Shown here: positions 1 through 47,424 of the stretch, piece after piece
Position numbering within the stretch: position 1 is the first letter of the stretch
Layout: the number at the start of each line of letters is the position of its first letter
Source of the DNA: Nitrospinota bacterium
Lineage (GTDB): Bacteria > JADFOP01
Direction: 5' to 3'
NCBI GenBank assembly: GCA_022562795.1
Contig: JADFOP010000014.1
Location: 1-47,424, forward strand
DNA length: 47,424 bases
Translations under genes and position numbers: made by a program
The notes under the pieces: model-generated
What the model saw: the letters and a program-made list of their open reading frames with translations, nothing else
Told to the model about the DNA's origin: nothing
Databases searched by the model: none

Positions 1-426
1 GAGACGACCCTCAAGCAGACCTTCACCCGTCGCAGCGCCGTGGGCATCGATCGGGCCGGACGCATCCTCCTCGTGCTGGCCATGACCACCGGACCAGAAG
101 CGACCATGACCCTGGCGGAGCTCGGAGCCATCCTGAGGATGCCAGAGGCCGAAGGAGGTCTCGCCTGCCTCGATGCGCTCGCCCTCGACGGGGGCGGCTC
201 ATCACAGCTCCTGGTCAACGCCGGGGGGGCTTCCTTCTTCGAGGTCTCAGGCGAGTGGCCGGTGGTCACCGCCATCGGCGTGTTCTACCCAGCCGCGGTG
301 ATGCCGCCTGTGGAGGAGGCCCCGACGATCGAGCAGCTACCTACTGGCCCTGGCCCCTCGGCCCCCTCGGCCCCCTTGATCCCCCCGAGGCGAAAGCGAC
401 CCTCCATCTTCCGGCCCTGGGAGTAA
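1..426 (+). CDS. Phosphodiester glycosidase (NAGPA/DUF2233-like), C-terminal part
   Basis: The gene is cut by the left edge; the frame is open from base 1 to the TAA at 424-426. The segment ALDGGGSSQLLVN followed by a V-x-x-A-I-G-V stretch is the C-terminal signature of the NAGPA (N-acetylglucosamine-1-phosphodiester alpha-N-acetylglucosaminidase) family, also called DUF2233 or phosphodiester glycosidase. Bacterial members are usually exported and linked to exopolysaccharide or cell-wall glycan processing. After the domain there is a Pro-rich tail and a basic end. The substrate cannot be told from this fragment. The family assignment is fairly secure; the N-terminus and genomic context are missing. 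Confidence 0.75.
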   Translation, partial: ETTLKQTFTRRSAVGIDRAGRILLVLAMTTGPEATMTLAELGAILRMPEAEGGLACLDALALDGGGSSQLLVNAGGASFFEVSGEWPVVTAIGVFYPAAVMPPVEEAPTIEQLPTGPGPSAPSAPLIPPRRKRPSIFRPWE

Positions 427-470
427 TGGGCTTTAAGGGGTCCTCACGTTCGACCCTCGGCAGAGCCGCC

Positions 471-1052
471 TCAAAGCGAGCCCGGCTCCCTGAAGCAAAG
501 GTTAAGAAACTGATAGAGGATCCTCCCCGTGGTGCCCCAAATGACATGGCGGGTGGCCTTAAAAAGATACTGGGGCTGGGGCTTGCCCGGTCGTATGGCC
601 GTCACCACGTGGAAGTTCTCCTTGGCGAGGAGGGAAGAGACGGACACTGTAAATAGCTCGTGAATCTCGAAGTCGCTGATGGTAAAGTCGTAGGGGTGGG
701 GAATGAGGCCCACGAAGGGCGAGACCACATAGTTCGACATTGTGACGGTGTCGTCGAGGGCCCCGAGAACCTTTACATCCGAGGCCTTCAGGCCGATCTC
801 CTCCTCAGTCTCCCGAAGGGCAGTCCCCAGTAGGCTGGCATCCGTGGTGTCGCGGCTTCCACCGGGGAAGGAGACCTGGCCCTTGTGATGGTCGACGGTG
901 TCGGAACGCTTGGTAAAGACCAGGTGAGCTTCGCCGTCGGCCTCAAAGAGAGGCACGAGCACAGCGGCGCGCCTAAAGTGAGGCTCCTCTAGGGTGCGCC
1001 TCGTCCTGCTGTTCAGCCGCTGGCGGATGGCCTCTTCGAGGATTAGGGTCAT
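471..1052 (-). CDS. NUDIX hydrolase, CoA pyrophosphatase-like (NudL/CoaL type)
   Basis: Predicted cytoplasmic Nudix hydrolase that cleaves coenzyme A or its derivatives to 4'-phosphopantetheine and 3',5'-ADP. Seen in the sequence: the UPF0035-type motif FTKRSDTVDHHKGQVSFPGG, then a Nudix box with the core R-E-T-E-E-E-I-G that binds the catalytic divalent metal. The motif directly before the Nudix box is the feature that separates CoA pyrophosphatases from general Nudix enzymes. I start at the ATG giving MTLILEE, which matches where the family's first helix begins. An upstream in-frame ATG at 1091 would add 13 residues and lies about 20 nt from the predicted transcription start; neither has a clear Shine-Dalgarno. 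Convergent with the gene at 1-426. Confidence 0.8.
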   Translation of the reverse strand: MTLILEEAIRQRLNSRTRRTLEEPHFRRAAVLVPLFEADGEAHLVFTKRSDTVDHHKGQVSFPGGSRDTTDASLLGTALRETEEEIGLKASDVKVLGALDDTVTMSNYVVSPFVGLIPHPYDFTISDFEIHELFTVSVSSLLAKENFHVVTAIRPGKPQPQYLFKATRHVIWGTTGRILYQFLNLCFREPGSL

Positions 1053-1117
1053 GGCGGTTTCGTTGCAAGAGGTTCGAGAAGGCCGGGGCATATGCCTGGT
1101 GCATCTCGCTCGGCCTC

Positions 1118-1146
1118 ATTGTAGAGGGGCTTTGGGGTTGAATCAA
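1118..1146 (-). promoter_or_regulatory. Sigma70-like promoter of the NUDIX gene
   Basis: Reading the minus strand: TTGATT, 17-bp spacer, TACAAT (5 of 6 to the -10 consensus). Transcription would start near 1111, about 20 nt before the upstream ATG at 1091. Confidence 0.5.
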
Positions 1147-1260
1147 GGACCATGTGTGGGTGCGCATAAGGGTTGCGCCACCGCCCCAAATGGGCCATAC
1201 TAAATCTACTGTTTAGCGGCGGCGGGGTGTGCCCGCCCTTTGCATTGAAAGGGCTTACGG

Positions 1261-2010
1261 ATGCCTTTAGCAGGACGGTTCGCCCTGGTGACGGGGGCTT
1301 CCCGTGGTATTGGACGGGCCTGCGCCTTGGAGCTGGCCCGCCGTGGGGCCAGTGTGGCCATCAACTACCTGAAGCGAGAGAAGCGGGCCCTTGAGGTGGC
1401 CGAAGAGGTCAAGGCCCTAGGTGGTAAATCGGTGGTGTTACAGGCCGACGTTGGCAAGCCCGATGAGCTCATCGGCCTATTCGCCGCTGTTAGGGACCAC
1501 TTCGGCGGGCTCGACATCTTCATCTCCAATGCCGTCAACGCCGTCATCAAGCCCGTTGCCGAAATAACGCTGGCCGACTGGGAACGGACGTTTACAATAA
1601 ATGCCACCGCCTTTTTTCTGGGCGCCCAGGAGGCGGCCAAGCTCATGGACCCGGAACGGAAAGGAACCATAATCGCAATCAGCAGCGTCGGCTCCCAGCG
1701 GGTCATTCCCAACTACGCCGCCCTCGGTGTAGCCAAGGCGGCGATCGAGAGCCTCACCCGGTATCTGGCCTGCGAATGGGCCGACCGTAACATTAGGATC
1801 AACGCGGTTAGCGGGGGGCCAGTGGAGACCGACGCTCTAAAGGCTTCCTTCGACTACCATCAGGTGGCGGCCTGGGCCGATGTCACTCCCATGGGCCGGC
1901 TGGGGGCTCCCGAGGACCTGGCCCAGGTAGTAGCGTGGCTATGCACTGACGAAGCCAGATGGATTACGGGCCAAGTCGTTCTAGCCGACGGTGGTATTAC
2001 GCTACGCTAA
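1261..2010 (+). CDS. Enoyl-ACP reductase, FabL-like SDR
   Basis: 249-aa short-chain dehydrogenase/reductase with the NAD(P)-binding motif TGASRGIG (residues 11-18). The catalytic spacing is Tyr152-x6-Lys159 (NYAALGVAKAA), not the Tyr-x3-Lys of ordinary SDRs. Tyr-x6-Lys is the spacing of enoyl-ACP reductases, and the surrounding sequence (INATAFFLGAQEAAKLM, TRYLACEW, NAVSGGPVETDALK) resembles FabL of Bacillus. The likely role is the last reduction of the fatty acid elongation cycle, probably NADPH-dependent. It stands alone, with no other fab gene adjacent. Start: the ATG follows a weak AAAGG about 10 nt upstream and sits 11 residues before the Gly-rich motif, as expected. Confidence 0.75.
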   Translation: MPLAGRFALVTGASRGIGRACALELARRGASVAINYLKREKRALEVAEEVKALGGKSVVLQADVGKPDELIGLFAAVRDHFGGLDIFISNAVNAVIKPVAEITLADWERTFTINATAFFLGAQEAAKLMDPERKGTIIAISSVGSQRVIPNYAALGVAKAAIESLTRYLACEWADRNIRINAVSGGPVETDALKASFDYHQVAAWADVTPMGRLGAPEDLAQVVAWLCTDEARWITGQVVLADGGITLR

Positions 2011-2032
2011 TGCTCCATCTACCCCCATCTGC

Positions 2033-2061
2033 TTGACAGTCTAAGCCAACTGCCTCATATT
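2033..2061 (+). promoter_or_regulatory. Sigma70-like promoter of clpC
   Basis: TTGACA (perfect -35), 17-bp spacer, CATATT (4 of 6). It lies 35 bp upstream of the clpC start. No CtsR heptad repeat or CIRCE element was seen next to it. Confidence 0.6.
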
Positions 2062-2095
2062 ACGAATACCTTTTTCACCGGCTGAGGTTTATGCT

Positions 2096-4582
2096 ATGCA
2101 GCGCTTCGCCCACCTTTTTACCGAGAAAGTCATGGAGGCCATCAACATTGGCCTTATGGAGATGGCCCAGATCTCCCAGAACACCTTCACGCCCGATTTC
2201 GTACTCATCGGCATGCTCCAGCAGGAAGAGAGCCTCCTGCTCAGCGTATTCGAGCGGATGAACCTCGATCCCGGTGGGACGAAAAAAAAGCTCCTTGAGC
2301 GACTCTACGCCACCCAAGAGCGCCAGCCCAAGATCAGAGTGGATGGGGATCTAGTGCCCGTAATGTCGGGAGAGATAGAAGCGCTAATGCGACGGGCCAA
2401 GGTCGAGACCGAAAAGCTCCAAGACGATTACATCGGCACGGGGGCAATGTTCCTCGCCATGTTCGACAAGGCCGTTGGTGCGCCGGCGTCCATTCTAGCT
2501 GAGGCGGGCCTCGCCTACGAGCCGGTCAAGGAGGCTCTCCTAGCCGTCCGGAGCGGGCGTCAAGTCACCGACCGGCAGGCCGAGGCGAAATTCAAGGTCC
2601 TGGAGCGCTACACAACCGACCTGACCCGGCTCGCGGAGGAGGGAAAGCTCGACCCCGTCATCGGTAGGGAGAGGGAAGTCAACCGGGTCATACAGGTGTT
2701 GTCGCGCCGAAAGAAGAACAACCCCGTTTTGATCGGTGAGCCGGGAGTGGGCAAGACCGTCATCGTAGAGGGTCTAGCCCAGCAGATTGCCAATGCCGAG
2801 GTTCCGGAGACCCTCCTTAACAAACGTCTCCTTCAGCTCGACATGAGCGAGGTTGTAGCCGGAAGCAAATTCCGGGGGGAGTTCGAGGAGCGCCTCAAAA
2901 ACATAAAGGACGAGATTATCCAGGCCTCCGGCGAGGTAATCCTCTTCATCGACGAGCTCCACACTGTCGTCGGGGCCGGGGCGACTGAAGGGGGTATGGA
3001 CGCCTCCAACATGCTCAAGAGCGCCCTGGCCCGTGGCCAGCTCCAGTGCATCGGGGCCACAACGCTTGAGGAGTTCAAACGTCACATCGAGCGGGACAAA
3101 GCCCTTGAGAGGCGATTTCAGAAGGTCCTCGTACGGGAGCCTTCGGTGGAAGAGACGGTCCAGATTCTCGAAGGCCTCAAGGAAAAGTACGAGGAGCATC
3201 ATGAGGTCTCCTTCGAAGCCGATGCCTTAAAGTCCGCCGCCAAGCTCTCGGAACGGTACATTACAGACAGGTTTTTGCCGGACAAAGCCGTCGACCTCAT
3301 CGATGAGGCGGGCAGCAAGAAGCACCTCGATCTTATTTACGCACCACCCGCCGTCCGTCGTCTCAAGAAGGAGCGTGAAGAGCTTCTCCAAGAGCAGCGG
3401 AGCGCCTTCGGCGACCAAGAGTTCGAGCGGGTGGCGACCATCCAGCAGAGGATCGTTCAGCTCGACAAAGAGATGGATGAGGCCGTCGCGGGGAGCCGGA
3501 AGAGTCGCGACATGGAGGACGCCAGCGTGGGCGACGAAGACATAGCCGCAGTCGTGGCCACGTGGACTGGCATCCCCGTGGACAAGATGCTGGAGTCGGA
3601 GGCCGAGAAGCTTATTAGGATGGAGGAGAACATCCACCAGCGCATCGTAGGGCAAGAGGACGCCGTGAAGGCGGTCTCAAACGCCATCCGCCGCAACCGC
3701 GCCGGGCTCAAGGAGCGCGACCGGCCCATCGGCTCCTTTATTTTTCTCGGCCCCACGGGAGTGGGCAAGACGGAGCTGGCCAAGGCCCTGGCCCAGTTCC
3801 TCCTGGACGATGAGAACCGCATGGTGCGCATTGACATGAGCGAGTTTCAGGAACGCCACACAGTAAGCCGCCTCATCGGAAGCCCTCCCGGCTACGTCGG
3901 CTACGGCGAGGGGGGCCAGCTCACCGAGCGGATCCGTCGAAACCCCTACTCTGTGATCCTGCTGGACGAGATTGAGAAGGCCCACCCCGACATCTTCAAC
4001 GTACTGCTCCAGATTCTCGACGACGGGCGCCTGACCGACGCCGAGGGCCGGACCGTGGATTTCCGCAACACCATTCTAATTGGAACCTCGAACATCGGCA
4101 GCGAGCGCATCACCCGCGAGGTCTCAACCATCGGGTTCGGACGCGAAGAGCTCTCAGATCGCTACGAGGATATCAAGCGAGGCGTGATGGAGGAGGTGAA
4201 GAAGTTTTTTAAGCCTGAGTTCTTAAACCGCATCGACGACCTCATAGTTTTTCACCAGCTCTCAGAAGACCACATCAGGCGCATAACCGATCTCCTGCTT
4301 GGGAGGCTCGCAGACCGACTCTCCGAAAAGCAGTTGACGATCGAGGTATCCGATGCCGTTAAGGAGCGGCTTGCTAAGGAAGGGTTCGATCCCATTTTCG
4401 GCGCACGGCCCCTCAAGCGAACCATTGAACGGAAGATTGAGAACGAGCTGGCCACCCTCATCATCGAGGGCCAGTTCGCCGAGGGCGACACAGTAGCCGT
4501 GGAGCTGGCCGACGGAGAAATCACCTTCGCCAAGGCCGCTACTAAAACCGCCGCAGCCAGTGGAAGCGACGGCTCATCATAG
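2096..4582 (+). CDS. clpC: ClpC-type AAA+ protease ATPase subunit
   Basis: 828-aa Hsp100 unfoldase with two AAA+ domains. Order: N-domain repeats (about 1-150); D1 with Walker A GEPGVGKT (214-221) and Walker B LFIDELH (to about 289); the IDEAGS end of D1 (402-407); a short coiled middle region (about 420-470) instead of the long ClpB propeller; D2 with Walker A GPTGVGKT (552-559), sensor GTSNIGS and arginine finger region EFLNR. The loop IGFG (679-682) is the type that docks on ClpP, so this should feed a ClpP protease rather than act as a ClpB disaggregase. The short middle domain and length support ClpC over ClpB. GAGGT lies about 8 nt before the ATG. No clpP or mcsAB is in the window. Confidence 0.9.
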
Positions 4583-5489
4583 CCCTTGCACTATTTTTAT
4601 CCCCGATAGTCTAGGTGGTGCACCTTCCCAATGGGTGCCGGACCTCCCTTACTCTCGACGTCCGTTCCGCCAGCGAATGTTACCCCACCTGAAGGCTTAC
4701 ACGACCTCGGTCTCTCCCTCTACCGCTGTGGTGCGTCATTTGTACGGCAGCAATTGCCAACCTTGCGGCATATAGTGTCAAGGTTTGAACATATCGTACA
4801 TATCTATAATTGCCTCGGAATCGGCCCCTCTGAAAACGGATATAGGATAACATTATATGAATCAAAAGATTGGTGAGTTTTTAAAAGGGTACGATGCCGA
4901 ACGATTGGACTTTGGCACGCTCTTTGCTTAATTTATGGAGTGGCTACTGTTCATGGGTCTCTCACGACATCCGTAACGGAGCCTCGCAGAATTGGGTCAG
5001 CCCTCTCCTGCGGGATCCTACCCCCTAAGACGGGGTCGCGGGAGGCTCCCTACCGTATGCCTTCAAACCTTCCTCCGGGGAGGGGGTGCGATATGATTGG
5101 TGTGGCCATATCAAAAACGCCCCCTCCCTCCCTCCTTTTCTAGGCATTTAAAGCTCTTTTCGATGGTGTTCATCTGCTTCTTAGCCTTGCCTTTGCGCTC
5201 GACCTACCATCATATTTAAACGAGATAAGCCCACTCCCACGATAATTCCAGCCTTACCCGTCTTATCACAAAATTTCCAGGTGCGCGGGCATGCTTGAGC
5301 CCCTTATTAACTGCACAGTACGGGTACCCATCGACATGCCCGCCATGCAACACCGTCACTTGGGGCAGGTAGACGGTGGAGGTGGGTTTGACGTGGGAGA
5401 ACCAGTATTTTATATTCTAAATAGTTTGACTTTCTAAAGTATTCCGGTTTCTAAAAATTAGACGCCAAACCGATGGGAGGCGCACATCA
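4583..5489. other. 907-bp intergenic region with structured elements, no convincing gene
   Basis: AT content rises here and the open frames are short, overlapping and lack good ribosome sites. Two structures stand out: a 72-nt segment closed by an 8-bp perfect stem (4978-4985 with 5042-5049), and a strong hairpin at 5079-5127 followed by CCTTTTCT. On the minus strand about 5228-5410 there is a 60-codon stretch without stops that could be a gene remnant; I cannot identify it. A weak promoter-like TTGACT-N18-TCTAAA lies just before marR. Confidence 0.5.
5079..5134 (+). terminator. Putative intrinsic terminator
   Basis: GGAGGGGGTGCG (5079-5090) pairs with CGCCCCCTCC (5118-5127) with a TG bulge. 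Inside is a second helix, ATATG with CATAT. A short pyrimidine tract with four T follows. It is about 500 bp after clpC, so it may end a transcript of the structured region. Confidence 0.4.
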
Positions 5490-5936
5490 ATGACCTTGGA
5501 GCGGAAGGCCCGCGAGCTCAACCGCTACATAAACGTTATGGTGGAGCGCTTCATCTACGCTGAGGGCGCCATGGGCCCTTCGGCCGAGCTCTCCCGGCAA
5601 GAGCTCATCGCCCTAAGGCTGTTGGGCTTCCACGGCCGCCGGACGATGACCAAGCTCGCCGAGGAAGCGGGGGTGGCGCCGGCGACGATGACCGGCATAG
5701 TGGAAAAGTTGGTGACCCGGGGCCTTCTCGTACGCCAGAGGCGCGCCGACGACCGCCGCGTGGTGGAGGTCACCTTAACCCCCCAAGGCGAGGTGGCGTT
5801 CAAAGATAGCGTAGAGCTCCACATGCGGATGGCCCGCGAACTGCTGCTGGCCCTCGACGAGGGGGAGCAGGAGGCCATGCTTATGACTCTTAGGAAGATC
5901 ACCGGCGTCGGGCACTTGGACGAGTCAACGTCGTGA
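5490..5936 (+). CDS. MarR-family transcriptional regulator
   Basis: 148-aa winged-helix regulator. The helix-turn-helix lies at about residues 50-80 (MTKLAEEAGVAPATMTGIVEKL) and is followed by the wing (RRADDRRVVEVTLT), the standard MarR DNA-binding layout with dimerisation helices at both ends. It is first in a three-gene operon with a membrane-fusion protein and an RND pump. Its stop overlaps the next start in GTGA, so the genes are co-transcribed. By family precedent it represses the operon until a small ligand binds; the ligand is unknown. GGGAGG sits about 8 nt before the ATG. Confidence 0.88.
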   Translation: MTLERKARELNRYINVMVERFIYAEGAMGPSAELSRQELIALRLLGFHGRRTMTKLAEEAGVAPATMTGIVEKLVTRGLLVRQRRADDRRVVEVTLTPQGEVAFKDSVELHMRMARELLLALDEGEQEAMLMTLRKITGVGHLDESTS

Positions 5937-7216
5937 GCGCATTGGCCGAAAAGGGGGCCATACGAGGCCCCGCTCGGGTAGTGGCCGCGGGAGCCGTCGT
6001 GGCCATGGTGGCAGCCACGGTGGCTATCGCCCTTTGGATTATCTCGGTGAAGAATACCCCTCCTGAGGCTCCTTCGACCCCGATGAAACGAATTCCGGTG
6101 GAGACGGTCGTCGTCCGGCATGAGACGTTCACCCACCAGATGCATGCCCTCGGGACCGTCACGCCTATACGCGAGGCCTCTGTCGCCTCCCAGGTGGTAG
6201 GGCCCATCGTGGCTATCCCGGAAGGAGTCGAGCTGGGAGCCCCGATAGAGAAAGGTCAGTTGCTGGCCCAGATCAAGCCGACGAGCTATGAGATTGCCCA
6301 CCAAGAGGCCGAAGCCCTGCTTGCCCAGCGGCGGGCCGCCTACCAGGAGCAGCGCCGCGAAAGCGAGAAGCGCACCGTGCTCTTCAAGATCGCAGAGGAG
6401 AACGTCGGGATCGTCAAGGCTGAAGCCAATCGGATCGAAAATCTATTCAAGCAGGGAGTGGTATCCCACTCGGAGAACGACGCCGCGCGGGGGCGGCTGA
6501 CCCAAGCTCGCATCGAGTATGAACGCCTCCGTAGCGAATACCGATCGGCCGATGCCGCCTTAAGCCGCGTGGCCGCAGAGATCGCCCAGGCCGAGGCCAG
6601 ACTCGCCGGGGCGAAGGAGGATCTCGCAAACACCCGTGTTACGGCCCCATTCGCCGGCCTCATCGCCAAGAAGGTCGCCGAGGTAGGCGACCATGTTGCC
6701 GTGGGCCAAACCATCGTTCGGCTCGTCGACATCGCACGGGTCAAGGTCCTCATTAACGTCCCCACCGAGGATATCCACGCCCTGCGGCCCGGCTTGCCCG
6801 CCGAGGTGACGGTAGCACCATTTCCCGATCGACCCCTGCTAGGGATGGTCGCTCATGTGGGCTTCGAGGGCGAGGTCACAAACCGCACCTTTCCCGTCGA
6901 GGTTATCGTGGACAACCCGCCCGGCCTGCCTCTGCGAGCGGGAATGTTCGCTAAGGTCCGCGTGGCGGTCCGCACATACGAGGAGATCATCCTAGTTGAC
7001 CGCCGGCTCATCCAACGCGGGCCAGACGGGCCAATACTCTTCGTCGCCGACAAGGAGGAGCAGCTTGCCCGTGCCCGGCCTATCCGTTTGGGCCGCCTCT
7101 TCGGTGAGCGCTACCAGGTCCTAAGGGGCCTTGCTCCCGGCGACGCTCTCATCACCGAGGGGGTGGAGCTGCTGAGCGACGGGGCCCCCATCACCTTGCC
7201 GGCCGTCACCAACTAA
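5933..7216 (+). CDS. RND efflux membrane-fusion (HlyD-family) adaptor
   Basis: 427-aa periplasmic adaptor of a tripartite RND exporter. An N-terminal membrane anchor (about residues 15-40, Ala/Val-rich) is followed by a split lipoyl domain (about 75-110 and 225-260), an alpha-helical hairpin (about 120-215, heptad-like) and beta-barrel and membrane-proximal domains to the C-terminus. The GTG start overlaps the marR stop by 4 nt. It bridges the inner-membrane pump encoded next and an outer-membrane channel; no tolC-like channel gene is nearby, so one must be supplied from elsewhere. Confidence 0.88.
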   Translation: MSALAEKGAIRGPARVVAAGAVVAMVAATVAIALWIISVKNTPPEAPSTPMKRIPVETVVVRHETFTHQMHALGTVTPIREASVASQVVGPIVAIPEGVELGAPIEKGQLLAQIKPTSYEIAHQEAEALLAQRRAAYQEQRRESEKRTVLFKIAEENVGIVKAEANRIENLFKQGVVSHSENDAARGRLTQARIEYERLRSEYRSADAALSRVAAEIAQAEARLAGAKEDLANTRVTAPFAGLIAKKVAEVGDHVAVGQTIVRLVDIARVKVLINVPTEDIHALRPGLPAEVTVAPFPDRPLLGMVAHVGFEGEVTNRTFPVEVIVDNPPGLPLRAGMFAKVRVAVRTYEEIILVDRRLIQRGPDGPILFVADKEEQLARARPIRLGRLFGERYQVLRGLAPGDALITEGVELLSDGAPITLPAVTN

Positions 7217-7220
7217 GGTC

Positions 7221-10200
7221 ATGTTCACTACTCGCATGTCGGTCAACAACCCCGTCTTCGTTAACCTCGTGGTCGTCGTAATCCTTGCCCTCGGCATTGG
7301 GCTCGCTGTGACAACCATGAACCGGGAGATTTTTCCTGAATTCTCCCTGGATATGATTAGCGTTACCACCACCTTCTCCAATGCCTCTCCCGAGGAGATG
7401 GAGAAGCTCATCACCATCAAGCTCGAAGACGAGATCGACGACGTCGACGGAATCGACACCATCGAGAGCGAATCCCGCGAGGGCATAAGCCTCATAACCT
7501 TAAAGCTCCAAAGCGGAGTGGAGGACGTCAGCCGGGTCATCAACGACGTCCAGACCGCAATCGACAACATCCGAAACGAGCTTCCCCGGGAGGCCGAGAA
7601 CCCCATCGTCCAAGAGCTCAAGAGCCGATTCCCGGTCATCGTCCTCTCCATCTACGGTAAGGTCAACCCCTTCACCCTCAAGAACATCGCCGACGAGGTT
7701 GAGGAAGAGATTAAGCGCATCCCTGGCGTAAGCCGGGTCCGCGTCGTTGGAGTTGGGGACCGGGAGGTTTGGGTAGAGGTGGACCCGGCGGCGCTGGAGC
7801 GCTACGGGCTTGCCATTGGCGACATAGAGCGAGCCATAGAGGCGAAAAACCTAAACCTCCCAGGCGGAACGCTCAAGACTGCCCGTGGCGAGTATCTCGT
7901 TAGGACCGTAGGCGAGGTGACTCGGGCAGAGGAGCTGGAGCAGGTGGTGTTGAGAGCCACGCAGGAAGGGAATATCTTGACCGTGGGCCAGGTAGCCACC
8001 GTTCGGGAGACGTTTGAAGAGCCCACCACCCTAGGCCGCTTCAATGGCCGGCCGGCCATCAACCTCCAGGTGAGCAAAGAGAAGAAAGGCGATACCATCG
8101 CCATCGCCAACGCCGTCCGCCAGCTGGCCCAAGGCTACGAACGAAGGCTCCCTCCGGGGGTCCACCTTGGGGTCTACAACGACTTCTCCATCTACATCCG
8201 AAACCGCCTCAACACCCTCAAGCAGAGCGGATACATCGGGCTGATATTCGTACTCCTCGTGCTGCGGCTCTTCTTGGCGACCCGTGTCGCCATCCTGACG
8301 GCCCTAGGCATCCCGGTGGCATTTTGTGGGGCGCTGGTGATGATGTACCTCTACGGCATTTCCATCAACATGCTCTCGGCCTTCAGCCTCATCATCGTGC
8401 TCGGCATGGTTGTTGACGATGCGATTGTCGTTACAGAGAACATTTACCGCCACATGGAGGAGGGCGAAGAGCCCGAGAAGGCGGCGGTCGTTGGGACCAA
8501 CCAGGTCTTTATGCCTGTGGTCGCCTCGACCCTGACCACCATCGCTGCCTTCATCCCCATGCTAATGGTGCCTGGCACCATGGGGAAGTTTATCGCCGTC
8601 ATCCCGCTTGTAGTCTCATTTGCGCTACTTGCCTCACTCGTGGAGGCCCTCATTGTCCTTCCGTCCCACATGGCGGAGTTCGTACGGCTGAAGCCTTCGG
8701 GCAACCCCGCTAAAAGTCCGTCCGACCACTGGTTCCAGAGCGTGGTGACCGTCTACGGTCGCGTGCTGGAGCGCGTCCTTAGGTGGCGGTACGTCTTCAT
8801 CACAGGGGTGCTTTGCTTCTCAATTCTGCTCGTATTGTTCGCCAGATACCGCATTCCCTTCACCCTCTTCACCGCGTTTGAGTCCGACCAATTTTTCATC
8901 AACATGGAGGCGCCCGTTACCTATAAGCTGGAGGACACGAGCAGGGTCGCCCGGGCCGTGGAGACCATCGTCCAGCAGCTACCTCCGGAGGAGCTCTCGA
9001 CCATCGTGACGAATGTAGGGATGATCTACCTCGACGCCAACAAGGTAAAGACGGGCAGCCACCTCGCCCAGATCATCGTCGAGCTCAAGAAGATACCGCC
9101 CCGACGACGCAACTCCGACGAGGTCATCAATGCCCTCCGAGACAAGGTGGCCATGGTGCCGGGCATCAAGAAGGTCCAATTCCTCTCGCCCCAGGCCGGC
9201 CCCGGGGGGCCAGCCATAGAGATCAACGTCGAGGGCGAGGAGTTCGCCGTCCTAGGCGCCTTAGCCGGGAAGGTAGAAGATTATCTAGCTACCATACCGG
9301 GGGTGCGAGATATCCGTAACACGTTCGAGCTGGGAAAGCCCGAGCTAAAAATTTACGTCAAGCCCGAGGCCAGGGCCCTGGGGCTTACGGTCCAGGCGAT
9401 TGCGCGCCAGGTGCGCGACCGGTTTCGTGGGGCGGAGTCGAGCAAGATTCAGCTCTCCAGGGAAGATGTTCAAATTCTCGTCAAGTACCCAGAGGCGTCT
9501 CGCCGGAGCCGGCTCGACGTGGAGCGGATCAAGCTCGATGCGCCCGGGGGCCAGAAGGTCGCCTTCTCCGAAGTGGCCTACATAGTCGAGGAGAGAGGCT
9601 ACACGCAGATTTCCCGGATCGACAAGAGGCGAGCCATCACAGTGTTGGCCGACGTGGATAAAACTCAGGGCAACGCCCTGGAAATCTCCCGCTTTGTAAC
9701 GGCGCGGTTCGCCGATCTGCAAGACCGCTACCCAGGCTACCGGCTCCGTCTCAAGGGCGAGCAGAAGGACTTCGAGGAGAGTGTGGTCTCCCTCGTTAAG
9801 GCCTTCATTGTAGCCGTGCTGCTCATCTATTTCATTCTAGGAAGCGCCTTCCGCTCTTTCATCCAGCCTCTCATCATTATGGCCGCCATCCCCTTCGCTG
9901 TTGACGGCGTCATCGTTGGCCACATCGCGATGGGGATGAACCTGACGTTCCTCTCCCTTATCGGGACGGTAGCCCTGGCCGGGATTGTCGTTAACGATAG
10001 CCTCGTCCTTGTGGATTTTATCAACAACCTCCGCCGCCGGGGTCTCGAGCTGACCGAAGCCATTGTGGAGGGCGGAAAGCTTCGCATCCGGGCCATTTGC
10101 CTGACCTCCCTTACAACCATCGCGGGCCTCTCGCCGCTGGCCTTCTTCGCCTCGGGCCAGGCCCGCTTCCTCATGCCCATGGCGCTGTCCATTGTCTGGG

Positions 10201-10334
10201 GTCTGGCCTTCTCCACCGTTTTGATACTCCTCGTCATCCCGTGCTTCTATGCCGCCGTGGACGACCTGAAGCGGGCCTCGCGCCGACTTGTAGGACTTAA
10301 CGCACGCCGTAGGGCCACCGTTACTCAAGGGTGA
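7221..10334 (+). CDS. RND-family efflux pump permease
   Basis: 1037-aa inner-membrane proton-driven exporter of the AcrB/MdtC-like superfamily. The expected pattern is present: TM1 at about 11-30, a large periplasmic porter loop (about 35-335), TM2-TM6, then a second half repeating the layout with a final TM cluster (about 870-1020). TM4 carries the paired acids Asp399-Asp400 in GMVVDDAIVVTENI, the proton-relay pair of active pumps. It starts 4 nt after the adaptor stop. The substrate cannot be inferred: with a MarR regulator a toxic organic compound is likely, but lipid export is possible. Complete length for the family. Confidence 0.9.
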   Translation: MFTTRMSVNNPVFVNLVVVVILALGIGLAVTTMNREIFPEFSLDMISVTTTFSNASPEEMEKLITIKLEDEIDDVDGIDTIESESREGISLITLKLQSGVEDVSRVINDVQTAIDNIRNELPREAENPIVQELKSRFPVIVLSIYGKVNPFTLKNIADEVEEEIKRIPGVSRVRVVGVGDREVWVEVDPAALERYGLAIGDIERAIEAKNLNLPGGTLKTARGEYLVRTVGEVTRAEELEQVVLRATQEGNILTVGQVATVRETFEEPTTLGRFNGRPAINLQVSKEKKGDTIAIANAVRQLAQGYERRLPPGVHLGVYNDFSIYIRNRLNTLKQSGYIGLIFVLLVLRLFLATRVAILTALGIPVAFCGALVMMYLYGISINMLSAFSLIIVLGMVVDDAIVVTENIYRHMEEGEEPEKAAVVGTNQVFMPVVASTLTTIAAFIPMLMVPGTMGKFIAVIPLVVSFALLASLVEALIVLPSHMAEFVRLKPSGNPAKSPSDHWFQSVVTVYGRVLERVLRWRYVFITGVLCFSILLVLFARYRIPFTLFTAFESDQFFINMEAPVTYKLEDTSRVARAVETIVQQLPPEELSTIVTNVGMIYLDANKVKTGSHLAQIIVELKKIPPRRRNSDEVINALRDKVAMVPGIKKVQFLSPQAGPGGPAIEINVEGEEFAVLGALAGKVEDYLATIPGVRDIRNTFELGKPELKIYVKPEARALGLTVQAIARQVRDRFRGAESSKIQLSREDVQILVKYPEASRRSRLDVERIKLDAPGGQKVAFSEVAYIVEERGYTQISRIDKRRAITVLADVDKTQGNALEISRFVTARFADLQDRYPGYRLRLKGEQKDFEESVVSLVKAFIVAVLLIYFILGSAFRSFIQPLIIMAAIPFAVDGVIVGHIAMGMNLTFLSLIGTVALAGIVVNDSLVLVDFINNLRRRGLELTEAIVEGGKLRIRAICLTSLTTIAGLSPLAFFASGQARFLMPMALSIVWGLAFSTVLILLVIPCFYAAVDDLKRASRRLVGLNARRRATVTQG

Positions 10335-10410
10335 GCGTCTTGCCGGGGTCGGGCGTGCCGTGATAGGGTGCGTGTTGCCTGGACAAGGCACTATGAGGCG
10401 ATCTTAAGCC

Positions 10411-10800
10411 ATGACCGTTCTCAATACACTTGCCATCGTGCTGGGGGTTCTGGCGGTTGCCAAGAGCCTTACTGCGGCGATTTGGCCCAAGGGCTACCGC
10501 GACTTTACTAAGAAGATGCTCGAGAGCGATGTGATACTTCGCGTATTGGCCGTCGTCCCCATCCTAATTGGTGGCATCATCGTCGTGGCCCTCCTCAAGG
10601 GTCGAACGTGGTTGGAGGTTGTTCTCGTCGCCATGGCATTCGTCTACCTCCCGCTTGGGGCGATGTTGATCTGGGACCCAGACCCATACCGGCGGTTGGC
10701 CACCAAGCTCCTGCACTCCGGTGACCTCACCTTTCGGGCTTTGTGCGGCATCGGCATCCTCATCGGCATCCTCCTCTTTTTGCTCGGCATCTTCGGGTAG
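10411..10800 (+). CDS. Membrane protein with two tandem DUF2065-like units
   Basis: 129-aa protein with about four hydrophobic segments. The two halves look alike: IWPKGYRDFTKKML...RVLAVVPILIG in the first and IWDPDPYRRLATKLL...RALCGIGILIG in the second. Each half resembles the ~60-aa DUF2065/YjeT inner-membrane family (hydrophobic helix, P-x-x-[FWY]-[RK] turn, amphipathic stretch, R-x-x-G-rich helix). I infer an internal duplication; no biochemical function is known for the family. It lies 76 bp after the RND gene and may be read through from it. Confidence 0.65.
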   Translation: MTVLNTLAIVLGVLAVAKSLTAAIWPKGYRDFTKKMLESDVILRVLAVVPILIGGIIVVALLKGRTWLEVVLVAMAFVYLPLGAMLIWDPDPYRRLATKLLHSGDLTFRALCGIGILIGILLFLLGIFG

Positions 10801-10865
10801 AGAGGGCAAAAGTGCTCCGTCTCTCCCGGTAGTGGAGCGATCAGCCCCGTTGCCAGACCAGCCAC

Positions 10866-10894
10866 TTGTCAAACCCCCTTTCTGGGAGTATCTT
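10866..10894 (+). promoter_or_regulatory. Promoter of the small selenoprotein gene
   Basis: TTGTCA (5 of 6), 17-bp spacer, TATCTT (4 of 6). Transcription would begin near 10901, giving a ~40-nt leader with the Shine-Dalgarno GAGGAG before the ATG at 10944. With the strong terminator at 11156 this defines a self-contained ~290-nt transcript. Confidence 0.5.
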
Positions 10895-10943
10895 AGTAAA
10901 AGAAAAGGTGATTCGAGACACCGTTCGAGAGAGGAGAACTTCC

Positions 10944-11123
10944 ATGTCCGGTTGGCTAGCGCTTGGATTATTGGCGGTCTTCGTCGCCCTCTTATACAAA
11001 AAGGGGGTGTTGGGCTGACGCCCCATCGGCTCGCAGGTCTGCGGGCTTAAGTCGAAGGAGAATGGAGAAGAAGCCGCCGTCCCGGAGGGGACGGAGAAAG
11101 ACCCCGTGGAAGTCTCCCGCTAG
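10944..11123 (+). CDS. Small single-pass membrane selenoprotein (UGA = Sec25), novel family
   Basis: 60 codons including one in-frame TGA (11016-11018) and a TAG stop; 59 residues. Residues 2-18 form one hydrophobic helix (GWLALGLLAVFVALLY), then Lys-Lys, then VLG-Sec25, Cys33 seven residues on, and a charged Glu/Lys-rich tail of ~25 residues. GAGGAG lies 8 nt before the ATG. The UGA is followed by a hairpin that fits the bacterial SECIS: 8-bp stem (11028-11035 with 11040-11047), loop GGTC, loop starting 18 nt after the UGA. Reading past the TGA stays open for 34 codons with coding-like composition. Lys-Lys after the helix suggests a cytoplasmic Sec-bearing tail (inference). I do not recognise the family. 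Alternatively it is a 24-aa peptide ending at TGA, but the hairpin argues strongly against that. Confidence 0.8.
11028..11047 (+). promoter_or_regulatory. bSECIS element of the small selenoprotein
   Basis: 5' arm GGCTCGCA, loop GGTC, 3' arm TGCGGGCT. All eight positions pair, two of them as G-U wobbles. The loop begins 18 nt after the UGA. As I recall it, the E. coli fdhF element reads GGUUGCAGGUCUGCACC with its loop at +19; the shared GCAGGUCUGC core and the CCCATCGG just upstream make the two look very alike. SelB would bind loop G and U. Confidence 0.8.
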
Positions 11124-11155
11124 AGATAAGGCGGGAGGCTGAAATCTAACCTCCA

Positions 11156-11188
11156 CCCCCCTTGCGCCTTGGCGCTTGGGGGGTTTTT
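11156..11188 (+). terminator. Strong rho-independent terminator
   Basis: CCCCCC-TT-GCGCC/GGCGC-TT-GGGGGG hairpin with a TT/TT internal mismatch, followed directly by TTTTTATTAT. The U-tract lies only on the plus side, so it ends the selenoprotein transcript rather than the convergent minus-strand operon. Confidence 0.85.
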
Positions 11189-11196
11189 ATTATCAG

Positions 11197-11760
11197 TTAG
11201 AAGCCGAGCTGGCGAAGCAGGGTCTGGTAGAATGGGTCCCTAAGATAGAGTTTTTCGAGTTGGAGCCCGGCCACACAGGCCTCGAAGCGGTCGGAGAGCT
11301 CGCGAAACAGTGGGGCGTAGGGTTTCAAAGGGTCTATCCGGGCGAGGAGGGCGTAGGAGGCCTTGCCCCGCTCTATGTAGTAAATGGGCGATGCGGGCCG
11401 CCCGGCCCGCTCCAAGTATTCGGGGAAAAGGCCAGTCATGAAGAGCGCGTAGTCTCCCAGGTGCTTGTATGCGCGCCTATGTCCCATCTCTCCAGCGGAT
11501 TCGGCAGCCTCCACCATCTCGAAGAGATATTCGAGGCGATGGCCTTCGGCGTCGGTGAGCTTGAAGAGCCGCTCGATGTGGACGAATTCCACCAGCACCC
11601 CGGCCACGTAATGTGCTAGGTCTTCGCCCCCGACTCCCACCGAATGAAAGCAGCCCACCGTGAGGCGCCTCAGGAGACTAACAAGCGGATGGTCAGGGGG
11701 AATGGGGCGGGCTGGAGAGGGGTCGAACCAGAAGCTCCCCATTGCATCGGGGGTGAGCAG
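11197..11760 (-). CDS. Uncharacterised helical protein downstream of hflX (apparent CTG start)
   Basis: 181 aa from the ATG at 11742, or 187 aa from a CTG at 11760. I do not recognise the family. It is mostly alpha-helical without TM segments or a signal peptide; FWFDP lies near the N-terminus and several His/Glu pairs lie in the middle. It follows hflX by 29-47 nt, so it is probably co-transcribed. Start choice: the ATG has no ribosome site, whereas AAGGAGGT ends exactly 8 nt before the in-frame CTG (LLTPDA-MGSFWF). No ATG, GTG or TTG is near that spacing in frame. Translation therefore probably begins at CTG. Confidence 0.7.
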   Translation of the reverse strand: MLTPDAMGSFWFDPSPARPIPPDHPLVSLLRRLTVGCFHSVGVGGEDLAHYVAGVLVEFVHIERLFKLTDAEGHRLEYLFEMVEAAESAGEMGHRRAYKHLGDYALFMTGLFPEYLERAGRPASPIYYIERGKASYALLARIDPLKPYAPLFRELSDRFEACVAGLQLEKLYLRDPFYQTLLRQLGF

Positions 11761-11789
11761 GGCCGTCCACCTCCTTCGATCCAGATTTC

Positions 11790-13484
11790 TCAGGAGGACA
11801 GACTGGCCGAGGCCTTATTAAGCTCGGCGGCCGCCCGCTGAACGGAGTCCGAGAGGTCCAGGAGCTCGAATAGCCTCTCCTCCACCGCCTCGATGAAAGC
11901 AGGTAAGGTCGTCCCATCGAGGGCGCTGATCGCCACGCCTCCGTGGCGGCGGACGACGTGAACACTTTGGGCGGGATCGACCAGGTCTGCCTTGTTGAAG
12001 ACCACCATACGGGGAATCTCTCCGTATCCCAGCTCAGCCAGGATCTTCTGGACGCTTCGCATGTGGTCCTCGTAAGAGGGGCTCGAGAGATCAACCACGT
12101 GGAGCAGGAGGTCGGCCTCTGCGAGCTCCTCCAGGGTGGCGTGGAACGCTTGGAGGAGATCCTTGGGGAGGTCGCGGATGAAGCCGACCGTGTCGGTGAT
12201 GATGACCTCCAGATCCCGTGGAAACCGGAGCCGGCGGGAGACCGGGTCGAGGGTGGAGAAAAGGCGGTTGTCCACGGCGACCTCTGATCGGGTTAAGGCG
12301 TTGAGAAGAGCGGACTTACCGGCGTTGGTGTAGCCGATTATGGAGAGGACCGGCATACCTGCGCGCTGGCGTCTGGCCCTCCTCTGGACACGGGCCCGCC
12401 CAATCCCCTTGAGCTGCCGCTCCAGGCGATGGATACGAGCCCGGATGCGGCGGCGGTCGATCTCGAGCTTTGTCTCGCCGGGGCCCCGGCCGCCGATGCC
12501 GCCGGTCAGACGGGAGAGGGCCTCGCCCTTGCCCACCAGCCTCGAGAGCCTGTAGCGCAGCTGCGCCAGCTCGACCTGCATCTTCCCTTCCCGGCTGGCC
12601 GCCCGCTGTGCGAAGATGTCGAGAATGAGTTGAGTCCGGTCGAGAATCTTGAGCTCGGTCCCATCGGTCAGGGACCTAATTTGGGCCGTGGTGAGCTCCC
12701 CGTCAAAGATGAGCATATCGGCCTCGCGTTGCATACTCCTGATTGATATCTCTTGCAGCTTCCCACGGCCGACCACGAATTTGGGGTCCACCCGACCCCT
12801 TGTCTGGACGACGGTGTCGACAACCACGACACCCGCCGAGCGGGCCAGCTCTACTAACTCTCCCAAAGAGGCCTCCGACTCGGTTTGGGATCCTGTAGAG
12901 ACGTGGATGCAGATCGCCCGGTCCCGCGCGTCGCCGATGGGCCGGGCGCTGGTGGCCCGGGCAAGCTCTTCTTCCAGCGAGGCGATGGTCTCAGCAAAAT
13001 CGAGGTCGAGGTCGTGGACCAGCGATGGCTCCAGCAGCCGCCAGGGGTCCGCCTCGTTGCCGTCGGGCATGAGATGGGCCGAGTGGACGAGCCCCGGAAG
13101 ACCATCCTCGGTAACCTCAAGAGCCGTCATCATGTCGAGTCTGAGGACCGCGAGATCGACAAGGTCGTCTCGGCTTAGGCCCTCTTGGCCGAGGTGGGTA
13201 TGGAGGCATCGAAGGCCCCTGAGCCGCTGCCTGCCCGTCCGGAACCGCTTGAGGGGTGGGATTTCAATCTCCCTGGGGGTCCCGACGATGACGGCCTCCA
13301 CGCGGCCGCGACGGTTCACGAGGAGGCCGACCTGCCGGCCGGTCTCCTGCGTGAGGTCGACCATGCTGCGGGCAAGCTCTGGGGTCAGTAGCTCCTTGGG
13401 CGGGATACGGCGTCGATAGAGCCGTTCAAAGGCTTTTAGCTGGCTGGGTTTCAGGCCGACGAGCGAACCGTAAAGGGTGCTGAT
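11790..13484 (-). CDS. hflX: HflX ribosome-associated GTPase (apparent ATC start)
   Basis: GTPase that binds the 50S subunit and splits or rescues stalled ribosomes under stress. The glycine-rich linker GGIGGRGPGETKLEIDRRR, the G1 loop GYTNAGKS, G3 DTVGF and G4 NKAD are all present, after a long N-terminal HflX domain. The first in-frame ATG (13364, 524 aa) is too late: 40 further codons upstream encode the conserved family start (LYGSLVGLKPSQLK, YRRRIPPKELLTPELA). That stretch contains no ATG, GTG or TTG, and a TAA lies two codons above the ATC at 13484. GGAGGT is 8 nt before this ATC, and a consensus promoter sits just upstream. The full product would be 564 aa. A sequencing error (ATG to ATC) is the alternative. 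Confidence 0.88.
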   Translation of the reverse strand: MSTLYGSLVGLKPSQLKAFERLYRRRIPPKELLTPELARSMVDLTQETGRQVGLLVNRRGRVEAVIVGTPREIEIPPLKRFRTGRQRLRGLRCLHTHLGQEGLSRDDLVDLAVLRLDMMTALEVTEDGLPGLVHSAHLMPDGNEADPWRLLEPSLVHDLDLDFAETIASLEEELARATSARPIGDARDRAICIHVSTGSQTESEASLGELVELARSAGVVVVDTVVQTRGRVDPKFVVGRGKLQEISIRSMQREADMLIFDGELTTAQIRSLTDGTELKILDRTQLILDIFAQRAASREGKMQVELAQLRYRLSRLVGKGEALSRLTGGIGGRGPGETKLEIDRRRIRARIHRLERQLKGIGRARVQRRARRQRAGMPVLSIIGYTNAGKSALLNALTRSEVAVDNRLFSTLDPVSRRLRFPRDLEVIITDTVGFIRDLPKDLLQAFHATLEELAEADLLLHVVDLSSPSYEDHMRSVQKILAELGYGEIPRMVVFNKADLVDPAQSVHVVRRHGGVAISALDGTTLPAFIEAVEERLFELLDLSDSVQRAAAELNKASASLSS

Positions 13485-13506
13485 GGTCGGTTACCTCCCA
13501 CAATCC

Positions 13507-13534
13507 ATTATACTCGACTGAGCTTCTTTGTCAA
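13507..13534 (-). promoter_or_regulatory. Consensus sigma70 promoter of hflX
   Basis: On the minus strand: TTGACA, 16-bp spacer, TATAAT, both hexamers perfect. Transcription would start near 13500, leaving a leader of only ~16 nt that holds GGAGGT. This rules out any start codon further upstream for hflX. Confidence 0.85.
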
Positions 13535-13615
13535 CGGATTAGGGTTGAGTGGCGAACCTGAGCTACCCAAATAAAGGGTAGTCCCGCCTTCCCCCAGCCA
13601 TTCACAGTGCCCCGG

Positions 13616-15793
13616 TCATCGGGCTTGGGATCCCTGTAGCCGCTCCAGCGCCCTTTGGACGGCCGCGCGGACCGCATCGTTCCGGGTAGTGGAGCCAAGC
13701 CGCTCCAGGGGTTGGCGGGCCGCCGGGTCGCCCAATCGCCCGAGAGCTTCGACCAGCGCCGCCTTAACGGGCGGGGGGTAGCGGCGCTCCAGGTGGTCGA
13801 TGAGCAACGGGACCACCTGCCTGTCGCCCAAGGCCCCCATCGTTAGGGCGGCCCGCTGGCGCTCCCCGTCGTCGGCCGCGTGGAGAAACCGCCTCAGGAT
13901 GGGCCGAAAGGCCCCAGGGGGCCGCCTGGCGGCCACCCACTGGAGCAACCGGTCGCTGACGGCCGGCGGGAGGGAATCGGGCGAAGCCAACGCATTGAGG
14001 TACGACGATGATGCCATTCCTATGCGCTCCTCGCGTTCGTGAACGAGCCCGAGCCCTACCCACGCCCCGGGGTGTTCATCGTCCAGGCGGACCGCTTTCT
14101 CAAACTGCTGGCGGGCGCGTTTGAGGAGACCCTTCTCGAAGCAGATCCGCCCTGCCCGGACGGACTTCCGGACGGCCTCGTCCACAGCGATTTGTCGATC
14201 TAAGAGAGTCTCTAAACGCTTCACAGGACGCCCCTGCCGCGAACGGACGGCCTTTAGGCCCTCGAGGGCGGGTCGCCACCTGGGGTCGGCGACCAGGGCC
14301 CGGGTGAACCAGGCCGCGGCGGCGTTACGGTCGCCTGCGGAGAGGGCGAGCTGTCCGAGGGCGGCCGCCGGGGCCGGCACGTCAGGGTCGCGTTCGACGG
14401 CGGCTCTGTAATTCGCCTCGGCCTTATCCTTTAGCCCCCTGCTTCGGTAGTGGTCACCCAGGGCGACCAGGGCGGCCGTCCCCTCTTTTTCCAGGGCCGA
14501 GGCCTGCTTGAGATGCTTCTCGGCGGCTTTGATGTGGCCCTCCTCACGCTCGAGGGCCCCGAACGCCAGGTGGTTGGCGAAAGAGGAGGGGCTTAGGCGC
14601 AGGGCGGCCGTGAGGTGTCGCCTGGCGGCTTTCCTGTCGCCCCGGCCCAGGGCCGTCCGGCCCAGGATTGTGAGCAGCTCAGGGTCCCGCCCTCGGCTTT
14701 CGGCCCAGGGCTGGAGGACCCGGCTTGCGGCCCCGGCCTCACCAGCCTCAAGAAGGAGCGCCGCGTAAGCCACGCCCGCCGGCCGGTGGTCGGGCATGAT
14801 GGCGTGGGCGCGACTGAGGTGTGTTAGGGCTTCGTCGGCCAAGCCCAGGTCCTTCATGTGGCGGCCGAGCTCGAAGTGGGCCGGCCCCAGGGAGGGCTCC
14901 ACGACGGTTGCATGCGTTAGGTGGTCGATGCCCTCGGCGAAGGTGGCCTCCTCCACTGTAAGAATGGAGCCCAGGAGGTAGCGGGCCTCGGCGTCTGAGG
15001 CCGACAGGGAAACGGCCTCTCTAGCAGCGAGGGCCGCCTGCTTGAGATCGCCCCTCTTCCAGTGCGCCTCGGCCACCAGGCGGAAGCGCTCACGGCGGGC
15101 CAGGCCCATCGTCGGCGGGGAGCCGCCGGCTGGCGGGGGGGCTACCTCGGCAGACCAGCCTAGGGACCGGAAGGCCTCCAAGTCCTTCGGTGGGACCCCT
15201 TCGAGGATGAGCACCCGGTCGCCCCGTCGCTCGATGACGCCCAGGCCCTGGGCTCTACGGGCCTTCCATGACAAACCGCCGAATCCTGACGCGCTCGCCT
15301 CCGTGGACGGACGGGCGGCGGCTCCGCGCCGATAGGCCTCGACGAACTCTTCTGCGTCCCGCTCTGTGTCCCAAACGAATGCCACAAGAGCGACGGCCCG
15401 GCCCGCCCCCTCCACCTCTTCCAATACGAGGTAGCGGTCGCCTCCCCATCCGGCGGCCGCCTCCAGCGCCTCGATTTCATCGGCCGCGAACGGCTTCACC
15501 AGAAGGTAGGCTCCGAACTCCCCGAGGGTGTTGGCATCGAGTCGTCGCCACCTGCCCCTTAGCGCTCCTGGCACGGCGGGCCATCGAACACGCCTCGGCG
15601 GGTCGGGGGTCACTAGGAAGCGTTCCGGGTGGAGCACCTGTTCGGCCGAAGCGGGTGGCGCATCGTAGAGCTCGTCGACCCCGCTCCAGGGCCGCCGCCG
15701 ACGGACGGCCTTGATGAAGGGCAGCCCCGCCTCGTAGGGGAAGTAGATGAAGTCCCGCATGACGGGCGGCTCGTCCTTGAAGGCCTCCTGCTC
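13616..15793 (-). CDS. TPR/HEAT-repeat C-terminal part of a frameshifted metalloprotease gene
   Basis: This frame continues the gene that starts at 16430. Its first residues, EQEAFKDEPPVMRDFIYFPY, followed by G-L-P-F-I-K-A-V and STEQVLHPERF-like text, belong to the same zinc-metalloprotease family as the upstream frame. After a ~150-aa linker come about ten tetratricopeptide repeats (roughly the middle 350 residues) and two HEAT-like repeats at the C-terminus (DRQVVPLLIDHLERR..., GDPAARQPLERLG). The open frame extends upstream to 15931, but those extra residues are out of the family's frame and probably not made. The likely role is a periplasmic or outer-membrane-associated scaffold; the substrate is unknown. 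Confidence 0.7.
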   Translation of the reverse strand, partial: EQEAFKDEPPVMRDFIYFPYEAGLPFIKAVRRRRPWSGVDELYDAPPASAEQVLHPERFLVTPDPPRRVRWPAVPGALRGRWRRLDANTLGEFGAYLLVKPFAADEIEALEAAAGWGGDRYLVLEEVEGAGRAVALVAFVWDTERDAEEFVEAYRRGAAARPSTEASASGFGGLSWKARRAQGLGVIERRGDRVLILEGVPPKDLEAFRSLGWSAEVAPPPAGGSPPTMGLARRERFRLVAEAHWKRGDLKQAALAAREAVSLSASDAEARYLLGSILTVEEATFAEGIDHLTHATVVEPSLGPAHFELGRHMKDLGLADEALTHLSRAHAIMPDHRPAGVAYAALLLEAGEAGAASRVLQPWAESRGRDPELLTILGRTALGRGDRKAARRHLTAALRLSPSSFANHLAFGALEREEGHIKAAEKHLKQASALEKEGTAALVALGDHYRSRGLKDKAEANYRAAVERDPDVPAPAAALGQLALSAGDRNAAAAWFTRALVADPRWRPALEGLKAVRSRQGRPVKRLETLLDRQIAVDEAVRKSVRAGRICFEKGLLKRARQQFEKAVRLDDEHPGAWVGLGLVHEREERIGMASSSYLNALASPDSLPPAVSDRLLQWVAARRPPGAFRPILRRFLHAADDGERQRAALTMGALGDRQVVPLLIDHLERRYPPPVKAALVEALGRLGDPAARQPLERLGSTTRNDAVRAAVQRALERLQGSQAR

Positions 15794-16430
15794 CCTCCAG
15801 GTAAGCGAGAAGCTCGTCGGTGGGCACGGTGTAGAAGCCCTGTCCGGATAGCCCCAAGGTGAAATCGAGCATAATGGCTGTGGCTTCGCCTTCGAGCAGG
15901 GCCTGGAGGGCCGTCCTGGCGTCCTCATCATCCTTCAGGGCCTTGAGGCGCGCGTAGACGTGGAAGTGCTGGTCCTGGAGGGCGTGGACGAGCTCATGTA
16001 GGACGACGGGGGCGTGGAGCGAGGCATCGGCCTTGGTCGAAAGGAAGAAGGTTTTGGCCTTGAAGTCGTAAAAGCCCAGGGCCTGGGAGGCCAGCAGCGC
16101 CACGTACCTGCCGACCAGGTCGTAGTCGGTCGGGATGAGGCCCGTCAGGGCCAGGAGCCGCTGGAGGGCGGTCAGCTGCCCGGTCGTGTACTCCTCCTCG
16201 ATCCGCTTCTTGAGCAGGACTTCAAGAGCCTCCGGGCTTCGCTCGGCGATGCCTACAGTGCCCTTGGGCTTTAAGCCCCGGATACGTTTGACTTCCCTAA
16301 ACATGGCGAAGGTAAGGTCCGAGAGGGATTCACCCCAGGCCGGGGCTGAAGCGAAGGGGAGAGCCAAAGCGAGCACCAGCGCCGCAACTAGACGGGGGCG
16401 GAGCAAAAGGGAGGGGCGGTGGGCGACCAA
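15477..16430 (-). CDS. Secreted HExxH metalloprotease-like N-terminal part (frameshift near 15795)
   Basis: It starts with a signal peptide (hydrophobic stretch 14-28, likely cleavage after AWG at residue 33). The zinc motif HELVH lies at 145-149 in VVLHELVHALQDQHF, and the probable third ligand is in EGEAT (180-184), a gluzincin-like arrangement. Family sequence stops at about residue 212 (TDELLAYLE); the remaining ~105 residues of the open frame are Arg/Gly-rich and read antisense-like. At that point the minus strand reads CTGGAGGGAGCAGG, and the -1/+2 frame resumes the family sequence. A single missing base in the G-run would restore one ~937-residue protein (13616-16430). Either a sequencing error or a true pseudogene. 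Confidence 0.7.
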   Translation of the reverse strand: MVAHRPSLLLRPRLVAALVLALALPFASAPAWGESLSDLTFAMFREVKRIRGLKPKGTVGIAERSPEALEVLLKKRIEEEYTTGQLTALQRLLALTGLIPTDYDLVGRYVALLASQALGFYDFKAKTFFLSTKADASLHAPVVLHELVHALQDQHFHVYARLKALKDDEDARTALQALLEGEATAIMLDFTLGLSGQGFYTVPTDELLAYLEGAGGLQGRAARHAGLHLLPLRGGAALHQGRPSAAALERGRRALRCATRFGRTGAPPGTLPSDPRPAEACSMARRARSAKGQVATTRCQHPRGVRSLPSGEAVRGR

Positions 16431-16562
16431 GGGGCGGCTCCACGTGGGCGGTTTTTTCTCAGGTCAGACGGCCCCATTCTAGCAGAGCCTGCGGGAGCCG
16501 GGCAAGGCGCCGGAGACGAGGGGGGAGGGCCGGAGGTGTGGGTTGTCGGGCCGACTTGTCCG

Positions 16563-17288
16563 TTACAAGTGCTCGACAAGCCTGTCAGCCATATCCTGGT
16601 TCAGCTCTTCGAGAACGGCATGCTCACCCATCGCCGCTTCGCGGTCTCCGAGCTTTGCGTAGACCAGGCCCAAAAAGTAGTGGGTTTCTGCGTGGTCGGG
16701 CTTCAGGCGGATCGCCTCTTTGAGAGCCTCGAGCGCCTCGTCGTCGCGGCCGAGGCCGAGGCAGGCTACTCCCAAACCGTAGTGGGCCCTGGAATTGTCC
16801 GGCTCCAGGAGGGTTGCCTCTCTGTGGGCCTCCACCGCTTCTTCGTTGCGGCCAAGGCCGATGTAAGCGACCCCCAGGCTGGCGTGCGCCTCGGCATCGT
16901 CGGGCTCAAGGCGGACGGCCTCGCTGCATTCAGCCTGCGCTTCTTCATACCGGCCAAGCAAGCCGTAGGCGAGCCCCAAATTGTAATGGGCCTCGGCGTA
17001 GTCTGGCTTAAGCTGCATTGCCACCTTGTACGCCTCGACCGCCTCCTCGTTTCGGTCGAGGCCCCCGTAGGCCTTCCCCAAGTGCATGTAGGCATCGGCA
17101 TCGTCGAGCTTGAGGTGGACCGCGACTTTGAGGGCCTCAAGCGCTTCTTCGTAGCGGCCGCGCTTCAGGTACGAGACTCCCAAATTGTAGTGCGCAAAGG
17201 CGCCCCCAGGCATGAGGTCTCGTACCTCCCTATCGCCGCCGTTGCCCTCGCGGGCCGAGTTGCGGCGCTTTAGTTCTACGATCAGCAA
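16563..17288 (-). CDS. TPR repeat protein
   Basis: 241 aa made almost entirely of six or so consecutive 34-residue tetratricopeptide repeats with the pattern A-x-x-x-L-G-x-x-Y-x-x-L-G-R-x-E-E-A-x-E-A-x-x-x-A-x-x-L-x-P. At DNA level this appears as a ~102-bp tandem periodicity. There is no signal peptide or TM, so it is likely a cytoplasmic protein-interaction scaffold, partner unknown. It ends 132 bp before the metalloprotease/TPR gene on the same strand; the two may be functionally linked. Confidence 0.85.
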   Translation of the reverse strand: MLIVELKRRNSAREGNGGDREVRDLMPGGAFAHYNLGVSYLKRGRYEEALEALKVAVHLKLDDADAYMHLGKAYGGLDRNEEAVEAYKVAMQLKPDYAEAHYNLGLAYGLLGRYEEAQAECSEAVRLEPDDAEAHASLGVAYIGLGRNEEAVEAHREATLLEPDNSRAHYGLGVACLGLGRDDEALEALKEAIRLKPDHAETHYFLGLVYAKLGDREAAMGEHAVLEELNQDMADRLVEHL

Positions 17289-17367
17289 CTAATTGGATAC
17301 CTTATGCAGACTCTCCTTCTATATAGGCCCTGGGATCGGCTTGGGCAACATGCGGTCTCCCCAAGGG

Positions 17368-17544
17368 TCATCCCCGCTGGCGCTTTTCGTTTTCCTCCCG
17401 GATTTGGAGCAGGCCGTTTACGGGGAGAGCGTCCAGGTATACCGTGGTCGAGCCGTCCTTATTCTCAAAAGCCCGGCCGATTCTCACCCAGTATTTCTTC
17501 TCTTGCTCTTTCCGTCCCTCAACGATCGTAAAGACCGACTTCAT
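17368..17544 (-). CDS. Conserved 58-aa protein (WVRIG / YLDALPVNG motif)
   Basis: A short gene supported by a strong GGAGGAGG about 5 nt before its ATG. The product has the pattern KKYWVRIGRAFENKDGS-x-x-V-YLDALPVNG-x-L-QIRE, which I recognise as a widespread small uncharacterised family predicted to form a compact beta-rich fold. No TM or signal. It starts 42 nt after the comM stop on the same strand, so it is likely in that transcript. Function unknown. Confidence 0.75.
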   Translation of the reverse strand: MKSVFTIVEGRKEQEKKYWVRIGRAFENKDGSTTVYLDALPVNGLLQIREENEKRQRG

Positions 17545-17586
17545 GGGATCCTCCTCCCTCTGTAGTGGACGTCTGTGGTACGGTCC

Positions 17587-19116
17587 TCATCCACTCCTGT
17601 CGAGGCTCCGGTACTGTATTGCCTCGGCGATGTGCTCGGCCCCGATGTCCTCGGCGCCTGCGAGGTCGGCTATGGTCCGGGAGACTTTCAGGATGCGGTC
17701 GTAGGCGCGGGCCGAAAGCCCGAGCCGCGTCACAGCGGCCTCGAGGAGGGCCTGCGAGGGCTCGTCCAGACGGCAGGCAGCCTTGAGCTCTTGGACCGCC
17801 ATCTGGCCGTTGCAGTGGGTCGAGGAGTCGGAAAATCTCCTCCTCTGGCGGTCCCTGGCCTCCTCGACACGGGCACGGATGGCCGCCGAAGGCTCATCCT
17901 GGGCTTCGGTGGCCAGGTCGCGGTAAGCCACCGGGGGGACCTCGATCTGGAGGTCGATCCTGTCCAGAAGGGGGCCCGACAGGCGGGCGCGGTAGTTCGC
18001 GATCTGCTTGGGCGTGCAGAGACATGCACGCCGGGGGTCGGTCAGATACCCGCACGGGCAGGGATTCATGGCCCCCACCAGCAGGATGTGGGCCGGGTAG
18101 GTGAGCGTCATTGCGGCCCGGGCGATGGTGACTACCCCGTCCTCCATGGGCTGGCGGAGCACCTCAAGGACGTTTCGGCGAAACTCGGGAAGCTCGTCGA
18201 GGAAGAGAACCCCGTGGTGGGCGAGGGAGACCTCGCCCGGCATGGGAATGGTCCCCCCGCCGATGAGCCCTGCATCGCTGATCGTGTGGTGCGGCGCGCG
18301 AAACGGCCGCCGCGTGATGAGGGCGCCATTGCTCCGGGTCAGGCCCGCTACGGAATGGACTTTCGTAGCCTCGATCGCCTCTTCCAGGCTCATGGCCGGA
18401 AGGATCGTCGGCAGGCGCTTTGCCAGCATGCTCTTGCCCGCCCCCGGCGGGCCGATAAGCAGAACGTTGTGCCCGCCCGCGCAGGCGACCTCCAGGGCCC
18501 TCTTGGCCGAAGGCTGGCCTTTGACATCGGCGAAATCCATAGGCGGCCTCTCCACCTGGGCGGATTCGGGCTCGACACCGGAGCGGGCCCTTTCGACGGA
18601 CCGGTTGCCGAGCATGAAGTCCACCGCCTCGGTGAGTGTCGCCACCGGGTAGACGGCCACATCCTCGACCACCGCCGCCTCGGTGGCGCTGATCGCCGGG
18701 AGCACCAGGCCGCGCAGACCCGATCTTCCCTGGAAGCCCGCGGCAATGGGCAGCGCTCCTTTGATGCCCTTGACCGACCCATCAAGCGAAAGCTCGCCCA
18801 GGACGACGTAGCCCTCCAAGTCATCCTGGGAGACAAGGCCAGAGGCGGCGATAATCCCAAGGGCGATGGGAAGGTCGAAGGAGCTACCCTCCTTTCGCAT
18901 GTCCGCCGGGGCGAGGTTCACGACGATCCGTCGAGAAGGGAAGACAAAGCCGGAATTGACTATGGCGGCCTTCACCCGGTCACGGCTCTCCTTCACCGCC
19001 GCGTCGGGCAGCCCCACCGTGTCGAAGCGGGCCAGCCCCGGGGAGAGGTTCACCTCCACCTCCACGGGATGGGCGTCAATCCCCAGCACGGCGCTCGATA
19101 GCACCCGGGCGAGCAT
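17587..19116 (-). CDS. comM: ComM/YifB-family Mg-chelatase-like AAA+ ATPase
   Basis: 509-aa AAA+ helicase. In naturally competent bacteria ComM promotes branch migration during integration of incoming DNA. The N-terminal Lon-protease-S5-like domain (1-170) precedes the ATPase with Walker A GPPGAGKS (222-229), Walker B VLFLDELPEF and a Cys cluster (NPCPCG...CLC). The C-terminal Mg_chelatase_C region ends in RAYDRILKVSRTIADLAG. Length and domain order are complete. GGAGGAG lies 5 nt before the ATG. Competence cannot be inferred from this alone, since the family is found in many non-competent species. Confidence 0.9.
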   Translation of the reverse strand: MLARVLSSAVLGIDAHPVEVEVNLSPGLARFDTVGLPDAAVKESRDRVKAAIVNSGFVFPSRRIVVNLAPADMRKEGSSFDLPIALGIIAASGLVSQDDLEGYVVLGELSLDGSVKGIKGALPIAAGFQGRSGLRGLVLPAISATEAAVVEDVAVYPVATLTEAVDFMLGNRSVERARSGVEPESAQVERPPMDFADVKGQPSAKRALEVACAGGHNVLLIGPPGAGKSMLAKRLPTILPAMSLEEAIEATKVHSVAGLTRSNGALITRRPFRAPHHTISDAGLIGGGTIPMPGEVSLAHHGVLFLDELPEFRRNVLEVLRQPMEDGVVTIARAAMTLTYPAHILLVGAMNPCPCGYLTDPRRACLCTPKQIANYRARLSGPLLDRIDLQIEVPPVAYRDLATEAQDEPSAAIRARVEEARDRQRRRFSDSSTHCNGQMAVQELKAACRLDEPSQALLEAAVTRLGLSARAYDRILKVSRTIADLAGAEDIGAEHIAEAIQYRSLDRSG

Positions 19117-19383
19117 GGCTTCTCCTCCATGGTGGTGTTGGAGCCTTTATGGTCAAAAGACGTCCCTGAGGCTCTATTTCTTACTATTTAATTGCGACGC
19201 GGTATGGTAAAATTCGGATGTCTGCATGGCCCGGGGCCATTCACCCTCCATTTATTATTGGGCTCTTGAGGAAAAAGTCCTATTATGTTACATTGTGTTA
19301 TATAGTGGGTGTCCTAAGAAGCGTAGTATGCACCCATCATAAGTCCACCGGGGTCGAAACAACCAGAGGTTACATTCATCAGC

Positions 19384-19403
19384 ATCAGGCAATATTGCCT
19401 GAT
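19384..19403. promoter_or_regulatory. Perfect 20-bp palindrome upstream of the 611-aa gene
   Basis: ATCAGGCAATATTGCCTGAT is its own reverse complement over all 20 bases. It ends 25 nt before the ATG at 19429. Its position fits an operator for a dimeric repressor or a hairpin in the 5' leader just before the ribosome site. Confidence 0.55.
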
Positions 19404-19428
19404 AGACCATAGGGAGGAGGCAACGAGC

Positions 19429-21264
19429 ATGTTTCGGGTGGCTCATAGGGCAGCCGGTTTCATGAGGGTCCTATACATCGGCCTAGCCCTCGGCGTCATG
19501 CTCCTCGTGGGCGGAGTGTTTGGAGCGTACGTAGTCGAGAGCCAGGAGTTGCCACAAGAGCGGAGGAAGTTATCCATCGGCGGAGCTTTAGTGGACGCCT
19601 TGGCGGACTTTCAACGCATTGGCGGCGAGGTGGACGAGGTCACCCCCGAAGAACTAGGCGAAAAGGGTCCGAAGACCGTCGGCCAGTTGAACGGACGCTC
19701 CATCTTCGCCGTCCCCTCGGGTGAGCCGGGCAAGATTGTCGGCATCGTGTCAGCCGACGGGGGGGCCATCAAGGCTAGTATTACCCGCAAAGGCTTCCTT
19801 CAGCTCCAGCCGGCATCGGCTGGGTTCCGTACAAGGAACATCGAGCTCTTCAAGGCGCTCTACCCCGACAAGGAGGCTCCCGCCTACACTCAAGAGATCC
19901 TCCTTGAATATATTGACGACAGTGGGGCGCGCCTGATGCTGGGTGGCGCAGAGGCCGATAAGACCACCGCCTTTCTATTCAAGAAGGACCCCGAAACAGG
20001 AGAGATTATCTTCAAGATGAGGCGCGACATCCTAAAAGAGAAGAGCACCGGGGATTACTTGGCCCCCGACGTTTCATCGACATTTCCTACAACGGTGAAG
20101 ATATGCGACGTGCGGCGGGCCAACTGTGAGACCCGGATCATTATTAAGAAGCCGGGCGACGAAATCCGCCTTGACCCGCTCACTCGACATATGAATATCG
20201 TCTTCAACAAAGACAATCTCTCATATAAACAAAAGTTCCGCTCATCCCAGCGGTTGAGCTGGGCCTGCGAGTATCAGGGCCGTGGGTTCTTCATCACCTA
20301 CCGCGAGGGTTCTCTGGGCGGATTCCGGAAACCCGGCCGCAACGATACCGGGACCCTCTCCTGCATCAATGGAGTGCTTAGGTGCGAGAGGTCCGCACCC
20401 GGCCAGAAGTGCAACTTTGACTTTCGCGATTACCTGGCGAAGCCAGCCGAGGCCGCTCTCTTCGGGCTCGATTGGCTCTTGGCGCGCAAAGACCCCCACA
20501 CCCATTACTTCACCCTCGCCCCCGACCCCTCGATCGAGCGGCACATCCGTATCGGGAATCTGGAAAATCTGGATACCATCCACGAGGTCGCACTCCGGGA
20601 CGGGGTGATCGACCACGCCAGCGATATTGTGGACCCCGCCGATGGTGGGGCAATGGACTCCTGGGTCACCGAACGGCTGCAAAAGGCCCTTTGCGCCAAG
20701 CCTTCGGCGGCCTGCACCGGAACCCCTGAGTTTAAGATTCTGGAGGTCACGTCGGTCAATGACGGGCTATTCTTCATCGACGAGCGAACCGGCACCAAGC
20801 TCAAGAATGTAGAGCGGGCACGGCTATACAGCCTCCGGCAACCTTACGGCTGGGGCAAGCAGGGTGATTTCATCGCCACCCTCATTACAAACAAAAAGGG
20901 AGCCGCAGAGGTGGCGGCCCTCGAGCGGCTGAACGAAGAGCTCGAAGCCCCCCTCTTCGAGGATAAGGTGGAAGATGAGCCCTCCGACCCCGTCAAGGCC
21001 ATGTTGAAAGGACTGGAGGATGAGGCAAAGTGGGAGACCCGCCGGGTGAAGCTGGCCGCGGAGACCCACGCCCTGGTCATATTCCCCACGACCCACGTGG
21101 AAGATATGAAAGGGTACTTTGGTTTTCCGGTGAAACAGCCACCACCCGTGCCGGCTCATATTCTTTCTCTAAATCAGGACGAGCGAGCGTCCGCTGCACG
21201 TCATCAATCTCCTTCAAGGAGCCCCCGAAGGCCCCTACCTCCTGTCCCGCCGCCTAGCTACTAG
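19429..21264 (+). CDS. Uncharacterised membrane-anchored or exported protein
   Basis: 611 aa, not recognised. One N-terminal hydrophobic segment (about 12-36) could be a signal anchor, leaving the rest outside the cytoplasm. The body is mixed alpha/beta with several Cys (near 225-235, 288, 330-345) that could form disulfides, and repeats of D-P-E-T-G-type loops. The last 25 residues are low-complexity Ser/Arg/Pro (SPSRSPRRPLPPVPPPSY). GGGAGGAGG lies 8-9 nt before the ATG, so expression should be good. The nearest upstream element is the 20-bp palindrome at 19384. It is monocistronic between comM (divergent) and ispH. Confidence 0.75.
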   Translation: MFRVAHRAAGFMRVLYIGLALGVMLLVGGVFGAYVVESQELPQERRKLSIGGALVDALADFQRIGGEVDEVTPEELGEKGPKTVGQLNGRSIFAVPSGEPGKIVGIVSADGGAIKASITRKGFLQLQPASAGFRTRNIELFKALYPDKEAPAYTQEILLEYIDDSGARLMLGGAEADKTTAFLFKKDPETGEIIFKMRRDILKEKSTGDYLAPDVSSTFPTTVKICDVRRANCETRIIIKKPGDEIRLDPLTRHMNIVFNKDNLSYKQKFRSSQRLSWACEYQGRGFFITYREGSLGGFRKPGRNDTGTLSCINGVLRCERSAPGQKCNFDFRDYLAKPAEAALFGLDWLLARKDPHTHYFTLAPDPSIERHIRIGNLENLDTIHEVALRDGVIDHASDIVDPADGGAMDSWVTERLQKALCAKPSAACTGTPEFKILEVTSVNDGLFFIDERTGTKLKNVERARLYSLRQPYGWGKQGDFIATLITNKKGAAEVAALERLNEELEAPLFEDKVEDEPSDPVKAMLKGLEDEAKWETRRVKLAAETHALVIFPTTHVEDMKGYFGFPVKQPPPVPAHILSLNQDERASAARHQSPSRSPRRPLPPVPPPSY

Positions 21265-21339
21265 CGTATCCGGGCCGAGCGGCGCCCGTCCCCTCCCCCC
21301 CCAAGGGCCTAAGAGGTGGGTTAATTGTGCGCTTCCCCC

Positions 21340-21367
21340 TTGCTTTTTTCACCAAGTTAGACATAAT
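21340..21367 (+). promoter_or_regulatory. Possible ispH promoter
   Basis: TTGCTT (3 of 6), 16-bp spacer, CATAAT (5 of 6), about 50 bp before the preferred ispH ATG. Confidence 0.35.
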
Positions 21368-21415
21368 GGGGTGTGATTGACCGCTCCCCCATATGTGCCT
21401 AACTCGGGAGAAACA

Positions 21416-22402
21416 ATGGCCGATAGTGCTCAGGGTGAAATGGGCCGTTTAATCGTGGCGGCGCCACGAGGATTTTGCGCCGGCGTGGATCGGGCAATAG
21501 ACATCGTGGACCTGGCCCTCGAGGCCTTCCCTCCGCCCCTATACGTCCGCAGGGAGATTGTCCACAACAAGGCCGTGGTGGATGGGTTTCGGGAGCGGGG
21601 GGTTACTTTTGTCGAGAGCCTCGATGAAGTCCCGTCCGGCAGCTTGGTCATCTTCTCCGCCCACGGGGTCTCCCCCGCAGTCTGGGAGAAGGCCCGGGCG
21701 CGCGATCTCCAAGTCATCGATGCCACCTGCCCCTTGGTCACCAAGGTACATCTGGAGGTCCGCCGCTTCACCTCCAAAGGCTACGACATCGTCCTCATTG
21801 GCCATGACGGCCACGACGAGGTGATTGGCACCATGGGGGAGGCGCCGGACAGGATCCACCTCGTTGGCACCCCCGAGGAGGTCGAACACCTCCAGATACC
21901 CGATCCCGAACGGGTGGCTTACACCACCCAGACTACCCTAAGCGTCGATGAAACCAGGCAGATCATCGAGGCTTTGCGCCACCGGTTTCCCTCCATCATA
22001 GGCCCAAAGAAGGACGACATCTGTTACGCCACCCAAAATCGCCAGGACGCGGTTAAGGCCTTGCTTAAAGAGGGGATTGAACTCTTGATCGTGGTCGGCT
22101 CCGACAACAGCTCCAACTCCCTGCGGCTCTGCGAAGCGGCTGAGGCACAAGGAGTCGAAGCTCACCTGATCGACAGCCCCGAGGAAGTTGAGGCCGCCTG
22201 GCTGGAGGGCCGCCGAACGGTGGGGCTCACCGCTGGGGCGAGCGCACCTGAGTTCCTGGTCGAAGGCGTAGCCGATCTCATCAGGGGATTGGGCTACGTG
22301 ACGGAAGAGCACGTAGTGGTCCAGGAGGATGTCCGCTTCTCCCTCCCGCCGGGCCTGAGTGAGGCGGCCCGCGCTCGAGGCACCGCATTACCCACTTCTT
22401 GA
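21416..22402 (+). CDS. ispH: 4-hydroxy-3-methylbut-2-enyl diphosphate reductase (IspH/LytB)
   Basis: Final enzyme of the non-mevalonate (MEP) isoprenoid pathway; a [4Fe-4S] protein that reduces HMBPP to IPP and DMAPP. The three cluster cysteines lie in GFCAGV, DATCPLV and DDICYATQNRQ. Also present are the conserved AHGV, GHDGHDE and TAGASAPE motifs. I prefer the ATG at 21416 with GGGAG 6 nt upstream (328 aa); a TTG at 21377 would add 13 residues. Its product supplies the polyprenyl synthase encoded at 24532. Confidence 0.93.
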   Translation: MADSAQGEMGRLIVAAPRGFCAGVDRAIDIVDLALEAFPPPLYVRREIVHNKAVVDGFRERGVTFVESLDEVPSGSLVIFSAHGVSPAVWEKARARDLQVIDATCPLVTKVHLEVRRFTSKGYDIVLIGHDGHDEVIGTMGEAPDRIHLVGTPEEVEHLQIPDPERVAYTTQTTLSVDETRQIIEALRHRFPSIIGPKKDDICYATQNRQDAVKALLKEGIELLIVVGSDNSSNSLRLCEAAEAQGVEAHLIDSPEEVEAAWLEGRRTVGLTAGASAPEFLVEGVADLIRGLGYVTEEHVVVQEDVRFSLPPGLSEAARARGTALPTS

Positions 22403-22530
22403 ACATCGACGCCGCCTGCCGTATCATTGCCTGGTGAATCCCAACTCACCACGGAGCCCTGTCACACAACCAAGTGCGAAGAAGAAGTCTACGGTAAGGC
22501 CCGTCCTCAGGCCTGCGGAGGGGTTGCTTC

Positions 22531-23169
22531 TTGAGGGGCCGTAAGAATCTAGGCGTTCGGCTCGCCTTCGCTATAACCATCGCGGCCGTGACCTTCGGCG
22601 GCGGTCTCGGGCTGAAGGGACTCTTTGGACCCCGACCCGTTGTCATCCTGGGGGACAATCCAATCTTGGGAGAGGTCACAGCACCAATCACGATCTACGA
22701 GTTCAGCGACTATGGCTGACCCCACTGCCGAGAGGTGCAGGGTCCGCTGCATCAGCTATTGACTAAGTACTCGGGCCGGGTGAAGCTTGTCTACATCAAT
22801 GCGCCACTCTCGCCCCGCTCCACACGGGCGTCGGAGATTGCCGAATGTGCCTACCTGCAGGGTAAGTTCTGGGAGTACAACGACCTCGTGTTTGAAAACC
22901 AACCCGTCTGGGGGCCGGCCGAGGACTGGCGGGAGCGGCTGTTCTCCTACGGCAAGGAGGTCGGCCTCGACATGGCCGCCCTTGGAGATTGCCTAGAGAA
23001 GGGTATCGCCCGGCGAGCGCTAACGGCTGATATCCGCGAAATGGAGGACCAGGCGATCATGTTCACCCCCACAATCATCATGGACGACGGGCGGCGTTTC
23101 GTAGGCTCCGACCTGGAGGAGCTTCAATCGGCCCTGGAAGGGGCCCTGAGCCTGAGGAGCGGCCGGTAG
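22531..23169 (+). CDS. Selenocysteine-containing DsbA-like thiol oxidoreductase (Sec63-Pro-His-Cys)
   Basis: 213 codons with an in-frame TGA at 22717-22719; 212 residues. The N-terminal anchor or signal (about 9-30) is followed by the DsbA/thioredoxin-fold opening LGEVTAPITIYEFSDYG and then U63-P-H-C66, where relatives have C-P-x-C. Downstream, the helical insert (ECAYLQGKFWEYNDLVF) and the cis-Pro strand (MFTPTIIMDDGRRF) are intact, so this is not a decayed gene. The bSECIS hairpin at 22734-22753 lies at the right distance. Start: TTG with GGAGGGG 7 nt upstream; no ATG is available after an in-frame TAA. The likely role is periplasmic thiol-disulfide exchange. The MauE-like gene begins in its stop codon. 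Confidence 0.88.
22734..22753 (+). promoter_or_regulatory. bSECIS element of the DsbA-like selenoprotein
   Basis: Stem GGTGCAG (22734-22740) with CTGCATC (22747-22753), seven pairs including one G-T wobble, and loop GGTCCG. The loop starts 22 nt after the UGA, within the 16-37 nt window used for bacterial SECIS, and begins with G-G-U as in fdhF. Confidence 0.75.
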
Positions 23170-23648
23170 TGGCTGCCACGAAGAGCGGGGCGTGGAGCTC
23201 CCCGGGCACAGTGGCGGCAGCCCGGCTCCTGGTGGGGGGGGTATTTCTTGTCGCAGGGGTCGGAAAGCTATTGGAGCCTGCAGGGGCGTTTGCCCAGATC
23301 TTGGGGGCTTACCGTCTCGTGCCCGCCGAGGCTGTCCCGCTCATCGCGACATGGCTCCCGTGGGGGGAACTCGTCCTAGGCATCTACCTGATTGTGGGTT
23401 TCGAGACCCGTTGGGCCGGCGCTGCTGCGGCCGTCTGCTTCGCGGTTTTCTCCGCCGCCATCGCCACAAACTTGATTCTCGGCGCACCCCTGGAAGATTG
23501 CGGCTGCTTCGGTACCCTGCTCAAACGTGAGGGGGCCACCATCACGCTAGTCGGCGACCTCGTTCTCGGGGGCGTGAGCCTCTGGCTGGTGCGCCACCCG
23601 GTGAGCCGGACAAGCCTAGACGGATGGCTGGAGGCCAGGGGCTGGTAG
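23169..23648 (+). CDS. MauE/DoxX-like membrane protein, partner of the Sec-DsbA
   Basis: 159-aa integral membrane protein with four predicted helices. The family hallmark DCGCFG (Cys111, Cys113) sits at the end of helix 3. MauE proteins were first known from methylamine dehydrogenase maturation, where disulfide formation is needed, and relatives are often linked to thioredoxin-fold proteins. The GTG start shares one base with the selenoprotein's TAG, so the two are translationally coupled. Inference: the Cys pair passes electrons between the quinone pool and the Sec-x-x-Cys centre. Confidence 0.8.
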   Translation: MAATKSGAWSSPGTVAAARLLVGGVFLVAGVGKLLEPAGAFAQILGAYRLVPAEAVPLIATWLPWGELVLGIYLIVGFETRWAGAAAAVCFAVFSAAIATNLILGAPLEDCGCFGTLLKREGATITLVGDLVLGGVSLWLVRHPVSRTSLDGWLEARGW

Positions 23649-23797
23649 GCCATTCCCGCCTACGGCAGGCCCCCCGGGTGGTTCGAGGTCGTATCTGTCT
23701 CCCCGGGTGTTAAGAGCACTATGAACATACCATAACCGGTCCCGGTTGCCGTGGCACAAGGCCACAGTGGGCCGAACGCAAAAGGAGGGAAACGGCG

Positions 23798-24292
23798 ATG
23801 TTCAGCAAGAAAATGCAGGATGCAATGAACGACCACCTCAATGCAGAGCTCTACGCCGCCTACCTGTACCTCTCGATGGAGGCTTACTTCTGTTCGATCC
23901 ACCTCTCAGGCTTTTCAAACTGGATGCGCCTACAGTCGAGGGAAGAGATGAGCCACGCGATGCGGTTCTTTGAGTTCATCTACGATCGGGGCGGGCGCGT
24001 GGTGCTCCAGGCCATTGACGAGCCGCCCGTTGACTTCAAGTCGCCCCTCGATGCGTTCGAACAGACCCTCGAAAACGAGCGCGCCGTTACGGCAGAGATA
24101 AACAAACTCTACACGCATGCCGTTAAGGAAAAAGACTACGCCAGCGAGGTTTTTCTGCAGTGGTTCGTGACGGAGCAGGTCGAGGAAGAGAAATCCGCCG
24201 GGGAAGTCGTCGAGGCGCTCAAGATGATCGGCGACGCGGGCCCTGCCCTGCTCATGTTCGACAGGGAGCTGGGCAAGCGGGAGGCTGAATAG
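23798..24292 (+). CDS. ftnA: Ferritin (FtnA-type)
   Basis: 164-aa four-helix iron-storage protein that forms 24-mers. The ferroxidase centre residues fall at the canonical numbers: Glu17, Glu50, His53 and Glu94. Methionine or haem-ligand features of bacterioferritin are absent. Strong AAAGGAGGG about 8 nt before the ATG. It probably acts with the superoxide dismutase at 30759 in iron and oxidant control, though they are not in one operon. Length is typical. Confidence 0.92.
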   Translation: MFSKKMQDAMNDHLNAELYAAYLYLSMEAYFCSIHLSGFSNWMRLQSREEMSHAMRFFEFIYDRGGRVVLQAIDEPPVDFKSPLDAFEQTLENERAVTAEINKLYTHAVKEKDYASEVFLQWFVTEQVEEEKSAGEVVEALKMIGDAGPALLMFDRELGKREAE

Positions 24293-24394
24293 CCGAGATC
24301 GAGGGGGTCGTGGCTTGGCCCACAACCGCCAGCTTAGTCATCCGTAACCACTGCCGCGACATTTGGTCTGGGTCTCCTAACTGCCCGAAACGCC

Positions 24395-24428
24395 TTGACA
24401 AGTCTTCATGGGCCCGATAGACTTGTCA
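24395..24428 (+). promoter_or_regulatory. Promoter with overlapping inverted repeat before the polyprenyl synthase
   Basis: TTGACA (24395-24400), 17-bp spacer, TAGACT (24418-24423). A perfect 9-bp inverted repeat, TGACAAGTC (24396-24404) and GACTTGTCA (24420-24428), spans both hexamers. A protein bound there would block RNA polymerase. No T-tract follows, so a terminator is less likely. Confidence 0.6.
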
Positions 24429-24531
24429 CGTTGTGGCTCGGTGTATAGTCCGGGCCACACGGATTTGACACCCCACTTGCTCCCACACCAATCCAGCCTC
24501 TCATAAGGAGAGGCCCATAAAGCAGGGATTC

Positions 24532-25506
24532 ATGGATTTCGAGAGCATTCTCGCACGGTTCCAAAGCGACTTGGCCCGGGTGGATGAGGCAATGCGGGAG
24601 CACATCGCCTCCGACGTCCAGCTCATCCCTACAGTTGGGCGTTACCTTTTTTCAGGCGGAGGCAAGCGCATCCGCCCTTTGTTGCTCCTGACCTCGGCCA
24701 AACTGTGCGGCTATGAGGGGCCACGGGCCATTACTCAAGGCTGTGTGGTGGAGCTCATCCACACTGCTACCCTGCTCCACGACGACGTGGTGGACGATGC
24801 CAAACAGCGTCGTGGAGCGCCGACGGCCAACGCCACTTGGGGCAATCATGGATCGGTCTTGGTCGGCGACTTCCTCTTCGCTACGAGCATTTCCCTCATG
24901 GCCCAAGACGGCGACTTTCGCATCGTTCAGACCATGGCGGGCGCCATCAAGCAGCTCGCCGAGGGCGAAGTTCTCCAGTTGCTCTCCACCGGGAAGCTTT
25001 CCGAGGACGAGGACGAGTACTTGAATGTGGTGTCACGCAAGACGGCGGGGCTCATCTCGGCCGCCTGTCGCACGGGGGCCCTCCTGGGCGATGCGCCTCC
25101 CGATAGGCAAGAGGCTTTGAGCCTCTTCGGCCGGGAGATTGGGATCGCCTTTCAACTGGTGGACGACGCCCTCGACTACAACGCCGAAGAGGCCCGTTTC
25201 GGAAAGACCGTTGGAAAAGACCTCATGGAAGGCCACGGGACCTTGCCGCTCATCTACCTATATCGAAACGCAACGGCGGCCGAGAGGCAAACCATCGCGG
25301 GGATCCTGGCTGCCGAAGAGGTAACCCGGCGGCAGGTCGACCAGGTGATCGGGATGATGAAGGATTACAAAGCCATCGACTACACGCTCCAAACCGCCTC
25401 TCGGTACGTGGCTCAGGCCAAGCAGCGTCTGGCGGTCTTCGGGGCATCCCCAGACCTAGAAGTTTTGACCACTATAGCCGACTACATTGTGGCGCGCGAC
25501 CGATGA
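24532..25506 (+). CDS. Long-chain polyprenyl diphosphate synthase (IspB-like)
   Basis: 324-aa trans-isoprenyl diphosphate synthase that adds IPP units to an allylic primer, typically to make the octa- or nonaprenyl tail of ubi- or menaquinone. First Asp-rich motif Asp84-Asp85-x-x-Asp88 (LLHDDVVDD), second motif Asp210-Asp211-x-x-Asp214 (DDALD), plus GGGKRIRP near residue 42. Small residues before the first motif (HTATLLHDD) suggest a long chain, but chain length cannot be fixed from sequence. It is first of a plus-strand gene run to 28827. Confidence 0.9.
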   Translation: MDFESILARFQSDLARVDEAMREHIASDVQLIPTVGRYLFSGGGKRIRPLLLLTSAKLCGYEGPRAITQGCVVELIHTATLLHDDVVDDAKQRRGAPTANATWGNHGSVLVGDFLFATSISLMAQDGDFRIVQTMAGAIKQLAEGEVLQLLSTGKLSEDEDEYLNVVSRKTAGLISAACRTGALLGDAPPDRQEALSLFGREIGIAFQLVDDALDYNAEEARFGKTVGKDLMEGHGTLPLIYLYRNATAAERQTIAGILAAEEVTRRQVDQVIGMMKDYKAIDYTLQTASRYVAQAKQRLAVFGASPDLEVLTTIADYIVARDR

Positions 25507-25521
25507 CGCCCGCCGGAACCG

Positions 25522-26040
25522 ATGACTATTCCGAATCATCCGATCGCCCTCCTGGCGTGGGAGGCCATCCGGACCTATATTAATCGGGGCGAAATGATGC
25601 GGCTTCCCGCCGATGTACCCCCGGAGCTGATGCGCCCGGGGGGCGTCTTTGTGTCCATAAAAAAGGATGGTAAGCTCCGCGGATGCATCGGCACAATCGA
25701 GGCCGACCAGCCCACTCGCGCCGAGGAGGCCATCCGCAACGCAATTCACGCCGCCACCATGGACCCCCGGTTCGCGCCAGTGGAGGCATCGGAGCTGGAG
25801 GCCCTGGACGTGTCGGTAGATCTTCTGAGGCCCCCTGAGCCTGTGGCCGACCTCGACTCCATCGACCCTCGGCGCTTCGGCGTCATCGTCTCCTCAGCCG
25901 AGCGGCGTTCTGTCGTGTTGCCCAACGTCGATGGTGTGGAGACCGCTGAAGGGCAGCTGGCCCTCGCCCGCCAAAAGTTGGGCATAGGACCCGACGAGCC
26001 GGTGACCCTGGAACGCTTCGAGACGGATCGCTTTCGCTAG
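25522..26040 (+). CDS. AMMECR1-domain protein (AmmeMemoRadiSam system protein A)
   Basis: 172-aa AMMECR1 family protein; the hallmark LRGCIG hexapeptide is at residues 53-58 (GKLRGCIGTIE). In bacteria the domain usually accompanies Memo-like and radical SAM partners (AmmeMemoRadiSam), probably in metabolite or tRNA/protein modification, but neither partner is in this window. It starts 15 nt after the polyprenyl synthase stop, so it shares the transcript. Confidence 0.88.
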   Translation: MTIPNHPIALLAWEAIRTYINRGEMMRLPADVPPELMRPGGVFVSIKKDGKLRGCIGTIEADQPTRAEEAIRNAIHAATMDPRFAPVEASELEALDVSVDLLRPPEPVADLDSIDPRRFGVIVSSAERRSVVLPNVDGVETAEGQLALARQKLGIGPDEPVTLERFETDRFR

Positions 26041-26051
26041 GGCTAGATTTT

Positions 26052-26315
26052 ATGCGAGGAAAAGGGTTTTTCGTCTTTCTCATCCTGGCGGTAATAGGAG
26101 GGATCCTCGGCGGCCTTGGCGCCATTGCACTAAACCTTACCCTCTCGGGGACCCGCGTCGTGAAATACTTGACCACGCCCTTCTCTTTTGGCATGGACCC
26201 ACCGTGGCAGCTGTCGCTCAACGTCCTCCACCTCACTTTCGGCCTCAAGCTCAAACTCAGCCCTATTGTCATTCTTGGGGGGGCGATAGGCGGACTCTTC
26301 TACCGCAAGTTCTAG
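26052..26315 (+). CDS. DUF4321 small membrane protein
   Basis: 87-aa protein with two hydrophobic helices (about 6-30 and 70-85) and a central conserved stretch ending L-H-L-T-F-G-L-K-L-K-L, the pattern of DUF4321. Function unknown; in other bacteria it also sits next to maf, as here. 11 nt after the AMMECR1 stop. Confidence 0.8.
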   Translation: MRGKGFFVFLILAVIGGILGGLGAIALNLTLSGTRVVKYLTTPFSFGMDPPWQLSLNVLHLTFGLKLKLSPIVILGGAIGGLFYRKF

Positions 26316-26320
26316 GCACC

Positions 26321-26938
26321 ATGAAAGCCGGGGCACCTAAGCTCATCCTCGCCTCCAACTCCCCCAGGCGTAGGGCCATACTGGGGCGGCTCGGCCTGCC
26401 TTTTGAGGTCGTGCCGGCTGGCTTGTCCGAGCAAGACGAGACCGCTGCCCCAGAGGGCCGGCCCGCTGAAGTGGCCGAGTTCTTGGCCCTTGCCAAGGCC
26501 GATATCGTGGCCGCCGTCCACCCTGAGGCGCTGGTGTTAGGGGCCGATACCCTCGTCTTCGTGGGGCGGCGGCGCTTCGGAAAGCCGGCCGACGTCAGCG
26601 AGGCTCGCTCGATGCTGGAGGTCCTCTCCGGACGCACCCACACGGTGGTCACCGGTGTGGCGCTCATCGGGCTCGATCGGGGCCTTAGAGCCTCCGCCCA
26701 CGAAACTACAGCCGTGACCTTCCGCCGCCTCTCCGCCCGCGAGATGGACTCGTACGCGACCAGCGGCGAGCCCGCCGACAAGGCCGGGGCCTACGCCGTT
26801 CAGGGAAAGGCAAGCCTTTTTGTGGAGCGGGTCGAAGGCAACTACGACAATGTGGTAGGCTTACCCCTGAAAACGGTGGCCTTCCTGTTGGGGGCCGCAG
26901 GCGTTGAGTTATGGCCAGGGACCGAGGAGGAGGGCTGA
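26321..26938 (+). CDS. maf: Maf-like nucleoside triphosphate pyrophosphatase
   Basis: 205-aa house-cleaning enzyme that hydrolyses non-canonical or modified (d)NTPs such as dTTP/UTP or m5-derivatives to the monophosphate. Motifs: LILASNSPRRR (8-18), the catalytic GADT with downstream Lys in FGKP, and the GAYAVQGKA-SLFVERVEGNYDNVVGLPL C-terminal signature. The start is the ATG 5 nt after the DUF4321 stop; the open frame runs further upstream, but only through antisense-like sequence. The stop overlaps the next start as TGATG. Confidence 0.92.
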   Translation: MKAGAPKLILASNSPRRRAILGRLGLPFEVVPAGLSEQDETAAPEGRPAEVAEFLALAKADIVAAVHPEALVLGADTLVFVGRRRFGKPADVSEARSMLEVLSGRTHTVVTGVALIGLDRGLRASAHETTAVTFRRLSAREMDSYATSGEPADKAGAYAVQGKASLFVERVEGNYDNVVGLPLKTVAFLLGAAGVELWPGTEEEG

Positions 26939-28827
26939 TGCGGAGCATTCCAGCCCGGATTGCCCAAAGCGTCGAGCGCTTTCGTGGCCGGCCGGCGCTC
27001 AAAGTCCGCCGGGACGGTGGCCCCTTCATGCCCATCACCTACGGAGAGCTCTGGAAAGAGGTCCTTGAAATAGCTACGGGGCTTCTCGCCCTCGGGGTCG
27101 GGCCGGGCGACCACGTGGCCCTCATTGCAGACAACCGCCCCGAGTGGATTGCGACCAACCTTGCCATCCTCACCATAGGCGCGGCCGATGTCCCCCGCGG
27201 AGGCGATACCACCGTTGATGAGCTTGCCTACATCCTGCCCCATTCCGACTCCGTGGCCGTCTTCTTCGAAGACAAGGTCCAGTGGGCTAAATGGGAGGAG
27301 GTCCGCCAGCAGGTCCCGGCGGTGCGGAAGACCATCGTCATCGATCCCGTTGGATTGCCACGGGGGGACTTCATCTCCTACGTCGAGCTTAGAGCCAAGG
27401 GAGCCGCCCGCAGGGCCGAGGGGAACCGGCAGGCCGAAGAGCACATGAGCCGTGTCGCCCCCGAAGACCTTGCAACAATCATCTACACCTCCGGCACGAC
27501 GGGGACCCCCAAGGGGGTCATGCTAACCCACGCCAACATGCTCCACAACATCCGGGTGGTCGCGCCAGCCTTTCTCCTCACCGAGCACGACCGGTATTTA
27601 TCGATTCTGCCCTCCTGGCACAGCTTCGAGCGGATTATCGAATACCTCCTGCTGAGCGTAGGGGCCTCTATTGCCTACAGCCGCCCCGCACGCCCGGTGT
27701 TGCTCGAAGACATCGCCGAAGAAAAGCCGACCTTCCTCGTGGCTGTGCCACGTATCTGGGAGGCTATCTACCAGGGTATTATGACGGAGCTTCGTCGGGC
27801 CCCCATTGGCCAACGCTTGCTGGCCCAAGTGCTCTTGAGCTTTGCTGAGGCCCACGCCAGGGCTCGAAACCGCTTGACCGGCAGAGAGCCCATATTCCGC
27901 CTTGAGGAGGGCGTATGGGCCAGGGCCGCCCTCAAGCCGCGGGTGGTGAAGCTGCTCACGGCTGGGTTTGTCGCCCTGGCCGAGCGAACCCTCCTCCCAA
28001 CTCTTGGGGCCGTCGTGGGCAAGCATCTTCGAGCCGCGGCGAGCGGTGGAGCTCACCTGCCGCCGCAGGTGGATGAGTTCTTCGACACGATCGGCATAAC
28101 GATTCTCGAGGGCTACGGCCTGACCGAGACCTCCCCCGTGGCCTGCTCGCGCTCATTTGAGCGGGCCGTCATGCACACCGTCGGCCGGCCTTTACCCGAG
28201 GTTGAGGTTAAAATCGTCGATCCAGACACTGGCGAGCGCCTCCCGCCGGGCGAGCGCGGCGTAGTCCACATCCGAGGGCCAAATATCATGATTGGATACT
28301 ACAAGGACCCGGAGGCCACGAGACTGGCGGTGGATGCCGAGGGCTGGCTGGACTCGGGAGATTTAGGGCGGCTCACTGTGGGCGGCGACCTCCAGATTGT
28401 CGGCCGGGCCAAGGACACCATCGTGCTCTCCAGCGGTGAGAACGTCGAGCCCGACCCCATCGAGGCCAAGCTCAAGGAGAGTCCCTCCATCGACCAGGTC
28501 TGTGTCGTGGGCCAAGATCACAAGCTCGTTGGGGCCCTCATAGTGCCCAACGCCGAGGCGGTCGCTCGCGACATAAAGCTCCCTGATGCCGACCTTAAGG
28601 CGGTGGCAGCCCATCCCAAGGCCCACCGCCTCATCATGCGCGAGGTCCGGCGCCTCATCAGCAAGGGTAGCGGCTTCAAGCCCCACGAGCAGGTGAAAGT
28701 CATTGCGCTGCTTTCGAGCGAGTTCACTCCCGGTCGGGAGCTAACTCATACCATGAAGCTTCGCCGGAACGTCATCCACGACCTCTACGCCGAGACAATT
28801 GAGAGGCTCTACAGGCGGGAGCAGTGA
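26938..28827 (+). CDS. AMP-dependent long-chain acyl-CoA synthetase
   Basis: 629-aa ANL-superfamily enzyme that activates fatty acids to acyl-CoA through an acyl-adenylate. P-loop YTSGTTGTPKG, the linker region GYGLTETSP, LDSGDLG and the C-terminal GRAKDTIVLSSGENV are all intact. The lid ends in a Lys-rich C-terminus typical of FadD15-like enzymes. I use the ATG at 26938, which overlaps the maf stop and has GGAGGAGGG just upstream; an ATG at 26911 would add nine residues. Chain-length preference is unknown. Confidence 0.9.
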   Translation: MRSIPARIAQSVERFRGRPALKVRRDGGPFMPITYGELWKEVLEIATGLLALGVGPGDHVALIADNRPEWIATNLAILTIGAADVPRGGDTTVDELAYILPHSDSVAVFFEDKVQWAKWEEVRQQVPAVRKTIVIDPVGLPRGDFISYVELRAKGAARRAEGNRQAEEHMSRVAPEDLATIIYTSGTTGTPKGVMLTHANMLHNIRVVAPAFLLTEHDRYLSILPSWHSFERIIEYLLLSVGASIAYSRPARPVLLEDIAEEKPTFLVAVPRIWEAIYQGIMTELRRAPIGQRLLAQVLLSFAEAHARARNRLTGREPIFRLEEGVWARAALKPRVVKLLTAGFVALAERTLLPTLGAVVGKHLRAAASGGAHLPPQVDEFFDTIGITILEGYGLTETSPVACSRSFERAVMHTVGRPLPEVEVKIVDPDTGERLPPGERGVVHIRGPNIMIGYYKDPEATRLAVDAEGWLDSGDLGRLTVGGDLQIVGRAKDTIVLSSGENVEPDPIEAKLKESPSIDQVCVVGQDHKLVGALIVPNAEAVARDIKLPDADLKAVAAHPKAHRLIMREVRRLISKGSGFKPHEQVKVIALLSSEFTPGRELTHTMKLRRNVIHDLYAETIERLYRREQ

Positions 28828-29228
28828 AGGGGCGAGGAGGAAAGTGGAGGATGTTTGAGTTACTTTCAGCAAAATATTATAGGGGTTTCTTTTCCTTCCA
28901 GGAGGTGATAAACTGTTGGGCACCTCACTGACAGGTTTGTCGCATCTTCATCGGCGGCCTTCCCTTGAGGGGTAAAGTGGCTACATCGATTCGCTCGAGG
29001 AGTTGCATACCGTGGAAGAGACGAAACCTTGTGCAACCTGCTTCGTTACAAACATTCTCTTGACTTCCTTCGTCATTTGTTATTACGAATAAGTCCAACT
29101 GTGGCCATCTAAATATTAATGGCCGCTCACGTTTGAGGGGAGATACAAAGCGATAAGCCTGGAGCGGGGACCAGACCTCCTGTGCAAAGGGTAGAGGACA
29201 GTACTCCACCGGCGCCGCGTGCAATTAC
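28828..29228. other. 401-bp intergenic region, no gene supported
   Basis: It contains AGGAGGTGATAA followed by an inverted repeat GAGGTG...CACCTC near 28903-28929 and a possible 18-codon leader from TTG at 28916. Composition drops in GC towards the desaturase. A TTGACT near 29058 lacks a well-spaced -10. A 99-codon minus-strand frame here has no ribosome site and no recognisable sequence. Confidence 0.45.
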
Positions 29229-30239
29229 ATGAGTCAATTCACCGAACTTAGACAGATCATTAATCAGAAAGGGCTGCTGAACAAGCAGCCTGCCTATTAC
29301 ACTTATAAGATTCTACTTAATTTGGGCTTTTTAGGTACAGGCCTCATCTTACTGATTGTCATAGACAACATTTGGCTGCAGTCGCTGAATGCCGTCTTTA
29401 TGGCCTTCGCCTTCACCCAGGTAGCCTTCATGGGTCACGACGCAGGCCATCGGCAGATTTTCCTCGGCGCGCGGAAAAACGACATCATCGGCCTGATTGT
29501 TGGGAACCTACTGGTTGGAATCAGTTATGGTTGGTGGTGCGATAACCATAACGCTCATCACAGTAATCCTAATCAGCCTGACCTTGACCCTGACATTAAG
29601 ATTCGACCCCTGGCCTTTTCCGAAGAACAGGCCCGAGGCAAGCGGGGATTATCCCGCTTTATGGTGAAATACCAGGGGTATCTCTACTTTCCGCTTATAC
29701 TACTTGAGGGGATCAGCAAGCGGTGTAGCAGCATCCGGTATTTGCTAATGGAGCAATCAAGGAATCGTATGGCCGAATCCGTGCTCCTGCTCGCTCACTA
29801 TTGTATTTATCTGGGCCTCTTGTTCAGCCTCCTGGGTGGCTGGCAGGCTTTACTGTTCATCGCCATTCATCAAGCGATGTTTGGCCTATACATGGGTTCG
29901 GTCTTCGCCCCAAACCATAAAGGCATGCCAATTTTGGAAAGCGACCACAAGCTGGACTACTTGCATATGCAAGTGATTACCGCTCGAAATGTCAGGGCTC
30001 ACCCTATTACAGATTTCATGTACGGCGCCCTCAACTACCAGATCGAACACCATCTCTTTCCAAACATCCCCCGAAACAAACTGAGAGAAGCTCAGGAAAT
30101 CATCAAATCATTTTGTCGAGAGCATTCTATCGCCTATCATGAGACCAGCGTGCTTCAATCCTACAGGGAAATTCTCGGACACTTTCATGAGATCAGTGCT
30201 TTGATTCACGACGAAAAGCCTCACATCCCTCCTCCATAA
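29229..30239 (+). CDS. Membrane fatty acid (acyl-lipid) desaturase, probably horizontally acquired
   Basis: 336-aa di-iron desaturase with the three His boxes HDAGH (about 69-73), HNAHH (about 107-111) and QIEHH near residue 275. Two pairs of hydrophobic segments surround them. A Gln in the third box is typical of front-end or Delta-6-like acyl-lipid desaturases; no cytochrome b5 domain is fused. It introduces a cis double bond using O2 and an external electron donor. Base composition is clearly lower in GC and codon choice more AT-ended than in flanking genes, and a possible insertion-sequence end lies just downstream. Transfer is inferred. Confidence 0.88.
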   Translation: MSQFTELRQIINQKGLLNKQPAYYTYKILLNLGFLGTGLILLIVIDNIWLQSLNAVFMAFAFTQVAFMGHDAGHRQIFLGARKNDIIGLIVGNLLVGISYGWWCDNHNAHHSNPNQPDLDPDIKIRPLAFSEEQARGKRGLSRFMVKYQGYLYFPLILLEGISKRCSSIRYLLMEQSRNRMAESVLLLAHYCIYLGLLFSLLGGWQALLFIAIHQAMFGLYMGSVFAPNHKGMPILESDHKLDYLHMQVITARNVRAHPITDFMYGALNYQIEHHLFPNIPRNKLREAQEIIKSFCREHSIAYHETSVLQSYREILGHFHEISALIHDEKPHIPPP

Positions 30240-30758
30240 TTTGTCTATCAAAAGGCCAAGGGTAAGCCTATTGATTGATCCATCTGGTCGTAATACAAGC
30301 TGGAGGACGTAAAAAAGAACGCACATCTTTATCAATATATTACGTCCAAAATGGACACTTCTGCGCAAATGTCAACTGTGTCTAAAAATGTCTAATGTGT
30401 CAAAGAGCGCTGAGAGGGTCGGATGGGCGCGGCGGGCTTTTCCTCTGGATGCCCATACCAAGATTGACGGTTAATCCCACCTCGCTGTGGCCGATTGGTG
30501 CCAGGGGCTCCTTTGCCTACGCTTATCCCTTGAAAGCTATTGTCAGAGAAAGGGCTTGACACCCTCAAGGGGTGGAATTAAGATTAGTCTCGATTATCTA
30601 TTCGACACGACTGAGCTCTTTTCCCTCATCTAATTGATGAAGGACTGACGTTTGAACTCCTCACGTGAGAGGAGCATTGCGAAAAACGTGATTCACGGAG
30701 TCCCCGGTTTATTCCAGGGCTCTCGGTCAGAGCCAGACAATTTTAAGGAGGCCTAATC
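30240..30758. other. 519-bp intergenic region: possible IS remnant and sodB leader
   Basis: The first part is AT-rich, with an 8-bp inverted repeat GGACGTAA (30305-30312) and TTACGTCC (30340-30347), then a run of TGTC-containing repeats (30349-30402) resembling transposon ends. No transposase is present. The second part holds the sodB promoter (30556-30584) and a ~165-nt leader with two perfect 6-bp hairpins (CTCCTC/GAGGAG near 30656-30673; GGCTCT/AGAGCC near 30717-30733). Confidence 0.5.
30556..30584 (+). promoter_or_regulatory. Promoter of sodB with internal dyad
   Basis: TTGACA (perfect), 17-bp spacer, TAAGAT (4 of 6). The spacer contains CACCC-TCAAG-GGGTG, a 5-bp dyad that could be an operator. 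Predicted transcription start near 30591. Confidence 0.6.
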
Positions 30759-31373
30759 ATGGCGCACGAACTTCCTCCCTTGCCGTACGACTACAACGCC
30801 TTAGAGCCGCACATCGACGCTCGGACGATGGAAATCCACCACTCGAAACACCACAACGCTTACGTGGCCGGCCTGAACGGGGCCCTTGAGGGCCACGACG
30901 ACCTGGCCGACATGAGCGTCGAAGCCCTGCTCGCCGACATCAACCGCGTGCCGGAAGGTATCCGCCAGGCCGTGATCAACCACGGCGGCGGCCAAGCCAA
31001 CCACTCGTTGTTCTGGCAGATTATGGGCCCCGGAGCGGGCGGGGAGCCGACAGGTGCGTTGGCCGACGCCATCAACGCAACCTTCGGGAGCTTCACGGCG
31101 TTCACCGAGCAGGTGACCCAGGCGGGGATGACGCGGTTCGGCAGCGGCTGGGCGTGGCTCGTAGTGGACGGCGGCGGAAACCTCCTCGTCTACAACACGC
31201 TCAATCAGGACTCGCCAATCATGCAGGGCCACACGCCGATACTCGGCCTCGACGTCTGGGAGCACGCCTACTATCTCAACTACCAGAACCGCAGGCCCGA
31301 CTACATCGCCGCGTGGTGGAACGTCGTTAACTGGGACAAGGTCGCCGAGCTGCACTCAGCCGCTCAGGGATAG
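30759..31373 (+). CDS. sodB: Superoxide dismutase (Fe/Mn)
   Basis: 204-aa Fe/Mn superoxide dismutase converting superoxide to H2O2 and O2. Metal ligands: His27 (MEIHHSKHH), His in QANHSLFW, and Asp and His in [16 protein letters not shown] and the Gly-Gln pair lean towards the Mn type, but metal use cannot be settled by sequence. No signal peptide, so cytoplasmic. AAGGAGG lies about 8 nt before the ATG. Long structured leader (see the promoter entry). Confidence 0.94.
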
Positions 31374-31440
31374 CCGGCCAGACTTCGCCGGCCTCCGTCC
31401 TGCAAGCTGAAGTCACCCAACTCACCTGGCTGGAGAGGAT

Positions 31441-32427
31441 ATGGCCCCGGCCATACGCCACGATTGGACCACCGAAGAGGTCCTGGAGATTCTAGGAGCT
31501 CCACTGCTCGACCTCGTCCACCGCGCCCAGGCCGTTCACCGGGAGCATCACCCGGCCAACGCCATCCAGCTCGCTAGCCTGCTCAGCATCAAGACCGGCG
31601 GCTGCCCGGAAGACTGCGCATATTGCCCTCAGTCTGCCCACTACGAGGTTCCGCTTCAAAAGGAGCGTTTTCTCGCTCTTGAGCACGTCCTCGAGGCGGC
31701 CCGGCGCGCCAAGGAGAACGGCGCGACGCGGTTTTGCATGGGGGCGGCGTGGCGCGAGGTAAAAGACGGGCCTGAGTTCGACGCCGTCCTCGAGATGGTC
31801 CGCGGCGTTCGGGCGCTCGGCATGGAAGCGTGCACCACGCTCGGGATGCTGACCGAGGATCAAGCCCGCCGTTTGAGCGAGGCGGGCCTCACCGCCTACA
31901 ACCACAACCTCGATACGGGGCCGGAATTTTACGGCTCGATCATCACAACACGGGTCTATGAGGACCGTCTGAAAACCCTCGAGCGCGTGCGCAACGCGGG
32001 GATTACGGTCTGCGCAGGCGGCATCATCGGGATGGGCGAGACCGTGCGCGATAGGGCGCAATTGCTCGAGGTCCTGGCCAATCTCGACCCGCACCCGGAA
32101 AGCGTCCCCATCAACGCGCTGGTCGCCGTAGCCGGAACACCCCTGGCCGAGCGGCCTCCGGTCGATCCGCTAGAGCTTGTGCGGATGTGCGCGACCGCCC
32201 GAATTCTCATGCCGAAAGCCTTCGTCCGCCTGAGCGCCGGCCGGAGCGCGCTGAGCCGCGAAGCGCAAATCCTCTGTTTTATGGCAGGCGCCAACTCGAT
32301 TTTTTACGGCGAGAAGCTTCTTACGACGAAGAACAACCAGATGAACGAGGATTTGCAAATGCTTCGCGATATCGGCGCCGAGGCCCTCATACCCACCCCG
32401 GAGACTCCCACCTCCAGCAGCGTCTAG
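31441..32427 (+). CDS. bioB: Biotin synthase
   Basis: 328-aa radical SAM enzyme that inserts sulfur into dethiobiotin. The SAM-cluster motif CPEDCAYC (Cys-x3-Cys-x2-Cys) is preceded by [31 protein letters not shown] and the C-terminal [13 protein letters not shown] are all conserved. GGAGAGG sits 3-9 nt before the ATG. No other bio gene is adjacent. It lies 67 bp after sodB and could be partly co-transcribed. Confidence 0.95.
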
Positions 32428-32509
32428 CCCAGTACCCTCCCGCTCTACGGCTGTACCCCATAATAGTGCGGAAAGCCGTGCCTGTCAGGCTCACGAGGCC
32501 GGGCCCGCC

Positions 32510-33649
32510 CTACTTTGTGTAACTGATCCGGTAGATGGCGCCTGCGTGGTCGTCTGAGACCAGAAGCGCCCCGTCGGGCATGACTAGAAGGTCCACGGGC
32601 CGACCCCACGCCCGGCCACCCTGCAGCCATCCCTCGGCGAAGACCTCGTAGGCCACCGCCCGCCCTCCTTCGAGTCGAACGAGGGTCACGCGGTAGCCGA
32701 TAGGCGTTGTGCGATTCCAGGAGCCGTGCTCGGCGATGAAAATTTGCCCCCGGTACTTCTCAGGGAACATCTCCCCCGTGTAAAATCGCATGCCAAGAGA
32801 GGCGACGTGGGGGCCAAGCTCACGGGCCGGGGGCGTGAATGCCCCGCACCTGCGCGACTTTCCAAATTCCGGGTCGGGAACGCTCCTGCCGTGACAGTAA
32901 GGGAAGCCGAAGTGGAGCCCTTTACGCGGAGCGTGGTTCAACTCATCCGGCGGCATGTCGTCCCCCATCCAATCCCGCCCGTTGTCGGTGAACCAGAGCT
33001 CCTCAGTAGCCGGATGCCAGTCGAACCCGACCGAGTTTCGAACGCCGAGGGCGAACTGCTCCAACCCCGTCCCATCGGGCTCCATCCGAAATATACCGCC
33101 GTAGCGCCCCTCAACGGGCTCGCAGATATTGCACGGAGCGCCCACCGGCACGTAGAGCTTCCCGTCCGGCCCGAAGCGAATGAACTTCCAGCCGTGGTGC
33201 CTATCCGTCGGGAACGTGTCGTTTACCACGACAGGCTTTGGAGGATCGTTGAGGGCGGCCTCGATATTGTCATATCGGAGCACTCGATTCACCTCAGCCA
33301 CGTAGAGAGCGCCGTCTCTGAAGGCGACGCCGTTCGGCATATTGAGCCCCCTCGCCAGGGTGATGACCTCCTCGGCGGCGTTGTCCCGGTCGCGATCAAC
33401 CAGGGCGTAGACGGCACCCAGCGTCCGCGTGCCTACGAACAGCGTCCCGTTGGGGCTCAAGGTCATCGAGCGCGCGCCGGGCACATCCCCAGCGTAGACG
33501 CTGATTTTAAAGCCGGGAGACAGGGAGATTTTATCAAGCGGCAACCGCTCGCCATTCGCTGCCGGTGGGCAAATTAATAAGAGCAGCAGAACCGAAGCTG
33601 TGAGAAGGAGGATTGGTGGGTTCCACAGGGCCCGCCTGAGTGCCTTCAT
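32510..33649 (-). CDS. Exported PQQ-dependent sugar (sorbosone/glucose-type) dehydrogenase
   Basis: 379 aa with an N-terminal signal peptide (hydrophobic 13-27, cleavage near ANG). The body is a six-bladed beta-propeller of the soluble GDH/L-sorbosone dehydrogenase family: LSPGFKISVYAGDVPGARSM, HHGWKFIRFGPDGKLYVPVG, DNGRDWMGDDMPPDELN and IAEHGSWNR are characteristic. It probably oxidises a sugar in the periplasm and passes electrons onward; a cytochrome gene lies upstream on the same strand but 274 bp away. The cofactor is inferred from the family. Confidence 0.85.
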   Translation of the reverse strand: MKALRRALWNPPILLLTASVLLLLLICPPAANGERLPLDKISLSPGFKISVYAGDVPGARSMTLSPNGTLFVGTRTLGAVYALVDRDRDNAAEEVITLARGLNMPNGVAFRDGALYVAEVNRVLRYDNIEAALNDPPKPVVVNDTFPTDRHHGWKFIRFGPDGKLYVPVGAPCNICEPVEGRYGGIFRMEPDGTGLEQFALGVRNSVGFDWHPATEELWFTDNGRDWMGDDMPPDELNHAPRKGLHFGFPYCHGRSVPDPEFGKSRRCGAFTPPARELGPHVASLGMRFYTGEMFPEKYRGQIFIAEHGSWNRTTPIGYRVTLVRLEGGRAVAYEVFAEGWLQGGRAWGRPVDLLVMPDGALLVSDDHAGAIYRISYTK

Positions 33650-33923
33650 AGCCTATTGTAGCATCATGACTCTCTGTTGGCGATTAAGGGGGCGGAGCAG
33701 CCAGGCCACCTGAGGGGCAATTTTTGGAGAAGTATTGACTTTTTAATAAGTTATTAGCAGTCAAGGTTTCCTAGGATAATCGGGCCTGCAAGGCACCAGG
33801 AAAAAACAGCTGGTTGAATCGCTCCAAGAACCAGGCCTGCGCTGGACGCCTCTTTCATGGCTCATCACATTTGGATGCCGTCATGTAACGCCTTACTGGG
33901 GGGGGTCAAAGGCTCCCTCGTGA

Positions 33924-35618
33924 TCACTCACCTGTTTTGCGGCGACGGCGGTAAAGGGTGCGGGCGCCCCAGATGGCCCCGACCACCAACAGGACCATAA
34001 ACGGACCTGTCCAAAGCATGAAGTTCGTTCGGGAGGCGGTCCGGTGCGCATCGCGGAGCTGCTCGGCCTCGTCCCTGATCTTGATGAGATGCCCTAGAGT
34101 CTCAGCGTAGCCGTACCACCAGGCGTAATCGGGACTCATATGGAAGGCGCCCTTATAGGACTTCAGGTTGGCGAAGAAGAACATGTCGAAGTACTCACGC
34201 TCCACGGATGAGACATCATAATAGAGTCCGGCTGGCCAAAAGGTGCCCCCTTGGGTCTCGGTGGCAACGAACTGCTCACCAGGTAGGAGCCCCGCGGACC
34301 GCGAACGTCGAGAAGGCTCGATGATCTTGTCCCGATAGAGACTGTGGAGGATATCCCGAGCCTCGATAACTAGGGCGTCACCCATCAACTTGTGGGCGTC
34401 GGACGCCTCCAGGTAGCCTCGGGCCTTCGCCTCTGAGTGGCACGTCAAGCAAACCTTGATCATTTCGGCGCGCTTAACCTGGTTCTCCGGCTTCACGGTA
34501 ATGTCGGCGAGTTGCCCTAAGGCAGGCTGAACCCCCATCCCCCAGATGATTTTCTTGCTCATATTATGGCTTGACGAGCGGTTGCCCGCCTCGTCGATAT
34601 AGAGCATGTGGCAGTACGCGCAAGTGGGAGCGTTGTAGGCCGCTTCCTCTAGCGGGGCCTTCCAATCCCAGTTTCCTCCGTCGGTCAGGTAGATGGCGCC
34701 GTGTTTCGAGGTGGAGTAGGCCTCCCAATTTGGGTGATCGGGTCCCATGTGGCAAGTCATGCACGCCTCCGGCCGGCGCGCTTCGGCAGGGTCGAACCGA
34801 TGGCGAGTGTGGCAGGCGATGCAGCCATTACGATAGGGAAGGCTTGAGAGGTCCACGTACTGCTTCTTTTTTGGGTCCCAAAACGGCTCGTCGGTGGCCC
34901 CGGCCTGTGTGTGGCATGGGTCGCACCCTACTTCCATCACCTTCCGCGGCATTTGGGCATAGTGGGGAACCTTGATGTTCCGCTCCCAATTGATCCCGAT
35001 TCCCGCAGGTCCAGGGCCGTATGAGTGGCCGGCGTCTAGAACGTGCTCCTTGTAGATCTTGGCGTGGCAGGCCGCACAGACCCTTTCGGAAACCCGGCCC
35101 TTGACCTTTGTTATCTCAGTGTGGTCGGCTCCGTGACAGACAGCACAGGAGTTTGGCTCGGGCAAGCCCGCAGGAATCCGGGGGTTCTGTCGGCCGGGCT
35201 TGAACATAGAGGAAGACCGGTATTGAGCAACTAACCCTGGGTGATGTTTAGTGTGGCATTCGATGCAGGATGCGGCGCTCTGAGCGCCTTCCGGAGGAAC
35301 GGCACTGACTCGTGGCGGCGCTGGCGGCGCGGCTTTGAGGAAAGCATAAATTTCCACGGCCTCGGACTCAGAGACTGCGTTGGGGGGAAACGGGGGCATC
35401 TGTGCTCGGGGGGCCCTGAGCTGTTTTAGAAACTCCTCGAAGGAAAGGCCTGTCCCAGCTAAATCAGGTCCTGCGCCGCCGCGGCCAGATATTCCGTGGC
35501 AGCCGATGCACCCTTTTTGGATGAAGAGTCGCTCCCCGTTCCCCGGTGTCTGGGCGAGTGCCCCAGATAAGGGGAAGACCAGGAAGAAAAGGAGACCAAA
35601 GAATAATGCTCTTTTCAT
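33924..35618 (-). CDS. Nonahaem cytochrome: class-I cyt c fused to octahaem HAO-family domain, C-terminal anchor
   Basis: 564 aa with a signal peptide (2-22). Nine C-x-x-C-H motifs: CIGCH at 37-41 in a monohaem cytochrome c domain, then CIECH, CAVCH, CAACH, CDPCH, CIACH, CMTCH, CAYCH and CLTCH, the eight of hydroxylamine oxidoreductase-like proteins. HAO-family landmarks follow: TSKHG, YNAPTCAYCHM, and a C-terminal helix with SVEREYFDMFFFANLKSYKGAFHMSP split over two segments. A last helix and basic tail (about 532-564) anchor it to the membrane. It may oxidise hydroxylamine or reduce nitrogen compounds; direction is unknown. Start: ATG at 35618; a GTG at 35669 is only ~9 nt from the predicted transcript start. 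Confidence 0.87.
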   Translation of the reverse strand: MKRALFFGLLFFLVFPLSGALAQTPGNGERLFIQKGCIGCHGISGRGGAGPDLAGTGLSFEEFLKQLRAPRAQMPPFPPNAVSESEAVEIYAFLKAAPPAPPRVSAVPPEGAQSAASCIECHTKHHPGLVAQYRSSSMFKPGRQNPRIPAGLPEPNSCAVCHGADHTEITKVKGRVSERVCAACHAKIYKEHVLDAGHSYGPGPAGIGINWERNIKVPHYAQMPRKVMEVGCDPCHTQAGATDEPFWDPKKKQYVDLSSLPYRNGCIACHTRHRFDPAEARRPEACMTCHMGPDHPNWEAYSTSKHGAIYLTDGGNWDWKAPLEEAAYNAPTCAYCHMLYIDEAGNRSSSHNMSKKIIWGMGVQPALGQLADITVKPENQVKRAEMIKVCLTCHSEAKARGYLEASDAHKLMGDALVIEARDILHSLYRDKIIEPSRRSRSAGLLPGEQFVATETQGGTFWPAGLYYDVSSVEREYFDMFFFANLKSYKGAFHMSPDYAWWYGYAETLGHLIKIRDEAEQLRDAHRTASRTNFMLWTGPFMVLLVVGAIWGARTLYRRRRKTGE

Positions 35619-35684
35619 CCACTTAAGCCTAGTGGAGCTATGAGGCGGATTCCTTAGTTTTTGGCTCACTAATTAATATGTGCC

Positions 35685-35713
35685 ATCATGTTATACTTCC
35701 CAGGGTCTGTCAA
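35685..35713 (-). promoter_or_regulatory. Promoter of the multihaem cytochrome gene
   Basis: Minus strand: TTGACA (perfect), 17-bp spacer, CATGAT (4 of 6). Transcription near 35678 favours the ATG at 35618 as the start codon. Confidence 0.6.
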
Positions 35714-35758
35714 CGGGATTTCGGCCGCTGGCCGCCAAAAAAGGTGTCGGGGTGCTGA

Positions 35759-35965
35759 CCGCCTGAGGCGGAGCTGGCGACTCCGACTACCCATATATAA
35801 ACCCCCTCCGTATACACGACTCGCACTTCGAACCCACGGACAGGGGGTCGCAAGCGACCTTTGGTCGGCCCTATCCTTACACTGGTTGTGCCGGGGTGAT
35901 CCGCCTTGGGCGGAAGGCGGATCTGCTCGGGGGATGCGGACAAGGAGGTGTCCGCCTCAGGCGGA
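35759..35965. repeat. Cluster of short palindromic GC repeats
   Basis: Three related palindromes: CCGCCTGAGGCGG (35759-35771), CCGCCTTGGGCGG (35901-35913) and CCGCCTCAGGCGG (35952-35964). The middle one lies inside the inverted repeat GATCCGCC...GGCGGATC (35898-35923). A perfect hairpin GGTCGCAAGCGACC is at 35846-35859. This looks like a REP-type extragenic element between the debranching enzyme 3' end and the cytochrome promoter; it contains no gene. Confidence 0.6.
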
Positions 35966-35977
35966 GCCATGACGGGC

Positions 35978-37939
35978 TCAGCCTTCCAGACGCGTCAAGA
36001 CACGGAGGAGCTCGGCGACGCTCCAAGCCTGCGCGGTGCAGCCCTGGGGCGCGTGAGGGGGATCGCCGTCGAAGAGCTCCGACACTGTGCCCAGGCACGC
36101 CTCTTGGAGGTGATCCAGCAGGGGTTCGAGGAGTCGGCGGGCGTGATCGCGGACGTTTGGGCCCTCGCCGTGTACCGCAAGATAGGCGTCGATGTACGGG
36201 CCCATCAGGTAGGCCCAGACGGTTCCCTGATGGTAGGCCGCGTCTTGCTCCCAGAGGGTTTTGCCGTGGCGCCCCTTGTAGCGGGGGTCGTAGGGAGAGA
36301 GCGTGCGGAGCCCCATGGGGGTAAGCAGGTGGGCCGTCACCACCGCAAGGACGCCGGCCCTCCGGGCCTCGTCCAGCATGGGGTAAGGGAGGCTTAGGGC
36401 GAAAATCTGGTTTGGCCGAATGGAGACGTCTCGCTCATCACCCCGAACCAGGTCGTAGCAGTGTCCCCCATCGTCGTACCAGAAGGCCTCATCGAAGCGT
36501 TCCCGGACCCGCCCGGCAAGGGCCGCCCAACTCTCGGCATCGCTTGACCAACCCAGCCGCTCGGCGAAGGTGGCCCCGATGCTGAGCGCATTGTACCAGA
36601 GGGCGTTGACTTCGACGGGCTTGCCGTGGCGCGGGGTGATGACGACTTCGCCCACCTTGCCGTCCATCCAGGTGAGGTGGCTCCCCGGCCCGCCGGCCGT
36701 CAAAAGACCATCGACATCCATCCGGATGGCCGAGGTGGTCCCCGCTTCATAAGCCGAAAGGATGGCCCGAGATGCCTCGCCCAGCCGGTCCTTGAGGAAT
36801 ACCTCATCGCCGGTGGCCTCCATGTATCGGTGGGCGGCCACGATGAACCAGAGGGCGGCATCGACGCTGTCGTAGCTGGGAGGGCCGCCGTCTTCTGGAA
36901 AGTAATTGGGCAGCAGGCCGTCAGCCAGCAGCCCGGCATACGTCTCGAGAATGGAGCGTGCGAGGGTGGGCCGGCCCGCGGCCAGGGCGAGCCCGGGGAG
37001 GCTGATCATCGCATCCCTGCCCCAGTCTGTGAACCAAGGGTAGCCGGCGATAACGTTCGTTCCCTCTGCGCCCCGCCGGACGATGAAACGGCTTGTTGCA
37101 TGAGAGAGGGTCTCAACGGCCTGCGATGCGCCGGGCCGCACCAGGCTCGAGCGGCGTTCGCGCTCGGCCTCCATCAGGGCTTCACGATCGACGGAGCCTG
37201 GGCGCTGGGCGGAGGCCACGACGGTCAACCAGCCTCCCGGCTCGATGCGCCCGATGAGGGCGAGGGGGCTGTAGAGGTCCTCTTCGTCGGCCAGCCCCCG
37301 CTCCGTCTCCCACGGATAGGTAAGCTGATGGTACCAGAAGGCGGACGTATCGACCCTGCTTCCTGTGTGGGCCACGTAAAGTGGATGCAGGCCGGAGGGC
37401 GGCTCCACGACGACGATGTCGTCCTCTTGGCGAATCGTAGTCTCCATGGAGGTCTCTTCCCCCCTGAGCTCGTGGTGGCCTCGGAAGCCGACCATGAGCC
37501 TGAGGTGAATGTCGGCCGGCTCCTCGGCCTGGCGAAGGTGGTAGGCGACTACGGTGGTGGGCTCCCCGTGGACCATGAAGCAGTGCTTGTCAAGGAAAGC
37601 CTCGCCCATCCGGTAGGTGAAGATGGGCCAGGGGGCGAGGCGGAAGAGGTCGAGGTGGGTGTGGCCGTGGGGGTAGATGGTGTCGGGGTAGCAGTTGGCC
37701 GACAGCAGGAATGGGGTGCCGCCTAAGCTGACGGTCTCCTCGATCTTGGCGAGCAGGAGGAGGCGGTCCACCGGGGGTGTCGCCGCGGCGATGAGCAGGC
37801 CATGGTAGCGGCGGGTGTTGATGCCGAGGACCGTGGAGGAGGCGTAGCCGCCCATCCCGTCGGTCTCGAGCCACTCGAGGGTGATGGCCCTGGAGAACTC
37901 CCGTAGGGCGGTATGGTCAACAGTAACAAGGGGCTTCAC
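35978..37939 (-). CDS. Glycogen debranching enzyme (amylo-alpha-1,6-glucosidase, archaeal type)
   Basis: A (alpha/alpha)6-barrel glucosidase that removes alpha-1,6 branches in glycogen. The N-terminal domain (EWLETDGMGGYASSTVLGINTRRYHGLL) is the GDE_N signature. The C-terminal barrel has WFTDWGRDAMISLPGL, WMDGKVGEVVITPRHGKPVEVNALWYNAL and YHQGTVWAYLMGPY. The frame is open to an ATG at 38143, but homology begins at VKPLVTVDHTALREF, so I start at the GTG at 37939 (653 aa) with GGAGGG about 12 nt upstream. No signal peptide; cytoplasmic. No other glycogen gene is nearby. Confidence 0.88.
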   Translation of the reverse strand: MKPLVTVDHTALREFSRAITLEWLETDGMGGYASSTVLGINTRRYHGLLIAAATPPVDRLLLLAKIEETVSLGGTPFLLSANCYPDTIYPHGHTHLDLFRLAPWPIFTYRMGEAFLDKHCFMVHGEPTTVVAYHLRQAEEPADIHLRLMVGFRGHHELRGEETSMETTIRQEDDIVVVEPPSGLHPLYVAHTGSRVDTSAFWYHQLTYPWETERGLADEEDLYSPLALIGRIEPGGWLTVVASAQRPGSVDREALMEAERERRSSLVRPGASQAVETLSHATSRFIVRRGAEGTNVIAGYPWFTDWGRDAMISLPGLALAAGRPTLARSILETYAGLLADGLLPNYFPEDGGPPSYDSVDAALWFIVAAHRYMEATGDEVFLKDRLGEASRAILSAYEAGTTSAIRMDVDGLLTAGGPGSHLTWMDGKVGEVVITPRHGKPVEVNALWYNALSIGATFAERLGWSSDAESWAALAGRVRERFDEAFWYDDGGHCYDLVRGDERDVSIRPNQIFALSLPYPMLDEARRAGVLAVVTAHLLTPMGLRTLSPYDPRYKGRHGKTLWEQDAAYHQGTVWAYLMGPYIDAYLAVHGEGPNVRDHARRLLEPLLDHLQEACLGTVSELFDGDPPHAPQGCTAQAWSVAELLRVLTRLEG

Positions 37940-38217
37940 GAAGCTCGGCGCTCCCTCCAGGGGCGGTCGGCCCCTATATCTTAGGGGATGGTGGGCCGAA
38001 GGGCAAGGGCCTAGCGATTTAATTGACCCCATGCAGCATAAACCGAGCCGAGTTGTCTCTACGTGCCACCTAATGGCACGGTTTTGCTTGCTTTTCCTCG
38101 GTTTTCTCCACGGCCCTCGATATTTCCCATGGTTATGGCGCATACCGCTTGATTTTACTTAATGGGTTTGTTATTGGTGATGATGAAGGTATTCCCACTA
38201 ATACAGAAAGAGGCCCG

Positions 38218-38580
38218 ATGATCGCCGAGTGGATTTCCATTATTACGTCTCAACTGCAGCCGGCCCTCGTGGGGGCCGCCTGCGGGCTCATTACAGGTCT
38301 TATTCTCAAGCGCCTCGTCAAGTCCCTGGTGGTGACGGTCGCGTTCGCCCTGGCCATCTACACGATCGTCTCCTTCGCGACTAATTGGCTCGAAGGGATC
38401 GACCTCCTCACCGTCAGCAACGACGCCATCGCCTACGCGAAAGCCCAACAGGAGGGCATTAAGGAGACGGTGATGGGCTTCGCCAAGACTAATGCGAGCG
38501 CCTCAATCGGCTTCGCCGTCGGGCTCATCGCCGGAACGGTCCTTAAGGCCTGGCGACGGCGAGGCCGGCCTTCTTCTTAG
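38218..38580 (+). CDS. Small FUN14-like membrane protein
   Basis: 120 aa. Two or three hydrophobic segments (about 15-30, 35-55, 95-112) with Gly-rich packing (GAACGLITGLILKRLVKSL, GFAVGLIAGTVL) around a polar centre. The pattern G-x-x-x-G-x-x-x-K, a middle soluble loop and G-F-x-x-G-x-x-x-G resembles bacterial FUN14-domain proteins; function unknown. The ATG at 38218 has AGAGG 8 nt upstream; the frame extends to 38149 without support. Confidence 0.65.
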   Translation: MIAEWISIITSQLQPALVGAACGLITGLILKRLVKSLVVTVAFALAIYTIVSFATNWLEGIDLLTVSNDAIAYAKAQQEGIKETVMGFAKTNASASIGFAVGLIAGTVLKAWRRRGRPSS

Positions 38581-38594
38581 AACACCCAAACCAC

Positions 38595-38757
38595 ATGACG
38601 GCAAGCCTGGAGTCGAAAACGCTGAGCTGTCTCCTGGGCGTGGCAATCGGGGACGCCCTCGGAGCTCTCCATGCGGGATGAGATTGAGGCCGTATCCGCC
38701 GACCTCTATCGGGCCGCCGAGGCCAAGGAGGCAGCCGATGCGCGTACTAACGAGTGA
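38595..38757 (+). pseudogene. Remnant of an ADP-ribosylglycohydrolase gene
   Basis: ATG at 38595 encodes 28 residues ending SCLLGVAIGDALGALHAG before a TGA. GCLLG-x-AIGDALGA is the N-terminal signature of ADP-ribosylglycohydrolases. From 38671, in the +1 frame, MRDEIEAVSADLYRAAEAKEAA... could be a C-terminal tail. The ~250 central residues are missing, so an internal deletion left both ends. The second piece is less certain. The remnant overlaps the start of yjbQ. Confidence 0.45.
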
Positions 38758-39157
38758 GTTTACCAAGGAGACCAAAGGTTTCAACGATACCCACGACATC
38801 ACCGACCGGGTGGCCGAGGCCGTCAGGGAGAGCGGGTTGAGCGGTGGCGTGGCGGTGGTCTTCGTGCCGGGAAGTACGGCGGGGCTCACCTCCATCGAGT
38901 ACGAGCCCGGCGCCGTCGCCGACTTGGCGGAGGCCGTCGGCCGGGCCGCGCCGACCGACATCCCCTACGCCCACGACGCCGCCTGGGGCGACGGCAACGG
39001 CTTCAGCCACGTGCGGGCGGCCCTCATCGGACCCTCCCTCACGGTGCCCTTCGCAAACGGGGCGCTGATCCTCGGCACCTGGCAGCAGATCGTCCTTATC
39101 GACTTCGACAACCGTGCCCGCACCCGCCGCGTTATCATCCAGATAATGGGCCAGTGA
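38738..39157 (+). CDS. YjbQ/UPF0047 family protein
   Basis: 139-aa homotrimeric UPF0047 protein. Typical text: T-K-G-F-N-D-T-H-D-I-T near the start, VFVPGSTAGLTSIEYEP, GDGNGFSHVRAALIGPSLTVPF, and LGTWQQIVLIDFD at the end. YjbQ can substitute weakly for thiamine phosphate synthase when overexpressed; its true role is unsettled. AAGGAGG lies 6 nt before the ATG at 38738. Upstream in-frame sequence is part of the previous gene's shadow. Confidence 0.9.
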   Translation: MRVLTSEFTKETKGFNDTHDITDRVAEAVRESGLSGGVAVVFVPGSTAGLTSIEYEPGAVADLAEAVGRAAPTDIPYAHDAAWGDGNGFSHVRAALIGPSLTVPFANGALILGTWQQIVLIDFDNRARTRRVIIQIMGQ

Positions 39158-39172
39158 GGGGAGACACCGTCT

Positions 39173-40195
39173 TCACCGTTCGCCGGCCGGAGCTGTCTCG
39201 CCAGGCGCCTTCGGCTCGGCCTGGCGCACGATGCAGGCTGCCTGGTGGCCCGGGGAAATTTCTTTAAGCTCCGGGACGGTCTGCTCGCACTCCGGAATTT
39301 TCAGGGGGCAGCGCGGGTGGAAGACGCAGCCCGACGGGGGGTTGATGGGACTCGGAACGTCGCCGGGCAGAAGCACACGCGCCCGTTTGGCGGTCGGGTC
39401 GGGGATGAGCACGGCGCTGAGAAGCGCCTCGGTATAAGGGTGCTGGGGGTTGGCGTAGATGTCCTCGGCCGAGGCAATCTCCACAATGCGGCCCAGGTAC
39501 ATGACCGCCACCCTGTCGGCGATGTGCTCCACGACGCTTAAGTCATGAGAGATGAGCAGGTAGGCAAGGCCTAGCTCAGCCTGGAGGTCCTCTAGGAGAT
39601 TGATGACCTGGGCGCGGATGGAGACGTCGAGGGCGCTGACCGGCTCGTCGCAGATGATAAACTTCGGCTGAAGGGCGAGGGCCCTGGCGATCCCGATCCT
39701 CTGGCGCTGCCCTCCGGAGAACTCGTGGGGATAGCGGCGCATGTGATCCCTTGTCATGCCCACCTTCTGTAGCAGGGCCGCCACCCGATCCTCCTTTTCC
39801 TGGCCCTGTGCCAGCCCGTGAATCTCGAGGGGCTCACCGACAATCGCCCCCACCGTCATCCGGGGGTTGAGCGAGCTGTAGGGGTCCTGAAAAATTATCT
39901 GCATCTGACGCCTAAGGACCCGAAGCTCCTCCTTGCCGAGGTCGAAGACGCTGTGGCCGTCGAAGCGCACCGAACCGCTTGTGGGCTCGATGAGCCTCAA
40001 AATAAGCCGTCCGGTGGTCGTCTTGCCGCAGCCGCTCTCGCCCACCAGCCCCAGCGTCTCTCCTTCGCTCATGGTAAATGACACCCCGTCGACGGCGTGG
40101 ACCTTGGCCACCACCCGGCCCATGAATCCCCCTTTGAGGGGAAAGTGCTTGACGAGGTTCTCGACGACGAGGAGCTCGCGGTTGGTGGTATCCAT
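39173..40195 (-). CDS. Oligo/dipeptide ABC transporter ATPase (OppF/DppF)
   Basis: 340 aa. Walker A GESGCGKT, signature [15 protein letters not shown], Walker [14 protein letters not shown]-loop ISHD, and the C-terminal peptide-transporter extension with a Cys-containing motif (CVFHPRCPL). The ATG at 40195 is preferred (MDTTNREL); the open frame to 40279 overlaps the upstream gene. Paired with OppD directly upstream. No permease or binding-protein gene is in the window. Confidence 0.9.
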
Positions 40196-40203
40196 AGTGG
40201 AGC

Positions 40204-41208
<1,005 letters not shown>

Positions 41209-41521
41209 AAATTCACCTGCCGGCCGAATCAGGATCGTTGTTCTTTGCAATGGCCATAGTTAGAATAGCCTGGCCATCGTGAATTTCAACATCGGCGCAT
41301 GCAGTATAGACGGAGAGGCAAAGCAGCGTCAAGGCTATGGCTGGTGCGTGCCTATACGATTAAGGAACAATCTATCCTACAAGATGTTGTAAAATGCGTA
41401 CGTATGTATACAAGATGTAGTATTTTTCCTTGACAAGAGGCGAGAGAAAGGATACCTTGCTTCAAGGAAGGGAGCGAGGTGTTCCGAGCGGCCTGGATCG
41501 GTTGCCTACGGAGGGGAGGCT
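41209..41521. other. Divergent intergenic region of ~310 bp
   Basis: AT-rich, with a repeated ACAAGATGT (near 41377 and 41410) flanking a near-palindromic GTACGTATGTATAC, then the promoter at 41430. No gene seen. The repeats may be regulator sites for the lipoprotein or the oppDF pair. Confidence 0.45.
41430..41458 (+). promoter_or_regulatory. Possible promoter of the lipoprotein-ribokinase unit
   Basis: TTGACA (perfect), 17-bp spacer, TACCTT (3 of 6). Confidence 0.4.
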
Positions 41522-42010
41522 ATGGTTGCCAAAAGGAGAGGACATTGGTCCAAAGTGCTCAATTACGCTCTGCTTGCTGGGATTATGCTTTCACTGATCG
41601 CGACCACCGGTTGCCAGCAGCTTTCGATACCTAGGGCCATCTCAGGCGCGCCCCCGGAGCAGCCCATCCCTGCCGGCCGCTTCCACGACGTCCCGGTCCC
41701 CTCCACATTCCGCCCCATTTCCGACCGCACATTCGTCTTCGAGAATCCGAGCCTCAAGGCGGGCATCCTGGTCTACAAGGGGAAGCTGTCGCTCACCGAC
41801 ACGGTCAATTTCTTTAAGGATCATATGCCCGCTAACGGATGGCGCATGGTCTCCAGCTTGGAGGTCAAGGACGTCATTATGAAGTTCGAGAAGGTGGGCT
41901 GGACCTGTGACGTCACCGTCCGGCGCGGCTTCGAGCGCGAGATCACCATCTATATAGGCCCCACCGGCAACGGATCCGAACAGGCCGTTCTCGTTCCACC
42001 TCCCAGCTAA
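41522..42010 (+). CDS. Predicted lipoprotein of unknown function
   Basis: 162 aa. A basic N-terminus, hydrophobic stretch and LIATTGC lipobox put the lipid-modified Cys at about residue 31. The mature part has two similar halves around FHDVPVPSTFRPISDRTFVFENPSLKAG and NGWRMVSSLEVKDVIMKFEKVGWTC, a pattern I have seen only in uncharacterised lipoproteins. Envelope location is likely (inference). GGAGGGGAGG lies just before the ATG. The ribokinase gene starts 8 nt after its stop. Confidence 0.75.
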   Translation: MVAKRRGHWSKVLNYALLAGIMLSLIATTGCQQLSIPRAISGAPPEQPIPAGRFHDVPVPSTFRPISDRTFVFENPSLKAGILVYKGKLSLTDTVNFFKDHMPANGWRMVSSLEVKDVIMKFEKVGWTCDVTVRRGFEREITIYIGPTGNGSEQAVLVPPPS

Positions 42011-42018
42011 ACAGGCCC

Positions 42019-42942
42019 ATGGGCCGAGTCGTCGTCGTCGGCAGCGCCAACGTCGACATGGTTATCCCTGTGCCCCGCCTGCCGGGGTCAGGTGAGACGG
42101 TCCTCGGCGGGCCCCTGGAGCAGTACTTCGGGGGCAAGGGCGCCAACCAGGCGGTTGCCGCCCGGCGGGCCGGGGCCACGGTGGCTCTTGTGGCCCGGTT
42201 CGGCCGAGACGACTTCGGCCGACGTTACAGAGCGTTCCTCGCGAGGACGGGCATCAATTTGTCAGCTTCCACCACAGCCGTCGGCGCCTCGACGGGGGTG
42301 GCCCTCATATCCGTCGATAAGGCCGGACGAAACCAGATCGCCGTCGCGGGCGGGGCCAATTCCACCTTGGAAGAGGACCACATAGAGCGGGCCGTAGGAC
42401 TCCTTCGCCGGGCTGACGTTTTGCTCTGTCAGCTGGAGGTTCCCATGCCAGCTGTTGGTGCGGCCCTGCGGGCGGCAAAGGCTTTCGGAGTCAGGACCAT
42501 TCTCAACCCAGCCCCCGCCCGCCCGCTACCCCGACGGCTCTTGAAGTACGCGGACCTACTGACCCCTAACGAGAGCGAGGCCGCCAGCCTAACCGGCCTA
42601 CCGACCCGAACCGTTGGCGAGGTGCGCCGGGCGGCCCAGGCTCTCCTGGCCCTCGGCTGCGGGGCTGTCTGCGTGACCCTGGGCGCGCGAGGCGCCCTCT
42701 TGGCGGAGGAGGAAGGGGTGGAGCAGCGCATTCAAGCGTTCAAGGTCAAAGCCGTTGACACGACCGGCTGCGGCGACGCCTTTAACGGGGCGCTGGCGGC
42801 AGCATGGGCTACGGGCCGCCCCTTGAGTGATGCCATTCGGTGGGGTGTGGCGGCGGGCGCGCTTGCGGCCACGGTCAAGGGCGCACAGCCATCCCTCCCA
42901 CTGGCTCGCGCCATAAAGCGCCTCCTTGCGGGCCTACGCTAA
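42019..42942 (+). CDS. rbsK: Ribokinase-like sugar kinase (PfkB family)
   Basis: 307-aa PfkB-family kinase. Sugar-binding motif GSANVDMVI at the N-terminus, GGKGANQAVAA (38-48) and the C-terminal DTTGCGDAFNGAL with catalytic Asp253. The usual DTTGAGD reads DTTGCGD here, a tolerated change in the anion-hole loop. It probably phosphorylates ribose, though other sugars or nucleosides are possible, as no ribose transporter is nearby. It shares a transcript with the lipoprotein. Confidence 0.85.
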   Translation: MGRVVVVGSANVDMVIPVPRLPGSGETVLGGPLEQYFGGKGANQAVAARRAGATVALVARFGRDDFGRRYRAFLARTGINLSASTTAVGASTGVALISVDKAGRNQIAVAGGANSTLEEDHIERAVGLLRRADVLLCQLEVPMPAVGAALRAAKAFGVRTILNPAPARPLPRRLLKYADLLTPNESEAASLTGLPTRTVGEVRRAAQALLALGCGAVCVTLGARGALLAEEEGVEQRIQAFKVKAVDTTGCGDAFNGALAAAWATGRPLSDAIRWGVAAGALAATVKGAQPSLPLARAIKRLLAGLR

Positions 42943-42974
42943 ATCATCCAAGAGAAGGAAACAGGGCGAGGGAA

Positions 42975-43826
42975 TTAGGGCTCGCTCCCAGCGAGACGGT
43001 CCGGGTACGTCTCGATGGTGGCATTTGTCGTGGCCTCTTCGAGGAAGGCTCGAACAGCTTCCTGCTGGCGCTCGGCCTGGAGGCGCTGATGAATCCGCTC
43101 CGAAACCTCGCTGAATTCCATCTGGATGGGTGGGATGTGGTCGGTGACCTTGATGATGTGGAACCCAAACGGGGTCTTGACGACTTCGCTGATGGAGCCC
43201 ACCGACAAATTGAATGCGACCTGGTCGAATTCGAGAGGCATCTCGCCCCGAGTGATGCTGCCAAGGGAGCCCCCCTGAGCTGCGCGGGGGCCGTTAGAGC
43301 GCTCCTTGGCCAGGTCCACAAAGTCCTTTCCTTCCCGGAGGGCCGCCTGGACGGCCTTAGCCTCCTCCTCGGTCTTGAGGACTATGTGGCTCGCGGTGAT
43401 TTTCTCCGGCGTCTTGAAACGGTCTTTGTTCTCTAGGTAATATCGCTCGGTGTCGGCCTCGGTTACGGGCTTGGCCCTCTCGACAACTTTGCCCAGGAAG
43501 GCCTGCGTGACCACCTCTTTCTTAAATTTTGCCATCAGAGAGACCACGTCGGGGTCGGTGTCGAGGCCGCCGCTCATCGCCTCTTGGAAAAAGAGCTCCT
43601 TATTGACCAGACTATCGAGAACCCTCTCGCGGTTTCTGAAGGCCAGGTGCTGCTGTTGGGGCGGCAAGCCGGCCACTAAATCGAGGAAGTCGCTCATAGT
43701 GATGTTCGTCCCATTAACCTTGGCCAGGACAATTTGAGATGGCTCCGAGGCGGGGGCTTCTTTTTGGGCGAAGGCCTGGCCGACCAACACGAGGACAAGG
43801 GCGCAAGCGAGTGCTATTGGGCGCAT
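42975..43826 (-). CDS. Periplasmic parvulin-type peptidyl-prolyl isomerase (PpiC/SurA-like)
   Basis: 283 aa from the ATG at 43826 (GGAG 6-9 nt upstream). Signal peptide MRPIALACALVLVLVGQAFA. A SurA-N-like chaperone helix bundle (about 30-125) precedes one parvulin domain (about 135-235: KITASHIVLKTEEEAKA, GGSLGSITRGEMPLEFDQVAF, VKTPFGFHIIKV). It helps fold exported and outer-membrane proteins. An upstream ATG at 43862 would spoil the signal peptide. Divergent from gph. Confidence 0.9.
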   Translation of the reverse strand: MRPIALACALVLVLVGQAFAQKEAPASEPSQIVLAKVNGTNITMSDFLDLVAGLPPQQQHLAFRNRERVLDSLVNKELFFQEAMSGGLDTDPDVVSLMAKFKKEVVTQAFLGKVVERAKPVTEADTERYYLENKDRFKTPEKITASHIVLKTEEEAKAVQAALREGKDFVDLAKERSNGPRAAQGGSLGSITRGEMPLEFDQVAFNLSVGSISEVVKTPFGFHIIKVTDHIPPIQMEFSEVSERIHQRLQAERQQEAVRAFLEEATTNATIETYPDRLAGSEP

Positions 43827-43861
43827 GAGGAGCTCCACTGGCGGTATATGAACGAAGCCCA

Positions 43862-43890
43862 AACCTACTCGACGACTTTGTTCTTGTCAA
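43862..43890 (-). promoter_or_regulatory. Promoter of the PpiC-like gene
   Basis: Minus strand: TTGACA (perfect), 17-bp spacer, TAGGTT (3 of 6). Confidence 0.45.
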
Positions 43891-43980
43891 GGAAATCCCG
43901 GAAAGGACGTTTGTTTACACCCGTCGCCGGCGTGTGATAGGGTTTGAGACCTCTGGATTCGTGCGTTAGGAGACCGCCGC

Positions 43981-44634
43981 GTGATTTCCGCAGACGCTCT
44001 TTGCTTCGACCTCGACGGCACCCTCATTGACTCAGCCGACGACCTTGTGCAGGCCACGATTCACAGCCTCCACGGCCTCGGGATCGACCCGCCCCCTCCA
44101 GAGGTGATAATTGGCTACGTCGGAGGCGGAGCCCGTGCGCTCTTGCAAGGCTCTATGGGCGAGGCTGCCACACCGGAGAGGCTGGAGGCGGGGCTGGCCA
44201 CGTTTATTGACTACTATGGAGCACACTTGCTAGACCACACCCTACCTTACCCCGGCGTGGAGGAGGTGCTGAGACATTTCTTCGCCACGAAACCCATGGG
44301 AGTGGTCACCAACAAGCCGGAGGCCTTCAGCCGAAGCATCCTCGAGGGTCTGGGGCTCGCAGGCTACTTCCGGGAGATTCTCGGCTACGACAGCGTGGAG
44401 AGGAAGAAGCCCCACCCCGAGGGAATATTACAGGCGCTCCATGGCTGGGGCGTGGAGCCCACTCGGGCCGTTATGGTGGGCGACAGCGACCACGACATCC
44501 TGGCGGGCAAGGCCGCCGGGACGGTGACGGTGGCGGTCGCCTACGGCTTCAAGTCCTCGGAGGAGCTACTCTCCGCCGGGCCCGACTATCTCATCCATGA
44601 TATCCGGGAGCTTATTGAACTCGTCGCACCCTGA
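43981..44634 (+). CDS. gph: Phosphoglycolate phosphatase-like HAD hydrolase
   Basis: 217-aa HAD-IA phosphatase. Nucleophile motif FDLDGTLIDS with Asp10 and Asp12, motif II VTNK, motif III Lys in KKPHPE and motif IV VGDSDHDI. The cap domain (about 18-80) is the helical C1 type of Gph. It likely removes 2-phosphoglycolate formed during DNA repair or photorespiration-like reactions; other small phosphates are possible. GTG start. Confidence 0.85.
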   Translation: MISADALCFDLDGTLIDSADDLVQATIHSLHGLGIDPPPPEVIIGYVGGGARALLQGSMGEAATPERLEAGLATFIDYYGAHLLDHTLPYPGVEEVLRHFFATKPMGVVTNKPEAFSRSILEGLGLAGYFREILGYDSVERKKPHPEGILQALHGWGVEPTRAVMVGDSDHDILAGKAAGTVTVAVAYGFKSSEELLSAGPDYLIHDIRELIELVAP

Positions 44635-44799
44635 AGGTCTCACGCCAAAGCTCCGCCTTTCCCACCGAATACTTTAAGGAAAAATTTGCAAATTTGGACT
44701 ACACCGATCCGGCTGATATCCGACTATATAAATAGACGGTATTATAGATTAGCCAAAGAAGGAAAGGGATTTTTCTGCCTCTTGCTGGGAGAGCCCGAA

Positions 44800-45024
44800 A
44801 TGTCCAATTTCTACAGAGTCGCCTTCTTCTGCCACGGCTGCGGACTGGAAAACTATTTCACCTACCATTGTGGGAATGAAGACATCTTAGTGGCCGTGAG
44901 GCAAGCCGCCAACTTCGACTGCCCTTCGGGATGCGACCCCCACATCGAAGACTTCGAGCTGACCAGCCTCCAGGAGGTTGCATGGCAGGCGGCAGTCGAG
45001 GCAGTAGGCGCCGTCTTCCACTAA
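44800..45024 (+). CDS. Small Cys-rich protein, possible metal binder
   Basis: 74 aa, not recognised. Cys pattern: C-x2-C in FCHGCG, a single C in YHCGNE, and C-x3-C in FDCPSGCDP, which could hold a zinc or iron-sulfur centre. The ATG at 44800 has GGGAG 8-10 nt upstream. A TTG at 44686 would add 38 residues (112 aa), but that upstream part is AT-rich and non-coding in composition. No signal peptide or TM in the short form. Confidence 0.6.
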   Translation: MSNFYRVAFFCHGCGLENYFTYHCGNEDILVAVRQAANFDCPSGCDPHIEDFELTSLQEVAWQAAVEAVGAVFH

Positions 45025-45083
45025 CGCCACCAAGTAATTTTCCATCCTTAAGAGCGTCCGTAGCTGTTTCGAAACCTTTGGGC

Positions 45084-46151
45084 CTAGAGGCTCGCCAAAG
45101 CGGCCTCATCGAGGCGTGTGACCAGGGCCGTAAGGAGCCTAAGGGTCGCCTCGTAGTCGGCCAGGTCGAGGATTCCGTAGTGGCTGTGGATGTATCGGAC
45201 GGGCACCCCAAGGACGATGGAGGGAACCCCCGTGCCCGATATGTGGATGCTGCCGGCGTCGGTGCCGCCTGTGTCGCGCACCACGAGCTGGTGGGCAATC
45301 CCCTCCTCTCGCGCCACGGCGATGACCATATCCTTAAGCGGCCCATGGACCACCATGGTTGGGTCGAAGCAGCGGATTTGGACCCCGCCGCCGAGGGCCC
45401 CCTGGGGATCGTCCTTGGCAAGGCCGGGCACATCGTCGGCCGGCGGCCCCTCCAGCACGATAGCCAGGTCGGGCTCGATCGCACGGGCGGCGGTCCTCGC
45501 CCCACGCAGCCCAACCTCCTCCTGCACCGTCGCCGCGGCGGCCACGGTATTGGGATGATCGAGCCTATGTAGGGCCTCAACGAACTCCACCAGCAGAGCG
45601 CACCCCACCCGGTCGTCGAAGGCCTTCCCCAGGATGCGACCTCCCCCGGCCAGGTGAACGAAGCTCGGCGCTGCGAAGATGAAGTCCCCGACGGAAATTC
45701 CCAGGGCTTCGACCGCCTCTTTGTCCGGAGCGCCGATGTCGATGAGCATCTCATCCAGGGGGGTCATGACATCCCTGTCGCGCTCCGAGGGCTTGCGTGA
45801 ATGGGGCGGCGTGGCTCCGATGACGCCTTCGACGAGCCCCTCTAAGCCTTTGAGCACGACCCGATGGCCCAAGACGGTCTGCGGGGACCAGCCGCCCAAC
45901 GGCTGGAAGCGTAGAAAGCCCCCCTTCGTGATTGACTTCACCATGAAGGCGATCTCGTCCATGTGGGCGGCGATCATGATGACCGGACGGGCCGCCGTCC
46001 CCTCTTTGGTGAAAATGACGCTGCCGAGCTTATCGCCGCTCACCGACGCCTTGCCGGCGAGCCGCTTCTTGATGAGCTCGGCCACGGACCCCTCGTCACC
46101 TGGGGCCCCAAGGGCCTCGGAGAGCTCGCGGAGCAGCTGAATACGATCCAT
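45084..46151 (-). CDS. M42-family aminopeptidase
   Basis: 355-aa co-catalytic metallo-aminopeptidase (FrvX/PepA-like TET peptidase). Metal and catalytic residues lie in IAAHMDEI (first His, Asp), GKAFDDRVG (bridging Asp), VQEEVGLRGA (catalytic Glu and next ligand), a Glu/Asp in the VLEG region and HSHYGILD. The family forms dodecameric cytosolic particles trimming peptides after proteasome- or Clp-type proteolysis, and may complement ClpC here. Specificity unknown. Confidence 0.88.
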   Translation of the reverse strand: MDRIQLLRELSEALGAPGDEGSVAELIKKRLAGKASVSGDKLGSVIFTKEGTAARPVIMIAAHMDEIAFMVKSITKGGFLRFQPLGGWSPQTVLGHRVVLKGLEGLVEGVIGATPPHSRKPSERDRDVMTPLDEMLIDIGAPDKEAVEALGISVGDFIFAAPSFVHLAGGGRILGKAFDDRVGCALLVEFVEALHRLDHPNTVAAAATVQEEVGLRGARTAARAIEPDLAIVLEGPPADDVPGLAKDDPQGALGGGVQIRCFDPTMVVHGPLKDMVIAVAREEGIAHQLVVRDTGGTDAGSIHISGTGVPSIVLGVPVRYIHSHYGILDLADYEATLRLLTALVTRLDEAALASL

Positions 46152-46315
46152 ATTCCGGTTGCCTCTAAAGGGGGTGGTAAAACCCTTTGGACTCTAGCAG
46201 ATTTACACTCCGCCCTCAAGACGGCGCGTTGTCCGAGCCCATCGCCTGTGGTAGATTGAGGTAGATTAAGGTAGGGTCGGGGGATGTCCCGAGGCCTCGC
46301 CTAACTGGTGAGACT

Positions 46316-46489
46316 GTGAGCAAGCGCAAGGCAAAACCCAGGCGGAAGAAAGGGCCCCCGGTGCGACTGGCGGTCCCACCCCCCGGTGGGGCTGTTGGGA
46401 CCAGACGGGGCCGCAAGGGATACGAGCGCTCCCGCGACCAGAAGGAAGTCAAGCGGCGGATCGATGAGTTGGAGGATGAGGAGGGCTAG
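46316..46489 (+). CDS. Small basic protein (57 aa)
   Basis: GTG start with GGTGAG 5 nt upstream. The first half is very basic (SKRKAKPRRKKG), then PVRLAVPPPGGAVGTRRGRKGYERSRDQ and an acidic tail ELEDEEG. The stop overlaps the next GTG in TAGTG, so translation is coupled to the TPR membrane protein. The charge pattern suggests RNA or DNA binding (inference). I do not know the family. Confidence 0.6.
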   Translation: MSKRKAKPRRKKGPPVRLAVPPPGGAVGTRRGRKGYERSRDQKEVKRRIDELEDEEG

Positions 46490-47025
46490 TGATAGCGGAG
46501 GTTGTCGCTGGCATGTTTGGCCGCCTAAGCCAATGGGCTAGCTCGGCCATCAGCAAGATAGGGGTAGAGTTCGCCTCCCCGGGCTATTACTACGAGCTCT
46601 TCGGGAAGGAGGCCGCCGAGGAGTGGCTGCCGATCGTGGACTGGCTTTATGGCGTGATGGGGCTTTTATACCTAGCCGCGCTCATCTACGTGTTTTATCG
46701 CTTCCGCTATCTCAGGCAGCTGCGGGACGGATGGGCGGAGTCCCGCCGGCGTCGGTCGTGGGCCAAGGCTGCGAAGGCCGAGCGGCTTAAAAAGCTGAAA
46801 GCCGCCGAGGCGGAGGCCGCAGGGGTCAGCTACGAGGCCTTCCAGGCCCTTCGGAGGGCCAATCGCGCCTTCGACGATGGCCGGTACGCCGAGGCCCTGG
46901 TCGCCTACGAGGAGGCGGGCCGCGCCACCCCGCCGCTCTCGTCAGCGTGGGTGGGCCGAGGGGCAGCCCTGGGCCGGCTCGGCCGCCACGAGGAGGCCCG
47001 CGAGGCCTTCGGGCGTGCCGGGCAA
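46489..47025 (+). CDS. TPR membrane protein, broken at a chimeric junction
   Basis: About the first 175 residues are authentic: an amphipathic N-terminus, one TM helix (about 50-72, [24 protein letters not shown]), a Lys/Arg/Ala coiled region and about two TPR-like units ([36 protein letters not shown]). The frame continues to 47325, but everything after ~47025 is antisense to trpS. The native C-terminus is therefore missing. Translationally coupled to the small basic gene. Confidence 0.65.
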
Positions 47026-47424
47026 GGGGTCGGCGTCGGTGCGCGCCTTGCGGATCTTGAGCGCGATATCGTCGGGCCCGTCGGTCATGTTGATGCGCGA
47101 ATAGTCCGAGGCGTCCGACTTGGACATCTTCTTGGTGCCGTCGCGCAGGCTCATGACGCGCGTCGCCGCGCCCTGGATCAGGGGCTCGACGATGGGAAAG
47201 ATCTCGGTGCCGAAATCGTTGTTGAACTTCTGCGCGATGTCGCGCGTCAGCTCCAGATGCTGCTTCTGGTCGTCGCCCACGGGCACGTGGGTCGCCTTGT
47301 AGACGAGGATGTCGGCGGCCATTAGCACGGGGTATGCATAGAGCCCGAGCCCGGCCGCGTCGCGCCGCTTGCCCGCCTTCTCCTTGAACTGGGTCATGCG
47401 GTTGAGCCAGCCCAGCGGCGTGAG
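47005..47424 (-). CDS. trpS: Tryptophanyl-tRNA synthetase fragment (foreign-looking)
   Basis: The frame is open from the right edge: [17 protein letters not shown], then [32 protein letters not shown], and the class-I KMSKS motif in [12 protein letters not shown]. These match the middle of bacterial TrpS, and the wording is closest to Alphaproteobacteria as I recall them. The protein stops mid-domain at PLPGTPEGL, about 80-90 residues before a normal C-terminus, exactly where the opposite-strand TPR gene breaks. A chimera or rearrangement is likely. Confidence 0.8.

Follow-up and report, generated by a model that had tools for sequence, protein, structure and literature searches.

A short reading frame with one in-frame UGA

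At positions 10944-11123 of a contig from a Nitrospinota bacterium (the window, 47,424 nucleotides), a short reading frame is crossed by a single TGA at codon 25, and the question is whether this triplet ends a peptide or is read as selenocysteine (Sec). We hold with high confidence that the frame is a separate small selenoprotein gene whose UGA25 is recoded via an fdhF-type hairpin, Sec insertion itself being deduced from sequence. With the TGA read through, the 180 bases encode MSGWLALGLLAVFVALLYKKGVLG-U-RPIGSQVCGLKSKENGEEAAVPEGTEKDPVEVSR. A ribosome-binding site, one predicted transmembrane helix, the putative Sec25 and Cys33, all foreseen in the original prediction, were recovered from the AGGAG motif, the hydropathy profile and the translation (Table 1).

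Table 1 Features at the locus and the evidence for each (window coordinates)
Feature	Position	Strand	Evidence
Promoter-like pair TTGTCA-17-TATCTT	10866-10894	+	Same hexamers 5' of ortholog
129-aa membrane protein, conserved 5' neighbour	10411-10800	+	55% identical, same place in sister genome
Shine-Dalgarno AGGAG, 7 nt from ATG	10932-10936	+	Ortholog has AGGAGG
Predicted selenoprotein ORF, 60 codons (59 aa, Sec25, Cys33), stop TAG 11121-11123	10944-11123	+	Frame translation, ortholog and paralogs, downstream dN/dS about 0.27
Predicted single transmembrane helix, codons 3-19, then KK	10950-11000	+	Hydropathy 2.51 over 15 residues; low-confidence model
In-frame TGA, predicted Sec25 (codon 25)	11016-11018	+	TGA kept in sister-genome ortholog
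Putative SECIS hairpin, 8-bp stem, GGTC loop (11036-11039)	11028-11047	+	Fold, fdhF comparison, bSECIS limits; sister genome 7 bp, -12.1 kcal/mol
Intrinsic terminator	11155-11190	+	Fold; conserved in sister genome

A promoter-like pair and a strong terminator were also found where a promoter and a terminator had been proposed. The promoter-like pair lies about 50 bases 5' of the start, with 0.1 expected in the scan. For the terminator, which a strict scan missed, the folding energy is -30.9 kcal/mol (z -2.4); both are kept at the ortholog in a sister genome. Given this promoter-like pair and terminator, the gene appears to be a transcription unit of its own. An AlphaFold model of the product, with a mean pLDDT of 58, has a helix at residues 3-19 followed by a tail without secondary structure, at low confidence.

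TGA is a usual stop in the source DNA: of 22 long ORFs that were retained, 10 terminate with it, and general TGA recoding was ruled out because long genes terminate at this triplet. This usage, together with the lone helix typical of bacterial small membrane proteins, is what might be expected of a one-helix microprotein of 24-26 aa ending at the UGA, with an untranslated tail and a hairpin that serves regulation or mRNA stability. The evidence from the hairpin, the homologs and the Sec machinery given below makes such a microprotein very improbable. The only in-frame ATG, GTG or TTG codon 3' of the TGA is a single GTG close to the frame end, so translation re-start does not explain the tail either.

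Upstream of the 129-aa membrane protein gene lies an RND efflux operon (5933-10334), of which the sister genome retains the last 60 codons (L033 7866-8045), adjoining a Clp ATPase gene. Since the sister genome matches only these last 60 codons, the operon was rejected as a functional partner. The downstream neighbours, on the other strand, are hflX and, ahead of it on the terminator side, a 181-aa ORF (11197-11742) that matched no family and was not found in the sister contig.

A candidate SECIS hairpin of the fdhF type

The hairpin reads GGCTCGCA-GGTC-TGCGGGCT as DNA and GGCUCGCA-GGUC-UGCGGGCU as RNA. It begins 9 nt past the UGA, and the distance from the UGA to the loop is 17 nt; the 8-bp stem and GGTC loop are as originally described, where the spacing was given as +18. 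Published limits for bacterial SECIS (bSECIS) elements are a spacing of 16-37 and an energy of -7.5 kcal/mol or lower (PMC13188914, a review), and the window element falls within the published limits with a loop of 4 nt, a stem of 8 bp, a spacing of 17 and an energy of -12.0 kcal/mol.

Among the 1241 TGA triplets of the window, the one at 11016-11018 alone is followed at an allowed spacing by a stem of at least 6 bp with a GGTC loop. Across the 2.15 Mb of the source genome there are two matches to the pattern TGA-N9..23-GCAGGTCTGC. The specificity of the hairpin, a GGTC cap at SECIS spacing, is beyond chance. Stems of at least 8 bp as such are not rare, following 38 of the 1241 triplets, and against shuffled sequences the stability of the hairpin is unremarkable (z -0.5 to -0.7), so that stability alone is no evidence. 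When a longer stretch around the hairpin was folded, an alternative structure was slightly better, and when the locus was scanned against Rfam, all matches were below threshold and none was to a SECIS family. The second TGA with GCAGGTCTGC in the source genome is at G000:C53:7773-7806.

The likeness to E. coli fdhF proposed at first was borne out on the E. coli genome, where the fdhF element reads TGACACGGCCCATCGGTTGCAGGTCTGCACC (NC_000913.3). The two elements have in common CCCATCGG and the identical hairpin tip GCAGGTCTGC, and both carry the GGTC loop, which in the window is 1 nucleotide nearer the UGA. They differ in that the window stem is longer (8 bp) and unbulged, with -12.0 vs -5.7 kcal/mol for fdhF (23-nt tip), and in that the window protein is unrelated to formate dehydrogenase H. 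The presence of an fdhF tip at SECIS spacing speaks against a microprotein that ends at the UGA.

Conservation in a sister genome

The only same-genus genome compared was “Nitrospinae bacterium AH_259_B05_G02_I21” (JALLOF01; the sister genome). It holds an ortholog (E 1e-9), MTGFEALGIGAVLAAVILIYRKRGSV-U-GLFGSQVCEQKPTEKGQEPAVPEGAERHPVEASHDR, with exactly one internal TGA at the matching place, so the UGA lies inside a longer conserved coding frame. Gene order is common to both genomes, with the 129-aa membrane protein upstream and HflX and a TPR protein downstream. A block of 16 nt, GGCTCGCAGGTCTGCG, is identical in the window and the ortholog, and the sister hairpin has 7 bp, one stem pair having changed from U-G to U-A with pairing kept and the outermost pair being lost. 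That homologs might all end at the TGA, a possible refutation, was not the case: in the ortholog both the TGA and the hairpin are kept, and 33 codons beyond the TGA align, while two paralogs are free of stops.

The window and the ortholog agree at 19 of the 33 residues that follow the TGA, as against 8 of 24 before it, in the helix part, which evolves faster than the tail. The post-TGA codons have a dN of 0.23 and a dS of 0.85 (dN/dS about 0.27), and codon positions 1/2/3 differ 7/6/14 times (p 0.036), or 5/3/11 times (p 0.024) if only codons past the hairpin are counted. Amino-acid identity alone is a weak measure, since shuffling of the aligned columns past the hairpin reached the observed identity in 482 of 5000 trials. 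Taken with the dN/dS and the codon-position skew, the identity in the tail makes it look like a sequence under purifying selection as protein. A tail more conserved than the helix, at this dN/dS, is not what an untranslated tail behind a microprotein would be expected to give.

Paralogs that use cysteine

Two paralogs in the sister genome, P0003 and P0004 (MTEALWIGLALCTIALLYKKGCGCAGGPVGSKSCEIKPKEKGEER and MIEALWIGLAVGIIALLYKKGCGCAGGSSASQACELKPGEESR...), have no stop and carry CGC...C motifs. They resemble the window protein in having one helix, YKKG, a Cys after (G/A)Sxx and a short tail, and differ from it in that CGC replaces the Sec region, the tail is shorter or divergent, and recoding is absent. 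That the reading frames of the paralogs run uninterrupted across this region again disfavours a peptide ending at the UGA.

In a gap-minimal DNA alignment, the TGA stands opposite a glycine codon, GGA, which adjoins the CGC of the paralogs, and not opposite a Cys codon. Sec would accordingly replace a Cys-rich region, not one particular Cys, and the correspondence is regional, not columnwise. As regards homologs with Cys or Sec at position 25, there is an ortholog with the TGA at the matching place and there are Cys-rich paralogs, in which no Cys aligns column for column with Sec. One paralog retains CTCGCAGGCCTGCGAG, nearly the SECIS tip, as expected if the Sec and Cys forms have a common ancestor.

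In this alignment a single substitution turns GGA into TGA, and we considered whether the window holds an ordinary Cys/Gly-type gene with a nonsense mutation or a sequencing error. The same TGA, accompanied by the hairpin, in two independently sequenced genomes, whose proteins are about 50% identical, leaves almost nothing in favour of this reading, for which both genomes would have to carry the same error.

Selenocysteine machinery in the source genome and its relatives

The source genome encodes tRNA-Sec (selC; 77.6 bits, anticodon TCA) and a selD whose product starts MTDETKIKLTALSHGGGUACKL and so contains Sec, being itself read through a TGA. Downstream of this TGA is a hairpin tip, GCAGGTCCTGC, similar to the SECIS tip, and the selD frame is open, with its Sec codon, until it is cut by the contig end (L040 1-693, G000:C27). 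Both tRNA-Sec and Sec-containing SelD count against the microprotein. The search of the source genome for selA, selB, selC and selD was therefore successful for selC and selD only. No selA was found in the source assembly (97.1% complete) with two models, and no selB above the cut-off, the matches inspected being other frames, which we take to be EF-Tu-sized frames, IF-2 and LepA.

In the sister genome, selA and selB lie beside scpA; selAB, together with a Sec-containing SelD, is likewise encoded by another genome of the class. The scpA of the source genome has other neighbours, with no selAB there. In addition, a gene resembling formate dehydrogenase (L047, G002:C43) is crossed by an in-frame TGA (RI-U-HSATV) and probably encodes another selenoprotein of the class.

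The missing selA and selB would suit a microprotein, and they would also suit ongoing loss of the Sec trait in this lineage, the source species having genuinely lost both genes and the window gene being a fresh relic. Their absence at 97.1% completeness and an scpA locus without selAB, unlike that of the sister species, point in the latter direction. On the other side stand a tRNA-Sec at 77.6 bits, a selD that retains its Sec codon and stays open as far as its contig runs, and an ORF, hairpin, promoter and terminator that are all intact, and we regard a relic as improbable. The cut in selD makes missing sequence plausible, and the simplest reading is that selAB falls within an assembly gap of the source genome; true loss is possible, and the intact selC, selD and window gene argue against it.

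Family status and distribution

No NCBIfam or Pfam family matched the window protein up to E 10, and the ortholog and paralogs gave no match there apart from a C-terminal anchor model below threshold. The catalogued families and subfamilies of prokaryotic selenoproteins number about 119, and most of the characterized ones have a thioredoxin-like fold (PMC13188914). A comparison with the 119 families of this 2026 catalogue, made on motifs and names and not on sequences, led us to recognise no match (PMC13188914), in agreement with the earlier remark that no described family of this layout was known. The short catalogued selenoproteins (KCU-star, UXX-star, CC/Se motif) are likewise small, with Sec and often Cys, whereas the window motif is U-x7-C after a membrane helix.

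The window protein also resembles short Cys-rich proteins of the one-helix type, such as the FeoB-associated Cys-rich membrane protein, in which an N-terminal helix is followed by lysines and a Cys-rich tail. For this type, no Pfam profile matched the window protein, the ortholog or the paralogs. The scan for neighbouring feo genes covered part of the genes nearby, and the neighbours identified encode HflX and an unnamed membrane protein.

A public genome scan gave no match with the 59-mer alone and, with the alignment, the sister genome only. Among 386 mostly distant genomes there was no further convincing homolog, a weak match (E 0.008) in a long frame not being accepted, and no homolog was found in viral contigs and phages. 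Three genomes of the phylum, the 386 overall and the public scan together gave no member outside the genus, and the Sec form is present in two species only of those searched. Judged by these sequence comparisons, the gene very probably represents a genuine, narrowly distributed new family among bacterial selenoproteins.

Proposed mechanism and function

In the proposed mechanism, the ribosome would reach the UGA at codon 25, SelB carrying Sec-tRNA would bind downstream, at a spacing of 17 nt, to the fdhF-type hairpin, and Sec would be inserted to give the 59-residue protein. The helix (residues 3-19) would then be anchored in the inner membrane with the N-terminus out and the C-terminus in, the lysines after the helix suggesting a tail that faces the cytoplasm. 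Sec25 would lie near the membrane surface, 8 residues from Cys33, and the two might form a selenol/thiol pair that reduces membrane-proximal substrates (disulfides, peroxides) or binds soft metals. We give a redox role roughly an even chance and consider metal handling rather unlikely; the paralog branch, which has a sigma factor and a thioredoxin-fold gene for neighbours, tips the balance towards redox.

We think it reasonably likely that these proteins form a new family of minimal membrane selenoproteins, built of a helix and a short cytoplasmic Sec/Cys tail that would bring a selenol to the surface of the membrane, and that a sister branch with Cys only is seemingly linked to a stress locus of the ECF-sigma/thioredoxin-fold kind. 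At 59 residues and a single helix, such a selenoprotein would be very small in architecture, and its gene would escape any gene caller that ends frames at UGA, which suggests that short recoded genes are still hidden in under-sampled lineages. The small size of the protein should also make its SECIS use and membrane selenol chemistry easy to test in E. coli.

As to the paralog loci, an ECF sigma factor/zf-HC2 pair in the sister genome has a paralog gene on either side (L032 5100-7900, G001:C199), the two paralogs being near-duplicates that lie on opposite strands. One of these paralogs precedes the thioredoxin-fold gene, a DUF255 gene, and both share the sequence GTGGAAAGCTCAAGAAGGGAGGAAC immediately 5' of the start codon.

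Follow-up and report, generated by a model that had tools for sequence, protein, structure and literature searches.

Selenocysteine-containing (Sec) proteins of the DsbA-like and DsbG-like types, with their UXXC motif, were described from the Sargasso Sea in 2005 (PMC1088965) and from the GOS metagenomes in 2008 (PMC2398784). The passages that present them in these two surveys report widespread cysteine homologs and assign the DsbG-like form to COG1651, while current reviews list a DsbG-like protein with a UxxC motif as Thioredoxin_4 / NF041057. Among solved structures, the thioredoxin-like oxidoreductase 3gyk and BdbD of Bacillus subtilis (3eu3) are the reference points of interest here. The gene analysed in this work lies in a stretch of 47,424 nucleotides (hereafter the window), contig JADFOP010000014.1 of a Nitrospinota bacterium (assembly GCA_022562795.1), and it shares with the metagenomic proteins, as far as their description allows the likeness to be drawn, both the UXXC motif and the existence of cysteine homologs. 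The initial annotation of the window had pointed to metagenomic precedents, and rightly so; in the passages concerned, nothing ties the Sargasso Sea and GOS proteins to the lineage of the window (PMC1088965, PMC2398784). A literature search for Nitrospinae with selenoproteins found none. The kind of protein has thus been known since 2005, and the present gene adds a member in a little-studied, Nitrospinota-related lineage.

The gene occupies positions 22531 to 23169 of the forward strand. When TGA is translated as U, it encodes a protein of 212 residues with a single in-frame TGA, at codon 63 (22717..22719), in the motif EFSDYG-U-PHC, and it ends with TAG. Two observations favour the TTG at 22531 as its start: a GGAGGGG sequence lies a few bases upstream, and the ortholog from the same genus has a GTG where the TTG aligns. 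That one DsbA/thioredoxin-fold frame runs on both sides of the TGA, as first proposed, is confirmed by two domain matches that span it: Pfam Thioredoxin_4 over residues 43-203 (E 1.1e-25, 91.2 bits, for a curated cut-off of 23.2) and Pfam DSBA over residues 54-202 (36.6 bits, for a cut-off of 25.6). The features expected of these domains, a CxxC-type motif and a cis-proline, accompany the scores. The resolving cysteine, Cys66 (22726..22728), is invariant in an alignment of 14 sequences, and the cis-Pro segment, previously said to be intact, is indeed so, as FTPT at residues 178-181 (23062..23073), with T179 and P180 invariant in the same alignment. Gene callers that treat TGA solely as a stop would break this gene into two, and the 144-residue downstream piece that had been foreseen as a separate call, with a GTG start at 22735, is present in the list of open reading frames. 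A second pair of cysteines, C106 and C154 (22846-22848 and 22990-22992), is common to the paralogs described below and to three cysteine-containing relatives (L029-L031), and is missing from the aligned alphaproteobacterial relatives; it possibly forms a structural disulfide.

An AlphaFold model of the Sec protein (mean pLDDT 85, pTM 0.79) matches solved DsbA-like oxidoreductases, namely 3gyk, alpha-DsbA2 and BdbD. Of all solved structures, BdbD (3eu3) and 3gyk match best in sequence and rank among the best in fold, and both have a cysteine where the window protein has Sec. In the NCBIfam collection, the best and only match is NF041057, the Rcas_1661 family thioredoxin-like (seleno)lipoprotein (E 1.2e-20), which likewise combines a Thioredoxin_4 domain with Sec as the first residue of UxxC. 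The window protein nevertheless reaches 74.1 bits against the family cut-off of 190, and, with no cysteine between the TTG start and residue 63, it does not have the lipobox cysteine. Because of this low score and of the missing lipobox, it seems to represent a Sec branch of its own, related to NF041057. Where that family has its lipobox, the window protein begins with the sequence LAFAITIAAVTFGGGLGL, probably a membrane anchor, which would leave the catalytic domain facing the periplasm; it also differs in being followed by a MauE-like gene.

The identity of the residue at the TGA is best approached through its relatives. The ortholog in a second genome of the same genus, on a contig matching the public record JALLOF010000011.1 (Nitrospinae bacterium AH_259_B05_G02_I21, of the NCBI phylum Nitrospinota), shows 67-68% identity, has the same synteny and carries TGA at the same codon. 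Each of these two genomes also holds a paralog, 31-34% identical to the window protein, with TGA at this very position in the motif FSDYQ-U-PFC; the copy from the window's genome lies on contig C6 (15506-15952) and the other on contig C541 of the second genome. A scan of the contigs of the genomes yielded 25 other relatives, and the 13 that were compared at the TGA column, all from other phyla (Gemmatimonadota, Myxococcota and Alphaproteobacteria), have a cysteine there without exception (13/13). The UGA thus stands in frame at a redox-active position that is occupied by cysteine in homologs, which agrees with the early placement of the TGA at the nucleophilic cysteine. A sense codon other than Cys or Sec at this site in close relatives, named at the outset as an observation that would speak against selenocysteine, was not seen: all those inspected have TGA or Cys. 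When the other TGA-interrupted frames of the window were scanned for a nearby cysteine and judged by eye, no second convincing case emerged.

The paralog deserves some attention of its own. Its best-conserved stretch comes directly after the TGA, with strong synonymous conservation over 15 codons; just after the TGA, synonymous codons are identical in 13/14 cases, against 84/149 elsewhere (Fisher p 0.006). The copy on contig C6 is nearer to NF041057 (135 bits) and has a lipobox-like LSGC. Its N-terminus is charged and coiled-coil-like.

Downstream of the TGA in the window gene, the hairpin that had been noticed at the beginning, with its 7-bp stem and its GGTCCG loop, is present at 22734..22753 of the forward strand (GGTGCAG / GGTCCG / CTGCATC). 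The loop has 6 nt and its first base is at +22, leaving 21 nt between the UGA and the loop. We judged it by a published set of rules for bSECIS elements, which call for a loop of 3-9 nt with a G in the first two positions, a stem of 4-16 bp, a spacing of 16-37 nt and a minimum free energy (MFE) of at most -7.5 kcal/mol (PMC13188914). The hairpin agrees with this set throughout, including a loop G followed by G or U, and its folding energy of -9.4 kcal/mol is equalled by 3/200 dinucleotide shuffles; a stem as good appears in about 10% of the synonymous recodings of the gene. The ortholog from the same genus has the same five hairpin codons, GTG CAG GGT CCG CTG. Synonymous conservation downstream of the TGA, considered for this gene alone, is not significant (8/12 against 74/125). 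When a 48-nt stretch is folded, the window's copy favours a different pairing, and comparing the MFE of the 48 nt that follow the TGA with synonymous shuffles is uninformative for this gene. As a lone signal, the hairpin is weak to modest evidence for Sec insertion.

The machinery needed to read UGA as Sec was also sought. The window's genome has a tRNA-Sec gene (77.6 bits, anticodon TCA) at 1708-1797 of contig C37 (1501-1590 of locus L001), and a selD gene at 1-672 of contig C27 (L017), cut by the contig end. This selD also codes for a selenoprotein, its own in-frame TGA falling within GGG-U-ACK. No reading frame of the size of SelA or SelB lies within 1.5 kb on either side of the tRNA-Sec gene, SelA models find no match in the assembly (97.1% complete), and the SelB model retrieves there just GTPases below the cut-off. 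SelA and SelB are present in the relatives: selA and selB are adjacent, beside scpA (L057 5940-9271 and L065), in the genome of the same genus (contig C277) and in one of the same class (contig C123). In the window's genome, scpA (contig C34, L064) has other neighbours, with no selA alongside, and a search for the selA/selB region through miaB synteny did not locate it, the best match being a 43% relative on another contig. The initial annotation had accepted that absence of the Sec machinery would count against it; the expectation is borne out for tRNA-Sec and for a Sec-containing SelD, but not for SelA and SelB, which were not found in the genome's own assembly. We may then ask whether selA and selB were recently lost, leaving a former selenoprotein gene that is now read just to the TGA in this species. 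Their absence from a nearly complete assembly and a scpA neighbourhood unlike that of the other two genomes would fit with such a loss; against it, the genome has kept its tRNA-Sec, its Sec-dependent selD and two UGA genes that are intact, and the truncation of selD by a contig end shows that the assembly is not complete at that point. This makes a recent loss improbable, and since those same genes persist, we infer that the absence of SelA and SelB is an assembly gap.

Still less credit can be given to a broken gene, be it a pseudogene or a sequencing error, in which the TGA would be a chance nonsense mutation of a cysteine codon. TGT and TGC are indeed one base away from TGA, and the missing SelA and SelB could be invoked on the same side; yet both copies of the paralog have the same TGA, as does the separately sequenced ortholog, which is 68% identical, and the half of the gene that follows it has kept a pattern of substitution biased to third positions. 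Between the two orthologs, nucleotide differences at first, second and third codon positions number 11/8/27 before the TGA (the third accounting for 27/46) and 29/30/58 after it (58/117), and this excess at third positions on both sides means that both halves are under selection at the protein level. The early view that a chance nonsense mutation was unlikely is therefore strengthened, and we regard one as very improbable indeed. As for a TGA read as Trp, Gly or Cys through a general change of the code or suppression, nothing beyond the open frame speaks for it, and it may be set aside as extremely improbable, for TGA terminates 13/26 of the larger neighbouring reading frames in the window, which indicates that the genetic code has not changed, it falls exactly at an otherwise invariant cysteine, and a tRNA-Sec with a TCA anticodon is present. 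Third-position bias on both sides together with these stops thus argues for recoding, rather than for a broken gene or a changed code.

It is thus very probable that the stretch from 22531 to 23169 is a genuine bacterial selenoprotein gene, and the proposal that Sec replaces the first active-site cysteine of a DsbA-like protein was right in substance, with a conserved TGA, cysteine homologs, a hairpin and tRNA-Sec. We hold it highly likely that its product works as a thiol-disulfide oxidoreductase of the Thioredoxin_4 (DsbG/BdbD-like) group that is anchored in the membrane, faces the periplasm and has selenocysteine as its attacking residue. Sec63 would be inserted at UGA 22717 by SelB and tRNA-Sec by way of the hairpin 21 nt downstream, and the Sec63-Cys66 pair would exchange with the thiols or disulfides of substrates; its recycling would fall to a membrane protein, for which the MauE/DoxX-like product of the adjoining gene is the most likely choice. 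The sequence itself establishes the domain, the single UGA and its conservation, the cysteine homologs, a hairpin compatible with a SECIS and part of the Sec machinery, while the insertion of Sec, the membrane anchoring, the direction of the redox reaction and the partner are inferred from it.

This neighbour (23169..23648, forward strand; Pfam MauE, E 8.8e-22) has a conserved pair of cysteines in CGCFG, and its GTG start shares one base with the stop codon that closes the Sec gene. In the relative from the same genus (L028), the corresponding protein is 81% identical and stands at the same place, with CGCFG invariant, and the gene order, read there from translations, is common to both: ispH, the Sec dsbA gene, the mauE-like gene, ferritin, polyprenyl synthase and AMMECR1. 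Further upstream in the window, a frame of 611 residues (19429-21264) has no Pfam match; the relative has a frame of similar size in the corresponding location, upstream of its ispH (L028 766-2661). The nearest cysteine relatives of the catalytic domain are VKOR-DsbA pairs or fusions, VKOR being adjacent in L029, fused in L030 (according to Pfam) and fused in L031 (by eye), whereas the window gene has a MauE/DoxX-like neighbour instead. Models of VKOR and DsbB find no match in the three genomes of the phylum examined. Since it is adjacent and since no VKOR or DsbB was found, the MauE/DoxX-like protein is probably the strongest candidate for recycling the Sec enzyme. That the two would make up a complete periplasmic disulfide relay, replacing DsbA-DsbB or DsbA-VKOR, with the CGCFG cysteines exchanging with Sec63-Cys66, is a more tentative idea, which we consider rather unlikely as it stands; a literature search for MauE with DsbA returned nothing relevant among the papers listed.

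With the window gene and its paralog, two well-supported Sec DsbA-like genes are added to a sparsely sampled lineage, in which three genomes were examined. The pairing of the Sec gene with a MauE-like gene, in genomes where neither DsbB nor VKOR was detected, provides a testable case for a partnership between MauE-type and DsbA-type proteins.
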